Position numbers and translations under genes: made by a program. From the NCBI GenBank assembly GCA_017626405.1, contig JAGAIS010000001.1, positions 294,885-358,884 of the forward strand: a stretch of DNA of 64,000 nucleotides, in the 5' to 3' direction. Shown piece after piece: positions 1-64,000 of the stretch. This DNA is from Bacilli bacterium. GTDB taxonomy: Bacteria; Bacillota_I; Bacilli_A; RF39; UBA660. The notes beneath the pieces were generated by a model, which was not told where the DNA came from, did no database searches, and saw only the letters and a program-made list of their open reading frames with translations. How positions within the stretch are numbered: the stretch's first letter is position 1; each line of letters starts with the position of its first letter.

Positions 1-1463
1 AGCTAACTAGCAAGGTATTTAATAAGTTGGTTTCTGTTGATGGCAATTTTACACATATGTTTTCAAAGGGAAGAATAATGAATACAATCAATAGTGATAT
101 CATCACGATAGGTGATATGAATGATGAAATATGTGAATTTTTGCTTGGAATTTTTCAAGTAATAATGGTTTTGGTAATTGTCGCTTTTAATAATATATTC
201 GTTGCCCTTATTTTAGTTGTATTTACATTCTTCTATATAGCATTTAGAAATAAAGCTGATAGATTGATTGATATTTATTATAGTAAAAGTGTAAGCGATG
301 ATGATAAATATAGTACGCTTTTAACTCAAATAGTATCAGGTTTACAAGAGATTAAGACATTTAATATGTTAGATAAACTAAAAGTTAAATTAAACACTAT
401 TCAAAAGAATTTTACTAAACATTACGGAATAAAGAGACACTATTATACTTTGAGAGATAACGATTCAAAATTTATAACTTATGGATTTAGATTTCTATTA
501 TATTTATTATTAGTAAGTTTACTTGCTTTAGGATATATTGATATTGCATTCTTGGTTCTTGTTATTTCTTATCATGAAAATCTAGTTAATTATATTAGCT
601 ATTTTATTGATTCAACAACTGCTATTAGAGAGGGTAATATATCAGTTAGAAGAATAAATGATTTATTAAATTATAAATCAGAAAGAATAGTATTTGGCAA
701 TTATGATACTAGCGATATATTTGGCTCTATTGAATTCAAGGATGTAACTTTAAAGATTAAGAAAGATACGATATTAGATAATATAAGTTTTAAGATTAAT
801 CATAATGAAGTTGTTGCTATTGTTGGAGAACCGGGTGCTGGTAAGAGCATGTTATTTAATGTCTTACTTCGTCAATTTAAACCTACTAGTGGGCTTGTAA
901 CTCTAGATAATATTGATATCTTTGAATACGATAATGCCACTTATACTTCGAATATAGGTGTTGTCAATCAAAAACCATTTATCTTTAATATGAGTATAAA
1001 AAAGAATTTGGATTTTGTATCTAAAGATAGAAACAAACAGATTGAGGCTTGCAAGACGGCAGGTATTCATGACTTTATTGTAAGTTTACCTAAAGGATAT
1101 AACACAATATTAAGAGAGAATGGAAGTAACATATCGGGTGGACAAAAGCAAATGATAAGTATTGCTAGAACGCTTCTTACTGATGCTGAAGTATTATTAC
1201 TTGATGATATTACAACTTCACTAGATCCCGATACAGCTAAACTAGTTCCTAATTTGATCAATAAAATAAGAGATGATCGCACGATTATTATGATAACAAA
1301 GAAACCTGACTTGATGAAGGAAGCAGACCGTATTATCGTTCTCGATAAAGGTCGTGTTGTAGATGTTGGTACTCATAAAGAGTTGATAGAGAGAAATGCT
1401 ATTTACCAAAATCTACAAACTCGCAAATCTCCTAGTAGAATGGGGGTATTTAACAATGATTAA
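1..1463 (+). CDS. ABC exporter half-transporter, degenerate ATP site (5' end outside window)
   Basis: Partial gene. The reading frame is open to base 1, so the start lies before the window; about 100 residues of the usual ~580 are missing. A membrane domain is followed by a nucleotide-binding domain. Visible motifs are Walker A GEPGAGKS, signature ISGGQ, and Walker B ending LLLDD, with Asp where the catalytic Glu is expected. The H-loop reads MITKKP, with Lys instead of His. The stop overlaps the next gene by 8 bases, so the two half-transporters are probably translationally coupled and form a heterodimer. The family exports lipids, peptides or drugs using ATP; the substrate cannot be told from sequence. 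The missing Glu and His predict a non-hydrolysing site in this half. Confidence 0.9.
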   Translation, partial: LTSKVFNKLVSVDGNFTHMFSKGRIMNTINSDIITIGDMNDEICEFLLGIFQVIMVLVIVAFNNIFVALILVVFTFFYIAFRNKADRLIDIYYSKSVSDDDKYSTLLTQIVSGLQEIKTFNMLDKLKVKLNTIQKNFTKHYGIKRHYYTLRDNDSKFITYGFRFLLYLLLVSLLALGYIDIAFLVLVISYHENLVNYISYFIDSTTAIREGNISVRRINDLLNYKSERIVFGNYDTSDIFGSIEFKDVTLKIKKDTILDNISFKINHNEVVAIVGEPGAGKSMLFNVLLRQFKPTSGLVTLDNIDIFEYDNATYTSNIGVVNQKPFIFNMSIKKNLDFVSKDRNKQIEACKTAGIHDFIVSLPKGYNTILRENGSNISGGQKQMISIARTLLTDAEVLLLDDITTSLDPDTAKLVPNLINKIRDDRTIIMITKKPDLMKEADRIIVLDKGRVVDVGTHKELIERNAIYQNLQTRKSPSRMGVFNND

Positions 1464-3165
1464 AGAATATTTTGAAATTGTAAAAAAGTTTTTTTCTTTA
1501 AAGGCGTGTAGTCCAAAGTTAATATTCCATTTATTCTTCTCGGCTCTTTTGCGAAGCTTGTCTCTTTTACTTATTCCTTTAGCTGCATCTAAAATCATCG
1601 ATGTTGCATCTACGGGAAACTTTGAACTTACATTAAAAATGGTTGTTGTTTATATTTTATCTGCAATTTTCTATGTTATGTTGCATCATTACAATTATTC
1701 TGCATATGCTAAGAATTCTATATATACGCACAATAAGTTACAAGAACTTATTTTAAATAAAGTAACGACATATGATGAAAACTTTACTAAGGAGATATCG
1801 GTACCTTTCATTGTAAATACTTCCTATAATGATGTTGGCTCAGCTATGCAAGTTCCCGATAACTTCTTTGATGCGGTAACCACGTTCATCAATATTGTAA
1901 TAGCTATGGTTATTTTACTTAATGTAGATGTTATTGTTGGAATATTTACTTTAATTGCATTAATTATTTCTCTTGTTTCGCTTGATTATAATATGAAGAG
2001 AAGAAATAATGAACTTGCTAAACAACGAGTAAGTCAAGATGAAGTTTCCGGAATTATCGGTCAAGTTATTGATGGCACAAAAGAGATTAAAGCCTTCAAT
2101 ATGGAAAGCAATATTGAATCTTTATTAGAGAACAATAAAGGTAAATGGAAAGAACATTATTTTAAGAAACGAGTGTATCAAGATCGCGTTCTATGTATCA
2201 TTCCTGAATTATTTGGATTTGGTAAGAGTTTTGTCTATCTCGTACTTATAATTCTTATCTTTAATCAAAAATACAGTATTGCGACATTAGTATTAGTAAT
2301 AGGTTACTACGGTAATATTCAAACTGAGTTAGTAAAATTAGTTGAAACTTTAGAAGCTCTAAGTGCTAAGTCAATAAGAGTAGATCGCATTCATAAGTTA
2401 CTTAATTATCAGAATAAAAATATGATTGAATATGGAGATAATAATACGGATGATATTAAAGGTCATATTGAATTTAAAGATGTATCATTTAATTATGAAA
2501 AGCAAGCATCTTTAAAAAATATTAATTTTACTATTGAACCTAATACTTTTACAGCTATTGTTGGTAAGAGTGGTTCTGGTAAATCTACTATTTTCCGTTT
2601 ACTTCTTCGACTTTATCGTGTAAATAAAGGATGTATTCTATTAGATGATATAAATATTTATGACTATAGCAAAGAAGTGTATTCTTCTAATGTGTCGATT
2701 GTTACACAAAAACCATTCATCTTCGATATGAGTATAAGAGAAAACTTTAATTTAGTAGATTCAAATCATCAACATCAGATAGAGGCTTGTAAAATATGTG
2801 GTATACATGACTTTATAATGAGTTTAAAAGATGGATATAATACAAAGTTGATAAAGGATGCAGAAAACATCTCTACAGGTCAAAAACAATTAATTGCTCT
2901 TGCAAGAACTCTTTTATCAAAATCAGAAGTATTACTATTTGACGAGGTTACATCGGCATTAGATGTTGAAACAAGTGAACAAGTCGTAAAGATTTTTAAG
3001 AATTTGCGAAAGAATCATACTGTTCTAATGATAACGCATAAACCTGAACTTATGAAAATAGCTGATGATATCATTGTTATTGATAAGGGGAAAATGGTAG
3101 GTAGAGGAAAACATGAAGATTTAATTAAAAGTTGTCCGGAATATAAAATATTACATAAAAAGTGA
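1456..3165 (+). CDS. ABC exporter half-transporter, partner of the preceding gene
   Basis: A 569-residue half-transporter with about six membrane segments followed by an ATPase domain. Walker A is GKSGSGKS, Walker B is LLFDE with the catalytic Glu, and the H-loop MITHKP has its His. The signature is degenerate (ISTGQ rather than LSGGQ). The ATG at 1456 is chosen over upstream codons because a GGGGGT ribosome site lies just before it. It overlaps the upstream gene by 8 bases. In a head-to-tail dimer its Walker motifs would face the intact ISGGQ of the partner, making the single competent site. Its weak ISTGQ would face the partner's Asp/Lys site. Substrate unknown. Confidence 0.92.
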   Translation: MIKEYFEIVKKFFSLKACSPKLIFHLFFSALLRSLSLLLIPLAASKIIDVASTGNFELTLKMVVVYILSAIFYVMLHHYNYSAYAKNSIYTHNKLQELILNKVTTYDENFTKEISVPFIVNTSYNDVGSAMQVPDNFFDAVTTFINIVIAMVILLNVDVIVGIFTLIALIISLVSLDYNMKRRNNELAKQRVSQDEVSGIIGQVIDGTKEIKAFNMESNIESLLENNKGKWKEHYFKKRVYQDRVLCIIPELFGFGKSFVYLVLIILIFNQKYSIATLVLVIGYYGNIQTELVKLVETLEALSAKSIRVDRIHKLLNYQNKNMIEYGDNNTDDIKGHIEFKDVSFNYEKQASLKNINFTIEPNTFTAIVGKSGSGKSTIFRLLLRLYRVNKGCILLDDINIYDYSKEVYSSNVSIVTQKPFIFDMSIRENFNLVDSNHQHQIEACKICGIHDFIMSLKDGYNTKLIKDAENISTGQKQLIALARTLLSKSEVLLFDEVTSALDVETSEQVVKIFKNLRKNHTVLMITHKPELMKIADDIIVIDKGKMVGRGKHEDLIKSCPEYKILHKK

Positions 3166-3191
3166 GATATCTAATTTAGATATCTTTTTTT
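3165..3191 (+). terminator. Intrinsic terminator of the ABC exporter operon
   Basis: The 8-bp self-complementary arms AGATATCT (3165-3172 and 3178-3185) enclose a 5-base loop and are followed by a run of T to 3191. It starts on the last base of the stop codon. Confidence 0.85.
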
Positions 3192-3228
3192 GCTATTATG
3201 TTAAAAAATACTTTTCTTTACATTTTAA

Positions 3229-3257
3229 TTGCTTAACCTTATAAAAACTATTATAAT
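3229..3257 (+). promoter_or_regulatory. Sigma-A promoter of the beta-helix surface protein
   Basis: TTGCTT (3229-3234), a 17-base spacer, then TATAAT (3252-3257), about 30 bases before the start codon. Confidence 0.7.
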
Positions 3258-3288
3258 GATTATAAGATAGTAAGTGAGTGGTAAATAA

Positions 3289-5718
3289 ATGAAAAAAGTA
3301 ATATGTTTAATAATAGGAGTAATGTTAATAACTATAGGGATATCTGATGTCTCAGCATTAGAAAAATATAAAGTAGTAATTAATGGAACACCAGTAGTAA
3401 CTAATGCAGAAGATAATTCTGTAGTAAGTGATTATTCAAAAATATTAACTTATGAGAATAATGTATTAACAATAAAAGAAAATGCCTATATAACTACAAT
3501 GAATATATATGATACGATAACTATTACTTCAAACGATAAACAAGTATATATTAATCAAATTAATAATTTTAATAATACTAACCCTATGACAATAAAAAAA
3601 TTAAATAGTAAATCTTTTGATAACTTGCCATTTTATATGACAATTAAGGGAAATGTCAGTATACTTAATTCAACTATTAAAGCATCATCCGAGTCTAATG
3701 CTCATGCGGAGATTTATGTTTCATCAAGCGAACTTAATATAATTAATTCAACGATCGATTTAAAGGGTAACTCAGCTAAAGTAAATAGTTCCAAAAACTT
3801 AAATATTAATAATTCTATAATTAATGTTACTGGAGGGCCTAATCTTAGTTCAAATCGTATTGATTCGTTTTCTGGAAACGTTACTATACGAGAATCAAAA
3901 ATTAATACTGACCACGGAGATATTGAAGCAAGGAACATTATAATTACTGATTCTGATGTAAAAACTAGATATATTCAAAGTTTAGATAGCGATATATATA
4001 TAGAAAAATCTGATATTTTTGCCGATTATGTAATTCAGGCTCCTTGTAATATAAGTATTATTGATTCTAAAGTAGTCGCATTAGAGAGTAGTATATTTTC
4101 TGGAAAAATAGTAACAACGAAAAATGGTACATTGTTAATTCAAGATTCTGAAATAACAATTGATGAATACATAGATGGTGGAGGGAATGTAATTATTAAG
4201 GGGTCGACTATTAAAAGATCATTAAATCCATCACCAAATTCGTTTTCTGTTAGTAATAGTGCTTTAACAAATAATAATTATGGTAGCGGTGAGCGAAATA
4301 TGAGAATTGAGGACTCTGATATATACATATTATCTCATTTAAGTGTTGCTGGTAATCTAGATATATTAAATTCAAAAGTTAGAGTTACTTCTGAAGGATT
4401 TGTTGGAGCATCTTATGGCTCTAATATTAGTGTTAATGGTAATCTAAATATGACTAATTCAACAGTAATAACTGACTCATATATATCTGCAAGTAATGAT
4501 TTAAATGTTAAAGGTTCTGATATTACTATTAATGGAATAAATTCTACCTATGCTCAATTAATAGCATCCAAAGATGCGACAATTGATAATTCAGAAATTA
4601 CAATGTATGATGCCGGTCAATATACTTATGTAAGTGCTAGTGCCAATATGAGTATTAATAAATCGACAATTAATATAAAAGCTTCCGAAGATAAAACAAA
4701 AAATGGAAGTGGTTATATTAGAAGTTCTGGAGAATTTAAAATAGAAGATTCTATATATAATAGTGAAATAAAAGGTGGTTCACATAATTCATCTATTTTA
4801 ATAATTAAGGATTCTCAAATTAAAACTAATGGGTATTTCTCAACTAGAAAAGCCGAAATCGAAAATTCAATATTGAGATTAAATAGAAAAGATGAAGAGG
4901 ATTGCTATTTTGAAATAAGTGCTGATAATCCTTCTACATTAACAAATTCTATTCTAAGTGTTGTAGGTGTATTTAGAACAAAGGGTGAACTTAGTTTGAA
5001 AGATTCATACCTTTATACTAAGAATAGTGGCAAGTCAAATTGGTATGGTAGTGAAACATTCTCTCCGCTAGTTGTAAATGGTGATTTAAACATTGATAAT
5101 AGTAGGGTAATAGCAGAATCAATTAATAATCTTCCTGCAGTATTAGTTAAGGGGAAAATAGTATTAAGTGAAGGTTCATTTAAAGATAATAAGAAGCATG
5201 TCTTAGAAGTAGAAAAGAAAACTGTTACGACAGACAATTTCTTATATAATCCAGATTCAATAAGCAATTTTGGAAATTCTACATTTGTCAGCGAAAATGA
5301 TGAAGTATTAACAGCAGTTTTAAATGGAAATATTAGTACATATGCTGAAACTGAAGGATATTATATAGTTACATTTAAAGTAGTAAATGGAACTTGGAGT
5401 GATAAAACTACTGAAGATAAATTAGTAAAAGTATTAATTAATGAAGAGATAACAGATAGTACTTATCCAACAGGTATGATAGAGTCAGAAGGATTTAGTG
5501 AAGGTTCATGGGAAAAAACTGGAGATAATGAATATACATATACATTTATTAAATCTGAAACCAATGAATCAGAAGAAGATAAAAAGACCGATGAAGAAAA
5601 AATAGAAAATCCAAAAACTGGAATAGATGATTATACTATAGTGTCTTCTATATTCATAGTAGTTCTAGCTTGTGTATATTTGTATATAAGAAAAAAAGGA
5701 TATTTTAGAAAGATATAA
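3289..5718 (+). CDS. Secreted beta-helix surface protein with NPKTG wall-anchor motif
   Basis: An 809-residue surface protein of unknown function. It begins with a Sec signal peptide (lysines, hydrophobic core, DVSA cleavage region). The middle ~600 residues are irregular short repeats with recurring N-S-x-I or D-S-x-I steps, the pattern of a right-handed parallel beta-helix. Near the C-terminus is a short module (FKVVNGTWSDKTTEDK) like those in gut Firmicutes adhesins. Then come an acidic Glu/Lys linker, NPKTG, a hydrophobic segment and a positive tail (RKKGYFRKI). This is the layout of a sortase substrate with NPKTG in place of LPXTG. No sortase gene is visible in the window. The gene is monocistronic. 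Adhesion or glycan binding is plausible but not shown. Confidence 0.85.
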   Translation: MKKVICLIIGVMLITIGISDVSALEKYKVVINGTPVVTNAEDNSVVSDYSKILTYENNVLTIKENAYITTMNIYDTITITSNDKQVYINQINNFNNTNPMTIKKLNSKSFDNLPFYMTIKGNVSILNSTIKASSESNAHAEIYVSSSELNIINSTIDLKGNSAKVNSSKNLNINNSIINVTGGPNLSSNRIDSFSGNVTIRESKINTDHGDIEARNIIITDSDVKTRYIQSLDSDIYIEKSDIFADYVIQAPCNISIIDSKVVALESSIFSGKIVTTKNGTLLIQDSEITIDEYIDGGGNVIIKGSTIKRSLNPSPNSFSVSNSALTNNNYGSGERNMRIEDSDIYILSHLSVAGNLDILNSKVRVTSEGFVGASYGSNISVNGNLNMTNSTVITDSYISASNDLNVKGSDITINGINSTYAQLIASKDATIDNSEITMYDAGQYTYVSASANMSINKSTINIKASEDKTKNGSGYIRSSGEFKIEDSIYNSEIKGGSHNSSILIIKDSQIKTNGYFSTRKAEIENSILRLNRKDEEDCYFEISADNPSTLTNSILSVVGVFRTKGELSLKDSYLYTKNSGKSNWYGSETFSPLVVNGDLNIDNSRVIAESINNLPAVLVKGKIVLSEGSFKDNKKHVLEVEKKTVTTDNFLYNPDSISNFGNSTFVSENDEVLTAVLNGNISTYAETEGYYIVTFKVVNGTWSDKTTEDKLVKVLINEEITDSTYPTGMIESEGFSEGSWEKTGDNEYTYTFIKSETNESEEDKKTDEEKIENPKTGIDDYTIVSSIFIVVLACVYLYIRKKGYFRKI

Positions 5719-5728
5719 TTTATAAAAA

Positions 5729-5756
5729 TAGGAGTTTTATTACTCCTGTTTTTTAA
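5729..5756 (+). terminator. Intrinsic terminator after the beta-helix protein
   Basis: AGGAGT (5730-5735) pairs with ACTCCT (5742-5747) across a TTTATT loop, followed by G and six Ts. Confidence 0.8.
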
Positions 5757-5771
5757 TCTTATTTTATCAAT

Positions 5772-5800
5772 TTGCAAAAATTATAATTTTGCAGTATAAT
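5772..5800 (+). promoter_or_regulatory. Promoter with a palindrome in its spacer
   Basis: TTGCAA (5772-5777), a 17-base spacer, and TATAAT (5795-5800). A perfect inverted repeat, TGCAAAA and TTTTGCA around a 7-base centre (5773-5793), fills the -35 and spacer. A dimeric repressor bound there would block polymerase; this regulatory role is inferred. Confidence 0.65.
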
Positions 5801-5826
5801 AAATGCCATTAAAAAGGGGTGTTTTT

Positions 5827-6747
5827 ATGAAGTATGATTGGTCAAAGGTACCTAGTGTACCTGCTGTTTTAAGAATATTAAAAAAAAGAATCGAATTTCA
5901 AGATAATAGAATATCAGAAGTGTTTTTTGATACATTAGAGGATTTTCTATATTATGGAACTTTACTTGGTTATATAAAAAACACTAATTTTAAACGTATA
6001 TTATCGAGATTATTAAATATTAAGAAAGTCGGATATATAATGTTTGCAATGAAAGATAAAAAATCTTTATCATTGAGTGATAGAACTGGTATATTCTTAA
6101 GTTCTGATTTGTCTTCATCTGAATTTGAATATGTTATGTTAAAAGAAATTATTACGACAGTTTCTTCTATATCTGATAAGACCAATAGAAATATTGCTAC
6201 TGATTATCTATTAAGAAAAGGTGTTTATGGTGAAGAGAGAGCATTAGAAGATTTATATTTAGAAAAAGGTTTTTCGTTACTTGAAGATGGTATTGTCTAT
6301 GATATATTAGAGAATATTTACTATGCTTCAAATCATGAAAAAAGACCAATTAAGACGAGTAGAAAAGAGAAGATGGTATTTGGTAATAAAACAGAATTTC
6401 TATCTAATTATAAATATCATCCTTCTTTTCAAGAGTTAACTATAATGATTGGTCGTAGAATTCTTTCTAATAGTGAAAAACTTTCAGATGATGAAGTGTT
6501 AAAAGTATTAGGTTGTGAAGCTTTAGAGGATAATTTTTCTAGCAAGTTGTTTTCTCGTTTAAATGGAATTTATGGTAATAAAGCCTATGATATTATTGGT
6601 AAATTGGGAATAATCTATAAAAAAGAGACTGATGTCTATAATCAAAATATTATTAAAGATAAGAGTTTAAGAATTATTGATGTTAAAAGAGCATACAGAA
6701 AATTATTGTGTTATCAAGAAGAAAGAATATCAAGTAAGGCGTGTTAA
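5827..6747 (+). CDS. Hypothetical protein
   Basis: A 306-residue, soluble-looking protein that I do not recognise. The ATG at 5827 is chosen because AAGGGGT lies upstream; an in-frame ATG at 5803 lies within three bases of the -10 box and is unlikely. It has no signal peptide. Around residues 95-150 the pattern (an acidic stretch, then LKEIITTV, then GEERALEDLYLEKGF) resembles the layout of zincin metallopeptidases (HExxH, then a Glu-containing helix), but the histidines are absent. A degenerate zincin fold is therefore only a weak guess. It is the first gene of a two-gene operon with the transglutaminase-like gene, under the palindrome-containing promoter at 5772. Confidence 0.7.
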   Translation: MKYDWSKVPSVPAVLRILKKRIEFQDNRISEVFFDTLEDFLYYGTLLGYIKNTNFKRILSRLLNIKKVGYIMFAMKDKKSLSLSDRTGIFLSSDLSSSEFEYVMLKEIITTVSSISDKTNRNIATDYLLRKGVYGEERALEDLYLEKGFSLLEDGIVYDILENIYYASNHEKRPIKTSRKEKMVFGNKTEFLSNYKYHPSFQELTIMIGRRILSNSEKLSDDEVLKVLGCEALEDNFSSKLFSRLNGIYGNKAYDIIGKLGIIYKKETDVYNQNIIKDKSLRIIDVKRAYRKLLCYQEERISSKAC

Positions 6748-6749
6748 AT

Positions 6750-7820
6750 ATGACTGATGAAAAATTACGAAAAATAATGGGTAGTATTCCAACAGAAAAA
6801 TATTATCCAATTAAAAGAATTCTAGGATTAGGAACTATAGCATCTCTTTCTCTTTCAATTGTCAATACTATTCCATTAGTAGATTATTCTCTTATATTGT
6901 TATATTTATTAAATTATTTAGGTTATGCTACTATGAATAATAATAGGGGAATTGACTTTACAAAGAGTTATTTGGAACTAGAACAAGACTATAATACATT
7001 TTTAAATAATTATCGTGACTTAATGAATACTTTAGATATGGAATCCCTTGCTAGTTTATGTGCATCATTTTATTATTTAATGAAAAACGGATATTTGTCA
7101 TTGGGAGGTAGTTTTTCTTCGCTTAGGGATGATTATTTTGAGGGAAGAAAATATCAATTAACCAATATCTTTAATGGATGTGGAATATGTAGACATAAAG
7201 CAAATGCTTTAAAAGATATTTTAAATACTTGTGGATATCCAACATCCTCTATTCCTGTCTATACGAGAAAGTATGAAGATTTTACACGTGAAGATATTGA
7301 AAATATTAAGAAAAATTTGGAAAATGTATTTAGAGAACTAGAAGAAGATGAAAATTTGAGAAAGTATGCTGTTGAAGCATTTTTAAATATCGAAGTTATA
7401 ACTCATCAATTTGAGATTAATAATGAAACAAATCCTAAAATGCAAAGGAAATTTGAAAAGAAATTCGGAAATCATTTAATTGTATTAACTAGTGATGGAA
7501 ATAAAAGAATTGCTTATGATCCAACGGATAATTTCTTCTATCAATTTATAGATCAAAATTCCATCGATATTATTAATGAATATGGGAACAGAATGGAATT
7601 ACGATTTAGAAGGTTATTTATTGCTAACACTCCATCACAAGAAAAAATGTTTTGGAAGAATTTAAAATTGGAATCGAGAAATCTTGAGGGACTTCGAGAG
7701 GACCAAGATGACGCTGAAAAAAGAATTCAAGAAAACTTAGATATAGTTGAAAAATTTAGAGAAGAAAACATACCTTTAATGAGAGATTTAAGAGATAAAG
7801 CTTATAGATTAATTGTGTAG
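6750..7820 (+). CDS. Membrane-associated transglutaminase-like protein
   Basis: A 356-residue protein. Two hydrophobic segments lie near the N-terminus (about residues 22-60). The C-terminal half carries GICRHKA (Cys147), then GNHLIVL (His242), then AYDPTDN (Asp257). The order Cys...His...~15 residues...Asp matches the catalytic triad of transglutaminase-like cysteine peptidases, where a G-x-C-R-H motif is typical. If active it would cleave or cross-link peptides; the substrate is unknown. The ATG at 6750 follows TAAGG and is preferred to the in-frame GTG at 6741, which abuts the ribosome site. It lies 2 bases after the previous stop, so the genes are coupled. The fold assignment is inferred from motif spacing only. 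Confidence 0.75.
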   Translation: MTDEKLRKIMGSIPTEKYYPIKRILGLGTIASLSLSIVNTIPLVDYSLILLYLLNYLGYATMNNNRGIDFTKSYLELEQDYNTFLNNYRDLMNTLDMESLASLCASFYYLMKNGYLSLGGSFSSLRDDYFEGRKYQLTNIFNGCGICRHKANALKDILNTCGYPTSSIPVYTRKYEDFTREDIENIKKNLENVFRELEEDENLRKYAVEAFLNIEVITHQFEINNETNPKMQRKFEKKFGNHLIVLTSDGNKRIAYDPTDNFFYQFIDQNSIDIINEYGNRMELRFRRLFIANTPSQEKMFWKNLKLESRNLEGLREDQDDAEKRIQENLDIVEKFREENIPLMRDLRDKAYRLIV

Positions 7821-7839
7821 TATGTTAATAAAATGAGAA

Positions 7840-8556
7840 TTATAAACTTCTCTTTAGTTCTAATAGTTTTTGTATTTCATAAGTTGGTTGATTATTTTCA
7901 ACTGACTTTTTTTTGGGATTATACCAAATTGTATCGAATTCATTTTGGCATCCACTAGCAATGTCTGTCGTAAGTGAATCTCCAATAAGTATTATATCAC
8001 TTCGCTTTTCCTTTAAATCTTCAAATACAGCATTCCAGAATTTATAATCGGGTTTTGAATATCCCAGTACTTCTGAACAATAAATGCTTTCAAAATATTC
8101 ATTGAATCCAGCTTTATTTATTTTATCTATTGCAGCATTATAAGGACCATTAGTTGCAATAACTAAGCGATATTTATCATGCAAATATTCAAGAATTTCT
8201 TTTGATCCTTCAATACTATCAATATCTACACCTAAATTATTACAATAGATAAAATTAATCCTCACGGCAAAATCGAAATCTTTTATGTTAAAAAATTCAG
8301 AAAATCTTTTAGCTCTCAAGTAAGTTCTTAATTCTTCAATGTTTTCTTGTAAATAAAGATATTCTGGAATATTCATTTTTCTATGTTCCCAACTATACCA
8401 ATATGCTGCATCAAATTCTAAAAATTTATAGAATAAGTCTTCTTTATATGAGATATCTAAAACTTCTAAAATGCATTTAAAGGCATATTTAGAAGCTTTT
8501 GTATTATCTATTAAAGTATCATCTAAATCAAATATAACTGTACTATACTGTTTCAT
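7840..8556 (-). CDS. HAD-superfamily phosphatase (YjjG-like)
   Basis: A 238-residue hydrolase with all four HAD motifs: DLDDTLID near the N-terminus (nucleophile Asp and acid/base Asp), the Thr of VIATNG, Lys of KPDYKFW, and GDSLTTD for Mg binding. A helical cap lies between motifs I and II. The size and sequence resemble the YjjG/noncanonical nucleotidase group, which dephosphorylates small phosphorylated metabolites or odd nucleotides. The ribosome site AAGGAGA is well placed before the ATG. It is convergent with the preceding + gene. The exact substrate cannot be told. Confidence 0.88.
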   Translation of the reverse strand: MKQYSTVIFDLDDTLIDNTKASKYAFKCILEVLDISYKEDLFYKFLEFDAAYWYSWEHRKMNIPEYLYLQENIEELRTYLRAKRFSEFFNIKDFDFAVRINFIYCNNLGVDIDSIEGSKEILEYLHDKYRLVIATNGPYNAAIDKINKAGFNEYFESIYCSEVLGYSKPDYKFWNAVFEDLKEKRSDIILIGDSLTTDIASGCQNEFDTIWYNPKKKSVENNQPTYEIQKLLELKRSL

Positions 8557-8631
8557 GATATTTCTCCTTGAATTGATATTATATCATATTTACACTGAAG
8601 TATTATAAAATGATTATTTAATTAAATAGTT

Positions 8632-8640
8632 TGATATAAT
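8632..8640 (+). promoter_or_regulatory. Extended -10 promoter
   Basis: TGATATAAT, an extended -10 element 17 bases before the next gene. No good -35 is seen. Confidence 0.55.
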
Positions 8641-8657
8641 AGTGATAGGTGAATAAA

Positions 8658-9752
8658 ATGATTCAGGAATTATTAGATAGTTTAAAGAATAAATATCATT
8701 ATGATGACAATTTATTAAAGGCAATTGAAATAACTGTTAATTTGATGATTAAAAGATATGGCAGTGATTCAATAGATGATATTTTTGAACTATTTAATAA
8801 TATTCCTATTTTTACTGCGGTTGGTTTAAATCAAAAAATGGTAAATGATAAGATGAGTGAGATGTTTGGTGTCAATAATCCTCACATTTTAGTTGATGAA
8901 GAGGAAAATATTTATGGAACAAATTCCGTTGGTTCTGTATGTTGTTATGATCCTATATTCAATGAAGATATGGAAGTAGTAAGTGAATCCAAATTTATAA
9001 TAGTTGAAGATAGAAAGGGAACTATTAAGGAAAAAGATTATATTGATACATTTGGTACGACAATAAATATCCCATATTTTTTACATGAAGTTAATCATGC
9101 TTATGGAATGCAGAAAAGCAAGCATGTAAAGAGAGGAAATCAAATATTATCTAAGCATGGCCTATATACATCTATTACGGATATTACTAAGAGTGAAGAC
9201 AAGTATCATATTCAGACTACTAGCGGTAAAGATATCGTATTCGAAGAAATTATCAATCAGATGATTACTCAAGATATGTTATGTGATTTCTTTAAGGTAT
9301 CTTCTTATGATGAAGTAAAACCAATATTGAATAGTATTAACTATGTTCCTATGGAATATGATTCTCTTTTGGTATTTATTGGAAGAGAACTTGAATTTGC
9401 AATGGGAATAGATGCTATCATGGATTTACGCAGGGAAAACAATGAAGCTATTATAGATGAAATAAATAATATTGCAAGTTCTAGTGATATTGCTATTGAA
9501 TTTTTAAATGGAGAAAAGCCATTTGATTTCTTTATTAATAAAACATATGAATTATTTCAACTAATTGTTAACAAGTATAAATACAAGATTGAAAAATATG
9601 CTGAGTTATCTGCTGAATTAATGTTGGACTCTCTTGCTCCCGTATATGCTTATGCTGATAAGAAGAATAATACGGTAGATTTAGAAAAATATAAACAAAA
9701 GAGAGAAAAAGTAATGAGTCCTTATAATAATCCAGAAAGAAAGATTGATTAG
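8658..9752 (+). CDS. Zincin-like protein with HEVNH motif
   Basis: A 364-residue protein with no signal peptide. The key feature is a hydrophobic stretch followed by HEVNH (residues 143-147), the HExxH zinc-binding/catalytic motif, so it is probably a cytoplasmic metallopeptidase-like protein. Acidic residues downstream (FEEIINQMITQDML) could supply the third ligand. ATG 8658 is chosen because AGGTGA is correctly spaced; an in-frame GTG at 8649 overlaps that site. The last ~25 residues are lysine-rich. I do not recognise the family beyond the motif. It is convergent with the next, minus-strand gene, and no clear terminator separates them. Confidence 0.75.
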   Translation: MIQELLDSLKNKYHYDDNLLKAIEITVNLMIKRYGSDSIDDIFELFNNIPIFTAVGLNQKMVNDKMSEMFGVNNPHILVDEEENIYGTNSVGSVCCYDPIFNEDMEVVSESKFIIVEDRKGTIKEKDYIDTFGTTINIPYFLHEVNHAYGMQKSKHVKRGNQILSKHGLYTSITDITKSEDKYHIQTTSGKDIVFEEIINQMITQDMLCDFFKVSSYDEVKPILNSINYVPMEYDSLLVFIGRELEFAMGIDAIMDLRRENNEAIIDEINNIASSSDIAIEFLNGEKPFDFFINKTYELFQLIVNKYKYKIEKYAELSAELMLDSLAPVYAYADKKNNTVDLEKYKQKREKVMSPYNNPERKID

Positions 9753-9774
9753 TTAAGAGTGAAATGAAGATCTT

Positions 9775-10401
9775 TTATAGTGTTTGCTTTTTTATATCTC
9801 CATAGAAACTATCACTACAATTCTTTAATCGATATTCATTTGCCCTATAAATTTTAGTAAATTCATAGCCGTCATTTTTATCTTGAAAAGCATTAAAGTG
9901 TAGATATCCTATTAGAAATATATTCATCTCTTTTATATTGTTATTATAGAAACTTTTCTTTAAGAATTCTTCTTCAGTAGGAACATACATATAACTTGTT
10001 AAGTCGATAAAATAGAAATGGTTATTATGAATTATGTAGTTGTAGTATAAGTCTTGAATTTTAAATCCATTATCACTTAAGGTAATAATATCTTCTTTTA
10101 TTCCTTCATAGTCTATTTCATTAGGATTTAATTCACTTTCAATTAGTTTATTTTCTGAATAGCCTATGACAATACCATCTCTAATAATTAAATCTTGGGG
10201 TTTGTTAAAGTATTTTAATGGTAGTTCACTAAGTTTTTCTATTCCGTTTATACTTATTAGTTTATAGGGAGAAGTTCTATTATTTGAAAATATCTTTATT
10301 ACTGAATCACCATAATCATATACTGTTACTTCTTTACCTTTGCCTAAAATATTATCATCTCTAATATATTGTTCTATTTTCTCATAATTTATTCTATTCA
10401 T
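9775..10401 (-). CDS. Protein-kinase-like fold protein
   Basis: A 208-residue protein that resembles a minimal protein-kinase or aminoglycoside-kinase fold. A glycine-rich loop (LGKGKEVTVYDY) is followed by VIKIF, where Lys fits the ATP-binding position. Late in the protein DLYYNYII is followed by FIDLTSY, resembling the catalytic-loop D...N and the metal-binding D. The usual HRD and DFG motifs are not kept in full and the length is short. It may be a divergent kinase or a pseudokinase. It is transcribed away from the PurA/PurZ-like gene, with a shared intergenic palindrome. The function is inferred from motif order only. Confidence 0.6.
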   Translation of the reverse strand: MNRINYEKIEQYIRDDNILGKGKEVTVYDYGDSVIKIFSNNRTSPYKLISINGIEKLSELPLKYFNKPQDLIIRDGIVIGYSENKLIESELNPNEIDYEGIKEDIITLSDNGFKIQDLYYNYIIHNNHFYFIDLTSYMYVPTEEEFLKKSFYNNNIKEMNIFLIGYLHFNAFQDKNDGYEFTKIYRANEYRLKNCSDSFYGDIKKQTL

Positions 10402-10426
10402 AAAAACCTCGATCTGTATCTATTAT

Positions 10427-10442
10427 AACAAATATATTTGTT
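10427..10442. repeat. Palindrome between divergent genes
   Basis: AACAAATA followed by its exact reverse complement TATTTGTT. On the minus strand TATAAT (10422-10427) adjoins it, so it lies at the -10 of the kinase-like gene. A regulator site is possible; so is chance in AT-rich DNA. Confidence 0.45.
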
Positions 10443-10502
10443 AAATAGAAAGAGTTATAGTAGAATATATTATTGTAATTTAATGAAGTTAGGATGATTT
10501 TT

Positions 10503-11876
10503 ATGATGCGAAATGTAATTTCAGTTATTGATGGGGCAGCCGGTTCTTGTGGCAAAGCTAAAGTAATAGGTGAGATAGCGACGTTAGAGAATATTAATTT
10601 AGGGGCAAGTGTAACAAATTGTATGCCCAATGCAGGTCATACATTTGTAGATAATTCTGGGAAAAAGTATGTATTTCGTAATATTCCAGTTTCTTCAGTA
10701 AATCCTAATACTGAACTTTTTATTGGTCCAGGATCAGCTATTGATATGGAAGTTTTTAAAGACGAAATAAATCGAGTTAATGAGATTGTTGGAGAACGAA
10801 AGATTTATATTCATGAATTAACTCCTCTAATTGAGGAAAGACATAAGAAGTACGAGAGAGAGCATATAAAGAGCGGTTCTACTTTTAAGGGATGTGGAGC
10901 AGTTTCAAAGGAGAAGATAATGCGCGATGAAAAACTAAATTTCTATAGGACTTTTAAGAATGCGATTGTTTGCTCAAATGAAGAATGGTTGGATCGCCTA
11001 TATACTCATTTAGACAATCCTAAAGAATATGTTATGGTCGAAGGTTCTCAAGGTTGTGATCTCGATTTAAATCATAGTGGAAATTATCCTTATGTTACGA
11101 GTAGAAATGTATCTACTACACAGTTACTTGCCGATTCGGGAATCTCAGCAGAGAGATTGTTACAAACTATATTAGTAATTAGACCTTTTCCAATTAGAAT
11201 TAGCAATATAACTAATTCTGGTAAGTATATATATACGGGGGCTTATGGAAGTGGAGAAGAACTAGCATGGACTCAAGTTAATTTAGCTAGCATGTATGGA
11301 AGTTATCCTTTTAAAGGAGATGTCGATTTATACTCATCTAATATGGCGCGCGATATTGTTTCTAGACTTATTTCTGAGTGTCCACAAGTATATCTAAAAC
11401 AGATATTTAAAGATGATTGGGATTCTATAAAGGTAAATGATATTACTCTTTTGAATGCATTGGAAATAGAGAGATTAGTTCATAAATCACGAGGGGAAAG
11501 GGAGTATCAAACCGAATTAATTGATTTACCAATGCTTGATGCAGATTTACCTTTAAATACAATTATCGATCAATCTGAACAGACAACAGTTACTAAGATG
11601 GAGAGAAGAATATTTGATTTAGATATAAGCAAGTTAAAGAATAATTGTCGTATAAATACTCCTTCTAGTTTATATCTTAATTTTTTTGAACATTTAGGTT
11701 ATGAATATAAAGGGGCAAGTGGATTGTTTGAAGAGTTTTATTTTAATAGATATATTCGAGAGTATTTAGATTGGTTGGAAACTGTTACTGGAGTCTATGT
11801 ATCTGCGTTAGGTACAGGAGAAGTAAATGGTTGTAGAATAGTAAAGGAAAGAATATTGAAAGATATAATTAGGTAA
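10503..11876 (+). CDS. Divergent adenylosuccinate synthetase (PurA/PurZ-like)
   Basis: A protein of about 457 residues recognisable as the adenylosuccinate synthetase family. It has a P-loop equivalent GSCGKAK near the N-terminus, NAGHT (the catalytic His loop), VEGSQGCDLDLNH (family EGAQG..LD.DHG), FPIR, and TTVTKMERRIFD matching the family VTGRxRR aspartate loop. Canonical PurA has GDEGKGK. Here the Asp that acts as catalytic base aligns with Ser, a change I associate with phage PurZ enzymes that act on dGMP. The reaction would be (d)GMP or IMP plus Asp plus a nucleotide; the substrate is uncertain. Start chosen at ATG 10503 (ATG 10506 also possible) because TTAGG abuts the earlier ATG at 10494. 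No other purine gene is nearby. Confidence 0.85.
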   Translation: MMRNVISVIDGAAGSCGKAKVIGEIATLENINLGASVTNCMPNAGHTFVDNSGKKYVFRNIPVSSVNPNTELFIGPGSAIDMEVFKDEINRVNEIVGERKIYIHELTPLIEERHKKYEREHIKSGSTFKGCGAVSKEKIMRDEKLNFYRTFKNAIVCSNEEWLDRLYTHLDNPKEYVMVEGSQGCDLDLNHSGNYPYVTSRNVSTTQLLADSGISAERLLQTILVIRPFPIRISNITNSGKYIYTGAYGSGEELAWTQVNLASMYGSYPFKGDVDLYSSNMARDIVSRLISECPQVYLKQIFKDDWDSIKVNDITLLNALEIERLVHKSRGEREYQTELIDLPMLDADLPLNTIIDQSEQTTVTKMERRIFDLDISKLKNNCRINTPSSLYLNFFEHLGYEYKGASGLFEEFYFNRYIREYLDWLETVTGVYVSALGTGEVNGCRIVKERILKDIIR

Positions 11877-11890
11877 TTGTATTTATTTAA

Positions 11891-11899
11891 TGTTATAAT
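11891..11899 (+). promoter_or_regulatory. Extended -10 promoter of the methyltransferase operon
   Basis: TGTTATAAT, about 38 bases before the methyltransferase start. No terminator is seen between it and the upstream synthetase gene. Confidence 0.55.
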
Positions 11900-11936
11900 T
11901 ATTTTAGATTAAGTGTTTGAAAAAGGGGATGAGTAA

Positions 11937-12701
11937 ATGAAAAATGATTACGATAAATTTGCATCAAAGAGACAGATCGATTTAATAAATGGTCTAAAAC
12001 CTTCACATCGATTTGTCGAAAAACCAATGATGAAGAGCATGATGCCCGAATTAAAGAATAAAAAAATACTAATGCTCGGATGTGGAACGGGAGAGGAATC
12101 GATAATTCTTAAAGACTTTGGAGCTGATGATAAGAATATTATTGGCATTGATTTATCCAAAAATTCAATTCTTCTAGCCAAGAATACTTATCCCGATATT
12201 GATTTTGTTGTTGGCGATATGAACAATTTACCATTTGATGATAATACTTTTGACTTTGTCTATAGCAGTTTAGCTGTGCACTATAGTTCTACTCCAAATA
12301 GAGTATATAATGAAGTTTATCGCGTTTTAAAAAAAGATGGTTTGTTTTTGTTCTCAATTGCTCATCCTCTTAGATGGTCATCACAGGAAAAAGAGATAGA
12401 TGGCAGCGTTATTAGAATTATTGGTTGTTCAAAAAATGATAATGAAAATATAGTATATGGAAAATATCATACTTTTGAAAAACATACTTTTTCTTCTTTT
12501 GCATGGCAAGATGATGGAGAAGTATTAGAATTCTATGTTGGTTCTCCTTCTATGCATTTTAAATTGTTAAAGAATGCCAAGTTTGATATAATTGATTTTA
12601 CAGAATCAAAATGTATTGAAGAAGCTAAAGATGTCGATTTAAATTATTATACTAAAAACTCTGAGATACCTCAGTTTATGGCGTTTTTAGCAAAGAAGTA
12701 A
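11937..12701 (+). CDS. SAM-dependent methyltransferase, class I
   Basis: A 254-residue protein with a Rossmann methyltransferase core. LGCGTGEE is motif I binding SAM, IIGIDLS is motif II with the acidic residue for the ribose, VVGDMNNLPF follows, and YRVLKKDGLFLFS is the post-core motif. It resembles the UbiE/Methyltransf_11 group acting on small molecules rather than DNA methylases; no NPPY or PC motif is seen. AAAAGGGG upstream is the ribosome site. It is followed after 8 bases by the glycosylase-like gene, so the two form an operon. The acceptor is unknown. Confidence 0.88.
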   Translation: MKNDYDKFASKRQIDLINGLKPSHRFVEKPMMKSMMPELKNKKILMLGCGTGEESIILKDFGADDKNIIGIDLSKNSILLAKNTYPDIDFVVGDMNNLPFDDNTFDFVYSSLAVHYSSTPNRVYNEVYRVLKKDGLFLFSIAHPLRWSSQEKEIDGSVIRIIGCSKNDNENIVYGKYHTFEKHTFSSFAWQDDGEVLEFYVGSPSMHFKLLKNAKFDIIDFTESKCIEEAKDVDLNYYTKNSEIPQFMAFLAKK

Positions 12702-12709
12702 GGAGTTTT

Positions 12710-13471
12710 ATGAACAAATTAGAAATATTAAAAAAAGTAGATATTTTATATGCTATGTGGAAAAAGGGAAGTCTTGGAGGCGAATTTATGCCCGAAGATG
12801 AAAACCCTAATCTAGAGCCATCATCAGTAGAAAATTATTTATATTTTACTTTGCCAATGGCATTAAACTATCAGAGAAATTCGTATACTTTATGGGAGAA
12901 TGCCAATAGAACATATAATGATGATGAAACCAGATTTGTTTTTGATCCAAAAGAATGTTTAAAGAGAAGTTTTGATGAAGTTCAAAGTGCTCTAACTAAG
13001 TATAAGGTTGCTTTGCAGAAGCAAAAACAAACGGAAATATGGTTGACTCTTTGCAATACTTTTGTCGAACTATTTAATGGTGATATTAGAAAACTTTTTG
13101 ATATTTGCGGTAATGATGTTGATAAGATCAGAGATTTTATTCAAAATAAAAATAAGAAAAAATTCCCATATCTATCAGGAACTAAATTATGTAATTATTG
13201 GCTATATGTAATATGGCAATATACGGAAGTGGAATATATTAATATTGAAAATTTGACGGTAGCTCCTGATACACATGTTATTAAATCTACACATAGATTG
13301 GGACTTATAAGCGATGAAGAACTTGATAGTTCTAATGTTCAAAACATCGTAATAGAAAGATGGAATGAATTATTTAGGGGAACTAAGTATAAACCAATAG
13401 ATATTCATACGGCGTTATGGTTATGGAGTAGAAATGGGTTCATCGAATTAGATGAAAGTATTTTAGATTAG
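12710..13471 (+). CDS. HhH-GPD DNA glycosylase-like protein
   Basis: A 253-residue protein. Its C-terminal half contains YLSGTKLCNYWL followed by APDTHVIKSTHRLGLI. These resemble the helix-hairpin-helix (LPGVGRKTANVVL) and the VDTHV...RLGL segment of endonuclease III. The residues aligning with the catalytic Lys (Lys159) and Asp (Asp187) are kept; the spacing is about 10 residues longer than in endonuclease III. No four-cysteine iron-sulfur motif is seen at the C-terminus. The first ~120 residues are helical and unfamiliar. A base-excision or nucleoside-processing role is plausible. It is in an operon with the methyltransferase. The call rests on motif resemblance. Confidence 0.65.
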   Translation: MNKLEILKKVDILYAMWKKGSLGGEFMPEDENPNLEPSSVENYLYFTLPMALNYQRNSYTLWENANRTYNDDETRFVFDPKECLKRSFDEVQSALTKYKVALQKQKQTEIWLTLCNTFVELFNGDIRKLFDICGNDVDKIRDFIQNKNKKKFPYLSGTKLCNYWLYVIWQYTEVEYINIENLTVAPDTHVIKSTHRLGLISDEELDSSNVQNIVIERWNELFRGTKYKPIDIHTALWLWSRNGFIELDESILD

Positions 13472-13493
13472 TAAAAAAGGGGTTGAAGTAATT

Positions 13494-15242
13494 GTGAAGA
13501 AAAATAAAGAAAAATCGAATTTTTGGAAAAATGTAAAGAAGACTTGGCAATATATAAAAGATGCTAGGATTAATTTAATTGGTTATGCTTTTGTAAGTAT
13601 TATCGAAGCTGTAATAGGTGCTATATTACCTTTAGTATCTGCAAAAATTATATTAAGTATTACTGATGGAGTAATGAATCAGTTAATACTAACGGCACTA
13701 TCTGTATTTGCTATAGAATTTATTTTATATATCATGTATTACTTTAAAGGTTTCTTTTATCAAAGAGTGTATCAAAAAACACTTATTAATCTACAGACAG
13801 CTGTTGCTAGAGAAACTTTAAATCTCGAGATAAAAGAAATTGATAAAGCATCTTCGGGAATGTTTATTGATCGATTAAATAAAGATACTGGAGATATTTC
13901 TGGGATGTTTATGGAATATACTTATTGGTTATCTTATGTTATATCAAATGTCGGTGTATTAGTAGCAGTATTTATATTGAATAGATATTTATTTATCTAT
14001 GCTATTTTTACTTCTATATGCATATTCTTAATAAATAAGAAAAGATTGAGTAAACAATATGAAGTACAAAAAAATCTAAAGAAAATTCAAGAGAAGAAAA
14101 CTGGTCTTACGGGAGAATTAGTTAGAGGAATAAGAGATATTAAAGTGTTAAATGCTAGTAGTAGTATTTTAAAGCAGACAACTGATAAGATAATTGAATC
14201 TTCTAATGAAGAAGTTAAGATGTTAAATATCAGAAGAATATATCAATATTTTGAGAATAATCTAAGATCTTTAAGTGATTTAGTATTTATAATAATCGGA
14301 TGTTTTCTATATGAAAAATCATTATTAACTATTCCTACATTTGTAATTGTTTATAATTATCAGTCTAAGATAAGAAACTTGTTAATGGGCGTTGTTCAGA
14401 TTTCTGAATTCAATAAAAAGTTTATTGTTGCATCAGACCGAATTTATGAAGTAATTGAAGATGAGAAGTTTGCTAAAGAAAGATTTGGAGATTTAGAAAT
14501 AAAAAAACTAAATGGACATATTGAATTTTGTAATGTTAAATTTGGTTATAATGCTAATAACAAAGAGATTATTAATAATATGAGTTTTGAAATTGAACCA
14601 AATCAAAAAGTTGCATTTGTTGGAAAGAGTGGAGCTGGTAAAACTACTATATTTAGTTTAATAACTAAACTATATTCAATTGATGAAGGTGAGATTTTAT
14701 TAGATGGCTATAATATCAATGAATTAACATGTAATTCTTTGAGAGATAATATGTCTATTATTACTCAAAATCCGTATATATTTAATTTCTCTATTAAAGA
14801 AAATTTACTATTAGCTAAAGAAGATGCCAGTATGAAAGAGATTAGAAATGCTTGTAAAATGGCATGTATCGATGATTTTATTATGTCTTTGCCAGAAAAG
14901 TATGAAACGATGGTTGGGGAAAATGGAGTAATATTATCGGGTGGACAAAAACAGAGACTTGCAATTGCTCGTGCATTACTTATGAAAACTGAGATAATAT
15001 TATTTGATGAAGCAACAAGTGCTTTGGATAATGAAACGCAAAGTGAAATTCAAAATGCCATAGATAATTTAAAGGGTGAATATACAATATTAGTTGTTGC
15101 TCACAGATTATCTACAGTAATTGATTGTGATAAAATTTTTGTAGTCGATGAAGGAAAAATAATTGATAGTGGATCACATAAAGAATTACTTAAGAAAAGT
15201 GAATTCTATAGGAATCTATACGAAAAAGATTTAAATGTTTAA
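13494..15242 (+). CDS. ABC exporter, half-transporter with canonical ATP site
   Basis: A 582-residue half-transporter: a membrane domain with about six segments, then an ATPase with Walker A GKSGAGKT, signature LSGGQKQR, Walker B ILFDEATSALD, and H-loop VAHRLS. All catalytic residues are present, unlike the pair at the left edge, so it can work as a homodimer. The GTG start at 13494 follows AAAAAAGGGG at suitable spacing. It lies 22 bases after the glycosylase-like gene and ends at its own terminator, so it may be the last gene of that operon. The substrate is unknown. Confidence 0.92.
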   Translation: MKKNKEKSNFWKNVKKTWQYIKDARINLIGYAFVSIIEAVIGAILPLVSAKIILSITDGVMNQLILTALSVFAIEFILYIMYYFKGFFYQRVYQKTLINLQTAVARETLNLEIKEIDKASSGMFIDRLNKDTGDISGMFMEYTYWLSYVISNVGVLVAVFILNRYLFIYAIFTSICIFLINKKRLSKQYEVQKNLKKIQEKKTGLTGELVRGIRDIKVLNASSSILKQTTDKIIESSNEEVKMLNIRRIYQYFENNLRSLSDLVFIIIGCFLYEKSLLTIPTFVIVYNYQSKIRNLLMGVVQISEFNKKFIVASDRIYEVIEDEKFAKERFGDLEIKKLNGHIEFCNVKFGYNANNKEIINNMSFEIEPNQKVAFVGKSGAGKTTIFSLITKLYSIDEGEILLDGYNINELTCNSLRDNMSIITQNPYIFNFSIKENLLLAKEDASMKEIRNACKMACIDDFIMSLPEKYETMVGENGVILSGGQKQRLAIARALLMKTEIILFDEATSALDNETQSEIQNAIDNLKGEYTILVVAHRLSTVIDCDKIFVVDEGKIIDSGSHKELLKKSEFYRNLYEKDLNV

Positions 15243-15247
15243 AAAAG

Positions 15248-15272
15248 GACAATTAATAAAAATTGTCTTTTT
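15248..15272 (+). terminator. Intrinsic terminator after the ABC exporter
   Basis: GACAATT (15248-15254) pairs with AATTGTC (15261-15267), followed by five Ts. Confidence 0.8.
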
Positions 15273-15322
15273 CTATTAAAACTAGTTAAATCGTTGCTTA
15301 TAGAAATATTATATAAAATAAA

Positions 15323-15350
15323 AACACAGATTAAATATTAAATCTGTGTT
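15323..15350 (-). terminator. Terminator of the tRNA-Gly gene (bidirectional)
   Basis: AACACAGATT (15323-15332) pairs with AATCTGTGTT (15341-15350). An A-rich left flank gives the T tract for the minus-strand tRNA, and a T-rich right flank could serve the + strand. Confidence 0.8.
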
Positions 15351-15359
15351 ATTTTTAAA

Positions 15360-15434
15360 TGGAGCAAGTGAGGGTAGTCGAAACCCCGTCTCAACCTTGG
15401 CAAGGTTGCATTCTAGCCGTTGAACCACACCTGC
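15360..15434 (-). tRNA. tRNA-Gly(GCC)
   Basis: A complete 75-base cloverleaf on the minus strand with CCA encoded. Acceptor GCAGGTG pairs with CACTTGC with one G-U, and the discriminator is U, usual for bacterial tRNA-Gly. The anticodon stem CAACC/GGTTG encloses loop TTGCCAA, so the anticodon is GCC. The T loop TTCGACT is present. The 343-base stretch between the two coding genes around it holds this gene, its promoter and two terminators. Confidence 0.97.
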
Positions 15435-15445
15435 ATTGCATAAAT

Positions 15446-15474
15446 ACTATAACAAATATATTTAATTAAATCAA
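15446..15474 (-). promoter_or_regulatory. Promoter of tRNA-Gly
   Basis: Read on the minus strand: TTGATT, a 17-base spacer, TATAGT, ending about 11 bases before the tRNA 5' end. Confidence 0.75.
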
Positions 15475-15552
15475 GTGTAAAATTAGAGTTTTTTTATTGT
15501 TTTGATTTCCCATAAGTGATTTAATAAATTACTATAAATATTATTTTTTATG

Positions 15553-15561
15553 TGATATAAT
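15553..15561 (+). promoter_or_regulatory. Extended -10 promoter of the LTA synthase gene
   Basis: TGATATAAT, 25 bases before the start codon. Confidence 0.55.
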
Positions 15562-15585
15562 GTTTAATAGTAGAGAGGTAATAAT

Positions 15586-17673
15586 ATGAAAGGAAAAATT
15601 AGTGAATTATTAAAAAAACTAAAGCATGTTAATTATAAAACAGTATTAAGATACATATATATAAATACAATTAACTTTTTAAAATATAATCGACAATTTA
15701 TATACTTTGTTATATTTACAGTTTTAAGCTGTACACTTCTTAGATATTATACAATTGGAAATTTGCGTACTATGGAAGGCACATATTTTGATATTGCTGT
15801 TATTTTATTACTAGGTAGCATTGCTTATCTATTTAAGCCAAAAAAACAATTTGTATACTTTTTAACTATTATGCTCATATTTACTTTAATGAATATTGTT
15901 AATACAGTTTACTATGCTTTCTTTACTTCTTTTGCTTCATTTAGCTTACTTAGTACTGTAAGTCAAACTGCAACAGTTGGTGGTGCAGTATTTGAAAAAC
16001 TTAAGATCTATCATTTTATATATTTACTAATGCCAATATGTTTTACAATAATTCATATTTATCTAAAGAAACATGATTATATAAAGGCCGTTGAATTAGT
16101 TGAAGATGGTAAAAAGTTATTCTTTGGAGTTGCTATTTTAGGCGGTATTTGTCTATTCCTTAATATTTCTACTTTAGAGGGAAAAGATATCAGTAGATTT
16201 TCAAAACAATGGAATAGGGAATATGTAGTTGAGAGATTTGGCATAATTGTTTATCAGGGAAATGATTTGTTTCAAACTGTTAGAAGTAAATTAAATTCGA
16301 TATTTGGGTATGAAGAAGCAGCAAACGAATTTGTTGATTACTATGTCGAAAATACAATTCCAAAAAGTGATAATAAATATACTAATAAGTTTAAAGGATA
16401 TAATGTAGTTGTAATACATTTAGAGAGTATAATGTCTTTCCTTGTCGATTTAAAGATAAATGGAGAAGAAGTAACTCCTAATTTAAATAAGTTGGTTCAC
16501 GAGGGAATGTATTTTGATAATTTCTATCCTCAAGTAAGTACTGGTACTTCTTCCGATAGTGAGTTTACATTTAATACGAGTTTAATGCCTGCTCAAACGG
16601 GAACAGTAAATGTTAATTTCTTTGATCGTGATTATGTTACTCTTGAAAAACTATTGAGAGAAAAAAATTATTATACATTTAGTATGCATGGCAATAAAGC
16701 TAGTATGTGGAATAGAAATAAAATGCATGAATCTTTGGGATATTTAGATTTTTATTCTAAAGATTACTACGATATCGATGAAGTAATTGGTCTTGGATTA
16801 TCAGATCATTCATTCTTCCTTCAATCAGAAAAGATAATTAGTGATATTAATAAAAATGTTAAGAGCAAAGACAATGATTATAAAAACTATATGGGTACGA
16901 TAATTACTTTATCTAATCATACACCTTTTGATATTGATAATTATGTTGATCCTACAACTTTGTTTGATGTAACATATCATACAGGACTAAAAGATGAAAA
17001 TGGTGAAGAGATAATATATGATTATCTTGAAGGAAAAGACTTTACAACTTTTGGTAATTATATTCAAAGCGTTCATTATGCAGATGAGTGTTTGGGAGAA
17101 TTCTTTGACTATGTAAGAAGTAGTTCCGATTATGATAAAACATTATTTGTAATGTATGGAGATCATGCTGCTCAATTATCTAAAAAACAATTTGGTTTAT
17201 TTGTAAATTATGATTTCACAACAGGAGAACAAAAGGCTAAAGAAGATCCAACATATATAGATTATGATTATTATGAAAATGAAATATATAAGAATACACC
17301 ATTTATTCTATGGACTAAAGATAAGAAAATTAAAGGTAGAGTAAGTTATCCGATGGGAATGATTGATGCTTTACCAACAATTTCCAATATGCTAGGTATT
17401 TATAATCCATATGCTTTAGGACATGATATATTTGAGATTAAAGATGATAATGTTGTCGTTTTCCCTAATGGAAATTTCTTAACAAACAAGTTATATTATA
17501 ATAACTCTAAGAATGAGAGTAGAATATTTGGTATGGAAACTATTGATGATGACTATATCGAAGAGAATAGAAAATATGCAGAAAAAATATTGCAAATATC
17601 TGATGACATAATTGTCTATGATTTAATAAAAAAAGATGGATATAGAATTGAGGAAAAGAAACTTGAACAATAA
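15586..17673 (+). CDS. ltaS: Lipoteichoic acid synthase-like phosphoglycerol transferase
   Basis: A 695-residue membrane enzyme with about five N-terminal membrane segments (residues 35-205) and an external sulfatase-fold domain. HLES holds the metal-binding Glu, GTSSDSEF contains the catalytic Thr region of the LtaS family, and YGDHAAQ supplies the Asp-His metal ligands near the C-terminal third. The family moves glycerol phosphate from phosphatidylglycerol onto the growing lipoteichoic acid chain outside the cell. The length is close to the usual ~650. The ribosome site AGAGAGG precedes the ATG. It overlaps the next small membrane gene, suggesting coupling. Whether it is the main synthase or a paralogue (primase or YfnI-type) cannot be told. 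Confidence 0.9.
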   Translation: MKGKISELLKKLKHVNYKTVLRYIYINTINFLKYNRQFIYFVIFTVLSCTLLRYYTIGNLRTMEGTYFDIAVILLLGSIAYLFKPKKQFVYFLTIMLIFTLMNIVNTVYYAFFTSFASFSLLSTVSQTATVGGAVFEKLKIYHFIYLLMPICFTIIHIYLKKHDYIKAVELVEDGKKLFFGVAILGGICLFLNISTLEGKDISRFSKQWNREYVVERFGIIVYQGNDLFQTVRSKLNSIFGYEEAANEFVDYYVENTIPKSDNKYTNKFKGYNVVVIHLESIMSFLVDLKINGEEVTPNLNKLVHEGMYFDNFYPQVSTGTSSDSEFTFNTSLMPAQTGTVNVNFFDRDYVTLEKLLREKNYYTFSMHGNKASMWNRNKMHESLGYLDFYSKDYYDIDEVIGLGLSDHSFFLQSEKIISDINKNVKSKDNDYKNYMGTIITLSNHTPFDIDNYVDPTTLFDVTYHTGLKDENGEEIIYDYLEGKDFTTFGNYIQSVHYADECLGEFFDYVRSSSDYDKTLFVMYGDHAAQLSKKQFGLFVNYDFTTGEQKAKEDPTYIDYDYYENEIYKNTPFILWTKDKKIKGRVSYPMGMIDALPTISNMLGIYNPYALGHDIFEIKDDNVVVFPNGNFLTNKLYYNNSKNESRIFGMETIDDDYIEENRKYAEKILQISDDIIVYDLIKKDGYRIEEKKLEQ

Positions 17674-18301
17674 AGATAATAGTATAGTAAAAAGTATAAT
17701 ATTTGTAATGGTTGTAGTTATTGTCGTTTCATTGATTGGAATTGGTTCTTACTTTATTTTATTAAGCAATGACAATAATGAAATAAAGGATAATAAAAAG
17801 AGCATTGATGAAATAAAGATTTATAATTTAAGATTAAACGAAAGTGATTCGGAAGAATTTAAAAGTGAATTTAATAATTTAAAGACTATTTTATCAAAAT
17901 CAGAAATTGATTCGGAGGAGTATGCTTTAAGTGTTGCTAAATTGTTTGTCATTGATTTATATACGATGGATTCTAAAATCAACAAATATGATGTTGGAGG
18001 ATCGGAATTAGTTCTACCTTCATTTAAAGACAACTATATGTTAAATGTTACTAATACTCTATATAATTATATGAATGATAATACTGATGGCAAGAGAAAG
18101 CAAAATTTGCCTCATGTAAGTAAAGTTGATGTAATAAAAAGTAATACCAAAGAGTATACTATTAATGGAGATAATACTCCTTATAATGCCTATGTATATA
18201 ATATGAAAATTACATATAAATACGATTTAGGTTATGATTCTGAAGTAGAAGTTATTGTTGTAAATAAGGATAATTTTATGTATGTAGTAGAAAAGAATTA
18301 G
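17663..18301 (+). CDS. Small membrane-anchored hypothetical protein
   Basis: About 212 residues: a short positive N-terminus, one membrane segment (about residues 9-33) and an external domain of ~175 residues ending in beta-rich sequence. I do not recognise it. The TTG at 17663 is preferred because TTGAGGA lies 8 bases upstream. An in-frame ATG at 17636 has only a poor site and would add nine residues. The gene overlaps the LTA synthase gene by 11 bases, so it may be translated with it and could be an accessory factor; this is inference from position. Confidence 0.75.
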   Translation: MNNKDNSIVKSIIFVMVVVIVVSLIGIGSYFILLSNDNNEIKDNKKSIDEIKIYNLRLNESDSEEFKSEFNNLKTILSKSEIDSEEYALSVAKLFVIDLYTMDSKINKYDVGGSELVLPSFKDNYMLNVTNTLYNYMNDNTDGKRKQNLPHVSKVDVIKSNTKEYTINGDNTPYNAYVYNMKITYKYDLGYDSEVEVIVVNKDNFMYVVEKN

Positions 18302-18317
18302 CAATAATTCTTTTTTT
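18294..18317 (+). terminator. Intrinsic terminator overlapping the stop codon
   Basis: AGAATT (18294-18299) and AATTCT (18306-18311) around a GC-poor loop, then seven Ts. The left arm includes the first base of the TAG stop. Confidence 0.65.
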
Positions 18318-18353
18318 GTTATATAATAGAGACTAAAAAAAGAGATGATGACG

Positions 18354-19886
18354 ATGGTTTGTATAAGTGAAGTATTATCTAGATATGGAATAACTGATTA
18401 TTACAGTTATGGTAAGTATATGGCCAAAATTGAGGCTAGTGATTCTTTTGGATCTGCTAAGGTAGTTTTGGTAACTTCTACTAATCCTACTAAATATGGT
18501 GAAGGCAAGACTACTGTTGCAATTGGCCTAAGCGATGCTATAAATTCTTTAAATCATTCTTCTATTGTAAATTTGAGAGAGCCTTCGATGGGACCTGTAT
18601 TTGGGATTAAAGGAGGAGCAACGGGTGGAGGTAAAGCCGTAATTATTCCGGAAAGTGAGATTAATCTACATTTTACTGGTGATCTACATGCAATAACGAC
18701 TGCAAATAATTTGATCTGTGCGATGATAGACAATGAAATATACTACAATAATAAATTAGATATTCAAACTGTCACATTTAATAGATGCATGGATATGAAT
18801 GATCGTGCTCTTAGGAATATAAATATTGGTACTCGTGATGAACACTTCGATATTACAGCAGCGAGTGAAATTATGGCTGTTCTATGTCTTGCTACTGACT
18901 TTGATGACTTAAAAAGGAGAATTGATAATATTATAATTGGATATAATTCTCATTTAGTTCCTATTCATGTTTCGAGCCTCAATATAACCGATGCAATTAT
19001 GGCGGTACTATATAATGCCGTTAAACCTAATGCAGTATCGACTGGAGAAGGTAATCTAGCTATTGTTCATGGTGGACCTTTTGCCAATATTTCTCATGGT
19101 TGTTCTTCCATTATGAGTTTAAAAACTTCAACTTGCAATAGCGAATATGTTATTACTGAAGCGGGTTTTGGTGCTGATGCTGGAGCATTCAAATTTATGG
19201 ATATCTTAATGCGCAAAAATAAAATAAACTTAACAGCTATCGTTCTTGTAACAACGATAAGAGCACTAAAATTGAATGGTGGTGGAGAGTTATCGCATGG
19301 AATAGAAAACTTACATGCCCATATAGATAATCTTCGCCTAATGAATGAAAATATTGTTGTCACTTTAAATCGATTTGATGATGATACAAAGGAAGATATT
19401 AATTTTGTAAAAAACTATGTTACAGATTTGAATTGTCCTTTTAGTGTTAATACCATCTATCAAAATGGCAGTGCTGGTGCTATTGATCTTGCAAATATAG
19501 TTATGAGTTTTAAAGAAAAATCTAAGGTAAAACAATTATATGATTTAGATGATAATCTATATTATAAGATTGATTCTTATGTAAAAAACATATGTCATGC
19601 CGATGGTTTTACCTGCTCGATAGATGTCATGAATAAAATAAATAAGTTAGATAGTTATAAATATCCAATTTGTATAGCTAAAACTCAATATAGTTTGAGT
19701 GATAATGCTAAAGTTTTAGGTAATCCTAGTGGATATAAAATGACCTTAAATGATATTAAAGTACTTAATGGTGCTGAATTGATTGTATTGTTTTTTGGCA
19801 ATATAATAACTATGCCTGGATTAAATGAATATCCATCAGCTAAAGAAATAAGAATTGAAGATGAAAATATTGTATTTCCAAGATAA
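18354..19886 (+). CDS. fhs: Formate-tetrahydrofolate ligase
   Basis: About 510 residues, slightly shorter than the usual ~556, but the core is complete: GEGKTT for ATP, REPSMGPVFGIKGGA, NLHFTGDLHAI, MDMNDRALRNI, GPFANIAHGC-like HGGPFANISHGCSS, TEAGFGAD, and AKTQYSLSD near the end are all family signatures. The enzyme makes 10-formyl-THF from formate, THF and ATP, feeding purines and one-carbon metabolism. Three in-frame ATGs occur (18345, 18348, 18354). The AAAAAAAGAG tract abuts the first, so the last is most likely. It is monocistronic with a strong terminator. The shortening is at the N-terminus and in small internal loops. Confidence 0.95.
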   Translation: MVCISEVLSRYGITDYYSYGKYMAKIEASDSFGSAKVVLVTSTNPTKYGEGKTTVAIGLSDAINSLNHSSIVNLREPSMGPVFGIKGGATGGGKAVIIPESEINLHFTGDLHAITTANNLICAMIDNEIYYNNKLDIQTVTFNRCMDMNDRALRNINIGTRDEHFDITAASEIMAVLCLATDFDDLKRRIDNIIIGYNSHLVPIHVSSLNITDAIMAVLYNAVKPNAVSTGEGNLAIVHGGPFANISHGCSSIMSLKTSTCNSEYVITEAGFGADAGAFKFMDILMRKNKINLTAIVLVTTIRALKLNGGGELSHGIENLHAHIDNLRLMNENIVVTLNRFDDDTKEDINFVKNYVTDLNCPFSVNTIYQNGSAGAIDLANIVMSFKEKSKVKQLYDLDDNLYYKIDSYVKNICHADGFTCSIDVMNKINKLDSYKYPICIAKTQYSLSDNAKVLGNPSGYKMTLNDIKVLNGAELIVLFFGNIITMPGLNEYPSAKEIRIEDENIVFPR

Positions 19887-19896
19887 TAGCCAAAAT

Positions 19897-19923
19897 AAAA
19901 TGACGAATAATCGTCATTTTTTT
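19897..19923 (+). terminator. Terminator between convergent genes
   Basis: AAAATGACGA and TCGTCATTTT around loop ATAA, with flanking A and T runs, so it can work for both fhs and the convergent DUF378 gene. Confidence 0.85.
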
Positions 19924-20122
19924 AATCTTCGTCTAGGTGAGTAAATAAAATACCTATATTGATTAATCCAGTTAAGCCTACTAGTGAATAGATGATTCTA
20001 GCAATCATCGATTCTGTACCAAATATAGCTTCTACTAGATTTATATCTAATAAGCCAATAAATCCCCAGTTAATTGCTCCTATAATAGTAATAACTAAGC
20101 AGATTTTTTGTAATGTATTCAT
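19922..20122 (-). CDS. DUF378 family small membrane protein (YuzA-like)
   Basis: A 66-residue protein with two membrane helices. The family signature is clear: a start like LQKICLVITIIGAINWGFIG, then NLVEAIFG, then a second helix LIYSLVGLTGLINIG-like. DUF378 proteins are common in Firmicutes and include Bacillus YuzA; their function is unknown. GAGGGAGA before the ATG is a strong ribosome site. It stands alone, convergent with fhs. Confidence 0.9.
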   Translation of the reverse strand: MNTLQKICLVITIIGAINWGFIGLLDINLVEAIFGTESMIARIIYSLVGLTGLINIGILFTHLDED

Positions 20123-20218
20123 AAATCTCCCTCATTTCTATTATTATTGTGGTTATTATTTGATTTTTTATACATTAAATATATTTTTTTACATAATCTT
20201 AATTAGGAGATGATTGTT

Positions 20219-21286
20219 TTGAAAAGAATTATACTTATGTTATTAGGTATAATATTGCTTACTGGATGCAGTACTAAAACTGATAATTTAAAGAATTTTA
20301 AAGATGCAAATAGTAAACATGAAACATATGAACTAAAGGGAAATATGAAGATTATTAGCAATGAAGATGAATTTACATATAAGATAACTGTTGGAGTAAA
20401 AGATAATGAATATTATAAAGTATCTTTAATTAATACTATTAATGATCATGAACAGATAATACTTAGAAATGATGAAGGAGTCTATGTTGTAACACCATCT
20501 TTAAATAAGAGTTTTAAGTTTATGAGCGAATGGCCAAATAATTCTAGTCAGGCTTATTTAATTAGCAATTTAGTAAGTGATGTTAGCAAAAATAGCAAAG
20601 CGAGTATTGAAAGTATTAGTAATGGATATCAAATAAAAACGACAGTTAATTATCCAAATAATCCTAAACTAGTTAGTGAAGTAATTAAAACTGATAAAGA
20701 CTTCAATTTAAAAAGTGTCGATATTATGGATGAAGAGAACAATATTCTTATGAATGTTGAATTTAAAGATATTAATTATAAACCTAATTTCTCGCGTGAT
20801 TACTTTGACTTAAAAGTTACTGATAAGAGTGAAGAGTCAGAAAATGAAGATAAAAAGCTCGAAGATTGTAGGAACGCTTGCAAGGAAGATGAAGAGTGTA
20901 AAAATAGTTGTACGACAAAGAGTACATCCAATATTTTGGAAGATATTGTATATCCATTATATGTTCCTGTAGATACTTACTTATCTAGTAAAGATACTGT
21001 TGAAACAAAAGATGGCAATCGCGTAATCTTAACTTTTGCTGGTGTAGATCCATTTATTCTAGTTGAAGAAGTAGCTAACTTTTCAAGTGATATGGAGGTT
21101 ATTCCCGTAAGTGGAGAACCATTGCAAATTGGTGCATCTATTGGTGCCTTATCCGATAATTCCTTATACTTTACTAGTAATGGTATAGATTATTATATAA
21201 CTAGTAATACACTAAAGGGCAGCGAAATGAAATTAATTGCAGAAAGTATAACAAATGGAACAAATTTAGTTGCAGGAGTTAAATAG
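20219..21286 (+). CDS. LolA/GerS-like lipoprotein
   Basis: A 355-residue lipoprotein with a signal peptide ending in lipobox LLTGC. The body has the alternating strands typical of LolA-fold proteins, including VYVVTPSLNKSFKFMSEWP, close to what is seen in GerS-type germination/sporulation lipoproteins of Firmicutes. An unusual insert around residue 215 contains four cysteines (C..AC...EECKNSC). It would be tethered to the outer face of the membrane. The TTG at 20219 is preferred, because TAGGAGA is 8 bases upstream and overlaps the ATG at 20210. A germination or envelope role is inferred. Confidence 0.8.
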   Translation: MKRIILMLLGIILLTGCSTKTDNLKNFKDANSKHETYELKGNMKIISNEDEFTYKITVGVKDNEYYKVSLINTINDHEQIILRNDEGVYVVTPSLNKSFKFMSEWPNNSSQAYLISNLVSDVSKNSKASIESISNGYQIKTTVNYPNNPKLVSEVIKTDKDFNLKSVDIMDEENNILMNVEFKDINYKPNFSRDYFDLKVTDKSEESENEDKKLEDCRNACKEDEECKNSCTTKSTSNILEDIVYPLYVPVDTYLSSKDTVETKDGNRVILTFAGVDPFILVEEVANFSSDMEVIPVSGEPLQIGASIGALSDNSLYFTSNGIDYYITSNTLKGSEMKLIAESITNGTNLVAGVK

Positions 21287-21322
21287 TTGTATTATAATAA
21301 TAACTCGTGAAGAGGTGTAGTT

Positions 21323-21496
21323 ATGGATAAACAAATTGATAGCATCAATGCTTTAGTTACAGCTTTTGAATCTCGCAACGAACAACTTCACGAAGAGATA
21401 AAAAAGAATGAACAACTTATTGAAGAAATGAAAACGGAGTTAGTTAGTATTCAGGAGAGTATACCTGATGAAAGTGATAAAGTAAAAGTAGCTTAG
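21323..21496 (+). CDS. Small coiled-coil protein, 57 residues
   Basis: ATG at 21323 follows AGAGGTG at good spacing. The peptide starts MDKQIDSINALVTAF and continues as a charged heptad-like helix (EEIKKNEQLIEEMK), ending DKVKVA. It is probably a short coiled coil. It sits between the lipoprotein gene and a strong terminator that overlaps its stop, which supports real expression. I do not recognise it; its partner is unknown. Confidence 0.7.
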   Translation: MDKQIDSINALVTAFESRNEQLHEEIKKNEQLIEEMKTELVSIQESIPDESDKVKVA

Positions 21497-21515
21497 TTGG
21501 CTACTTTTACTTTTG
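21479..21515 (+). terminator. Strong intrinsic terminator overlapping the small gene's stop
   Basis: A 14-bp stem (21479-21492 with 21500-21513) encloses loop TTAGTTG, which contains the TAG stop, with a T-rich right arm. The following ~165 bases hold only the next promoter. Confidence 0.85.
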
Positions 21516-21679
21516 TATGGAAATAAAATCGTATATTTCATATTAGATATGAATATCAGATCTAAAAGCAATTCGATTATTGAGAATATTTAAATATAGG
21601 TCTATTATATGTTATAATAAATCTTCAAAAAATAAAGTATTAGATTATTTTGTTAATAGTTTAAGAAAATAAATAATTA

Positions 21680-21688
21680 TGATATAAT
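21680..21688 (+). promoter_or_regulatory. Extended -10 promoter
   Basis: TGATATAAT, 18 bases before the next start codon, giving a very short leader. Confidence 0.55.
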
Positions 21689-21706
21689 AACAAATAGGTG
21701 GGAAAT

Positions 21707-22267
21707 ATGAAAAAGAAAAAAAACAACAATCAAGATTTTAATATTTATACGAAAGAGATAAAGAAGAAAAATTATGTAAATGATGACTATAGAATGGCGG
21801 TATCTTTTGTTGTCGTATTAGTAATAGTTCTTGTATTTATAGGTGCTCTATTCTTCCTAAATGGAAAATTTGTATCTAAAGATATATTACAAGACGATAA
21901 GATGACAAGTACTACAACTGCACCATCATATGACGATACAGTTATTTTAGTTAATAGAGTATTGGATGTTAGTTCATCAAAGTATTATGTTATGGTATAC
22001 GATTTTGAAGATGAAATTCATGATGCACTTTATTCAAGTACAGTAAGCTCTTATAAGGGAGAAGATATAAAATTATATTCAGTTAATATCGGTATAGCTC
22101 TTAATAAGAAATATTACAATAAGGATGCTGAAGAGAAGTTAATTGTTACTAATTATAAGGATTTTAATTTTACAAGACCCGTATTACTTGAGATAAATAA
22201 AAATAAGGTTAGTAAGGCAATTACTGATGCAAAAGAAATCAAATCATTATTAAAAGAGACTAAATAA
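21707..22267 (+). CDS. Membrane-anchored hypothetical protein
   Basis: A 186-residue protein: a lysine-rich cytoplasmic start, one membrane segment (about residues 31-52), then an external domain of ~130 residues with mixed strands. I do not recognise it. ATG 21707 is chosen because AGGTGGG is well placed; the GTG at 21698 lies inside that site. It has its own promoter and a terminator over its stop. It neighbours the S41 protease and spo0A, so a sporulation-related role is possible but unsupported. Confidence 0.75.
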   Translation: MKKKKNNNQDFNIYTKEIKKKNYVNDDYRMAVSFVVVLVIVLVFIGALFFLNGKFVSKDILQDDKMTSTTTAPSYDDTVILVNRVLDVSSSKYYVMVYDFEDEIHDALYSSTVSSYKGEDIKLYSVNIGIALNKKYYNKDAEEKLIVTNYKDFNFTRPVLLEINKNKVSKAITDAKEIKSLLKETK

Positions 22268-22275
22268 GTCTCTTT
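22254..22275 (+). terminator. Intrinsic terminator overlapping the stop codon
   Basis: AAGAGACT (22254-22261) pairs with AGTCTCTT (22267-22274). The stop TAA is in the loop. Confidence 0.75.
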
Positions 22276-22280
22276 ATTTA

Positions 22281-22289
22281 TGCTATAAT
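22281..22289 (+). promoter_or_regulatory. Extended -10 promoter of the S41 protease
   Basis: TGCTATAAT, 17 bases before the ATG. Confidence 0.6.
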
Positions 22290-22305
22290 GTAGGTGGTGA
22301 AATAT

Positions 22306-23478
22306 ATGAAGGACATCCAAGAAAGATTCAACATAAAGAAGAATAGTAATATCATCAATATTATTTTAATAGTAATCGTATTTTCTTTATTATCTAGTGC
22401 GATTACGGGAATAACTATATATTTTCTAAATAATAAAAATGTTTTATTAAGTGAAAATGAAAAAGAACTATTGGATACTTTTAAAAGTATTAATGATAAG
22501 TATTATAAAGATATTGATATTAATAAAGTTAAAGATGCTGCTATTGATGGAATGATGGATTACTTAAATGAAGATTATTCAGAATTATTGAATGATTATG
22601 AATCGAATAGTTTACTTGATAAGTTAAATGGTCAATATAAGGGCATTGGAGTAAGTATTGGAGTAATAGATGATAAAGTTACAATAATTGAAGTTAGAGA
22701 TGATACACCAGCTAAAAGAGCAGATATTAGAACTGGAGATATTATACTCGGTATTAATAATATAAAGATAGGTACAGATAATTTTAGCAATATTACTTCC
22801 ATAGTAGAAAATAGTGAGTCTATTACTTTAGAATTAAAAAGAGATAAAGAAGTGTTAAAAAAGAATGTCGATGTTGCAACAATTATAAAGCCTTCTATTT
22901 CTTCTAGTATTATAGATGAATTAGATAAGAAAATTGGATATATCTATATCGAAACTTTTTCTAATACTACTGACTCCCAATTTAAAAGTAATCTTGAGTT
23001 ACTAGAAAGTAAGGGAATAGATTCTCTAATTATCGATGTTCGTGATAATACTGGAGGATATTTAGAGATATCAGAGAGAATAGCATCGCTTTTCATAATA
23101 AAAGATAAACCGATATATCAATATAAATCAAAGGATTCATTTGAAATAGTTTATGATAGGACGGAGGAATCGCGAAATTATGATATTGTCGTTTTAATAA
23201 ATGAAAGGACGGCGTCCGCAAGTGAGATATTAGCTCTTGCACTCAAGGAAAGTTATGGAGCAATTCTTATTGGTGAGACTTCTTATGGAAAGGGTTCTGT
23301 TCAACAACTAGGAGTTTTAAACAATAAAGAAAATATTAAAATTACTGTTGCTAAGTGGTATTCACCTAATGGTAATTCAATCGATGAAATTGGCATACTT
23401 CCGGGGATATATGTCAAGAATGATTCGATGAATATCGACAAACAATTAAAAAAAGCATTAGAAGTATTAACTAATTAG
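22306..23478 (+). CDS. S41 family C-terminal processing protease with PDZ domain (CtpA/CtpB-like)
   Basis: A 390-residue protein: an N-terminal membrane anchor (about residues 15-40), a helical region, a PDZ domain (about 105-190; GIGVSIG, then RADIRTGDIILGIN) and the S41 protease domain. The nucleophile Ser is in NERTASASEIL and the general-base Lys in SYGKGSVQ. It acts outside the membrane on misfolded or regulatory proteins; B. subtilis CtpB acts in sporulation signalling. ATG 22306 follows TAGGTGG; upstream GTG codons overlap the site. It lies directly before spo0A, where spoIVB sits in other spore formers, which suggests a sporulation role. Confidence 0.9.
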   Translation: MKDIQERFNIKKNSNIINIILIVIVFSLLSSAITGITIYFLNNKNVLLSENEKELLDTFKSINDKYYKDIDINKVKDAAIDGMMDYLNEDYSELLNDYESNSLLDKLNGQYKGIGVSIGVIDDKVTIIEVRDDTPAKRADIRTGDIILGINNIKIGTDNFSNITSIVENSESITLELKRDKEVLKKNVDVATIIKPSISSSIIDELDKKIGYIYIETFSNTTDSQFKSNLELLESKGIDSLIIDVRDNTGGYLEISERIASLFIIKDKPIYQYKSKDSFEIVYDRTEESRNYDIVVLINERTASASEILALALKESYGAILIGETSYGKGSVQQLGVLNNKENIKITVAKWYSPNGNSIDEIGILPGIYVKNDSMNIDKQLKKALEVLTN

Positions 23479-23503
23479 ATATAATATGTAAGAATATCGA
23501 TAG

Positions 23504-23530
23504 ACATCTGAAATTATTCAGATGTTTTAT
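23504..23530 (+). terminator. Intrinsic terminator of the S41 protease gene
   Basis: ACATCTGAA (23504-23512) pairs with TTCAGATGT (23517-23525), loop ATTA, followed by Ts. Confidence 0.85.
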
Positions 23531-23610
23531 TATGAATTAATGTATAAAACGTGACAAAAAAAGCAAAATTATCATCAAAAAAGTGTCAAATTATAATTTT
23601 ATTTACACAA

Positions 23611-23617
23611 TTCGACA
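23611..23617 (-). promoter_or_regulatory. 0A box (Spo0A-binding site) upstream of spo0A
   Basis: TTCGACA on +, TGTCGAA on -, an exact match to the known Spo0A box core. It lies ~93 bases before the spo0A start. A one-mismatch copy, TGTCAAA, is at 23584-23590. The 7-mer also occurs by chance within coding genes here, so position is the main support. Confidence 0.6.
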
Positions 23618-23621
23618 AATA

Positions 23622-23666
23622 TTGACAGTTTTTGCTATTTCCTAAATTATGACAATATAATATAAT
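23622..23666 (+). promoter_or_regulatory. spo0A promoter region
   Basis: TTGACA at 23622-23627, and overlapping TATAAT copies at 23656-23661 and 23661-23666. The distance is too long for these to be one promoter. With 17-base spacing TTGACA would use AATTAT (23645-23650), so two promoters are possible. Confidence 0.5.
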
Positions 23667-23709
23667 ACTGATTAGCAGTTCAAAGATTATTAGAAAAAGG
23701 AGATACATT

Positions 23710-24468
23710 ATGGCTAAACGTTTATTGGTTGTTGATTCAAACATCCAAAATGGAGAAGCAGTATGGAAGTATTTTAAAAATTCTAGTAGTATTGAAGTAG
23801 TTAATGTTGTAAGCAGCAAAGAAGAGGCAGTTAGATATTTGAGAGAAGTAGATGTCATTGTAGTCGATCTATTACTTAATGGACTTGATAGTATGATGAT
23901 ATTTTCAAGTATTAAAGAACAATGTCTAAATAAAAAAGTAATTGCAACAAGTGAATTTGTTACAAACGATATGATTAATAGTTTGAATGAATATAATATC
24001 AATTACTTTATAAAAAAGCCTTATACCCCAGAATCATTGGAGAGAGTAATTAATAGTTTATACATTGCAAATGATACAGTTAAGAAAATGGAAATTGTTA
24101 ATTCGGAGGAAAGTGATGAAGCTGTCATAAAAGTTACAAATATGTTGCATTCACTTGGTATACCTTCGCATATAAAAGGGTACAACTATATAAGAGATGG
24201 CATTTTAAAGATTTTGAATAACTCTCATCTCGTTGGTTCTATTACGAAGGAATTATATCCGGAGATTGCTGGGTCTTACAATACAACAGCATCGCGAGTT
24301 GAAAGAGCAATTAGACATGCCATTGAGGTTTCTTGGGTAAGGGGAGACTATCATAAGATGGAAGAATTATTTGGGAATTCTGTCGATGTTGATCGAAGTA
24401 AACCGACAAATGCTGAATTTATTGTAACATTAGCAGATAGATTGAAAATTGATTCAAAATATGTATAA
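23710..24468 (+). CDS. spo0A: Sporulation master regulator Spo0A
   Basis: A 252-residue response regulator. The receiver domain (1-120) has phospho-acceptor Asp53 in VVVDLLL-like sequence, a Thr switch (IATSE) and Lys in FIKKPY. Only one of the two usual N-terminal acidic residues is kept (VVDSN). The C-terminal DNA-binding domain is strongly conserved: ITKELYPEIA, then TTASRVERAIRHAIEVSW with the recognition helix. When phosphorylated, Spo0A turns on sporulation genes. AAAAAGGAG is the ribosome site. An upstream 0A box suggests self-regulation. Its presence argues that this lineage can form spores or descends from one that did. Confidence 0.97.
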   Translation: MAKRLLVVDSNIQNGEAVWKYFKNSSSIEVVNVVSSKEEAVRYLREVDVIVVDLLLNGLDSMMIFSSIKEQCLNKKVIATSEFVTNDMINSLNEYNINYFIKKPYTPESLERVINSLYIANDTVKKMEIVNSEESDEAVIKVTNMLHSLGIPSHIKGYNYIRDGILKILNNSHLVGSITKELYPEIAGSYNTTASRVERAIRHAIEVSWVRGDYHKMEELFGNSVDVDRSKPTNAEFIVTLADRLKIDSKYV

Positions 24469-24476
24469 AAAATTTT

Positions 24477-24510
24477 AAAAATCCTCATATAATTATTAGG
24501 AGGATTTTTA
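24477..24510 (+). terminator. Terminator hairpin that also holds the next gene's ribosome site
   Basis: AAAAATCCTC (24477-24486) pairs with GAGGATTTTT (24500-24509). The right arm includes part of the AGGAGG ribosome site of the ClpC-like gene. It looks like spo0A's terminator, and when formed it would hide the downstream ribosome site. Confidence 0.65.
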
Positions 24511-24511
24511 T

Positions 24512-26245
24512 ATGTTAGAATATAGTAAGATTAAAAGTGAATTATTGAAGTCGGCAGAAAAAGAAATGATGGAATTACATCATCCCTATGTAGGAACTGA
24601 ACATCTTCTACTTAGCTTACTTAAGAGAGAAGAAATAAGTGATATAGCAAATAGTTATCATTTAGATTATGAAACTTTTAGAGAAACATTATTAGAGATT
24701 GTAGGTATGGCTCAAAATGAATCCGAAGTAATTCTCTATACTCCACTTATGAGGAATGTAATCAATAAAGCTAAAGATGATATATATAATATATTTTATA
24801 CTCTTTTATCTAGTGATGATGGTATAGCTTTAAGAATCCTTGAAATTATGGGAATAGACATTGAGGGGTTAGCATCAGAAGTAAATGATAATAATACTTT
24901 AATTGAAGGAGAAGAAATTATTTCAAAAGATATTCTAGTTGGAAGAGAAAAAGAGATAAATAGTATTATCGAAATATTGCTTAGAAGAAATAAGAATAAT
25001 CCATTACTTATTGGCGAAGCAGGAGTTGGCAAAAGTGCAATCGTCTATGAACTTTCGAGAAGAATCGATGAGGGAACAGTTCCCGATCGTTTAAAGGGCT
25101 ATAAGATAATAGGATTAGATATGTCAAATATGCTATCTAATACTAAGTATCGTGGAGAATTTGAAACAAAGATCAATAATCTTATTAAAAAGGTAAGAAA
25201 TAAAAAGATAATACTATTTATTGATGAAATACATACGATCGTTAAATCGGGTGGAGGAGAATCTTCTATTGATGCAGCTAATATACTAAAACCTTATTTG
25301 ACTAATCGAAGTGTAACTATAATTGGAGCAACAACAACTAATGAATATGAAGAATTTATTGCAAAAGATAAGGCTTTAGCTCGAAGATTTGCCGTAGTAA
25401 ATATTTTAGAACCTGATGAAGATAGTACAAAGAATATATTAAAGAAAATAAAGAGAGTATATGAAGATTATCATGGATATCATATTAGTGACAGTGTTAT
25501 TAATAGAATAGTCGAATATAGTAATTTATATATGAAGAATAGATGTAATCCAGATAAATCGATTGAAATTATGGATGTTTTATTATCGAGAGCAGCTATA
25601 AATAGTAAAGAGAGCATGTATTTAGAAAATCATGACTTTGTAAGTGCTCTAAAGACAAAGAATGTATCTATTAGCGATCTAGATGGTGTAATCGAGTCTT
25701 TAACGGGAATTCATATTCTAAAAAGTAAAGATTATTCTCTATTAAAGAGAAAACTAAATAATTATATTGAAAATAATGATATGAATAAAGTAATTAAAAA
25801 CAAATCTTTTATACTATCCGGCAAAAGCAGTTTAGCTGACAAAGTTATTAATATAATAACTGATACTTTAAAATATAAGCTTATTACTCTAGATATGAAA
25901 GAGTTTGTTTCACCTACAAGTATTAATAGATTAATTGGAAGTGATCCTGGATATTCCAATTTTAGTGAATTCAATATCTTAGATAAAATAAAGTATCAAC
26001 CATTTACTTTACTTTATTTAAAGAACTATGAATATGCTCATCCGAGTGTTAAAAACTTGTTTAAATCAATTAATGAGAAACACTATTACAGTGATAAAAA
26101 GAATAATATAATTAGTTTTAATAATACTTTGATAGTGATGGGGGAAAGTTGTTCTAATAATAGTATTGGATTTAATAATAATACTTGTAAAGATAACACT
26201 GAATTAATCGTAAATTTAAAAGATAATACTACTATTATGGTATAA
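24512..26245 (+). CDS. ClpC-like AAA+ protein with degenerate, shortened second ATPase domain
   Basis: 577 residues against ~810 for ClpC. An N-terminal Clp repeat domain (HHPYVGTEHLLLSLL) is followed by an intact first AAA domain with Walker A GEAGVGKS, Walker B ILFIDEIH, and an arginine-finger region ALARRFAV. The second AAA domain is recognisable only in outline: the expected Walker A is reduced to SGKSSLAD, no Walker B acidic pair is seen, and the end with the ClpP-binding loop is missing. It may be an adaptor-like or specialised unfoldase that does not feed ClpP. It follows spo0A by 43 bases, separated by a hairpin. The main ClpC would be elsewhere. Confidence 0.85.
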   Translation: MLEYSKIKSELLKSAEKEMMELHHPYVGTEHLLLSLLKREEISDIANSYHLDYETFRETLLEIVGMAQNESEVILYTPLMRNVINKAKDDIYNIFYTLLSSDDGIALRILEIMGIDIEGLASEVNDNNTLIEGEEIISKDILVGREKEINSIIEILLRRNKNNPLLIGEAGVGKSAIVYELSRRIDEGTVPDRLKGYKIIGLDMSNMLSNTKYRGEFETKINNLIKKVRNKKIILFIDEIHTIVKSGGGESSIDAANILKPYLTNRSVTIIGATTTNEYEEFIAKDKALARRFAVVNILEPDEDSTKNILKKIKRVYEDYHGYHISDSVINRIVEYSNLYMKNRCNPDKSIEIMDVLLSRAAINSKESMYLENHDFVSALKTKNVSISDLDGVIESLTGIHILKSKDYSLLKRKLNNYIENNDMNKVIKNKSFILSGKSSLADKVINIITDTLKYKLITLDMKEFVSPTSINRLIGSDPGYSNFSEFNILDKIKYQPFTLLYLKNYEYAHPSVKNLFKSINEKHYYSDKKNNIISFNNTLIVMGESCSNNSIGFNNNTCKDNTELIVNLKDNTTIMV

Positions 26246-26246
26246 T
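26238..26246 (+). promoter_or_regulatory. Extended -10 promoter overlapping the upstream stop codon
   Basis: TGGTATAAT, which includes the TAA stop of the ClpC-like gene, 24 bases before the next ATG. Confidence 0.5.
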
Positions 26247-26270
26247 AAGTTCAAGAATAGAAGGTGTATT

Positions 26271-27140
26271 ATGAACTCAAATGAAATGGATAAGAATAAG
26301 ATTAATCGTGTTGCAACGCCAATAAAAATAGATAGCACGGGAAATCCAATCGTAAACAGAGAGAATAAAGAAATTGTAATTGTAAAGAAGGAAAAAAAGA
26401 CAGGTTCAATGACTTCAGTATTAGTAGTCATTCTCTTACTTATTCTTGCTTTAATTGCCTTTCTTCTATTTTATATAATTATTCCTGAATATCTTGAAGA
26501 ATCAGAAAGAAGTTATGAAGTAAATCCAACTACAACGATGCCAAATACAAAAGAAAATTATCCCATTACTTCCGGTTTGATATCCGATAATTCTTTAGTA
26601 AATACGCCGGGAGATTATATTATTAATGAAGAATTTAAGTTAAGTCTCGTCAATACAGGTACAGGTATCAGTGTTATTGTTAATGGGTCTTTTATCGATA
26701 GTTCATCTTATATATCTAATAGATTTGCTTTACTTGATGACCTTATAATGATCAATCTAATCGGTAATAATAATCGTACGAGCAAATTATATGCTGTTGA
26801 TTTAAAGGGCAATATCGTATATACTCTTTATAATCTAACTGAAGATGGCATGTTACTAAATGGAGATGCAGATGTTCAATATAGTACGGCTTCCTTCATT
26901 GTTAGTTCTTCTCGAGTATCGGGTAACAATATAATATTGAATAATGAATTTGGCAATATAAATGGTTTAAATATATGTAATTATGAACTATTGGGAGAAC
27001 ATAATATCAATGAGTCATTCTCAGCTATAAGTTATTATTCTCTAGAGTATTTAGGAAATCATAAATTTAGTAAACCAACATTAATTAGCAGTATATCGCT
27101 AGGGGAATATAGAAGTACTTCTAATCTATGTAATGAATAA
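26271..27140 (+). CDS. Membrane-anchored hypothetical protein
   Basis: A 289-residue protein. A ~45-residue charged cytoplasmic part (KEIVIVKKEKKTG) is followed by a long membrane segment (about 47-72), a Thr/Pro-rich linker and an external, strand-rich domain with many Asn and Ser. There is a late Cys pair (LNICNYE and SNLCNE). I do not recognise it. GAAGGTG before the ATG is the ribosome site. The alternating-strand sequence (LYAVDLKGNIVYTLYN) hints at a beta-propeller-like or jelly-roll fold, with low confidence. It ends at its own terminator. Confidence 0.72.
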   Translation: MNSNEMDKNKINRVATPIKIDSTGNPIVNRENKEIVIVKKEKKTGSMTSVLVVILLLILALIAFLLFYIIIPEYLEESERSYEVNPTTTMPNTKENYPITSGLISDNSLVNTPGDYIINEEFKLSLVNTGTGISVIVNGSFIDSSSYISNRFALLDDLIMINLIGNNNRTSKLYAVDLKGNIVYTLYNLTEDGMLLNGDADVQYSTASFIVSSSRVSGNNIILNNEFGNINGLNICNYELLGEHNINESFSAISYYSLEYLGNHKFSKPTLISSISLGEYRSTSNLCNE

Positions 27141-27147
27141 ATAATTG

Positions 27148-27175
27148 AACTCTTCATATTAAGGAAGGGTTTTTT
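27148..27175 (+). terminator. Intrinsic terminator
   Basis: AACTCTTC (27148-27155) pairs with GAAGGGTT (27164-27171), one G-U, then Ts. Confidence 0.75.
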
Positions 27176-27225
27176 ATTGAATAAAATAGTTTAGAATTGT
27201 ATAATTTATTTTAGGAGGCATAAAC

Positions 27226-28620
27226 ATGAAATTATATAATACACTCACAAAAAAGATTGAAAATTTTATCCCAAATGAAGAAGGAAAAGTTAAAATGTAT
27301 ACTTGTGGACCAACAGTTTATCACTATGCTCATATTGGCAATATGAGAAACTATATTGGTCATGATATTTTAGAGAGAACTTTAGAGTATCTAGGTTATG
27401 ATGTTACGAGAGCTATGAACATTACTGATGTAGGTCATTTGACTAGTGATTCAGATTCTGGCGAAGATAAAATGGAAGTAGCAAAGAAACGTGAAAATAA
27501 AACTGCTATGGAAATTGCTAAGTTCTATACGGAAGCATTCTTTAAGGATTTTCAATCTCTAAATTGTAAAATGCCCGACATAATTTCTCCGGCAACCGAG
27601 AATATCGATATGTATATAAAAATGATAGAAAGATTACTTGAAAAGGATTATGCATATATAAGTGGAGGCAATATTTACTTCGATATTTCTAAACTTGATG
27701 ACTATTATGTTTTGACTAATCATCAAGAAGATAAGATGGTAGTAGGTGTTCGTGAGGGAGTAGAAGTAGATGATTCGAAGAGAAATCAATCTGACTTTGT
27801 CTTATGGTTTACAACATCTAAATTTGAAAATCATGAATTACTTTGGGATTCTCCTTGGGGTAAGGGATATCCGGGATGGCATATTGAATGTTCTGGTATT
27901 TCAATAAAATATTTAGGGGATCATTTAGATATTCATGGTGGTGGAGTAGATAATATTTTCCCACATCATACAAACGAGATTGCCCAAAGTGAAGCATATC
28001 TTGGACATAAATGGTGTAATTATTGGTTTCACAATGAACACTTATTAGATGAATCTGGTAAAATGAGTAAGAGTAATGGGGAATTTTTAACAGTAACTCT
28101 TTTAAAAGAAAAGGGATATGATCCTCTAAGTTTCCGTTTTATGTGTCTAAATTCACATTATAGAAAACAATTAGTATTCTCATATTCAGCATTGAATCAA
28201 GCAGAATCGACATATAAGAAATTACTTAATAGAATTGAAGCTATTGAAGATATTGGTGAATTAGATGAAGGTGAATTTTCAAGTTATAATGAAGATTTTA
28301 TAGATAATATTAGAAATGATTTAAATACAGCTAATGCTTTATCTGTCCTTTATGAATTATTAAAAGATGATCAAGTAAATGGACATACGAAGTTAGAATT
28401 AATTAAGAAATTTGATAAAGTATTTGCTCTTAATTTAATAAGAGAAAAAAGTGTAGCTTCCAATGATGAAGAGATAAGATCGTTAATTGAAAAAAGAGAT
28501 GAAGCTAAAAAGAATAAAGATTTTGAATTAGCAGATTCAATAAGAAATGAATTAAAGATAAGAGGTATTGAATTAATAGATACTAGAGAAGGAACAAAAT
28601 ATAAAATTATAGGTGAATAG
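27226..28620 (+). CDS. cysS: Cysteinyl-tRNA synthetase
   Basis: A 464-residue class I synthetase, the full usual length. CGPTVYHYAHIGNMR contains the zinc-binding Cys and the HIGH-type motif. GWHIECSG and HGGGVDNIFPHHTNE supply further zinc ligands and active-site residues, and KMSKSNG is the KMSKS loop. The C-terminal helical domain follows. It charges tRNA-Cys with cysteine using ATP. The ribosome site AGGAGG is perfect. Only 85 bases separate it from the previous stop, so no T-box leader can be present. The next gene starts 1 base after its stop. Confidence 0.98.
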   Translation: MKLYNTLTKKIENFIPNEEGKVKMYTCGPTVYHYAHIGNMRNYIGHDILERTLEYLGYDVTRAMNITDVGHLTSDSDSGEDKMEVAKKRENKTAMEIAKFYTEAFFKDFQSLNCKMPDIISPATENIDMYIKMIERLLEKDYAYISGGNIYFDISKLDDYYVLTNHQEDKMVVGVREGVEVDDSKRNQSDFVLWFTTSKFENHELLWDSPWGKGYPGWHIECSGISIKYLGDHLDIHGGGVDNIFPHHTNEIAQSEAYLGHKWCNYWFHNEHLLDESGKMSKSNGEFLTVTLLKEKGYDPLSFRFMCLNSHYRKQLVFSYSALNQAESTYKKLLNRIEAIEDIGELDEGEFSSYNEDFIDNIRNDLNTANALSVLYELLKDDQVNGHTKLELIKKFDKVFALNLIREKSVASNDEEIRSLIEKRDEAKKNKDFELADSIRNELKIRGIELIDTREGTKYKIIGE

Positions 28621-28621
28621 T

Positions 28622-29242
28622 ATGATTATAATAATATATATATTACTGTTAGCAATTCCTTTAATTTCTTATTTTAAACTTAAAAGTGAAGCAGATAAAT
28701 TAGTTGATACTACTAATAAACCTGATTTAAGTGGGTTTGAAATAGCAAATAAAATAGTTGATGAAAATGTCTATATAATAGAAGTGAGAGACACAATGTT
28801 AAATACCTATTATAAGTCAAGAGAGACCATTAAACTTAGTACTAGGGTATTTCATTCATCGGATATATTATCTTCATTGATAGCAGCTAGATTAGCATTC
28901 CAAACAAAGAAGAAGAGCTTTTTGACAGGATCTCTATTAAATGTATTAGATATACTGAATATAGTTTCCTTTATCTGTTTCTTAGTTGGAATTCTTTATG
29001 ATATTGAATTTTGTATTTTAGGTGTAGCTATTATTGCTTGTAGTCTCGGTATAACTATGACTGATATGATAAGTAATAAGGAAGTAAATGATCAGGCATT
29101 TGATTATTTAATTAAGAAGAAAATAGTAGATAAGAAGTATGAATATTTAAAGGATATAGTAAAATATGAATATGTTGCTAGAATATTTTCGATAATACCC
29201 GACAGTATAGCGAAACTAATTAGAACTGTGTTTAAGAGATAA
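28622..29242 (+). CDS. YugP-like membrane protein lacking the zinc-protease motif
   Basis: A 206-residue membrane protein with the architecture of YugP (Zn_peptidase_2) proteins: an N-terminal helix, then SGFEIANKIVDEN, YYKSRETIKLSTRVFHS, two central membrane helices and a helical end. In YugP the segment after the LS..V motif carries HEVGHA. Here the matching place reads SLIAARLAFQ, with no His or Glu. It is therefore probably a catalytically dead paralogue. ATG 28622 follows AGGTGA located at the end of cysS; the stop-start gap is 1 base, so translation is coupled with cysS. Confidence 0.75.
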   Translation: MIIIIYILLLAIPLISYFKLKSEADKLVDTTNKPDLSGFEIANKIVDENVYIIEVRDTMLNTYYKSRETIKLSTRVFHSSDILSSLIAARLAFQTKKKSFLTGSLLNVLDILNIVSFICFLVGILYDIEFCILGVAIIACSLGITMTDMISNKEVNDQAFDYLIKKKIVDKKYEYLKDIVKYEYVARIFSIIPDSIAKLIRTVFKR

Positions 29243-29254
29243 ACACAGTTTTTT
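29224..29254 (+). terminator. Intrinsic terminator of the cysS operon
   Basis: AACTGTGTTT (29224-29233) pairs with AAACACAGTT (29241-29250), loop AAGAGAT including the stop, then Ts. Confidence 0.85.
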
Positions 29255-29255
29255 A

Positions 29256-29283
29256 TTGAAAAAAATTATAAAAATGGTAGAAT
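29256..29283 (+). promoter_or_regulatory. Promoter of the TPR gene
   Basis: TTGAAA (29256-29261), a 16-base spacer, and TAGAAT (29278-29283) with an extended TGG. Confidence 0.65.
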
Positions 29284-29305
29284 ATATCAAAGGAAGTGAT
29301 ACTTA

Positions 29306-31048
29306 ATGGAAGAAAACGCATTAAATTATGAAGAATTAGTAAAATTAGGCGAAGAAGCTTTTGATGCAGGCAACAGGGAAGAAGCCGCAAAGTATTATGA
29401 AGAAGCATATGAGATTAAAAATAATCCTAAATTAGCTTTTAAAATATTTGTATGGTATATAAGTCAATCTAATTATGAAGTTGCTCGTGATTGGCTATTG
29501 AGATTTAGGGATTCTAGAATGTATAAAAACGATTTTTATACATATGCATTATTAATGAGCAATGTAGTTGAATTGCCTGAAGATTTGATAAAAGAATTAG
29601 ATAATTTGGAAATTTTTGATTTGAGAATTAATGGCAAAGATTTTCGTTTTGATGATCGCGATTTGAACAATAGAATAAGAGACTATATTTTTAGACACAA
29701 CTATTTTGCCGCTTATGGATTAGTTAATAGAATTATTATAAAAGGTAATAGTGAGCCTCAAGAATATGTTATCTATCGTCTTTTAAAAGAATTAGCAGTA
29801 AAAGAACCAATAAAAGAAAAAAGAATGATTACTGAAGAAAGATACAATGATTTGTATGATTATTTAAACAATAAAAAGAATAAGTCTTCTCATGAAGAAA
29901 TGGCGATGTATCTACTTAGGGATATTTATGATTTATTAGATGGAATTGTTATTGAAGGTAGCAAGAAACATTCAGGAAAGTTCTATGATGCAATTTATAA
30001 AGCAGATTATCAAAAAGCATTAGAGTTATGTTCTAATGATATGGTACTTACAGCTCTATTAAAGAAAGCAATTAAATTAAACCAAATGAATCGAGAAAAT
30101 CATATTAAGGGAGATTTAGGTTACTATTTCTATGAAACTTGTGATAATATTTATTACTATTTAAATAATCAAAACTATGATGCTGTTAAAGATATAATAA
30201 AAGAATACCTTAGAATTATAGGCGGAGTTAGATATAATAATTATTTAATGTGTATGGTAGATGTATACGAACTTATGCCAGAATATCAAGGAGATATATT
30301 AAATTTATTGAGCGATGTAACGACAGGATATAAAGTAATTGATTCTACTTATTTAAAGAAACTATTTGGAATAGCTTTAAATAATCACAATTATCTTGCT
30401 GCTGAATCTTTAATACACACTTTTTTGTATATGGGTGAAGTAGATGATATCAATATTGAATATATGAAGTTTGTATATAATCGTGAACTATATATAAACA
30501 ATAAAGTTCCTTATGAAACACAGGAAAGTGATGATTTATTAGTAGATAGAATAAATAGATTAATTGAAGAACAAAAAATAGATTCACAAATTAAAACAAT
30601 AGTTGCTAATGATAGACAAGAAGAATTTGTTATTAAATACACATTGAAAAATAGTAATTCTTCTTTCTATTCTATAGGCTCAACAGAGTATCCAATCGTA
30701 TTCTATATTAAGAGACAAAAATATACAAATAATTTTGATAGAGATCTTGCTATTTCCAAGATTAGTACTTGCATAAAAAATGGTAATTATGAAGAAGCTT
30801 TGGAAACTGTTAAGAATAGTATTACATATTCAAAAGAATTTGATTATATATTATTATCATTTGCTGCTTATCTATATGATTTAATTGGAGATACAGATCG
30901 TCTAGAATATATTTGTGCTATATTATTAAATGTATTTGATATAGAAGATTATATGGATGTTATCGACAGTGATGAAGTAGCTATTTTAGATGATAGCCAG
31001 GATATGGTTGAATTTGTTAATAGATTAATTAAAAAACCAATAGAATAG
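29306..31048 (+). CDS. Tetratricopeptide-repeat-like helical protein
   Basis: A 580-residue, all-helical, acidic, soluble protein. It begins with a recognisable TPR (EEAFDAGNREEAAKYYEEA) and has further repeat-like helix pairs such as NYEEALETVKNSI near the end. No catalytic motif or signal peptide is seen. TPR proteins are scaffolds for protein complexes; its partner is unknown. AAAGGAAGTG is the ribosome site. It is monocistronic with its own promoter and a terminator over the stop codon. Confidence 0.8.
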   Translation: MEENALNYEELVKLGEEAFDAGNREEAAKYYEEAYEIKNNPKLAFKIFVWYISQSNYEVARDWLLRFRDSRMYKNDFYTYALLMSNVVELPEDLIKELDNLEIFDLRINGKDFRFDDRDLNNRIRDYIFRHNYFAAYGLVNRIIIKGNSEPQEYVIYRLLKELAVKEPIKEKRMITEERYNDLYDYLNNKKNKSSHEEMAMYLLRDIYDLLDGIVIEGSKKHSGKFYDAIYKADYQKALELCSNDMVLTALLKKAIKLNQMNRENHIKGDLGYYFYETCDNIYYYLNNQNYDAVKDIIKEYLRIIGGVRYNNYLMCMVDVYELMPEYQGDILNLLSDVTTGYKVIDSTYLKKLFGIALNNHNYLAAESLIHTFLYMGEVDDINIEYMKFVYNRELYINNKVPYETQESDDLLVDRINRLIEEQKIDSQIKTIVANDRQEEFVIKYTLKNSNSSFYSIGSTEYPIVFYIKRQKYTNNFDRDLAISKISTCIKNGNYEEALETVKNSITYSKEFDYILLSFAAYLYDLIGDTDRLEYICAILLNVFDIEDYMDVIDSDEVAILDDSQDMVEFVNRLIKKPIE

Positions 31049-31069
31049 ATTTCTATTGGTTTATTTTTA
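31035..31069 (+). terminator. Intrinsic terminator overlapping the stop codon
   Basis: AACCAATAGAA (31035-31045) pairs with TTCTATTGGTT (31051-31061), the stop TAG in the loop region, then T-rich sequence. Confidence 0.85.
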
Positions 31070-31103
31070 TACTTTTTATATTATAATAAAGATAGGTGAT
31101 AAT

Positions 31104-31469
31104 ATGAAACAAAAAATATTTTTAATTAGTTTTGTAGTACTTATTATAGGAATAATTGTTGGCACTTTTATATATTTTAAAAGTGATTATAAATTAGAGA
31201 GGGATAGAGAAAGTAATATATTAAAGGTGGGTAAAGAATATTATGAAGAATATTATTATCCTAGTGTAGGTAAAGAATACGTTAAGGGATATAGAAATAA
31301 TAGTATTAAGATACCTTTATCGACAATTGAGAATAGTAATAATTTAAAAGATAAGATTAATAAAAAAATATTTGATAAATGTGATTTTAATAATACATAT
31401 ATTGAAATAATACCTCTTAGTCCTTATGAATCTAAAGATTATAAGACAAAAGTTAATTTAGATTGTTAG
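31104..31469 (+). CDS. Small membrane-anchored or secreted hypothetical protein
   Basis: A 121-residue protein: an N-terminal hydrophobic segment (about residues 5-26) followed by a charged, Tyr-rich external domain (KEYYEEYYYPSVG) with two late cysteines. ATG 31104 is chosen for the AGGTGATA site; the frame runs further upstream but lacks a ribosome site. It does not match a family I know. It is convergent with prsA, with a shared terminator. Confidence 0.7.
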   Translation: MKQKIFLISFVVLIIGIIVGTFIYFKSDYKLERDRESNILKVGKEYYEEYYYPSVGKEYVKGYRNNSIKIPLSTIENSNNLKDKINKKIFDKCDFNNTYIEIIPLSPYESKDYKTKVNLDC

Positions 31470-31492
31470 ATTGTTTATTGTACAAAAAATAA

Positions 31493-31519
31493 AAAAACGT
31501 ATTTTTCAATACGTTTTTA
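31493..31519 (+). terminator. Bidirectional terminator between convergent genes
   Basis: AAAAACGTATT (31493-31503) pairs with AATACGTTTTT (31508-31518), with A and T tracts on both sides, serving the small + gene and prsA. Confidence 0.9.
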
Positions 31520-32479
31520 TTTGTCTTGATTTAATTGATAGTTCATATATTTATTATATGCTCTTTCAAGATCTTTATCATTTATTTTGATATTATTTTT
31601 CTTTCTTAAATCATTTAATGCTTGAGCTTGCATTGTTGAGTCATTTTCAATTTTTTCTTCAGCTAATGTTGTTTTAATTTCATCTTTCATGTCATCTAGT
31701 TTTTCTTTTTCGTATTCTTTAGTCTTTAGAATAACGTGATATCCATAACTTGTCTTTATAGGAGAAGTCGTATATTGATTTGTTTTAAGAGCAAATGCTG
31801 CATCATCGAATTCAGTAACATTGTCACCCTTAGTAAATCTTTTTAGTTCTTCAAATTTAACATCATCATCGTCTTTGTATTTATTGAATGCATCAATAGC
31901 ACTTGTACCAGATTTAATATCTTTCTTTATTGCATTTATTATTTCTGTTGCTTTTTCTTTTGCTTTTGTATCGCTTTCTTTGTCAGTTCCGCTAGGTGTA
32001 ACTAGAATATGTACGGCTTCGATATCTCCAACGATTTCCTCTTTATAATACTTTTCAATTTCTTTATCAGTTACTTGAGATTTTGCAAATTCATTTGTCA
32101 AAAGAGTTCTAAGTCTATTTGCTCTAACCATATCTAAATAGTCTTCTAAAGAAGAGTAACCATAATATTGAAGTGCATTTAGAAATTGTTCTTCTGTCTC
32201 ATAGTTTGCTCTCATATTAGTTTCCATAGCTTTAACATATTCATCGATATCGCTTTTTGAATCTTTAAATTCTTCTTCAAGTAACTTTGTATCGATTTTC
32301 TTTAAGATAATGTCAATTGCATAATCCTCTTTAAATTCTTTCCATATCTCATCTACTGAGTATTTTGTTCCATCACTCAACTCAACTAACACTTCTTCGC
32401 CATTCTTAAGTTTAGGAGTTTGTCCACAACCTGTAAGCAATAGAGTAAGTGTTGCTAGTAATAATATCTTTTTTTTCAT
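31517..32479 (-). CDS. prsA: PrsA-type foldase lipoprotein (parvulin peptidyl-prolyl isomerase)
   Basis: A 320-residue lipoprotein with a signal peptide ending LLLTGC. N- and C-terminal helical chaperone regions flank a parvulin domain (about residues 150-250) with AVHILVTPSG, then RFTKGDNVTEFDDAAFALK, and TSYGYHVI at its end, the classic parvulin signatures. It helps exported proteins fold at the outer face of the membrane. TGGAGGG is the ribosome site. The length is close to the usual ~290. It is transcribed alone and divergently from the small spore-type genes. Confidence 0.93.
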   Translation of the reverse strand: MKKKILLLATLTLLLTGCGQTPKLKNGEEVLVELSDGTKYSVDEIWKEFKEDYAIDIILKKIDTKLLEEEFKDSKSDIDEYVKAMETNMRANYETEEQFLNALQYYGYSSLEDYLDMVRANRLRTLLTNEFAKSQVTDKEIEKYYKEEIVGDIEAVHILVTPSGTDKESDTKAKEKATEIINAIKKDIKSGTSAIDAFNKYKDDDDVKFEELKRFTKGDNVTEFDDAAFALKTNQYTTSPIKTSYGYHVILKTKEYEKEKLDDMKDEIKTTLAEEKIENDSTMQAQALNDLRKKNNIKINDKDLERAYNKYMNYQLNQDK

Positions 32480-32538
32480 AAATTCCCTCCATAGTTAGTA
32501 TTATAGCACTAAAAAAGTTAAAATACTAGAAATCATGC

Positions 32539-32566
32539 ACAAAAGAGGAGTTTTTACCATACAATA
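32539..32566 (+). promoter_or_regulatory. Sigma-E/sigma-K-type (mother-cell) promoter
   Basis: CATACAATA at 32558-32566 matches the sigma-E -10 (CATACAnT) and the sigma-K -10 (CATAnnnTA). AC at 32539-32540 stands 17 bases upstream, as in sigma-K promoters. It leads to two YjcZ-like spore genes. Known consensus; the assignment is inferred. Confidence 0.55.
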
Positions 32567-32594
32567 AAGTGAGTAATGAAAAGGAGGGAGATTA

Positions 32595-32684
32595 ATGAAT
32601 AAGTGTGGTAACAATGTTTCCGGTGCAGCATTTATCTTAGTATTATTTATCTTACTTATAATTATCGTAGGGGCTTTTATTTAG
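32595..32684 (+). CDS. YjcZ-like tiny sporulation membrane protein, 29 residues
   Basis: The ATG at 32595 follows a strong AAGGAGGG. The peptide starts MNKCGNNVSGAAFIL and ends LLIIIVGAFI: a short Cys/Gly/Asn head and one helix with VLFILLIIIVG, the pattern of YjcZ-family sporulation proteins, found in spore coats or forespore membranes of Bacilli. It is the first of a pair, under a mother-cell-type promoter. Its size makes it easy to miss. Confidence 0.75.
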   Translation: MNKCGNNVSGAAFILVLFILLIIIVGAFI

Positions 32685-32699
32685 AGTGGAGGTGAAAAT

Positions 32700-32822
32700 A
32701 TGAACTGTTGTGCTTCTCAATCCTCAAAGTGTAATACTAATTCTTATGGCAATACATTTTTTATAATATTAGTATTATTTATTCTGCTTGCTATTATTGT
32801 TAGTTCAATATATGCATATTAA
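32700..32822 (+). CDS. YjcZ-like tiny membrane protein, 40 residues
   Basis: The ATG at 32700 follows GGAGGTG. The peptide has a Cys-rich head (MNCCASQSSKCNTNSYGN) and a single helix with ILVLFILLAIIV, like its upstream neighbour 15 bases away. Three cysteines in the head could form cross-links in a coat-like layer. It is very likely co-transcribed with the preceding gene and ends at a terminator. YjcZ-family membership is by resemblance of the helix. Confidence 0.7.
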   Translation: MNCCASQSSKCNTNSYGNTFFIILVLFILLAIIVSSIYAY

Positions 32823-32843
32823 GGGGCTTTGCCTCTTTTTTTT
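32821..32843 (+). terminator. Intrinsic terminator of the YjcZ-like pair
   Basis: AAGGGGC (32821-32827) pairs with GCCTCTT (32831-32837), one G-U, loop TTT, then a T run. Confidence 0.85.
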
Positions 32844-32906
32844 GTTAAATAGTTTTGAAATAAATGTCATATTGTGAAAAAAATATATTATTAATTGATT
32901 AATTAA

Positions 32907-32915
32907 TGTTATAAT
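32907..32915 (+). promoter_or_regulatory. Extended -10 promoter with long leader
   Basis: TGTTATAAT. The leader to the sugar transferase is ~115 bases and holds a hairpin, TTTAAGC (32936-32942) with GCTTAAA (32948-32954). No known riboswitch is recognised in it. Confidence 0.55.
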
Positions 32916-33037
32916 TATTTTGCTAAGCGATGGAATTTAAGCTTATTGCTTAAAAATTTGCAATTTGTATTTATTTGTGTTATTATATTACGCAACTAAA
33001 AAAGGGAGATCAAGTTAGTGTGAAAGGAAAAGACGAT

Positions 33038-33685
33038 ATGAGAGAGAATTACGCGACAATTGAGTATACATTGTCAAAATCTATGTACTTAGCAATCAAA
33101 AGAACTTTTGATATAATTATAAGTTTAATATCATTAATTTTGTTATCACCAATACTTTTAATAATTGCAATAGCTATCAGATTAGAAGATGGGGGAAATG
33201 CCATTTTAGTTCAAGAGAGAATAGGACTAAATGGCAAGCTATTTAAATTTTATAAATTTAGATCGATGATTAAAGATGCTGATAAAGTATTATTTGAATT
33301 ATTGGAAAATGATGAAGCACTTGCTTTGGAATATAAGATTAATAAGAAGTTGGTAAATGATCCAAGAATTACTAAAATTGGTAAATTTATTAGAAAAACT
33401 TCTCTAGATGAGTTACCTCAATTAATTAATATATTAAAAGGTGATATGTCATTTGTTGGAAATAGACCTTATCTACCTAGAGAGATTAATGATATGCAAC
33501 CATATTATGAGAGTATTATTAAATCCAAACCAGGCCTTACTGGATTGTGGCAAGTAAGTGGAAGAAGCAACTTAACATTTAAGAATAGATGTAAAATTGA
33601 AGCTGATTACAGTGAAAAAATGAGTTTATCTTTAGATATTAAGATATTCTTTAAGACATTTGCAGTAGTATTAAAGGGATTGTAA
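33038..33685 (+). CDS. Undecaprenyl-phosphate sugar-1-phosphate transferase (WcaJ/ExoY family)
   Basis: A 215-residue membrane enzyme. A single N-terminal membrane segment (KRTFDIIISL...) is followed by the family core: FYKFRSMIKDAD, LVNDPRITKIGKFIRKTSLDELPQL, NILKGDMSFVGNRPYLPRE, and KPGLTGLWQVSGRS. It puts the first sugar phosphate on undecaprenyl phosphate, beginning synthesis of a surface polysaccharide. ATG 33038 (AAGGA 9 bases upstream) is preferred; GTG 33020 with AAAGGGAGA is nearly as good and would add six residues. LCP, Ugd and UppP genes nearby fit a glycopolymer pathway. Confidence 0.93.
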   Translation: MRENYATIEYTLSKSMYLAIKRTFDIIISLISLILLSPILLIIAIAIRLEDGGNAILVQERIGLNGKLFKFYKFRSMIKDADKVLFELLENDEALALEYKINKKLVNDPRITKIGKFIRKTSLDELPQLINILKGDMSFVGNRPYLPREINDMQPYYESIIKSKPGLTGLWQVSGRSNLTFKNRCKIEADYSEKMSLSLDIKIFFKTFAVVLKGL

Positions 33686-33700
33686 TATAATCCTTTTTTT
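33673..33700 (+). terminator. Intrinsic terminator after the sugar transferase
   Basis: AAAGGGATT (33673-33681) pairs with AATCCTTTT (33689-33697), one G-U, then Ts. It spans the stop. Confidence 0.8.
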
Positions 33701-33756
33701 TGTTGAAAAAGAAGTTTGTTTGTAATATACTTACGAATAGAGGAAAGGGATTTTAT

Positions 33757-35190
33757 ATGAGATTAAAGAAAATTTATAAATACATTATATCTATTATATT
33801 TTTTATACCTTTAGTTATATTGAGTTATAACATATATAAATTAAATTTTTTACCAATGAATTATTACATAATATTAAATGTAATACTATTATCAATTTCT
33901 ACACTAGCAAATATTTGTCTATTTGTTAGAAAGAAATGGACTAAAGTTATTACTATAATAGTTTATATTTTTTTAACTGTTATTAGTATTATAGGTATTA
34001 AATATGTAGGTGATACAAACAGTTTTTTAAATAAAAACTTTGAAAATGCTAAGAATACATATGATTTGTCTTATTATATTATAAGTAAGAATTCTTATAG
34101 TATAGAAGATTTGATAGATAAAGAAATATATTATTATGAGAAAACTAATAAAATCGAAGATGTCATTAAGAAAGTTAATAATGATGTAAAAGCTAGTTTT
34201 ATTGCTATAGATTCAGTAGAAAGATTAATTAAAAGTGATATTTTCCTAATTGATAGCGCGTCTTTTGAGATTCAATGTGAACTTGGAACAATGAAGAAAA
34301 ATGATTATAAAGTAATATATGAAGTTACTATGACATTTGAAGAAGAAATAGATTCTGAAGAAGATATCGAAGGAGAAAAAGGAAACAAAGGAAATAGTGA
34401 AAATAAGAAAGAAAAAGATCCCGATGTATTGAATATCTATATTGGAGGATATGATTTTTCTGGCGTAAGAATGGATTTTAACGCTTTAGTTACATTAAAT
34501 ATGAGAACACATAAGATGGTCGTTACTAGTATTCCAAGAGATTTTTATTTAACTATTCCTGGTAAGGGTGTTAAAGATACGTTATCTACTATGAGTCCTT
34601 ATGGTGTCAATAATAATGTAAGAGCAGTAGAGGGATTGCTTGGCGTCAAAGTGGATTATTATTTAGTCGTTGAAACTACTAGTTTAGTTAAGTTAGTTGA
34701 TACTATTGGTGGTATTACATATTGTTCTGATAAAGCTTATACTACGGATCATGCTTTAGTTATTGGAACTTATGATGATTCAAAGGGAGAACACTTAGAT
34801 ATTATTAAAGGATGTCAACATTTAAATGGTATTGAAACTCTTACAGTTGCAAGAGAGAGAATGGCTTATGAAACTCAAGATATTGCAAGAATTAAAAATG
34901 ATGCCAAAATCATGAATGCTATTTTAGATAAGATGAAATCACCATCTATTGCAACTAAATATACAAGTGTATTAAATGCTGTTGGTGGAATGTATACTAC
35001 GACAATGCCTAAAACTGTAGTTCAAGATGGAGTAAAGAGTATACTTACTTCAAGTTGGAGTATTAAAAATGTATATTTATCTGGTAAAACTACTTGGGGA
35101 ACAGTTGAACTATCAGGCGGTTATAAATATGTAATGCATCCAAGTCAATCATCAGTTAATAGTGCAAAACAAGCGATAAGAGAAATATAG
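33757..35190 (+). CDS. LytR-CpsA-Psr (LCP) family glycopolymer ligase
   Basis: A 477-residue protein with three N-terminal membrane segments (about 8-30, 37-58, 65-85), a charged linker, and an LCP domain. LNIYIGGYDFSG, NALVTLNMRTHKMVVTSIPRDFYL, the GGITYCSD region and HLNGIETLTVARER are LCP signatures, including the Asp and Arg residues that bind pyrophosphate. The family transfers lipid-linked glycopolymers to peptidoglycan. ATG 33757 follows GAAAGGG; an upstream in-frame start lies within the previous terminator. It fits with the neighbouring sugar transferase gene as the final ligation step. Confidence 0.93.
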   Translation: MRLKKIYKYIISIIFFIPLVILSYNIYKLNFLPMNYYIILNVILLSISTLANICLFVRKKWTKVITIIVYIFLTVISIIGIKYVGDTNSFLNKNFENAKNTYDLSYYIISKNSYSIEDLIDKEIYYYEKTNKIEDVIKKVNNDVKASFIAIDSVERLIKSDIFLIDSASFEIQCELGTMKKNDYKVIYEVTMTFEEEIDSEEDIEGEKGNKGNSENKKEKDPDVLNIYIGGYDFSGVRMDFNALVTLNMRTHKMVVTSIPRDFYLTIPGKGVKDTLSTMSPYGVNNNVRAVEGLLGVKVDYYLVVETTSLVKLVDTIGGITYCSDKAYTTDHALVIGTYDDSKGEHLDIIKGCQHLNGIETLTVARERMAYETQDIARIKNDAKIMNAILDKMKSPSIATKYTSVLNAVGGMYTTTMPKTVVQDGVKSILTSSWSIKNVYLSGKTTWGTVELSGGYKYVMHPSQSSVNSAKQAIREI

Positions 35191-35195
35191 TAGAT

Positions 35196-35222
35196 AAAAA
35201 TCCAGTTTAACTGGATTTTTAT
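35196..35222 (+). terminator. Intrinsic terminator after the LCP gene
   Basis: AAAAATCCAG (35196-35205) pairs with CTGGATTTTT (35211-35220). Confidence 0.88.
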
Positions 35223-35249
35223 ATTCTTTTCTTATAGAGAGGAAATATA

Positions 35250-35258
35250 TGGTATAAT
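35250..35258 (+). promoter_or_regulatory. Extended -10 promoter of the VanZ-like gene
   Basis: TGGTATAAT, 30 bases before the ATG. Confidence 0.55.
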
Positions 35259-35287
35259 ATAAAAATATTTGTTGAAGAAGTGATATT

Positions 35288-35839
35288 ATGAATAGAAAAA
35301 AGAAAATAATTATAATTATATTATTTTTATTTGTTATTATTTGGTGCATTGGTATTTACTTTCTCAGTGATATGAATACAACTAGTTCTAATGGCAAGAG
35401 TTTAAGTTTTATTTCTTTATTTATCGAAGATACATTAAAGATAACTAATGAATTTGATATTACATCGAGCAATCCGAGTGCTGAACAATTAATGCGCGCA
35501 AGTATTCTTTTAAATAAGCCATTGAGAAAGGTAGCTCATGCTTCAGTTTACTTTGTCTTAGGTTTTATGATAATACTTATTATTAATCTAATTCTTAATA
35601 ATAAAAAGTATTTTCTGTCTTTTATCCTAACTATTTGTATTACAATTACTCTAGCAATATTGGATGAATATCATCAAACGATGGTTGCTGGTAGAACGGG
35701 TGCCTTCCTAGATGTAATAATTGATAATATAGGTGCTATAGTAGGATGTATTTTCTATTCAACTTATTATATCGCTTATCTACTAGGGAAAAAGGATAAG
35801 AATAATTTAACTAATAGAGAAGATTGTACAAATGTATAA
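35288..35839 (+). CDS. VanZ-like family membrane protein
   Basis: A 183-residue membrane protein with about four helices. The family pattern is present: FLSDMN after the first helix, RKVAHASVYFVLGF, then LDEYHQTMVAGRTGAFLDVIIDNIGAIVG-like sequence holding the conserved E.HQ, GR, D and N..G residues (quoted in part). VanZ-like proteins are envelope proteins, some giving teicoplanin resistance or controlling teichoic-type polymers; their biochemical role is unclear. Monocistronic, with its stop near a terminator stem. Confidence 0.85.
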   Translation: MNRKKKIIIIILFLFVIIWCIGIYFLSDMNTTSSNGKSLSFISLFIEDTLKITNEFDITSSNPSAEQLMRASILLNKPLRKVAHASVYFVLGFMIILIINLILNNKKYFLSFILTICITITLAILDEYHQTMVAGRTGAFLDVIIDNIGAIVGCIFYSTYYIAYLLGKKDKNNLTNREDCTNV

Positions 35840-35849
35840 TCTTCTTTAT
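35818..35849 (+). terminator. Terminator overlapping the VanZ-like stop codon
   Basis: AGAAGATT (35818-35825) pairs with AATCTTCT (35838-35845), then T-rich sequence. Confidence 0.7.
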
Positions 35850-35869
35850 CTTTACTTTTTTTTTAAAAA

Positions 35870-35878
35870 TGTTATAAT
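35870..35878 (+). promoter_or_regulatory. Extended -10 promoter
   Basis: TGTTATAAT, 27 bases before the next ATG. Confidence 0.55.
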
Positions 35879-35904
35879 AGGGCTCAAAAAAGAGGGATGA
35901 ATGA

Positions 35905-36807
35905 ATGTTGAGAATTAAAAATAAAATTGCGATGATATCAATTCTTGGAATGTTGGGGTTAGGGTTAACAGGTTGTGGAAATAAAGACGATAAAATAGTT
36001 GATGATAACATTTACTATTATCATGATGATAAGAATGAAATTCCTAATGACGATATAAATATTGAAAATAGCAATATTCCTGTTAGAACTATCGAAATAG
36101 CTACAGCGATTGGCGATGTAAATATTCGTACAGCACCAATTGATGGTACTATTCTAGATGTTCTATATAAAGGCGAATCATTGCCTTTAGTAGAAGAACT
36201 AGATAATGGTTGGTGCGCTGTTATGTATAATGGTTCTGTTGCTTATATAAGTGGTAAATATTTGAGTATTAGTACGGAATATGATATTGATGCAAAAATT
36301 AAGGATGTTTACTATACGAGTGAAAGTATTGAATTGAAAATTCCAAAAGAATTTAGCAGTTCAGATAAAGAAGAAGTAATAACAATAGATAAAAATGTAT
36401 GTGTCCTAGTATATGCTATTGAAAACGATAGTTATTTGGTTTCCGTTAACGGACATATAGGTTATATTGGACGAAATAATTTAATTAAACTATCTGATGA
36501 ATTTGCTGTAGTTGATATAAGTGATAAGACTCTTACACTATATAAAGATAATGAGATAGAATCAGTATTGCCAGTTTCCATTAATGGTTCTTTAGAAAAA
36601 GGTCTATTTTATATATATGATGTTAAAAATGATAGATTATTAATTGGAAAAGATTACAATGTATATGTAGATTATATTTCTTATTATGATGGAAATTCTT
36701 CTTATATAACTTCGGGTTCTAGAGGTGGAATAAATGTCGATGAATCGAATGTTGAAGAAGTAGCAAAGCGATTACATTTAAATTCTCAAATATTAATTCA
36801 AGAATAA
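35905..36807 (+). CDS. SH3-domain lipoprotein with inactive L,D-transpeptidase-like domain
   Basis: A 300-residue lipoprotein (lipobox GLTGC). A bacterial SH3 domain follows (about 60-125; GDVNIRTAP, then GWCAVMYNG), then a second SH3-like stretch. The C-terminal ~100 residues follow the YkuD L,D-transpeptidase layout: VVDISDKTLTLYKDNE, GLFYIYDVK, and finally GSRGGINVDESNVEEVAKRL. In active enzymes the last motif reads S/T-HGCIR. Here His is Arg273 and the catalytic Cys is Gly275. It probably binds wall peptides without cross-linking them. GAGGGATG is the ribosome site. Confidence 0.8.
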   Translation: MLRIKNKIAMISILGMLGLGLTGCGNKDDKIVDDNIYYYHDDKNEIPNDDINIENSNIPVRTIEIATAIGDVNIRTAPIDGTILDVLYKGESLPLVEELDNGWCAVMYNGSVAYISGKYLSISTEYDIDAKIKDVYYTSESIELKIPKEFSSSDKEEVITIDKNVCVLVYAIENDSYLVSVNGHIGYIGRNNLIKLSDEFAVVDISDKTLTLYKDNEIESVLPVSINGSLEKGLFYIYDVKNDRLLIGKDYNVYVDYISYYDGNSSYITSGSRGGINVDESNVEEVAKRLHLNSQILIQE

Positions 36808-36828
36808 AGAGATTAATTCTCTTTTTTT
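36806..36828 (+). terminator. Intrinsic terminator
   Basis: AAAGAGA (36806-36812) pairs with TCTCTTT (36818-36824), then Ts. It starts at the stop codon. Confidence 0.75.
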
Positions 36829-36888
36829 GTGTATTAATTGATAAAATGGATTTATTTTGCTAATATTATATTGAAAGTAGGTAAGATA

Positions 36889-38058
36889 ATGAAAATAGCA
36901 ATTGCGGGAACGGGATATGTCGGTTTATCATTAGCTGTACTATTGAGTCAAAAATGTGAAGTAGTAGCATATGATGTAAATAAAGAAAAAGTCGATTCTA
37001 TAAATAATGGAATTAGTCCAATTCGTGACGTTTATATTGAAGATTATTTAAAAAACAAAGAACTCAACTTGCGTGCAACAATGGATTATAAAGATGCATT
37101 TTTGAATGCTGATTACGTAATTATAAGTACGCCAACTAACTATGATGATGAAACTAATTATTTCGATACTTCTCTAGTTGAAGATGTAATTAAAAAAGTA
37201 ATAGAAGTTGGTTGTGAAAAGACAACGATGATAATTAAATCGACGATACCGGTTGGTTTTACTGATGATATCAAGGTTAAATATAAAATAGATAATATTC
37301 TATTCTCTCCTGAGTTTTTAAGAGAGGGAAGAGCTTTGTATGATAACTTATATCCATCGAGAATTATCGTTGGTGGTAAATCTAAGAGTGCTCACGTATT
37401 TGGAGATTTGTTAAAGTCCGTAGCATTAAAAGAGGATGTTGAAGTCCTATATATGAATAGTACGGAAGCTGAGGCTGTTAAATTGTTTGCTAATACATTC
37501 TTAGCTTTGAGAGTATCTTATTTCAATGAACTTGATACTTATGCCGAAATAAAGGGACTAAATACTAAAGATATTATTGAAGGAGTATGTTTAGATCCAA
37601 GAATAGGAAATTATTATAATAATCCATCTTTTGGTTATGGAGGATATTGTCTTCCAAAAGATACTAAACAATTATTGGCTAATTATAGTGATGTTCCAGA
37701 AAATATAATTGGTGCTATTATTAAATCTAATGAAACGCGAAAAGATCATATTACAGAGATGATAAAAAGGAAAAATCCTAAAGTTGTTGGTGTATATCGC
37801 CTAATAATGAAAAGTGGATCTGATAATTTCCGTTCTAGTGCAATATTCGGAATTATCGATAGACTTAAGAAAGATGGCATTAATGTTTCAATATATGAAC
37901 CAACTATAAAAGAAAATACTTATCATGGCATTGAAATACTGCATGACCTTGATTTATTTAAGTCGATAAGTGATGTAATAATAACTAATAGATATGATAA
38001 TGAATTAGATGATGTTAAAGAAATTATCTATACGAGAGATGTCTTTACTAGAGATTGA
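36889..38058 (+). CDS. ugd: UDP-glucose/UDP-sugar 6-dehydrogenase
   Basis: A 389-residue dehydrogenase. The N-terminal Rossmann motif [10 protein letters not shown] binds [21 protein letters not shown] and [11 protein letters not shown] are family signatures; the catalytic Cys is in [10 protein letters not shown]. It oxidises UDP-glucose to UDP-glucuronate, a precursor of capsule or acidic wall polymers. ATG 36889 follows GTAGGTAAG; the frame extends upstream but without a ribosome site. Length matches the family (~390). It fits with the sugar transferase and LCP genes. Confidence 0.95.
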
Positions 38059-38081
38059 AATTTGAGAAATTCCTAACTTTA

Positions 38082-38090
38082 TGGTATAAT
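38082..38090 (+). promoter_or_regulatory. Extended -10 promoter
   Basis: TGGTATAAT, 28 bases before the next ATG. Confidence 0.55.
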
Positions 38091-38117
38091 ATCATGCAAT
38101 TAAAGGGGGGAATATAT

Positions 38118-38714
38118 ATGACTGGTGAAACAGAATTATTATTGAGTAAAATTAAAGGGATAGACAAAATTGCCTATCATTTAATGTTATGTATAAGCAA
38201 TGCAAAATGTTTTGGATTAAAAGAGTTTAATATGAGATCTAAACTAGATAATAGATTATATAAAATATTTTTAAAATTCATTGATAAAGAAAGTGCTAAA
38301 AGGCTAAAAGCAATTGATGCTTTAATTGATGAGGAAATTCGAAATATTACTGATGGTAATAATTGGAGTGTAAACCAATATGGTGCTGAAATGATAGATA
38401 ATTATCAAAATTGGGAAGATTATGAATTTAGAACTTGTGATATCCATAGAATTTTAAGAGATGAAAGTGGTTTCTATGTAGAGGAAGCTACTATTCCTTA
38501 TGAAGAGTATTTAAATACGGTTTCCACTGCATTTTTAAATAGTCATAATAAGCAATTTGAAAATTTACATAGATTATATTTTGAAAAAGAAAGTATTATG
38601 CGTGGAAATTATTCTCTAAGGGGAGATTCATCTGATTATGATATGCCTAGATTAATTTCGAGCTATTTAGGATATTATAGGGAAAAAGCATTAAGAAGAA
38701 AGCTCGTTGGATAA
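38118..38714 (+). CDS. Hypothetical soluble protein
   Basis: A 198-residue, predicted helical, soluble protein without signal or membrane segment. I do not recognise it. Local features are a motif-like EEATIPYEEYLNTV and a basic C-terminus (REKALRRKLVG). ATG 38118 follows AAAGGGGGG, a strong site; the in-frame start at 38055 overlaps the previous gene and its promoter and is unlikely. It is monocistronic with a clear promoter and terminator, so it is expressed as an independent unit. Confidence 0.75.
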   Translation: MTGETELLLSKIKGIDKIAYHLMLCISNAKCFGLKEFNMRSKLDNRLYKIFLKFIDKESAKRLKAIDALIDEEIRNITDGNNWSVNQYGAEMIDNYQNWEDYEFRTCDIHRILRDESGFYVEEATIPYEEYLNTVSTAFLNSHNKQFENLHRLYFEKESIMRGNYSLRGDSSDYDMPRLISSYLGYYREKALRRKLVG

Positions 38715-38741
38715 AAACTTAGGTAAAACTAAGTTTTTTTA
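38713..38741 (+). terminator. Intrinsic terminator overlapping the stop codon
   Basis: AAAAACTTAG (38713-38722) pairs with CTAAGTTTTT (38729-38738), then Ts. Confidence 0.88.
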
Positions 38742-38750
38742 TGTTATAAT
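38742..38750 (+). promoter_or_regulatory. Extended -10 promoter
   Basis: TGTTATAAT right after the terminator, 21 bases before the next ATG. Confidence 0.55.
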
Positions 38751-38770
38751 TCTTGATGGAGAGTGGTAGT

Positions 38771-39412
38771 ATGGCATCAGCAATTATTCATATGGCGGTT
38801 GCAAAAAAAGTTAATGAAGTATTAAAAATTAAACCTGAAAACCATCTTCTCTTAGGTTCTATTGCGCCTGATATAGCTAAGATGGTTGGATCACAAAGGT
38901 ATATAAGTCACTTTATAAACGAAAGTGATAAAGATTTTACCAATGTACCTAATATTGATAATTTTTTAAAAAAATATAAAGAGTATTTAATTAATCCTTA
39001 TGAATTGGGGTATTATATTCATCTTCTTACTGATGTATTATGGTTTCAGGAATATTTACCCAATATAGCTGATGACAGGGAATTAGTTATTATAAATAAA
39101 GATGGAATAGCTATTAAATATGATGAAGAAGAGTATTTAAAAATTCTATACAATGATTATACAAGTATGAACATTGATATTGTTGACTATTATGGTCTAG
39201 ATTTTTCTTTATTCTATGAGAAATTTGACTATCCTATTAATCATATTGAAGAAGTTGATGAAAAATATTTTGATGATGTAATAGAGAAATTTGGAATATT
39301 ATCTAGTAGTGAATCTAATGTTTCTTATACTATGGATATTAAAAGAATAGTTCATTTTATCGAATATGCAACTGTATATTGTTTAGATGAAATTCGAAAG
39401 TTGAGTATTTAA
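38771..39412 (+). CDS. Zinc-dependent phospholipase C-like protein
   Basis: A 213-residue protein resembling the zinc-dependent phospholipase C fold: a start with SAIIHMAVAKKV, LLGSIAPDIAK, SHFI, and LGYYIHLLTDVLWF supply the His and Asp pattern of the zinc sites. No signal peptide is visible, so the Gram-positive intracellular version (often of unknown substrate) is likely. ATG 38771 has a GGAGAGTGG site; earlier in-frame starts lie in the promoter. It precedes sufB by 48 bases with no clear terminator. Confidence 0.8.
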   Translation: MASAIIHMAVAKKVNEVLKIKPENHLLLGSIAPDIAKMVGSQRYISHFINESDKDFTNVPNIDNFLKKYKEYLINPYELGYYIHLLTDVLWFQEYLPNIADDRELVIINKDGIAIKYDEEEYLKILYNDYTSMNIDIVDYYGLDFSLFYEKFDYPINHIEEVDEKYFDDVIEKFGILSSSESNVSYTMDIKRIVHFIEYATVYCLDEIRKLSI

Positions 39413-39460
39413 AACTTTTAAATATGTTATTTTTGGTTTATAATATATTCAGTGATTTTT

Positions 39461-40759
39461 ATGGAAAAATTAAGTGAAGATTTAATAAAAAAGATATCTA
39501 AATCTAAAGGAGAACCAGAATGGATGCTCGAATTTAGATTAAATAGTTATAGAAAGTTTAAAGAATTAGATAATCCTAATTTTGGACCTAAATTAGATAT
39601 TGATTATGATGAGATTAATTATTATAAAAAGGTTGCCAATAATGAAACTGATTGGGATAGAGTTTCTTGTGATATTAGAAATAAGTTTAAAGCTTTAGGT
39701 GTTATTGATGCTGAAGAAAAACATTTGAGTGGAGTTACTAATCAGTTGGAATCTGAAGTAATATACCATAAGGGAAAAGATGAACTTGAGAGTAAGGGTG
39801 TTATATTTTTATCTAGTGATGATGCTCTAAAGAATTATCCTGAATTATTTAAGGAGTATTTTAATAACTTAGTAAAATATGATGAAAATAAATTTACAGC
39901 TTTAAATGGTGCATTGTGGAGTGGAGGATCGTTCATTTATATTCCACCAAATACGAAACTAGATCGACCTCTTCAAAGTTATTTTCGAATTGATTCAATT
40001 AGTTTAGGTCAATTTGAAAGAACTATAATTATTGTCGATGAAGGTTCAGAATTATCCTATATCGAAGGATGTACAGCAGAGTCTTATTCAGCAAATTCAC
40101 TTCATGCTGGAGTTGTTGAAATATACGTTAAGAAAAATGCTAAATGCAAATATTCAACTATTCAGAACTGGAGTACCGATGTATATAACTTGGTTACAAA
40201 AAGAGCTCTTGTTTTAGAGTCTGGATTAATGGAGTGGGTCGATGGCAACATTGGCTCTAAAGTTACAATGAAATATCCTGCCTGTATTTTGCTTGGAGAC
40301 AATGCTATGGGCAATTCAATTTCCATTGCATATGCTAAAGAAAATCAAATATTAGATGCTGGTGCTAAGATGATTCATATTGGGCGCAATACAAAGAGCA
40401 ATATAGTATCTAAGAGTATTGCTTCATTTAGTGGACAAGCTAATTATCGAGGAAAAGTTAAAATATGCGAATCTGCTACTAATTCTTATGCACAAATAAA
40501 ATGCGATACAATTATGCTTGATAATGAATCAATAAGTGATACAATTCCCGAAAATGTCGTATTAAATGATTCTAGTATATTGGAACATGAAGCTACTGTA
40601 TCGAAGATAAGTGAGGAGAAGTTATTCTATTTAATGAGTAAAGGACTAAGCGAAAATAAAGCTAAAGAATTATTGGTAATGGGATTTATCAATGATTTTA
40701 AAAATGAACTTCCGATGGAATATGCTGTTGAATTAAATAGATTGTTAAAAGAAATTTAA
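39461..40759 (+). CDS. sufB: Fe-S cluster assembly protein SufB (no other suf gene in window)
   Basis: A 432-residue protein matching SufB over its length: KGVIFLSSDDAL, then NKFTALNGALWSGGSFIYIP, FRIDSISLGQFERT, IEGCTAESYS, NLVTKRALV, and a C-terminal helical end. SufB is the scaffold on which the SufBCD complex builds iron-sulfur clusters. Its usual partners sufC, sufD, sufS and sufU are not adjacent here. It sits instead behind the phospholipase-like gene. ATG 39461 is preferred to GTG 39452, but both have weak ribosome sites. Some residues in the family core differ slightly from Bacillus SufB. Confidence 0.92.
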   Translation: MEKLSEDLIKKISKSKGEPEWMLEFRLNSYRKFKELDNPNFGPKLDIDYDEINYYKKVANNETDWDRVSCDIRNKFKALGVIDAEEKHLSGVTNQLESEVIYHKGKDELESKGVIFLSSDDALKNYPELFKEYFNNLVKYDENKFTALNGALWSGGSFIYIPPNTKLDRPLQSYFRIDSISLGQFERTIIIVDEGSELSYIEGCTAESYSANSLHAGVVEIYVKKNAKCKYSTIQNWSTDVYNLVTKRALVLESGLMEWVDGNIGSKVTMKYPACILLGDNAMGNSISIAYAKENQILDAGAKMIHIGRNTKSNIVSKSIASFSGQANYRGKVKICESATNSYAQIKCDTIMLDNESISDTIPENVVLNDSSILEHEATVSKISEEKLFYLMSKGLSENKAKELLVMGFINDFKNELPMEYAVELNRLLKEI

Positions 40760-40767
40760 AAAAATAT

Positions 40768-40806
40768 AAAATATGCAAAATATCATTATTTGCATATTTT
40801 TTTTGT
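40768..40806 (+). terminator. Intrinsic terminator after sufB
   Basis: AAAATATGCAAA (40768-40779) pairs with TTTGCATATTTT (40789-40800), then Ts. Confidence 0.9.
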
Positions 40807-40821
40807 CTATTTTTAATATTG

Positions 40822-40837
40822 GTATAGTTTTCTATAC
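40822..40837. repeat. Inverted repeat upstream of ssb
   Basis: GTATAG, TTTT, CTATAC: a perfect 6-bp hairpin or operator about 90 bases before the ssb start. The role is unknown; the rest of this gap holds no clear gene. Confidence 0.5.
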
Positions 40838-40929
40838 AGATTACTAAAATTAGTTAAAAAATTTATAATTTCTGTTATTTGATTAATGTATTTAAGGTAT
40901 GATAAGTTTTAAGTGGAAAGGAGGAAGAT

Positions 40930-41283
40930 ATGCATAACTTAGTCTATTTAATTGGTAGATTAACTGAGGATCCTCAAGTTAAAACATTTGAAGATGGAAA
41001 ATCTAGTCTAGCAATTAATTTAGCGGTACAGAGAAGTTACAAGAATGAAGAAGGTATTTATGAAGTAGACTATATCAGATGTGTCTTGTGGAATGGAATA
41101 GCTAGTCACACTAGTGAGTATTGCAAGAAGGGCGATCTCGTTGGCGTTAAGGGAAGACTTCAAACAAGAAGTTATGAAGTGGATAAAGAGACAAAATATA
41201 TAACAGAAGTTATCGTTGATAAAGTTTCATTCCTTGCGAGCAAGAAAAAAGATATAGAAGAAATAGAAGAAAACGAAGAATAA
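40930..41283 (+). CDS. ssb: Single-stranded DNA-binding protein
   Basis: A 117-residue SSB, essentially an OB-fold with a short acidic tail. NLVYLIGRLTEDPQVK, FEDGKSSLAINLAVQR, DYIRCVLWNGIA and KGDLVGVKGRLQTRSYE are SSB family signatures. It binds single-stranded DNA in replication, repair or competence. The usual housekeeping SSB has ~160 residues and a conserved DDDIPF tip. Here the tail is cut to EEIEENEE with no such tip, so this is probably a paralogue (competence SsbB type). GGAAAGGAGGA is a strong ribosome site. Confidence 0.93.
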   Translation: MHNLVYLIGRLTEDPQVKTFEDGKSSLAINLAVQRSYKNEEGIYEVDYIRCVLWNGIASHTSEYCKKGDLVGVKGRLQTRSYEVDKETKYITEVIVDKVSFLASKKKDIEEIEENEE

Positions 41284-41292
41284 AAAAATTAC

Positions 41293-41374
41293 CCCAAGAG
41301 AGAATTCTTACCAAAGATAAATATAAGTGTTATCACTTATATTTTCTTTTGCATAAAATTGGTAATTACTTGGG
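41293..41374 (+). other. Three nested inverted repeats between ssb and uppP
   Basis: Collinear arms: CCCAAG (41293-41298)/CTTGGG (41369-41374); TTACCAA (41308-41314)/TTGGTAA (41359-41365); AAATATAAGTG (41319-41329)/CACTTATATTT (41334-41344). The inner stem plus T-rich tail is a plausible ssb terminator. The outer pairs would close it into one ~82-base hairpin, unlike other terminators here. Confidence 0.6.
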
Positions 41375-41393
41375 TTTTAAATTTAATAATTTA

Positions 41394-41402
41394 TGATATA
41401 AT
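41394..41402 (+). promoter_or_regulatory. Extended -10 promoter of the uppP-radical SAM operon
   Basis: TGATATAAT, 16 bases before the uppP start. Confidence 0.6.
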
Positions 41403-41417
41403 TAAATAGGTGATGAT

Positions 41418-42239
41418 ATGGAAATCTTAAAGGCGGTTTTATTTGGTATAGTAGAGGGAATTACAGAGTGGTTGCCAATATCTTCAACGGGTCATATGAT
41501 TTTACTCGATGAGTTTGTTAAACTCAATGTTTCTAGTGAATTCTATAAATTGTTTGAAGTGGTAATTCAATTGGGCGCAATTCTTGCCGTTGTAATAATG
41601 TATTTTAAAACTATTTTTCCTTTTGGTTTTGGCAAAACTAAAGAGGAAACAAAGAATACATTCAATTTATGGGGAAAAATACTTGTTGCCTGTTTGCCAG
41701 CAGCAGTTATAGGAATCCTCTTTGATGATTGGCTAGATGAACATCTATATAATTCGATTGTTGTTTCAATTATGTTAATTGTATATGGTGTTTTATTTAT
41801 TATTATTGAAAGTAAAAATTTTGGTAAAGGTAAAACTGATTCAATAGATAAAATAACTTATAAACAAGCTGTTGGTATTGGTGTATTCCAACTTTTAGCA
41901 CTAATTCCAGGAACAAGTAGAAGTGGCGCAACAATTATTGGCGGTTTAATCTTGGGATTAAAGAGAAGCATTGCTGCTGAATTTACTTTTTTCCTTGCAA
42001 TTCCTGTTATGGCTGGAGCTTCACTTTTAAAATTACTCAAATATATTTTAGATGTCGGTTTTATTTTTCAAACTCAGGAATTGATTGTTTTAGGTGTTGG
42101 ATGTTTAGTTGCATTTATTATTAGTATTTTAATTATTAAGTTCTTAATGAACTATATTCGCAAACATGACTTTAAGATTTTTGGTTGGTATCGCATTATC
42201 TTAGGCTTGATTGTCCTTCTATATTTTTTAATTAAGTAG
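41418..42239 (+). CDS. uppP: Undecaprenyl-diphosphatase (UppP/BacA)
   Basis: A 273-residue membrane enzyme with about eight helices, the usual length. Motifs GITEWLPISSTGHM (with the catalytic Glu and Ser region) and PGTSRSGATIIGG (Arg of the active site) are exact family marks. It recycles the lipid carrier undecaprenyl pyrophosphate for peptidoglycan and surface polymer synthesis and can confer bacitracin tolerance. TAGGTGATG is the ribosome site. Seven bases separate its stop from the next gene, so it heads a five-gene operon with the zinc-ribbon and radical SAM genes. Confidence 0.97.
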   Translation: MEILKAVLFGIVEGITEWLPISSTGHMILLDEFVKLNVSSEFYKLFEVVIQLGAILAVVIMYFKTIFPFGFGKTKEETKNTFNLWGKILVACLPAAVIGILFDDWLDEHLYNSIVVSIMLIVYGVLFIIIESKNFGKGKTDSIDKITYKQAVGIGVFQLLALIPGTSRSGATIIGGLILGLKRSIAAEFTFFLAIPVMAGASLLKLLKYILDVGFIFQTQELIVLGVGCLVAFIISILIIKFLMNYIRKHDFKIFGWYRIILGLIVLLYFLIK

Positions 42240-42246
42240 GTGTTGT

Positions 42247-44103
42247 ATGGGAGATTCATTTTTTAATATTATTGTTTTTGGACCTTTTTTTGTTTTTTTA
42301 ACTGCATTTCAATATATCTTGTCAAAGACAGCTAATAATAGTAATTCAAAAAAAGTTTTTTTCATAGCTTTTATAATTAGAACTTTTATATATTTGAATA
42401 TGATTTTTCGAGATAATAATTCGGAATTCTTTTTGTTTTTTGATTTTATATTTACATTCGTTTTTTCATTTATTTTTCGTTTCATTGGCGTGTCTAATTC
42501 GACAAATCAAACGGTTAGTTTAAATACATTAAATATAAGAAATTGTCCAAAGTGCAATGCAATCATTAATAACGGAGATAAGTTTTGTAGTGAATGTGGC
42601 AATAGTTTAACTCAAATTGGAGAACCGGCTACTATTGAAGCATTATATCAAAAGTCTGAAAAAGAAATAATAGAAGAATTAATTAAAGAATGCGCAAATA
42701 AAAATAACTATAATATTAACGCTACCATACCGGAAATGAAAAAGAGAAAGATTATTTTAACGGCAATATGTGGATTAATTTCATTTATTCTTACTTCTTT
42801 AATATTCTTTCATATTAGTTTTTTAATTATTTTACTTGATATAATTAATATAATTGTATATTTTATAGTGATTAAAAATTTCAATACTATGAAATATTTA
42901 ATTAAAGAGATTAAATCAAGACCTGATGAAGATATTGAATATGTAGTATCTAATGTTTTATCTAATGCTAGTACATTTAAATACTCAAGTATTATCTATA
43001 CATCTATTATGCTAATTAGTATAATAGTTCCATTAATAATATTTAGTAAACCTCATTATTTTTATGAATATACTAAAGACGGATATTATTTAAGATTCTA
43101 TACGACAAGTCTTAAAGCAGAAGAACATATTACAATTCCAGAAAACTATAAAGGCAAGAAAGTAATAGGTATTCGTGGAAATGTATTTAAGAATTTAAAG
43201 AGTCTAAAAAAAGTTACTTTACCTGATACAATGGAAGTTATTCGAGGACATGCATTTGATGGAGACTATTCTCTTGTAAGTATTAATCTACCTGCTAATC
43301 TGACATATCTAGGAGGTGGAGCTTTTAAGAATTGTTATAAATTAAAAGATATTACTCTCCCTGAAAGTTTAACTGAGATACACGGTAATACTTTTGAGGA
43401 TACAGCTATTGAGTATATTGAAATACCGGATACTGTTATTGATATTGGTGGCTCTGCTTTTAAAAACTGTAGTTATTTAAAAACTGTTAAATTGCCAAAT
43501 AATATTACTGAAATACATGGTAATACTTTTGAAAATTGCGTAAGACTTGAATCTATTGATATTCCAGATTCAGTAACGAGAATTGGTGGACATGCCTTCT
43601 ATAATAATAGTAATTTGTCTAATGTTACTTTTACGGAAAATAGCAAACTTGAGGAAATTGGTTCTAGTGCATTTAGATTATGTGAAAATCTAAGATATAT
43701 TTCTTTACCTAAGTCAGCTGTAATGATAAATGAAAGGGCATTTAAAGAAAGTCCAACGAAAGTATATTACTTTGGTGAAATTATGTATGGTACATTGATC
43801 GATGAAAGTAATTATGCGAATGAGTCATTTGGCTATTTACATATTGGTGAAGAACATATTATTGGAGAATACATAAAAAGTGCAATTTGTCATAATGACA
43901 AATTGATACTAACAAATATTAATGTTAATCTAAATAAAGTAGTTTTTACAATAGATTACATTAGTGATAATGAAACAAAGACATTTACTATTGATTCAGA
44001 AGTTCCGTATGCTTATATTAATGAAAATTTAGCAATTGAGATAGATTCTAAATATGCGGCAACAAATTCAAATTCACTTTCATTCAATGTGTATTATAAT
44101 TAG
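42247..44103 (+). CDS. Zinc-ribbon membrane protein with BspA-like leucine-rich repeats
   Basis: A 618-residue protein. N-terminal membrane helices (about residues 1-80) are followed by a zinc ribbon, CPKCNAIINNGDKFCSECG (about 98-116). Next come further membrane helices (about 165-200 and 240-262) and an external domain of five or six BspA-type (LRR_5) repeats, such as KKVTLPDTMEVIRGHAFDG and the recurring IHGNTFE or IGGSAFKNC. LRR_5 domains bind proteins or surfaces. It could act as a receptor or anchor for the operon. Starts 7 bases after uppP and ends 8 bases before the radical SAM gene, so it is clearly co-transcribed. The function is unknown. Confidence 0.85.
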   Translation: MGDSFFNIIVFGPFFVFLTAFQYILSKTANNSNSKKVFFIAFIIRTFIYLNMIFRDNNSEFFLFFDFIFTFVFSFIFRFIGVSNSTNQTVSLNTLNIRNCPKCNAIINNGDKFCSECGNSLTQIGEPATIEALYQKSEKEIIEELIKECANKNNYNINATIPEMKKRKIILTAICGLISFILTSLIFFHISFLIILLDIINIIVYFIVIKNFNTMKYLIKEIKSRPDEDIEYVVSNVLSNASTFKYSSIIYTSIMLISIIVPLIIFSKPHYFYEYTKDGYYLRFYTTSLKAEEHITIPENYKGKKVIGIRGNVFKNLKSLKKVTLPDTMEVIRGHAFDGDYSLVSINLPANLTYLGGGAFKNCYKLKDITLPESLTEIHGNTFEDTAIEYIEIPDTVIDIGGSAFKNCSYLKTVKLPNNITEIHGNTFENCVRLESIDIPDSVTRIGGHAFYNNSNLSNVTFTENSKLEEIGSSAFRLCENLRYISLPKSAVMINERAFKESPTKVYYFGEIMYGTLIDESNYANESFGYLHIGEEHIIGEYIKSAICHNDKLILTNINVNLNKVVFTIDYISDNETKTFTIDSEVPYAYINENLAIEIDSKYAATNSNSLSFNVYYN

Positions 44104-44111
44104 GAGTATTT

Positions 44112-45833
44112 ATGGATCAAGATTTGAGATTTATTCATCTTTTATATGTACCTACAATGGCTTGTAATATGGCGTGTAAGTATTGTTATTTAGAAGATGA
44201 AACAAAAGATATAAAGTGTAATTATAAAGCATTAGATACTTTGAAATATGCGATAGACAAATTTAAAAGTTCCAATGTTATACCTTTTAATATTTCTCTT
44301 CATGGAGGAGAAGTAACTGTACTAAGTAAGGAAGAATTTCATGATATTATAGAATTTATTAGTAATTACTATAATTCTAATAAAGAATTATTTATCAGAA
44401 ATGGTTTTAAAGTGTTGAAACCTCATATAAAAACTAATATTTTAGAATTAGATAAACATATTGATACAATACGTGAATTTGAAGTGACTGTAAGTGGAAG
44501 TCTAGATTTACCTTTAAGATTGCATAATATTTATCGTGTAACTAAGGGTGGAGCTAAAACATTAGATAGAATACTGGATAATATTAAATTAATAGATAAT
44601 ACACATATTAAAGTGTCATCTACAATATTTAAAGAACATTTTAAATATATTGATGAAATAGTAGATGATATAAAATATTTAGATGAGAATACTAAATTAG
44701 ACATGAACGACTTTAATTTTATGATTGGTTTTGACTATAATTCTAATGGTATTTTACATGCTTTAGATGAAGATGAAATGGTTGAATTCTTTGACTATAT
44801 GCATAAGAAGTTTGATGGTACTAATCTTGATAAGGGTGTAAATGGAGCATGGTTTAATGAGTTTGGACCGGATTATTGTACTAATTGTGATAATTGTGGA
44901 GATAAGTTTTTCTTACTTGAGAAGAATGGAGATATCTATTCTTGTGTAAGGGGACAGAAGAATAAAGATTATTATTATGGCAATATATATAAAGATGAAG
45001 TTTCTGATATTTTGAGAAATGCACATAATAAAATAATGATCAATCACAATAAAATTCCAATGTCCGACGAGTGTTTAAATTGTAAATACTTATATGTATG
45101 TAAGACGGGATGCCCTTTTGTTAAAAATACTTATATGACTAATAAGAGTTATACTTGTAAATTGCAACAAAAGTTATATGAGTCTCGTCATATAGAAGAG
45201 GATCCAGAGCCCGAAATTTTTAGATATCACTATCTAAATGTAATGCATCCGGATTTACTCGACAAATATGGTATTAAGAATAAAGAATTAATTGATTTAA
45301 TTAATAAGGATGCAAATTTAAAATATATTTATGATGATAATACATTTAAAGTAATATGTGATGGCGAAGAATATCCTTTAGAATCACAAATACTAAAAAA
45401 TAAAAGGGATATTCTATATCTTACGGAGGAAAGTGAATTTGTAGTAAAAGTTAGAAAGTCTCTATTAGATGAGTTGAGTGAATATCCGGAAAATAATAGT
45501 TTGACGATCATATTATTGAGTGGGGACTCAATAGTTTATGGTGATGAGGGAAGATTGAAACAAAGACATATTATGACTCACCAAATATATAAGGGCTCTC
45601 TTTCTACTTTAGATGATGAATATTACTCAGTAGATTTAATGCCTTTAATTAAATTATACAAGAAGGAGTATAGTAAGGAATTTCCAAACAATATATTGTT
45701 TACGACAAATGATTTAAGAAATTATCATTATTTCAAGCAAAAAAATAATGCATATTATCATATTAATGCTATTAATTTACCATTTCAAAATATAGAATTT
45801 TATTTATTGGAGGATGTAGAAAATGATCAATAA
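44112..45833 (+). CDS. Radical SAM/SPASM enzyme, likely peptide or protein maturase
   Basis: A 573-residue protein. Cys18, Cys22 and Cys25 in CNMACKYC bind the radical SAM cluster, followed by SLHGGEVT of the SAM-binding GGE motif. A cysteine-rich SPASM/twitch region (about 255-350) begins CTNCDNCG, continues with SCVRG, and ends CLNCKYLYVCKTGCP and CKL, binding auxiliary Fe-S clusters as in RiPP and sulfatase maturases. About 200 further residues at the C-terminus match nothing I know. It probably modifies a peptide. The next gene begins inside its last codons, the best candidate substrate or partner. Start ATG 44112 follows TAGGAG. Confidence 0.9.
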   Translation: MDQDLRFIHLLYVPTMACNMACKYCYLEDETKDIKCNYKALDTLKYAIDKFKSSNVIPFNISLHGGEVTVLSKEEFHDIIEFISNYYNSNKELFIRNGFKVLKPHIKTNILELDKHIDTIREFEVTVSGSLDLPLRLHNIYRVTKGGAKTLDRILDNIKLIDNTHIKVSSTIFKEHFKYIDEIVDDIKYLDENTKLDMNDFNFMIGFDYNSNGILHALDEDEMVEFFDYMHKKFDGTNLDKGVNGAWFNEFGPDYCTNCDNCGDKFFLLEKNGDIYSCVRGQKNKDYYYGNIYKDEVSDILRNAHNKIMINHNKIPMSDECLNCKYLYVCKTGCPFVKNTYMTNKSYTCKLQQKLYESRHIEEDPEPEIFRYHYLNVMHPDLLDKYGIKNKELIDLINKDANLKYIYDDNTFKVICDGEEYPLESQILKNKRDILYLTEESEFVVKVRKSLLDELSEYPENNSLTIILLSGDSIVYGDEGRLKQRHIMTHQIYKGSLSTLDDEYYSVDLMPLIKLYKKEYSKEFPNNILFTTNDLRNYHYFKQKNNAYYHINAINLPFQNIEFYLLEDVENDQ

Positions 45834-46179
45834 AGCAGCTAAAACTTATAACGAAATCATAATAAAGAAAAAATGTTATGATTTACTTAAATATATTTAT
45901 TTAACTGATGATGAATTGAATAAAATATATGATTTTTTACTAAAGGATAAGAATAATAATAAAATTATTGTTACTCAAAATAGTCTATTTTATAACGATG
46001 GTAAGAACAACATTCTGTCTTTACCAATAGTTCCAAAGAATGGATCATTTGATAAACTAGAAGTATCATGTCTAATATTTACTATTGTTCCACATTATGA
46101 ACCACATTCTGGAGGTGGTTTCTCAAGTGGTGGAGGATCTAGCAATAATAATAACAATAATAATAACAATAACAATTAG
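45823..46179 (+). CDS. Small protein with Gly/Ser/poly-Asn tail, candidate radical SAM substrate
   Basis: A 118-residue protein. The first ~85 residues form a mixed domain (MINKAAKTYNEIIIKKKCYD...) with Cys18 and Cys82. Then come PHYEPH, SGGGFSSGGGSS and eleven Asn. The start overlaps the radical SAM gene by 11 bases, with TTGGAGG upstream, so the two are made together. A short folded leader with a low-complexity C-terminal core, encoded next to a SPASM enzyme, is the usual layout of a modified-peptide precursor. Alternatively the tail is only a linker, since Gly/Ser tails also occur in envelope proteins. The repeat AAT/AAC tract may vary in length between strains. Confidence 0.75.
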   Translation: MINKAAKTYNEIIIKKKCYDLLKYIYLTDDELNKIYDFLLKDKNNNKIIVTQNSLFYNDGKNNILSLPIVPKNGSFDKLEVSCLIFTIVPHYEPHSGGGFSSGGGSSNNNNNNNNNNN

Positions 46180-46187
46180 AGGCCTAT

Positions 46188-47192
46188 ATGAGAGTATTTG
46201 ATAAAAGTAAATATTTAATTGATAAAGGAATTAATATCCGAGATACCTTTAAAGATGGAAATGAAATAAAATACCGCAATAGTGATAATTCGCGAGTAGA
46301 TTCAATAAATCATGGTATAAAGTTAAAGAGTGAATATTATAAAGGCAATAAGTTAATTGGTTCAATTGGAAACTTTGATTCGCGTATTACATATTCTTTT
46401 ATAAAGAATGAAATAGAAGATAAGGAGATTACATGTAAGAATTGTAGTTATCATGGACACTCAAAAGAGTTTTTTGATGGATGCCCATATTGTGGAACTA
46501 ATTATAATATCGATTATGATGAAAAGAATCTTGGAAATAAGAATACATATGATTATAAATATAAATCAAGAAAGTATATTATTATTACTTTAATAGTTGA
46601 TTTAATAATATGCATGATATTATCCCTTATATATATATTAATTACGGGTAGAACCTTTAATTCTTATGATATTGGAAAAGTTATTGTTGGTGGTATTTTA
46701 TCTTGTTTGATTTTATTTTACCCCTTATACATTTTAGATGGTTACATCGTGCTTGCACCAATAAAAAGATTAAAGAAATTGCAAAATGAAAAACAGAGAT
46801 TGTTTTGGGATTCTAATCCCGATGTTGATAAAGTAACATTTATGAACAATTTTAATTATGAAATTACTAAATTAATATATTCGATGGAAAATGTAATTGA
46901 TTACAATATTGAAGATTACAATGATTTTGAAGCTCTTAATGTAGATAGTGTAAAAACAATAAAAGTAAATGCTACTATTAGATTGATTAAGTATATAGAT
47001 GAAAGAGTAGAAACGGAAACTATTAATCAAGATTATCTATTTAAGAGGGTTAAGAAAACTGGAGAGTTAAGTGGTGGAGCAAATGTCATCATGTGTCCTA
47101 ATTGTAGTTCTTCAATTGATGTTACAATGAAAAATTGTAAATATTGTGGAATGGATATTAATTATTTACAGGAATGGTATTTAATAAATTAA
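46188..47192 (+). CDS. Membrane protein with two zinc ribbons and a Tim44-like domain
   Basis: A 334-residue protein. An N-terminal soluble part contains a zinc ribbon, CKNCSYHGH...GCPYCG (about residues 83-105). Two membrane helices follow (about 125-150 and 162-185), then a domain whose ending (VKTIKVNATIRLIKYID, then DYLFKRVKKTG) resembles the Tim44-like fold. The last part is a second ribbon, CPNCSSSIDVTMKNCKYCG. Starts 8 bases after the small protein and ends in a strong terminator, so it closes the operon. Tim44-like domains hold proteins at membranes; a role in export or anchoring of the small protein is an inference. Confidence 0.8.
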   Translation: MRVFDKSKYLIDKGINIRDTFKDGNEIKYRNSDNSRVDSINHGIKLKSEYYKGNKLIGSIGNFDSRITYSFIKNEIEDKEITCKNCSYHGHSKEFFDGCPYCGTNYNIDYDEKNLGNKNTYDYKYKSRKYIIITLIVDLIICMILSLIYILITGRTFNSYDIGKVIVGGILSCLILFYPLYILDGYIVLAPIKRLKKLQNEKQRLFWDSNPDVDKVTFMNNFNYEITKLIYSMENVIDYNIEDYNDFEALNVDSVKTIKVNATIRLIKYIDERVETETINQDYLFKRVKKTGELSGGANVIMCPNCSSSIDVTMKNCKYCGMDINYLQEWYLIN

Positions 47193-47202
47193 ATACCTTT
47201 TT
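47176..47202 (+). terminator. Terminator ending the uppP-radical SAM operon
   Basis: GGTATTTAA (47176-47184) pairs with TTAAATACC (47189-47197), loop TAAA, then Ts. The stem includes the stop codon. Confidence 0.88.
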
Positions 47203-47204
47203 AA

Positions 47205-47233
47205 TTGCAAAAGAAATTAGTTTTTTATATAAT
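47205..47233 (+). promoter_or_regulatory. Promoter of the SDR operon
   Basis: TTGCAA (47205-47210), a 17-base spacer, and TATAAT (47228-47233). Confidence 0.72.
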
Positions 47234-47255
47234 AGACCTGAAATGAGGAATAGAT

Positions 47256-47951
47256 ATGATCGCTTTAGTTACTGGGGGATGTCATGGATTAGGAAAAGTC
47301 TTTACTGAGTACTTACTTGAACTTGGATATAAAGTGTACGCTCTTTATAATACTTCAGTTGATGAAGCACTTGAACTAGAGAATAATTATGATAATTTAA
47401 GATGTGTTAAGTGCGATATTAAAAATGAAGGTATGGTTGAAAATACATTGTTTAATATCGATAATATCGATATTTTAATTAACAATGCAGGCATTGCTTG
47501 TGATAATAATTTTGTCGATAAATCTTTAAAAGAATTTATGAGTGTTGTGGAAACTAATCTTGGTGGAACATTTTTGATGACTAAATATTCATTAGGCAAG
47601 TTAAATAATAATGGTCTTATTATTAATATTAGTAGTAATAATGCAATTGATAATTATAATCCAATTAGCATGGACTATGATGCTTCTAAAGCGGGAATTA
47701 ATATTTTGACTAAAGATTTTAGTTTGGTTTTGGATAGTTTAAACAAAAATCAGAAGGTTATTTCTATTTGTCCTGGATGGATAGCAACTGATTCTGTAAA
47801 ATCCGCTGATCCTAAATATATCGAAATAGAGATGAAAAGAGTTAATCAAGATAAATTACTTGAGCCAAGAGATTTAGTTAAATATATTATTGATAATAAA
47901 GATAGTTTTTATAATGGCGAAGTAAGAGAAATAATTAATCTAAACGATTAG
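47256..47951 (+). CDS. Short-chain dehydrogenase/reductase (FabG-like)
   Basis: A 231-residue SDR. TGGCHGLGK is the NAD(P)-binding glycine motif, INNAGIA is the NNAG motif, NISSNNA carries the catalytic Ser, and YDASKAG is the YxxxK active site. PGWIATD closes the pocket. The substrate cannot be told; a 3-oxoacyl reductase (FabG-like) or sugar/alcohol dehydrogenase is possible. It is the first gene of a group with the ClpX-like ATPase (15 bases downstream) and a methionine-gamma-lyase-like gene. GAGGAATAG before the ATG is the ribosome site. Confidence 0.9.
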   Translation: MIALVTGGCHGLGKVFTEYLLELGYKVYALYNTSVDEALELENNYDNLRCVKCDIKNEGMVENTLFNIDNIDILINNAGIACDNNFVDKSLKEFMSVVETNLGGTFLMTKYSLGKLNNNGLIINISSNNAIDNYNPISMDYDASKAGINILTKDFSLVLDSLNKNQKVISICPGWIATDSVKSADPKYIEIEMKRVNQDKLLEPRDLVKYIIDNKDSFYNGEVREIINLND

Positions 47952-47966
47952 AAGGAAGTGAATAAG

Positions 47967-49418
47967 GTGAGCAAGACATATTTAAAAATTTATTCCTATA
48001 AGCAAATTAAAATAGGATCAGAGATGATAGACGTTCTTCACCTTGAGGATTTAGCTTTAGCTGAAGGGGAAAAGCAATATAAAATTCTTAGTGGGAAATA
48101 CGATGGCAAATTTGTCGATAGATTTGGCAATGATTTTGAAGAACATGATTTTTGTGGGTTACCTATTACTCTAATAGAAAAGAATGTTCTTACAGACTTT
48201 AATTTAGAAGATACATACAAAATTAATCTTGAAAGTTATAAGAGTAAGTACGAGTATGAATATTGTATTATTGATAAAATTGGAAATGAAGTTCGTTTAA
48301 GAGAAACAGATGATAAAAAGATAATTGAGGCATATGGTCGAAGTGTTTATCCTTCAGTAGCTAAAGAACTAATGTCTAAGATTGAAGGAAATCCAAATAG
48401 TTTTTCATTGCCTGCTGATTTAGTAAGTAAGATGTTAGGACATGAAGATTCTTTGACATTACAAGATAGTAATAAATTTATATCTATTAAAGATTATAAT
48501 ATTTCAGAAAAATACAGTGCTTTAAGAGCAAAAATAATTGGTTTAGATAACGAGTTAAGAGTATTGTTAGCGAATATAAGTAAGAATATTTCTCTATCTT
48601 ATACTGAATTGGAAGCGAGCAAAGTAAAAGAACTTAAAAGTAATATTTTAATTCTTGGCCCTCGAGGTACTGGTAAAACATTTATGATTGAAAGTGTTGC
48701 CGAATTATTTGGTGTTCCTTTTACAATTGAGGATTCTACGCGCTATACTCCGGCTGCATATGCAGGATCTAGTGTTGAAGATATATTAATTAATCTATAT
48801 AATAATTCAGGAGAAAATAAAGAATTATTTGAACATGGAATAATATTTTTAGATGAGATAGATAAAATATGTAAAAAATGTGATTCTAAAGAATATGCTA
48901 TTAAAGAAGCCACTCAAAATGGTTTATTAACGATTATGCGTGGTACGAAGTTAAATATAAAAATAAGAAAGGGATTTACTGAAGTCCCACTTACTGTAGA
49001 CACATCAAAACTTACTTTTGTTTTATCGGGAGCTTTTGAAGAAATAATTGATAAGGATAATATTACAAGTGATGACTTAATCCAGTATGGAATGATTCCT
49101 CAACTTGCTGATCGTATTACTCTATCGATAAGAACGAAAAATCCTACTCGTGAAAATTTAAAAGAAGCTCTAGTTAATGGAAGTTTTAGTTATATTAAGC
49201 TACTTGAAGAATATTTAAGTATTTATAATATTCCTTTAGAAGTAAATGAAGAATTCATTGATAATATTGTCGATATTGCCTATAGTTCTAATTCGGGATA
49301 TCGTGGATTAAGTAGAATGATAACTGAATATCTAAATGATATATTATTTGATTTATATGATGGAAAGATGGAAAGTATTAGTTTAGTAAGAGAATTAAAG
49401 GGTGATAATAATGAATAG
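47967..49418 (+). CDS. ClpX-like AAA+ ATPase with different N-terminal domain
   Basis: A 483-residue AAA+ protein. Walker A is GPRGTGKT, Walker B GIIFLDEIDKI, the pore loop AYAGSSVED (ClpX has GYVGEDVE), and the end GYRGLSRM matches the ClpX sensor-2 GARGLR. The first ~200 residues are not the ClpX zinc-binding domain and match nothing I know. No clear IGF ClpP-docking loop is seen, so it may unfold or remodel proteins without ClpP. GTG 47967 is preferred, because GAAGGAAG lies upstream and abuts the other GTG at 47958. The stop overlaps the next gene by 8 bases. Confidence 0.85.
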   Translation: MSKTYLKIYSYKQIKIGSEMIDVLHLEDLALAEGEKQYKILSGKYDGKFVDRFGNDFEEHDFCGLPITLIEKNVLTDFNLEDTYKINLESYKSKYEYEYCIIDKIGNEVRLRETDDKKIIEAYGRSVYPSVAKELMSKIEGNPNSFSLPADLVSKMLGHEDSLTLQDSNKFISIKDYNISEKYSALRAKIIGLDNELRVLLANISKNISLSYTELEASKVKELKSNILILGPRGTGKTFMIESVAELFGVPFTIEDSTRYTPAAYAGSSVEDILINLYNNSGENKELFEHGIIFLDEIDKICKKCDSKEYAIKEATQNGLLTIMRGTKLNIKIRKGFTEVPLTVDTSKLTFVLSGAFEEIIDKDNITSDDLIQYGMIPQLADRITLSIRTKNPTRENLKEALVNGSFSYIKLLEEYLSIYNIPLEVNEEFIDNIVDIAYSSNSGYRGLSRMITEYLNDILFDLYDGKMESISLVRELKGDNNE

Positions 49419-50646
49419 TAGAGAAATAATTGAGTTAGTAGAAAGTGCAGAGAGTGAATTAAAAGAAATATTTTCAAGTATTGATAAGACTGCTTACTTT
49501 TATAGCGAGAAAGTCTTGAATGCTATGCAGCACAACAATTTAAGTGAAGGTTGTTTTAATGAAACAACAGGATATGGTTATAATGATTTAGGAAGAGATA
49601 CTATTGAAAATATATATAAGGAAGTTTTTTCTTCAGAAGATGCAATTGTGAGAAATCAATTTGTATCTGGTTCTCATGCTCTAAGTGTCACTTTATTTGC
49701 TCTTCTAAGACCTGGAGATTTACTTTTATCTATAAGTGGACTTCCATACGATACATTACATGAAGTAATTGGCATTAAGGATAATAATAGTTCTTTAGCA
49801 TCTTTTGGTGTAAGATATGATCAAATTGATCTTGTAGATGATGATTTTGATTATGAAAAAATTGAATCTTATTTAAAGAATAATAAAGTTAAGGTAATTG
49901 AGATTCAAAGAAGTAAAGGTTATTCGACGAGGAAGAGTATTACTATCGATAAGATTGATAGAGTTATCAAATTAATTAAGTCAATAGATAAAGATGTTAT
50001 CATTATGATTGATAATTGTTACTGTGAAATGGTTGAACGAATTAATCCAATTGAAGTTGGTGCTGATGTTGTAGTAGGCTCCCTAATTAAGAATTTGGGT
50101 GGAGGTTTAGCACCTAATGGAGCTTATGTAGTTGGTAGTAAGAATCTAATTGAGCTTGTAGGAGAAAGATTGACTCTTCCTGGCGAAGGAAGGGAAGTTG
50201 GTCCTACTTTGGGCGTTAATAAACAAATATTACAGGGATTGTTCTTTGCTCCATCGGTAGTAGCAAGTTCATTAAAGACATCTATTCTTGCATCTCGAGT
50301 TATGGAAAAATTAAATTATAAAGTCAGTCCTAAATATGATGAGTCAAGAGCAGATATTGTTCAAAATATTGAATTTAATGATCCTGATCTTTTAATTAAA
50401 TTTGTTCAGGGTATTCAGTCAGGATCGCCAGTCGATAGCAATGCTATTCCAATTGCTTGGGATATGCCTGGATATAGTGATCAAGTAATAATGGCAGCGG
50501 GATCTTTTACTCAAGGTTCTTCAATAGAACTTTCATGCGATGGACCAATTAGAGCTCCATATATTGCCTATTTACAAGGTGGTTTAACATATGACTATGG
50601 TAAGCTTGGTTTGATTAAAGCGATTGAATACATGGAAAAAAATTAG
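49411..50646 (+). CDS. Methionine gamma-lyase family (YnbB/aluminium-resistance type) PLP enzyme
   Basis: A 411-residue PLP-dependent protein. NETTGYGYNDLGRD near the start, RNQFVSGSHALSVTLFALLRPGD, MIDNCYCE, and SLIKNLGGGLAPNGAY with the PLP lysine are characteristic of this family. It was named for an aluminium resistance link and for methionine-gamma-lyase-like sequence; the true substrate is unsettled. ATG 49411 follows AAAGGGTG and overlaps the ClpX-like stop by 8 bases, so translation is coupled. In B. subtilis ynbB lies near glnR/hfq, a different context from the one here. Confidence 0.93.
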   Translation: MNSREIIELVESAESELKEIFSSIDKTAYFYSEKVLNAMQHNNLSEGCFNETTGYGYNDLGRDTIENIYKEVFSSEDAIVRNQFVSGSHALSVTLFALLRPGDLLLSISGLPYDTLHEVIGIKDNNSSLASFGVRYDQIDLVDDDFDYEKIESYLKNNKVKVIEIQRSKGYSTRKSITIDKIDRVIKLIKSIDKDVIIMIDNCYCEMVERINPIEVGADVVVGSLIKNLGGGLAPNGAYVVGSKNLIELVGERLTLPGEGREVGPTLGVNKQILQGLFFAPSVVASSLKTSILASRVMEKLNYKVSPKYDESRADIVQNIEFNDPDLLIKFVQGIQSGSPVDSNAIPIAWDMPGYSDQVIMAAGSFTQGSSIELSCDGPIRAPYIAYLQGGLTYDYGKLGLIKAIEYMEKN

Positions 50647-50662
50647 ATGTTTTGACATAATC

Positions 50663-50669
50663 TGTCGAA
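50663..50669 (+). promoter_or_regulatory. 0A-box-like site upstream of a small gene
   Basis: TGTCGAA, an exact 0A-box core, lies just downstream of TTGACA (50652-50657) and 49 bases before the small gene. No good -10 is found at the right distance, so a promoter is uncertain. Confidence 0.4.
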
Positions 50670-50718
50670 TCTATTTCAATAATCATAATAATTATTTATA
50701 TTATTATTGGTGATATTT

Positions 50719-50814
50719 ATGGATTATATTAATTCCGTTATGAATGAAATGTTAAGTGGAGTTGATAAAGCAGTAAATATTCTTGATAAGAAAGATAGTG
50801 ATAAAAAAGTATAA
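50719..50814 (+). CDS. Tiny protein, 31 residues
   Basis: ATG 50719 follows TTGGTGAT. The peptide starts MDYINSVMNEMLSGVDKAV and is an amphipathic, Lys/Asp-rich helix ending SDKKV. A clear terminator overlaps its stop, and a 0A-box-like site lies upstream, which supports a real gene. It matches no family I know. A small regulator or membrane-surface peptide is possible. Confidence 0.55.
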   Translation: MDYINSVMNEMLSGVDKAVNILDKKDSDKKV

Positions 50815-50826
50815 CTATCTTTTTTA
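50791..50826 (+). terminator. Intrinsic terminator of the tiny gene
   Basis: AAAGATAGT (50791-50799) pairs with ACTATCTTT (50814-50822), then Ts. The stop codon is in the loop. Confidence 0.75.
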
Positions 50827-50857
50827 TTGATTTTTTTTATATTCTATTATAGAATAT
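50827..50857 (+). promoter_or_regulatory. Promoter overlapped by a 19-base palindrome
   Basis: TTGATT (50827-50832), a 17-base spacer, and TAGAAT (50850-50855). ATATTCTAT and ATAGAATAT around one base (50839-50857) form a perfect palindrome over the -10, a likely repressor site for the lipoprotein gene. Confidence 0.6.
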
Positions 50858-50884
50858 TTATCACTAACAAAGAAGGGGAATTAA

Positions 50885-52567
50885 ATGAAAAAAAGAATTA
50901 GATTATTAAGTATAATATTATCTCTTTCTTTAAGTTTAAGCGGATGTTGTAATAATATAAAAGAAGATAAATTAAGTCATAGTAGTGTTGTAGATGCTAC
51001 TGATATTACTGAATCAGAAGAGAAATTAGTTGATAACAATAATGAAATCTTAGATGAGAATAGTGATGTAGTTAATCCTCAAGCTGTTAATTCGTATTTA
51101 GAATATTTTGATGATATAACATATACTTATAACGGAGAAGAGTTTTATTTTAGCGAATCAGAACTTGATAGAATAATCGCTATTGGAAATACGACATTAG
51201 AAGTAGATCATCCTAATATTTCAACTGATGCTTACTTGACTTTTGATGCGATAAGAAGTAATAGTGAAAAGCTAGCTAATAGAATAGAATATTTAAATTC
51301 TTGTTTTATAGATGATTCTTATAGTAGATATTCAGAGTTTAAGACTTTTTTTGAAGGAGTGTTATTTCATATTCTTTCTGGATATGAGAATAATTCAACA
51401 AATGATATTAAAGAGGACTTTTGTCAATTTCAAAATCTATCTATTTGCTATGGGAATTTAGATACGATATTAGACAATCAAGATGAAGAAGTTGGTTTGT
51501 TAGGTTACTATGATGAAGAGAATGAAGCGATAGTTTTAAATATTGAGGGAATCTATGAGTTATATGATAGCCTTTATTCGTGGTATGAATATGGAGAGCA
51601 AAATTATGCTAATATATACGACATTATTATGGAGACTTTAACTCATGAGATGAATCATATTAGGCAACATGCTTGTGATTGTCGAGTTTCTGCTGGACAG
51701 GAATATAGAACCATTGGAGATTATAGTGAATTTGTTCCAACACTTATTGAATCATCAGCAGAATCTAGTATCTATAATACGCAAGATTATTTGTCAAAAT
51801 ATATTGAAAATAGTTCTTCTTATAGTTTCGCATATCCCGACGATAGAGAATATGAGTGCTTTATTATTTTACTCGGGGTTCTTTCTAATGATATGGATGA
51901 TTATTACAATGCAATATATGATTCTAATCTACTTGAGTTATATGAATTTGCAGGATGTGAAGATGAAGAAGATATAGATAGGTTTTATCATATTTTATTT
52001 AATATTGATGGTTTAATGGTAAGAAATGATTTAGTCTTCAATATCGGTGGAGAGAAAATATATACTTCCGATGTCGAAAGGATTGTAGGAAATGAGTTTT
52101 CCTATGAAGTATTAAATCGATTTACAGAACAATTAATTGAATATATTGGTTCTCATGATGATATGAGTGATCTCGATGCAGTTTGCCTATTTACTATGGC
52201 AGAGAATCTATCTTTAAGTCATGCATCTTATTCCGTTCGCGATGAAAATGATTATGTTAAAACTGAATATGACCAAGATTTAATTAATAATATAAATAAT
52301 ACGAGAATTCATTTCGAAAAGTTTATTATGGATTATTATGGTTTAACGGAGAATGATTTGTATCTTACTACTTTGAGAGCGAATTTAGTATTAAGCTCCA
52401 ATGAAGAGTTCAGTTATGAATTGGACAATGAAAAATATAAAGATAAATTAGAATCACTAATGATAAGGTTCCCTTTAATGAGTGCGATATATGAAGGAAA
52501 TACAAATAGTCCTATGACATATCAATATATCTATTCTTTAAATAATATTGATTATAAGTCGCATTAA
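50885..52567 (+). CDS. Lipoprotein zincin metallopeptidase (HEMNH)
   Basis: A 560-residue lipoprotein (lipobox SLSGCC). After an acidic linker the protein is helical; HEMNH (residues 254-258) preceded by a long helix is a HExxH zinc motif, and IESSAESS about 30 residues later could give the third ligand. It is therefore probably a surface-attached zinc protease. The remaining ~270 residues are acidic and unfamiliar. AAGAAGGGG is the ribosome site. It stands alone behind a palindrome-regulated promoter. Substrate unknown; it shares only the motif with the cytoplasmic zincin at 8658. Confidence 0.8.
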   Translation: MKKRIRLLSIILSLSLSLSGCCNNIKEDKLSHSSVVDATDITESEEKLVDNNNEILDENSDVVNPQAVNSYLEYFDDITYTYNGEEFYFSESELDRIIAIGNTTLEVDHPNISTDAYLTFDAIRSNSEKLANRIEYLNSCFIDDSYSRYSEFKTFFEGVLFHILSGYENNSTNDIKEDFCQFQNLSICYGNLDTILDNQDEEVGLLGYYDEENEAIVLNIEGIYELYDSLYSWYEYGEQNYANIYDIIMETLTHEMNHIRQHACDCRVSAGQEYRTIGDYSEFVPTLIESSAESSIYNTQDYLSKYIENSSSYSFAYPDDREYECFIILLGVLSNDMDDYYNAIYDSNLLELYEFAGCEDEEDIDRFYHILFNIDGLMVRNDLVFNIGGEKIYTSDVERIVGNEFSYEVLNRFTEQLIEYIGSHDDMSDLDAVCLFTMAENLSLSHASYSVRDENDYVKTEYDQDLINNINNTRIHFEKFIMDYYGLTENDLYLTTLRANLVLSSNEEFSYELDNEKYKDKLESLMIRFPLMSAIYEGNTNSPMTYQYIYSLNNIDYKSH

Positions 52568-52576
52568 TTTGTAATA

Positions 52577-52605
52577 TTGACCTTTACCCTTAAAAATGGT
52601 AGAAT
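52577..52605 (+). promoter_or_regulatory. Promoter of gpsB-rnpB
   Basis: TTGACC (52577-52582), a 17-base spacer, TAGAAT (52600-52605) with extended TGG: the best sigma-A match in the window. Confidence 0.8.
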
Positions 52606-52632
52606 TATGGTTATAAGAAGGGTGAAGTTATT

Positions 52633-52974
52633 ATGTATAATGAAAGACTATTTTTAACACCTCAAGAAATACTTGATAAAGAATTTAAAGTTGATGCTAA
52701 GGGTTATAGACCTCAAGAGGTTGATAAATTCTTAGATATGGTTATAAGAGATTATACAGAATTCATGAGTATTATTAAGAAACTTCAAAGTGATAATAAG
52801 GTGCTTGCTGAGGATAATGCGAGAATTAAAGCCGAATATAGAAAATTAAAAGCAGTTATTGATTCAGCTGAAGATGCAACGAATAATAATGGTGGGAAAA
52901 TGAATTTTAATAATTTAGATCTTCTTAAAAGAATTAGTAATCTAGAAAAAATAGTATACGGTAAAGAAGAATAA
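52633..52974 (+). CDS. gpsB: Cell-division protein GpsB (DivIVA family)
   Basis: A 113-residue DivIVA-domain protein. LFLTPQEILDKEFKVDAKGYRPQEVDKFLD is in outline the conserved N-terminal domain: TP.EI...EF......GY...EVD.FLD. A coiled coil (about 40-75) and a C-terminal helix follow. GpsB links wall synthesis enzymes to the septum in Firmicutes. Length is normal (~100-115). As in Bacillus, rnpB follows directly; here the rnpB P1 stem includes the gpsB stop codon. AAGAAGGGTG is the ribosome site. Confidence 0.95.
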   Translation: MYNERLFLTPQEILDKEFKVDAKGYRPQEVDKFLDMVIRDYTEFMSIIKKLQSDNKVLAEDNARIKAEYRKLKAVIDSAEDATNNNGGKMNFNNLDLLKRISNLEKIVYGKEE

Positions 52975-53318
52975 TATCTTAGGTAAACGCGGCATACTTG
53001 ATATGTTGAGGAAAGTCCATGCTCGCACAATCTGTGATGGTTGTAGTGTTCGTGCTAGAGGAGAAAGTAACTCTAGGTAAGTATTACTTAACGGCTCCGA
53101 GGTAACCTCAAATGGTTATAGTAGGTATAAAAGTGCCAAAGAGACGAGCTGTCTTGGAAACTTGACAGGTGGAACGTGGTAAACCCCGCGAGCGAGAAAT
53201 CCAAATTTGGTAGGAGAGTCTTTGGAAACGAATAAGAAGGGACCAAAGGACACGTAAGTGTAGATAAATGTTTACCATTCCTTTTAGGAATACAAAACAT
53301 GGCTTATTAGATATTATT
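52975..53318 (+). ncRNA. rnpB: RNase P RNA, type B
   Basis: A ~340-base RNA with the conserved cores GAGGAAAGTCCATGCTCGCAC near the 5' end (given here over 20 bases only in part: GGAAAGTCCATGCTCGC), AGTGTTCGTGCTAGAGG, ACGTGGTAAACCCCGCGAGCG-like core, and AAAACATGGCTTA near the 3' end, close to the Bacillus type B RNA. It cuts the 5' leader off pre-tRNAs. The outer P1 helix ATAATATCT (52971-52979)/AGATATTAT (53309-53317) is followed by a T run and doubles as the terminator. The mature ends cannot be fixed from sequence. Confidence 0.95.
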
Positions 53319-53350
53319 TTTTTTAATTTAATAAAAAGGGAGTGGTACTT

Positions 53351-53824
53351 TTGATTGAAGCAGGTAAAATGCTAAAAAGTACAAGAGAATCTTCTTCATT
53401 GTCTCTAGAGGAAGTAAGTGAAGACTTAAATATACCGGTCATTGAATTAGAACAAATTGAGGCTGGATCTATCGGATCATTTACTGACATATATGAATTA
53501 AAGGGAATGTTACTCGAATATGCTAAATATTTAGGAGTTTCTACCGATTATGTTGTAAACAAATTTAATGAGTATATGTTTGATTATACTTCGAAAATTC
53601 CAATGGCGGAAATAGAGAAAAAAGTAAGAGAAAAAGAGCGAGTGCAAGAAGATGAAGATCGTATTGCGAGTCCATATACGAGAGCGACAAAAAAAGAGAA
53701 AAGTTTACCATATATCATAGTAGGTGTAATAATTGGATTTTTAGTTATACTTGCTGTGTTGTGGAGCATTAAACAAATTACAATAGATAATAATGTAACT
53801 AGTTTTAATACATACATTAATTAA
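53351..53824 (+). CDS. Helix-turn-helix membrane protein (RodZ/YmfM-like)
   Basis: A 157-residue protein. The N-terminal HTH_25-type domain (LKSTRESSSLSLEEVSEDL, then ELEQIEAGSI, then LKGMLLEYAKYLGV) is that of RodZ; a basic linker and one membrane helix (about 120-142) follow, then a very short outer part. The full-length RodZ outer domain is missing, as in Bacillus YmfM. RodZ ties the MreB cell-shape machinery to the membrane. TTG 53351 is chosen because AGGGAGTGG lies 8 bases upstream. It precedes pgsA, the same order as ymfM-pgsA in Bacillus. Confidence 0.85.
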   Translation: MIEAGKMLKSTRESSSLSLEEVSEDLNIPVIELEQIEAGSIGSFTDIYELKGMLLEYAKYLGVSTDYVVNKFNEYMFDYTSKIPMAEIEKKVREKERVQEDEDRIASPYTRATKKEKSLPYIIVGVIIGFLVILAVLWSIKQITIDNNVTSFNTYIN

Positions 53825-53834
53825 GGAGAGTTTT

Positions 53835-54428
53835 ATGAATTTACCAAATAGAATAACGATATCGAGAATTATTTTATCAATAGCACTTCTAGTGTTATTA
53901 GTATTTCCTTTTGATTTATGTGAAATAGAAATACCATCGTATTTAGTTTTTGGAAAAATCAATATTAGTTTATTATATATTATAGGAGGAGTTATCTTTC
54001 TAATTGCGTCAATAACTGATTTTATAGACGGCAATATTGCTAGAAAAAAAGGATTAGTGACTGATTTTGGAAAGGTTATGGATGCTATAGCTGATAAAGT
54101 ATTAGTCAATGGAACATTAGTTGTTCTTGCTTGTAATGGCTTAATCGATACAATAATTCCTGTAATTATAATTACGCGAGATATATTTGTCGATTCTATT
54201 AAGATGGTTGCCGGAAGTAAGGGAGGCGCTGTTGGTGCAAGTATTTTAGGAAAACTTAAAACGATTTGTATGATGACAGGTCTAACACTTACATTCTTCT
54301 CAAATATTCCTTTTGAACTTATAGGAATCGATGTTGCAACAGGACTTCTATATATTGCAGCAGTATTATCGATAGTAAGTGGTATTCAATATTACATAGT
54401 TAATAAAGAGCACTTTAAAGAAAGATAG
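53835..54428 (+). CDS. pgsA: CDP-diacylglycerol-glycerol-3-phosphate 3-phosphatidyltransferase
   Basis: A 197-residue membrane enzyme with about five helices. DGNIARKKGLVTDFGKVMD is the CDP-alcohol phosphotransferase motif DG..AR........G...D...D (the last Asp follows in AIADK). NLPNRITISR at the start is also typical. It makes phosphatidylglycerol phosphate, the precursor of phosphatidylglycerol, which in turn supplies LtaS. AAGGAGAG is the ribosome site, 10 bases after the RodZ-like stop. cinA, between pgsA and recA in Bacillus, is absent here. Confidence 0.95.
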   Translation: MNLPNRITISRIILSIALLVLLVFPFDLCEIEIPSYLVFGKINISLLYIIGGVIFLIASITDFIDGNIARKKGLVTDFGKVMDAIADKVLVNGTLVVLACNGLIDTIIPVIIITRDIFVDSIKMVAGSKGGAVGASILGKLKTICMMTGLTLTFFSNIPFELIGIDVATGLLYIAAVLSIVSGIQYYIVNKEHFKER

Positions 54429-54431
54429 AGT

Positions 54432-54460
54432 AAAAAATCTTCAATATGAAGATTTTTTTT
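54432..54460 (+). terminator. Intrinsic terminator after pgsA
   Basis: AAAAAATCTTC (54432-54442) pairs with GAAGATTTTTT (54448-54458), loop AATAT. Confidence 0.9.
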
Positions 54461-54524
54461 GTTTTTTTATAGTAAAATGAACTTTTTTTGTTAATATATA
54501 AATTAGAAGAGAAAATTGTTATTA

Positions 54525-54577
54525 AGTACATTTGTTCGAAAAAAGTATTGACAAATTATTTTCGGCTTTGATAAAAT
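54525..54577 (+). promoter_or_regulatory. recA promoter with a LexA-box-like site
   Basis: TTGACA (54548-54553), an 18-base spacer, TAAAAT (54572-54577). Upstream, AGTACATTTGTTCG (54525-54538) matches 8 of 10 fixed bases of the Firmicute LexA box CGAACnnnnGTTCG. The box lies before the -35 and is only a candidate. Confidence 0.6.
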
Positions 54578-54617
54578 AATAATGTAAACAAAATAATAGT
54601 ACATAAAGGAGACAATT

Positions 54618-55628
54618 ATGAAGAAGATAGAGACGACTACTGATGATAAAGATAAAGCATTAGAACAAGTTATGGCTGACATTGAAAAACAATTTGGTAA
54701 GGGAGCCATAATGAAACTTGGAAGTGAATCGCATATGGAAATTGAAGTTACACCATCAGGTTCCATTGCGCTTGATGTTGCTTTGGGAGTTGGAGGATTT
54801 CCAAAAGGTAGAATAATCGAGGTATTTGGTCCTGAATCATCAGGTAAGACAACGATAGCTCTACAAGCTGTAGCTGAAGTTCAAAAGCGCGGAGGAAGAG
54901 CCGCATATATTGATGCCGAACATGCTTTAGACCCTGTCTATGCAAAAAATTTAGGAGTAAATATAGATGAGTTACTTTTATCTCAACCAGATACTGGGGA
55001 ACAAGCTTTAGAGATATGTGAAGCATTAGTCAGAAGTAATGCAGTTGCTATAGTAGTTATAGATTCTGTTGCTGCTTTAGTTCCACAAGCAGAAATTGAA
55101 GGTGAGATGGGAGATTCGCATGTTGGCTTACAAGCAAGACTTATGAGTCAAGCTTTGCGTAAACTTTCCGGTATTATTAATAAGACTAATACGACAGCAA
55201 TATTTATTAATCAACTTCGCGAGAAGGTTGGAGTTATGTTTGGGAATCCAGAAACTACACCGGGTGGTAGAGCATTGAAATTCTACGCTTCTATTAGACT
55301 TGATGTTAGAAGGGGAGAACAGATAAAAGTTGGAGATTCAGTAATTGGTAATAGAACAAATATCAAGGTCGTTAAGAATAAGGTTGCGCCTCCTTTTAAG
55401 TCGGCAAGTGTTGATATGATGTATGGCGAGGGAATTTCAAGAGAGGGAGAGTTGTGTGATATTGCTGCAGACTTAGGTATAGTCGAAAAGTCTGGTGCAT
55501 GGTATTCATACAATGGCGAAAAAATTGGTCAAGGTAAGGAAAACACAAAAATATTCTTGAAGAATAATCCGGAAATTGCTGAAGAAATTGAAGGGCTTAT
55601 TCGCGAACATTATGAATTTAAAGATTGA
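54618..55628 (+). CDS. recA: Recombinase RecA
   Basis: A 336-residue RecA, normal length. Walker [10 protein letters not shown], catalytic Glu in [21 protein letters not shown]-type region, Walker [10 protein letters not shown], loop L2 [18 protein letters not shown] in outline, and [10 protein letters not shown] are present. It forms filaments on single-stranded DNA and drives homologous recombination and the SOS response. AAAGGAGAC is the ribosome site. It is followed by a terminator and then rny, the usual Firmicute order. Confidence 0.99.
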
Positions 55629-55658
55629 GAATTACTTGGTAATTCTTTTCTTTTTTTC
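55629..55658 (+). terminator. Intrinsic terminator after recA
   Basis: AGAATTAC (55629-55636) pairs with GTAATTCT (55640-55647), followed by a long T-rich tract. Confidence 0.85.
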
Positions 55659-55753
55659 TTGTAAAAGATAAAATTATAATCTATAATAAATTTATAGATA
55701 TATATTCTCTATTTAGCTAGAGATTTTCTATAAATAAGATTTGGAGGGTACAT

Positions 55754-57307
55754 ATGGAATTTAACACAATGTCCATTATTACTCTTCTCATTGGTCTTGT
55801 AGTTGGGGCTCTAATTATATTTATTATTAATAAAGTGAGTGGAGTAGGAGCTGAAAAGAAAGCTGAAAAGCTAATTAATGATGCAAAAAAAGAAGCAGAA
55901 AAGCACAAACGTGATAGTTTATTAGAATTAAAAGAAGAGAGTTTTAAATTAAAACAGGAAACTGATAAAGAAATTAAAGAGAAAAAACTTGAAATTCAAG
56001 CGAGTGAAGAACGACTTTTACAAAGAGAGAAATCTTTAGATAAACGAGAAGAGATGTTACAAAATCGCGATAATCTTCTTGAACAAAAAGATAATAATTT
56101 AACTGCTTTACAAAAACAAGTCCAAGAGAAGGATATAAAAATGGATGAACTTCTTAAGGAAGAAATGGACAAATTAGAGTCTATTGCTAAGTTTTCTAAG
56201 GAAAAAGCTCATGACTTAATCATGAAAAGAGTAGAGAGTGACATGGAAATTGAAATTGCTGAATTTATTAAAGAGAAGGAAGCAGAAGCTAGATTAGAAG
56301 TTGATGAAAAAGCAAAAAATTTACTTGTTAACTCTATGGAAAAGTATTCAAATGATGTTACTAATATTCAAACTGTATCGACAATTAATTTGCCTAATGA
56401 TGAAATGAAAGGTAGACTAATAGGTAGAGAGGGAAGAAATATTCGTACAATTGAGGCAGTAACTGGAGTTGATTTAATAATTGATGATACTCCTGAAGCT
56501 ATTGTTATCTCATCTTTTGATCCTTTCAGAAGAGAAATAGCAAAACAAACGATTGAAACATTAATTAAAGATGGAAGAATTCACCCAACTAGAATTGAAG
56601 AAATCTATGATAAAGTTTCAAAGGATATGAATACTCGAGTTACAGAGATTGGTAAGAATGCCGTATATGAACTAGGATTATCGAAGATTGATCCAGAATT
56701 AGTTAACTATATTGGAAAACTTAACTTCCGTACTAGTTATGGTCAAAACGCATTACAACATTCTATAGAGGTTGCTAACCTATGTGGAATTATGGCATCA
56801 GAACTAGGAGAGAATGTAATGCTTGCTAAACGTGCTGGTTTACTTCATGATATTGGTAAGTCGATTGATTTTGAAGTAGAGGGAAGTCATGTTGATATTG
56901 GAGTAGATATTGCTAAGAAGTATGGAGAAGATGAAGTAGTAATTAATTCAATAGCTAGTCATCATGGAGATGCCGAGCAAACTAGTATTATCTCTTGTTT
57001 AGTACAAATTGCTGATACTTTAAGTGCAGCAAGACCTGGAGCAAGAAATGATTCGATGGAAAATTATATTAAGAGATTAGAAACATTGGAAAGTTTAGGA
57101 AATTCATTCGAAGGCGTAGATAAGAGTTATGCTATGCAAGCAGGACGTGAAATACGTGTTATTGTTAAACCGGATGAAGTTGATGATCTAAAGAGCTTTA
57201 AAATTGCTCGCGAGTTAAAATCAAAAATTGAATCTGAAATGCAATATCCAGGAACAATTAAGATTACAGTAATTAGAGAGACGAGAGCTCAAGAAGAAGC
57301 TAAATAA
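55754..57307 (+). CDS. rny: Ribonuclease Y
   Basis: A 517-residue RNase Y of standard length. An N-terminal membrane anchor (about residues 5-27) is followed by a long coiled coil (30-200), a KH RNA-binding domain ([21 protein letters not shown]) (about 210-270) and an HD domain with the catalytic [10 protein letters not shown]. It is the main endonuclease starting mRNA decay in Firmicutes and is held at the membrane. TTGGAGGGT is the ribosome site. Confidence 0.98.
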
Positions 57308-57333
57308 AAACACCAAATTTTTGGTGTTTTTTT
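57306..57333 (+). terminator. Intrinsic terminator after rny
   Basis: AAAAACACCAA (57306-57316) pairs with TTGGTGTTTTT (57321-57331). Confidence 0.9.
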
Positions 57334-57374
57334 AATAATTATATTGTATAATCTTATTATAGGAGGAAGATAGT

Positions 57375-57974
57375 ATGGGAAAAGTTAAAGTTAATTCTGG
57401 ACTAGCATCAGTTATCGTGCTTGCATCTCTATTTGCTGGATGGCAAACATTATTAATTGTTGTTGCATTGCTTTTGTTATTCTGTGATATGGATGAAAAA
57501 GTAAAGGGTATTATTGTTAAGGTTGTATCTTTTTATGCAGCTCTAGCTTTAGTTTCGCTAGGATGGGGATTAATTACTGATTTAGTTGATTTAATAATTG
57601 AATCACTAGATAAACTAATAGCTGTAGTTAACGGATATTTAGATTATGCAAATCGTATCGATATTACTAAATTAACAGCTTATGTACTTAATCCAGTTAG
57701 TTCATTGGTCGATATTGCTGATGGCATTATTTCTTACTTACTTGTATTTGCAAAATTTGCATTTATTATTGCAGTTTTAGGAAATAAACAAGTAAAAGAA
57801 AATCCAATCATTAAGAAGATTAATGAATTTGTTGAAAAAGTTGTAGCTTTCATTAATAATATCGAAGTTGGAAATGTTGCTCAAGAAACTCCAACTTCAG
57901 TTGCAACAAACCCAGCACCAGTTGCTCAAGCACAGGTAGCAGAAACGGAAACGACAACAAATATTAATGCATAA
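57375..57974 (+). CDS. Membrane hypothetical protein with Pro/Thr-rich tail
   Basis: A 199-residue protein. Three or four hydrophobic segments lie at about residues 8-38, 43-70, and 112-130. An amphipathic middle separates them, and the last ~30 residues are rich in Pro, Ala, Thr and Gln (QETPTSVATNPAPVAQ). No family is recognised. TAGGAGGAAG before the ATG is a strong ribosome site, suggesting high expression. A terminator follows directly. A membrane structural role is possible; nothing in the sequence shows a reaction. Confidence 0.75.
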   Translation: MGKVKVNSGLASVIVLASLFAGWQTLLIVVALLLLFCDMDEKVKGIIVKVVSFYAALALVSLGWGLITDLVDLIIESLDKLIAVVNGYLDYANRIDITKLTAYVLNPVSSLVDIADGIISYLLVFAKFAFIIAVLGNKQVKENPIIKKINEFVEKVVAFINNIEVGNVAQETPTSVATNPAPVAQAQVAETETTTNINA

Positions 57975-58001
57975 AAAAACATCTCTATGATGTTTTTTTT
58001 G
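57973..58001 (+). terminator. Bidirectional terminator between convergent genes
   Basis: AAAAAAACATC (57973-57983) pairs with GATGTTTTTTT (57989-57999), with A and T tracts. It also contains the end of the dGTPase-like gene. Confidence 0.88.
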
Positions 58002-59106
58002 TTTTCTCAAATTCACTTATGAAGAATTCATCAGTCATTCCTGAAATATAGTCGATTACTATCCTTTCATTTGAATTGTTGGCTTTGTAATCATCATTCA
58101 TTTCATCCATGTATTGTTTAAATAGGGAATCTTTAATAGTCTTAGATTTTAAACATTTCAAATAGTATTTAAAAAGGTCGTTAAACATCTTTCTGATTAA
58201 GTCTAATTCATTTTTGGAATTTGCTAAACTGTAAATGTGCTTGTAATTAAAACTTTTAAGATCGCGAATAGCTTTATATACATTGGGAGACATCTCTAAG
58301 TGATTTTTGCCAATTGAGTTTTCTATTATATCTTCCGTTATCGTCGATACAATATCGCGATTATTGTTTCCAAGTATCTCTTGAATGCTCTTTGGAATTT
58401 CTGATATATCAAATACTCCAAGTCTAACAGCATCTTCAATATCCCTTCCAAGATAACCGATGATGTCGCTTATTCTTACAACACATCCCTCAAGAGTCAT
58501 TGGAACTAGTTTTTTAACATAACTTGAGTCTTTATAACATTTATTATAGTCATTTAAAAAATCTTCTACTGTCTTTTTTTGTGGGTAATAGTCCTTTTGA
58601 ACAAATTCACCATTGTGACAAAGAATTCCATCTAAAGTTTGAACACATAGATTTTTTCCTTCTCCGTTATTTTCTAAAATCATTAATTCCCTTACGGATT
58701 GTACATTGTGAAAAAAGTTGCCTTCGCCATTCTTATTAGAAATATCATTTAATATTGCTTCACCTACATGGCCGAATGGAACATGACCAATATCATGTCC
58801 CAAAGCAATAGCTTCAGTTAGATCTTCATTTAAAGAAAGCGCACGAGATATTGTCCTCGCTATTTTACTTACCAATTGAACATGAATAATACGCTTAGAT
58901 ATATGATCATTTAGAGAATTTGAGAATACTTGTGTCTTATCGATATATCTCGTATAAGATAAACTATGAATTATGCGATCTGTATCTCTGAAGTAATTTG
59001 GTCGTAAGTCCTTTTGAATATCTCCATTTAATCTTATAGCATCCTTATCATAAGTTGCATATTTAGATAGGTATTTTTCATGTTTTAACATATTAACTTT
59101 TTTCAT
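57985..59106 (-). CDS. dGTPase-like HD-domain protein
   Basis: A 373-residue HD protein of the deoxyguanosinetriphosphate triphosphohydrolase group. RDTDRIIHSLSYTRYIDKTQVF, in outline the family N-terminal motif R.....I..S...R...TQV, is followed by HISKRIIHVQ (first His), GHDIGHVPFGH (HD pair) and a later Asp (CVVRISDIIGYL). The family removes triphosphate from dNTPs. Start chosen at ATG 59106 (AAGGTGATT upstream); the frame extends nine codons further without a site. It is convergent with the preceding membrane protein. Confidence 0.92.
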   Translation of the reverse strand: MKKVNMLKHEKYLSKYATYDKDAIRLNGDIQKDLRPNYFRDTDRIIHSLSYTRYIDKTQVFSNSLNDHISKRIIHVQLVSKIARTISRALSLNEDLTEAIALGHDIGHVPFGHVGEAILNDISNKNGEGNFFHNVQSVRELMILENNGEGKNLCVQTLDGILCHNGEFVQKDYYPQKKTVEDFLNDYNKCYKDSSYVKKLVPMTLEGCVVRISDIIGYLGRDIEDAVRLGVFDISEIPKSIQEILGNNNRDIVSTITEDIIENSIGKNHLEMSPNVYKAIRDLKSFNYKHIYSLANSKNELDLIRKMFNDLFKYYLKCLKSKTIKDSLFKQYMDEMNDDYKANNSNERIVIDYISGMTDEFFISEFEKTKKTS

Positions 59107-59124
59107 AATAATCACCTTAGAGAT

Positions 59125-59130
59125 ATTATA
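59125..59130 (-). promoter_or_regulatory. -10 element of the dGTPase-like gene
   Basis: TATAAT on the minus strand about 19 bases before the ATG; no clear -35. Confidence 0.5.
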
Positions 59131-59135
59131 CATTA

Positions 59136-59163
59136 ATAAAAAAAACTATTCAATTGAATAGTT
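59136..59163 (-). terminator. Terminator of the ABC importer operon
   Basis: AACTATTC (59144-59151) pairs with GAATAGTT (59156-59163), with a long A tract at lower coordinates giving the minus-strand T run. It spans the permease stop. Confidence 0.85.
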
Positions 59164-59931
59164 CTTTTCGAGTTTATTTATTATTAAATTAAATATTATA
59201 GATAATAATGATAATAGTAGAATACCACACATAACTAAAGATAAGTTAAATACTTGAGTACCATATAGTATTAAATATCCAATTCCTTCTTTACAGCATA
59301 GAAATTCTCCCATAATAACGCCAATTAGATTCATTGAAATATTTATCTTTAGTGAAGATAGTATATATATTCTAGATGAAGGCAATATAAGTTGAAATAA
59401 GGTATCCTTTTTACTAGCACCTAATATTTTAAATAGTTTTATCTGTTCTGTATCACATGATAGAAAACCATTAAGGATAGTAATAGTAGTTACAATTACA
59501 CTTATCAGTAGAGCATTGAATATTATTGAATTAGTATTTGTTCCCAAGATAATTATTATTAAGGGACCTAATGCAACTTTAGGCAAACTATTGATAACCA
59601 TAATAAATGGATCTAATATTTTTTTTAATGTCTTAAATATATAGAGAGTTAAAGATAGAATAAAAGATATAATTCCACAAAGGATAAAAGATACTATTAC
59701 TTCGTATGTTGTTCGCATGATATGGTTAAATAAATTATTGTTTTGATATAATTCAACTAGAGTTTTAAATACTTTAGTTGGGGAAGAGAACAGAAATGAA
59801 TTAATAATATTTAATCGGGATAATACTTCCCATAAAGTAAGAAAGATGATGAGTAATGAAATTTGGGAAATAATAATAATTAATCTATTTCTTTTTAATT
59901 TTTTTAAATATATTTTATGTTCATGTGTCAC
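59146..59931 (-). CDS. ABC importer permease (nitrate/sulfonate/thiamine-precursor type)
   Basis: A 261-residue permease with about six membrane helices and the cytoplasmic coupling loop GASKKDTLFQLILPSSRI, which fits the EAA motif of the SsuC/TauC/ThiX group. It forms the channel for a small nutrient delivered by the binding protein. The start overlaps the ATPase stop by 4 bases (ATGA), so translation is coupled. It is the last gene of the operon. The substrate could be a sulfonate or a thiamine precursor; the sequence does not decide. Confidence 0.9.
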   Translation of the reverse strand: MTHEHKIYLKKLKRNRLIIIISQISLLIIFLTLWEVLSRLNIINSFLFSSPTKVFKTLVELYQNNNLFNHIMRTTYEVIVSFILCGIISFILSLTLYIFKTLKKILDPFIMVINSLPKVALGPLIIIILGTNTNSIIFNALLISVIVTTITILNGFLSCDTEQIKLFKILGASKKDTLFQLILPSSRIYILSSLKINISMNLIGVIMGEFLCCKEGIGYLILYGTQVFNLSLVMCGILLLSLLSIIFNLIINKLEKNYSIE

Positions 59932-60662
59932 TTATTTATCAGCTCCCAAATAGAGTTTGTTATTTCTTCATAATTATTTGTTCTTTCTTTTTCGCTTGGC
60001 AAAGTATCATTATATTCTAAAGTTATTATGTCTTTAATAATAGCAGGTCTTTTTGATAGAACAATAATTCTATCCGATAGCATTAATGCCTCTTTTATAT
60101 CGTGAGTTATAAGAATAGCAGATATATTGAGTTCTCTTATAATTTTGAATACATCATCACTTATACTTAATCTTGTAGTATAATCTAATTTTGAAAAAGG
60201 TTCATCGAGAAATAAAATATCCGGTTTTATAGCAAGAGTACGAATTAGTGCAAGTCTTTGACGCATTCCTCCCGATAGATTTCTTGGATATTCATTTGCG
60301 AATTCTTTTAATCCATATTTTTCTAATAGAGAATTAACATAATCTATATTTTCTTTATTTTTAATAGATTTAAGTTTTAATCCTAAAGTAGCATTTTCAA
60401 ATACCGTTAGCCAAGGAAGTAAGCAATCATTTTGCATCATATATCCAATCTTTAGGTTATCTTTTTTTTCGATACTCCCCGATGATGGTTTATCTATATT
60501 CGTAAGGATATTTAGAATAGTTGACTTGCCACATCCACTCGGACCAATTATACTGACGATTTCATTATCATTTATATCAAAAGATATGTTATCTATAGCT
60601 TCTATTTCTTTAGTTTTAGTATGATAATTCTTTGTCAAATTACTTATACTAATTAATTTCAT
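59928..60662 (-). CDS. ABC importer ATPase (SsuB/TauB type)
   Basis: A 244-residue ATPase. Walker A GPSGCGKS, MMQNDCLLPWLTVFEN (the Q-loop and the LLPW sequence typical of nitrate/sulfonate importers), signature LSGGMRQR, Walker B ILFLDEPFSKLD, and ITHDIKEAL with the H-loop His. It powers uptake by the adjacent permease. It overlaps the upstream binding-protein remnant by 14 bases and the permease gene by 4. All catalytic residues are intact although the binding-protein gene is broken. Confidence 0.95.
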   Translation of the reverse strand: MKLISISNLTKNYHTKTKEIEAIDNISFDINDNEIVSIIGPSGCGKSTILNILTNIDKPSSGSIEKKDNLKIGYMMQNDCLLPWLTVFENATLGLKLKSIKNKENIDYVNSLLEKYGLKEFANEYPRNLSGGMRQRLALIRTLAIKPDILFLDEPFSKLDYTTRLSISDDVFKIIRELNISAILITHDIKEALMLSDRIIVLSKRPAIIKDIITLEYNDTLPSEKERTNNYEEITNSIWELINK

Positions 60663-61085
60663 AGATTAAATCTTTATATTTTACTTTTTCTTTTATTTCA
60701 TTATTATCTAATAAAATATTTTGTAAATTATTAAAACTTTCTTCTGTTATTTTAGGATCTTTAAACCATGAATCGGCCTCTTTATAGTTGCTAATCATCA
60801 TAGTTAATTCCTCAATTGATGTATCTGGGAACTGATTCTTTATTATTTCAGCAATTTCTTTTGGTTCATGTGTATCAACATATTTAAGACCTTTTTCAAT
60901 TCCTCTATAGAATTTATTAATTATATCTTTATTATCTTTTATATAGCTATCTAGAGCATTGAATGCTGTATATGGAACAACTCCTGAATAGGTTCCAATA
61001 GAATCTGCTATAAATCCATATCCCTCATTAACTAATTTACTTGCATTAGGTTCTATTATTTCAACTAAAATGAATAACTTGAAAG
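60649..61085 (-). pseudogene. C-terminal remnant of the ABC importer substrate-binding protein
   Basis: Minus-strand frame open from about 61110 to the stop at 60649-60651, with no start codon in a sensible place. The product reads VEIIEPNASKLVNEGYGF, then YSGVVPYTAFNAL, then GIEKGLKYVDTHEPKEIAE, typical of the C-terminal ~135 residues of NMT1/THI5-like or nitrate/sulfonate-type binding proteins (family pattern FEP.A..L...G.G...S.G...G..PYTA). Homology stops near 61065-61085, and the first ~190 residues with the signal peptide are missing. It overlaps the ATPase start. Next to the break is a serine recombinase gene, so an insertion is likely. The 576 bases from 60663 to 61238 hold this remnant and the small ORF. 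Confidence 0.8.
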
Positions 61086-61114
61086 TTTGCTCATAAATAT
61101 TAATAGGTGATTAT

Positions 61115-61252
61115 ATGGAATTAACTGATAGTTTTTTTGATTCTTACATAGTTATGGTAGCATCTCATTTGTTTTCAGTTCAAAAAATAGATTATTTGTG
61201 TTACCGTTTTATATTAGATAAATATAGAGGATGTTCAGATGAATCTAATTGA
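61115..61252 (+). CDS. Small ORF coupled to the recombinase, 45 residues
   Basis: ATG 61115 follows AATAGGTGAT. The peptide starts MELTDSFFDSYIVMVASHL and has aromatic and Cys residues (IDYLCYRFILDKYRGC). It overlaps the recombinase start by 14 bases and shares its strand, so it is probably translated just before it. It may be a small control protein or excision factor of the element, by position only. Confidence 0.55.
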   Translation: MELTDSFFDSYIVMVASHLFSVQKIDYLCYRFILDKYRGCSDESN

Positions 61253-62837
61253 GATTAGAAAATTATTGAGTCAGGGAGTAAGTATATATAATATCCATTT
61301 GAAAGTTGTAAGTTATGCAAGAGTTTCGACGAGTTCTTCAGAACAATTAAATTCTCTTAGCAATCAAAATCATTATTTTAAAAATCTAATTGATAGTAAT
61401 AAAGAATGGGAATATATTGGTTCCTATATAGATGAAGGAATTAGTGGAATTAGAGATATAAAGAGAAATGCATTTATGAAGATGATTAATGATGCTAAAT
61501 TAGGTAAATTTGATCTGATAGTTACAAAAGAGATCTCAAGATTTAGTCGTAATACACTCGATAGTATTAAATATACAAGATTGCTTCTAGATTTTGGAGT
61601 AGCAGTATTGTTTATAAATGATAATATTAATACAGCAGATATTGATTCAGAACTCAGACTTACAATTATGTCTAGTTTAGCTCAAGATGAGATAAGAAGA
61701 TTATCAGAGAGGGTAAAGTTTGGTATTAATGAAGCAATTAAGAGAGGAAGTATTCTTGGAAATAATATGTTATATGGATATAAGAAGAATAAAACTACGG
61801 GCAATCTTGAAGTTGATGAATTTGAAAGTAAAGTTGTTTTTAGACTTTATTCCCTATATGCTATTGATAAGCTATCTTTGAATAATATAGCTAAGATATT
61901 TAATAAAGAGAAAATAAAAACTGTTAATCATAAATTATGGTGTGTTTCAACATTATCGAGAATGATTAAGAATCCAAAATATAAAGGATATTATTGTGCA
62001 AAGAAAAGTGAAGTAGTTAATTATATGAGCAAAACAGTTAAAAAAATAGATAAGTCCGATTGGGTGATTTATAAAGACAATGTAAAAATTCCTCCTATAG
62101 TTACTGAAGAGTTATGGAATCTTGCCAATAGAAGATTAGAAGAAAAGAATAGTTTTAATTGTTCTAATAGATATCCTCTAAGTGGAAAAATAATATGTTC
62201 ATGTAATAGTAAGTATACGCGCAAGAAAAATTTAAGAACTAGCGATGATATAACTTGGATGTGTTCAAATTATTTAAATAATGGAAAAAGCACTTGTGCA
62301 TCAGCAAATATTAGGGAAAGCGAATTATATGATATTTTTAAAAACTTGATGTCATATATATCCGAATATTTAGAACAACAAAATAAGAGTATAATGTATA
62401 CAATTAATGAATATAGCAATACTATGAATAATCAGGAATACATTATGAGAGAAATAAAGAAAATAAAAAATAAGAAAGATAAATTAATTGAACTTCGAAT
62501 GGAAGATTTAATAAGTATAGATGAATATCGAAATAATAGTAAATTATTGGATTGTGACTTAAAAAAATTAGAAGAGAACCTAAATAAAAAAGATGAATAC
62601 TTTATTGAATTCAGTATTCATCATATAGATATTATAAACATATTAATTGATTTACTAATAGATAAAATAATAGTAAAGAGAATTAATGAATTTAATACTA
62701 ATCTAAATATTGTAATTAATTCTAAATATATTTTATTTAAAGATAAATATAGATTTAATTATACTTATAGAAGAGGGGAAAATACTAGATATACCAGTAA
62801 ATATGATATGAACTATTCAGTAAGTATTAGCAATTAG
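61239..62837 (+). CDS. Large serine recombinase
   Basis: A 532-residue site-specific recombinase. The N-terminal resolvase domain carries YARVSTSS with the nucleophile Ser, IDEGISGI, LIVTKEISRFSRN, and SLAQDEIRRLSERV. A recombinase domain follows (YGYKKNKTTGNL, then LSNNIAKIFN-like, NPKYKGYYC), then a zinc ribbon (CSCNSKYTRK, WMCSN, STCAS) and a coiled coil (about 400-460). Such proteins integrate phages, ICEs or transposons into specific sites without host factors. Start ATG 61239 has an AGAGGATG site. It lies beside an interrupted host gene, consistent with being the integrase of the element. Confidence 0.93.
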   Translation: MNLIEIRKLLSQGVSIYNIHLKVVSYARVSTSSSEQLNSLSNQNHYFKNLIDSNKEWEYIGSYIDEGISGIRDIKRNAFMKMINDAKLGKFDLIVTKEISRFSRNTLDSIKYTRLLLDFGVAVLFINDNINTADIDSELRLTIMSSLAQDEIRRLSERVKFGINEAIKRGSILGNNMLYGYKKNKTTGNLEVDEFESKVVFRLYSLYAIDKLSLNNIAKIFNKEKIKTVNHKLWCVSTLSRMIKNPKYKGYYCAKKSEVVNYMSKTVKKIDKSDWVIYKDNVKIPPIVTEELWNLANRRLEEKNSFNCSNRYPLSGKIICSCNSKYTRKKNLRTSDDITWMCSNYLNNGKSTCASANIRESELYDIFKNLMSYISEYLEQQNKSIMYTINEYSNTMNNQEYIMREIKKIKNKKDKLIELRMEDLISIDEYRNNSKLLDCDLKKLEENLNKKDEYFIEFSIHHIDIINILIDLLIDKIIVKRINEFNTNLNIVINSKYILFKDKYRFNYTYRRGENTRYTSKYDMNYSVSISN

Positions 62838-63444
62838 TATTCTTATTTAACGATAGGATGATTTCGCTTTTCAATAATTCTACTTTTTCTTCTAAGTCAC
62901 ATGTTAGAAGAGATAATAGATCTTCATATTCTTGTAAAGTTCCATAGAAGTCATTTATTAAATCCATATCTTCTTTACAAATACTAAGTAGAGCACTGTC
63001 GAGCTCTTTTCTTTTGGAATGATATTGTTCTCTAATCTGACACAATTGCTCATATTTTAGATTTTGATTAAAACAATTCATTTCATCAATAAATTTATCT
63101 CTATCTTTTTCTCTTATCCTAGTTATTATTCTACTTATTCTGATAATATTTAGTATGTTAATGCCTATACATACAATTATTAAAATTGGAGTAGGCAATA
63201 TGATAAGTAAGAAGAATAATAGTAGCGGATTTATCATCTTGAATTTACTAAAAAGGGTATCATCTTTATTTTTTTCTTTAGATTCTCTTTTTTGCTTTTC
63301 TGTTAAAAATTGATTATATTCGTCATTTAGTTCTACTAACTTTTTATGACTATTTTCTCTTTCTTCATATAGTTTTACCATTGTCTTTAATTTTTGATAT
63401 AGTTATTCATTATTTGTATTTTTTAAATACTTAATTAGATCCAT
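62827..63444 (-). pseudogene. Coiled-coil membrane protein gene with an in-frame stop
   Basis: A strong ribosome site (GAGGATG) precedes ATG 63444, which encodes MDLIKYLKNTNNE and then TAA at 63403-63405. The same frame continues at once with LYQKLKT and the 184 codons from ATG 63381, which has no good ribosome site. Read through, the protein would be ~205 residues: a charged coiled coil, one or two membrane helices (about residues 75-100 of the 184-residue part), and another coiled coil. It is thus probably a gene broken by one nonsense change, or a 184-residue protein made from a weak start. It ends 11 bases inside the convergent recombinase gene. Family unknown. Confidence 0.6.
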
Positions 63445-63504
63445 ATATAATTCATCCTCTTTTTTCGGGTTATATATTATCATATTAAGGGTGTTACATC
63501 AAAT

Positions 63505-63530
63505 AAAAAAAGAATATAAATATTCTTTTA
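63505..63530 (-). terminator. Terminator of the SGNH acyltransferase gene
   Basis: AAAAGAATA (63508-63516) pairs with TATTCTTTT (63521-63529), with A-rich sequence to the left giving T residues on the minus strand. Confidence 0.75.
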
Positions 63531-64000
63531 ATTATTTGATTTATAATAGTTATATAAATAATTATATATACAAGTAGTATATGCCTTTCTTCCTGTAGCT
63601 GTTAGATGGATGCCATCTTTATAAAAATATTCTGAATGTCCATTAGAATAGGTGTTCCAGTCGATTACATGGAAGTTTTGATATTCAGTTTCAGCAGCAA
63701 ATAATTTAGCATTTATTGATTGTGCTTTTGAATAGTTAACAGTAACCCAAAATATTTCTTTTCCTTCAAGTTGTTTTAATATTTTCTCTTTATATGAATT
63801 AAAAGCATCGCTGTTGGTTCCCAGTGCAATTATAATAGGGTCACCAAGTTTATTATTCTTCTTTAAATCATCTATTATATCTGGAGCATGCCATATTTGC
63901 CTTGATACTTTACCGTCGAAGGATCCGTTAACAAATAATGTTTTTAGATTAGATTCGGCTCCTAACATTACAGAATCTCCGATAGCTGAGATATTTAGTC
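63528..64000 (-). CDS. C-terminal SGNH domain of an acyltransferase (OatA-like), 5' end outside window
   Basis: Partial: the frame is open to the window edge, and the visible 157 residues are the C-terminal end. It reads ISAIGDSVMLGAES (block I with nucleophile Ser), then LGTNSDAF (block III-like Gly/Asn), and DGIHLTATGRKAY (block V Asp and His). This is the SGNH esterase/acetyltransferase domain fused to the C-terminus of membrane acyltransferase-3 proteins such as OatA, which O-acetylates peptidoglycan and gives lysozyme resistance. The membrane part would lie beyond base 64000. If inside the element it may be surface-modifying cargo. Confidence 0.85.
   Translation of the reverse strand, partial: LNISAIGDSVMLGAESNLKTLFVNGSFDGKVSRQIWHAPDIIDDLKKNNKLGDPIIIALGTNSDAFNSYKEKILKQLEGKEIFWVTVNYSKAQSINAKLFAAETEYQNFHVIDWNTYSNGHSEYFYKDGIHLTATGRKAYTTCIYNYLYNYYKSNN

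Follow-up and report, generated by a model that had tools for sequence, protein, structure and literature searches.

Some tiny-genome gut bacteria have on their chromosomes a homologue, apparently active, of the phage enzyme initiating synthesis of the altered DNA base 2-aminoadenine, with the usual finishing partner apparently missing. The protein studied is encoded in a 64,000-nucleotide stretch of DNA from a Bacilli bacterium (the whole stretch analysed is called the window) and is confirmed as an adenylosuccinate-synthetase homologue with Ser in the place of the catalytic Asp. We regard a PurZ-type (d)GMP:aspartate ligase, working within a mobile nucleotide-modification (perhaps defence) module, as its likeliest identity, with a probable novel effect on the pool of purine nucleotides. 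The longest ORF (+ strand, 10494-11876) has a product of 460 aa, and homologues together with an upstream AGGA favour a Met codon at 10506 or 10503 over the ORF start at 10494. The features of the gene are:

10503..11876, + strand: CDS of a PurZ-like (succino-purine nucleotide synthetase-like) protein, from the ORF, profiles, trees and AF2 model
10542..10562, + strand: P-loop GSCGKAK (G17-K23), its Ser codon (10545-10547) at the place of PurA catalytic Asp13
11286..11558, + strand: helical insertion of about 90 residues (residues ~265-355), from the alignment and AF2 model
11583..11609, + strand: aspartate-binding loop TTVTKMERR (residues 364-372) of PurZ type, from the alignment

The window protein matches PF00709 (93.9 bits in a profile search) and PHROG 1211, and its top score, 184.9 bits with the NCBIfam PurZ model, exceeds that with every PurA model. 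Since this lies under the 300-bit curated cut-off of the model (NF038379), we file the protein as PurZ-like, a sister lineage within the PurZ clade, and not as PurZ in the strict sense. The first-pass annotation had claimed both motifs and an Asp-to-Ser change, and all three are present: the catalytic Asp of the PurA test motif GDEGKGK is gone, Ser18 aligns with the PurA Asp and with Ser23 of S-2L PurZ, and no nearby Asp substitutes for it. Ser18 is kept in 32 of 32 aligned family members, among which the other main catalytic groups vary little or not at all. With dN/dS among family members at 0.06-0.24, purifying selection for function acts on this PurZ-like family.

The dGMP pocket described for S-2L PurZ (PMC8342488) reads as largely conserved in the window protein: the alignment gives identity at G17, S18, N46, A47, G128, S129, T130, R144, Q186, T202 and R235, and further at TTVT, R371, N396 and F397. 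Among the differences, Ile236 replaces S-2L Val241 (the 2'-OH sensor), Val replaces Cys204, and Glu replaces Gln308, a position that is Gln in other family members. The AlphaFold2 model (pLDDT 86, pTM 0.88) has archaeal PurA and phage PurZ as its best structural matches and places a confident helical insertion (residues ~265-355) directly before the aspartate loop, an element missing from phage PurZ and from a second chromosomal family described below. Ile236 and this 90-aa insertion could alter specificity.

Two trees, of 46 and 60 rows, agree in topology. In both, the lineage's chromosomal copies group together as a single clade, with support of 100/97 and 100/98, within the PurZ group, and archaeal PurA falls outside the Ser-type group; canonical PurA, that of sister genomes included, forms a separate clade (100/100), and the Ser-type proteins of rhizobial plasmids are separate deep branches. 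In the 60-row tree the chromosomal clade joins a Bacillus phage PurZ and a viral contig (92/86). This position inside the PurZ clade bears out the earlier call of a PurZ-like rather than PurA-like protein, while the suggestion that it is closer to archaeal forms holds in part, fold and sequence lying near archaeal PurA and PurZ jointly. The tree position of the window gene had suggested its horizontal transfer, a reading dropped because a GPD control gene gave the same pattern. No close viral relatives were found with the window protein or alignment A1 as query; a broader alignment recovered 26 viral PurZ contigs, and viral contigs of up to 408 kb encode a PurZ with a GSCGKG loop. Three of the PurZ contigs are of jumbo-phage size (L190, L192 and L199, at 371, 395 and 408 kb), and a DUF6378 gene lies directly downstream of PurZ in L190, as it does in L191, a contig of 100 kb.

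A scan of genome contigs gave 54 loci, all in uncultured Bacilli-type MAGs, mostly from the gut and including those named Ca. Onthousia and Ca. Ventrenecus. A survey of 385 genomes of the order found a match in 37 and an intact copy of the window family in 26, PurZ-like genes occurring in about 10% of the order; clearly broken copies are seen in G006 and G033, and most copies are intact. Additional variants occur in G223 and G243, the latter with Asp again. At L134:9484-10593 a chromosomal protein of the PurZ lineage has regained the Asp (GDCGKGK), and its aspartate loop is degenerate. Three genomes (G087, G304 and G380) have members of a second family, about 360 aa in length, each time adjoining a Nudix gene (3/3):

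L136:9601-11131; L137:9459-10984; L135:2363-3883: second chromosomal PurZ-like family with adjacent Nudix hydrolase

The window genome (G000) spans 1.245 Mb in 11 contigs and is 88.7% complete. In line with the first-pass annotation, which had described a chromosomal copy surrounded by no phage genes, none of the ORFs in the window's first 24 kb was seen to be a phage gene. The annotation had also advised looking for a normal purA elsewhere; none was found, the window ORF being the sole PF00709 gene in the genome at that completeness. The earlier interpretation nevertheless survives, because this sole gene does not cluster with ordinary PurA.

PurB, the usual next enzyme, was found neither in the window genome (by TIGR00928 or PF00206) nor, by two models, in any of 32 genomes carrying a PurZ-like gene (26 are at least 90% complete); the same PurB/Lyase_1 searches were positive in 14 of 14 control genomes. 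Lyase_1 is absent from 31 of the 32, and the lone match (G380, 262 bits) was rejected as PurB, being far under the PurB cut-off and, on inspection of its sequence, reading as argininosuccinate lyase (ArgH). Because PurB is missing in 32 genomes, the route from dGMP through dSMP to dZMP cannot be finished via known enzymes. An unrelated lyase may have been missed in this lineage, since PurB is likewise undetected in three sister genomes whose PurA is canonical. The canonical PurA genes of these sister genomes lie at L011:595-1953, L012:655-1926 and L013:1459-2739. No Z gene cluster of MazZ, DatZ or DpoZ type was recognised around the window gene.

A Ppx/GppA-like gene (TIGR03706 full-length at 48.6 bits; PF02541) lies immediately upstream on the same strand, at 14-24 bp, in 28 of about 58 loci, a count in which one genome appears twice. 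A close Ppx-like orthologue is present in 21 of 37 genomes with PurZ-like genes vs 15 of 348 others (p=2e-15, relatedness ignored), and unlinked cases alone give 6 with and 16 without vs 15 with and 333 without (p=7e-4, relatedness again ignored). When loci of different genomes are compared, several pairs show DNA similarity in the 2.3 kb Ppx-PurZ unit alone, in unrelated surroundings; since similarity stops at its edges, this unit moves, or is kept, as a unit. Beyond the Ppx-like gene, neighbours are mostly variable and many are housekeeping genes. The window locus has no adjacent Ppx-like gene, and G000 holds only a 28% paralogue about 90 kb off. In L042, repeats sit at gene-unit boundaries around the Ppx-PurZ unit (66-99, 2620-2684, 4351-4391 and 5495-5617), an arrangement that looks like a cassette array.

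A gene of the UDG superfamily is found no more than 8 kb from the PurZ-like or Ppx-like gene in 8 of 36 genomes holding both, where about 0.5 would be expected; the gene was chosen after being seen near some loci, and two of the 8 genomes belong to the same genus. In the window itself, 12710-13471 encodes an HhH-GPD-like, glycosylase-type protein (weak PF00730, E 0.014), and such a gene adjoins the PurZ-like gene in the window, G005, G006 and L055. As a partner it was rejected, its recurrence being mostly among same-genus loci.

As to defence, no PADLOC model recognises the PurZ-like protein, which has no match to a described defence system, and PADLOC run on 10 neighbours gave no match. Defence genes are neighbours at single loci (AbiA in L045, a YhcG-like nuclease in L048 and a restriction-enzyme-like gene in one), and defence families among neighbours number 132 vs 13 in the control, a comparison biased by a neighbour list hand-trimmed towards non-housekeeping genes and for that reason given no statistical weight. 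Judged by its start, the protein encoded at window 57988-59133 seems to be the one that gave a PADLOC dGTPase match when the controls were scanned. A literature search found no paper on purine auxotrophy of RF39-like bacteria or on adenylosuccinate synthetases in defence islands.

What might a PurZ-type enzyme do in a host with no detected PurB? We infer aspartate ligation to a guanine nucleotide from homology and pocket conservation. By analogy with PurZ enzymology, the predicted enzyme would transfer a phosphoryl group from ATP or GTP to O6 of a guanine nucleotide (dGMP being the likeliest) and join aspartate to C6. The resulting N6-succino-2-amino-(d)AMP would remain succinylated since there is no PurB to split it. 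The enzyme may belong to a loose accessory module, passed between genomes as one piece, together with a Ppx/GppA-like or Nudix phosphohydrolase, which would perhaps feed in the nucleoside monophosphate, and a UDG-type glycosylase often encoded close by. Such a module would deplete guanine deoxynucleotides or produce an unusual purine nucleotide, phages being its most plausible target. Our leading, if tentative, reading is a phage-derived, host-maintained PurZ-type ligase in a loose, mobile accessory nucleotide module, plausibly anti-phage. Its weakest step is the mobile nucleotide-modification or defence role, for which the evidence is the patchy distribution, the conservation of the gene pair as a unit, the partner genes and the defence genes beside single loci. 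A more specific proposal, that the phage Z-DNA enzyme was taken over with the lyase step dropped, and that a succinylated guanine-derived nucleotide together with Ppx-like/Nudix and UDG proteins makes up a mobile defence or signalling system, is a doubtful one.

Other explanations fare less well. It is unlikely that these bacteria make a specialised nucleotide (a signal, or something antibiotic-like or cofactor-like) on which the aspartyl/succinyl group is kept on purpose while the Ppx-like or Nudix enzyme trims phosphates; the missing PurB, the linked phosphohydrolase genes and an insertion beside the Asp loop that may change the amino acid or the product would all suit this, but the loci hold no dedicated biosynthetic cluster and, Ppx-like gene apart, their neighbours are mostly variable, many of them housekeeping. 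Less probable still is that the protein stands in for the cell's adenylosuccinate synthetase, with IMP as its substrate: it is the sole PurA-like gene of its genome and the chromosomal G243 variant carries Asp again, whereas the invariant Ser, the grouping with PurZ and not PurA, the want of a PurB for AMP release, and an occurrence in about 10% of the order, therefore not that of a housekeeping gene, all argue against it. We give little credence to the idea that an unknown lyase lets the host produce 2-aminoadenine (Z) nucleotides for use in its DNA or RNA. A conserved PurZ active site, a Nudix partner of the second family that might provide dGMP in the manner of phage MazZ, and glycosylase genes close by speak for it, but PurB is absent and no DatZ- or MazZ-type gene was recognised alongside. 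A functionless remnant of a Z-phage, compatible with phage ancestry and the broken copies in G006 and G033, was already disfavoured and is very improbable given the low dN/dS, the active site invariant in 32 members and the intact state of most copies.

Returning to a host-maintained PurZ-type ligase, how does it compare with known systems? A published survey (PMC12884076) had Ser-type PurZ from phages and four archaeal sequences but none from bacteria, in a prokaryote sample of at most two sequences per phylum, and our literature search, with subscription journals mostly outside its coverage, turned up no description of a PurZ encoded on a bacterial chromosome. A chromosomal PurZ lineage kept by selection in bacteria without PurB would show that O6-phosphoryl/aspartate chemistry is used beyond Z-DNA, and the Ppx-like and PurZ-like proteins make a concrete, testable enzyme pair in uncultured gut bacteria.

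Canonical bacterial PurA has its superfamily and chemistry in common with the window protein but differs in having Asp instead of Ser, another loop before the aspartate site and a separate clade. The short archaeal PurA (Pyrococcus horikoshii, 2D7U/5K7X) shares the short architecture and is the closest in structure (TM 0.84-0.86 by target length), yet retains Asp and lies outside the Ser-type clade. The ADSS-like proteins of rhizobial plasmids (for example S. medicae pMl5 and R. leguminosarum pRLN3) share an Asp-to-Ser change on a bacterial replicon, but have a GSEGK loop and either dCTP deaminase-like or DUF7002 partners or a fused kinase-like domain. Ser-type GSEGK proteins of this kind occur on rhizobial and Methylobacterium replicons (L175:4986-7048; L176:4476-6775; L181:2434-4733; L182:3455-5754), with a dCTP deaminase-like gene or a kinase-like fusion followed by DUF7002, and possibly represent another nucleotide-modification or defence system.

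Among viruses, the closest relatives in the trees are the PurZ proteins of Bacillus phage vB_BpsS-140 (about 35% identity) and viral contig L216, which lack the insertion and lie in a phage genome context. With phage PurZ of phiVC8 and S-2L (N6-succino-2-amino-2'-deoxyadenylate synthase; PDB 6FM1, 6TNH, 7ODX) the window protein shares the Ser, the TTVT loop, most dGMP pocket residues, the clade and the fold (TM 0.81-0.83 by target length); unlike these, it is chromosomal and has the helical insertion of about 90 aa. The partners differ too, chromosomal PurZ-like loci having Ppx-like or Nudix genes, in hosts without PurB, where Z-phages have MazZ, DatZ and DpoZ, although the second family with its Nudix gene resembles the dGTP-to-dGMP supply by MazZ in those phages.
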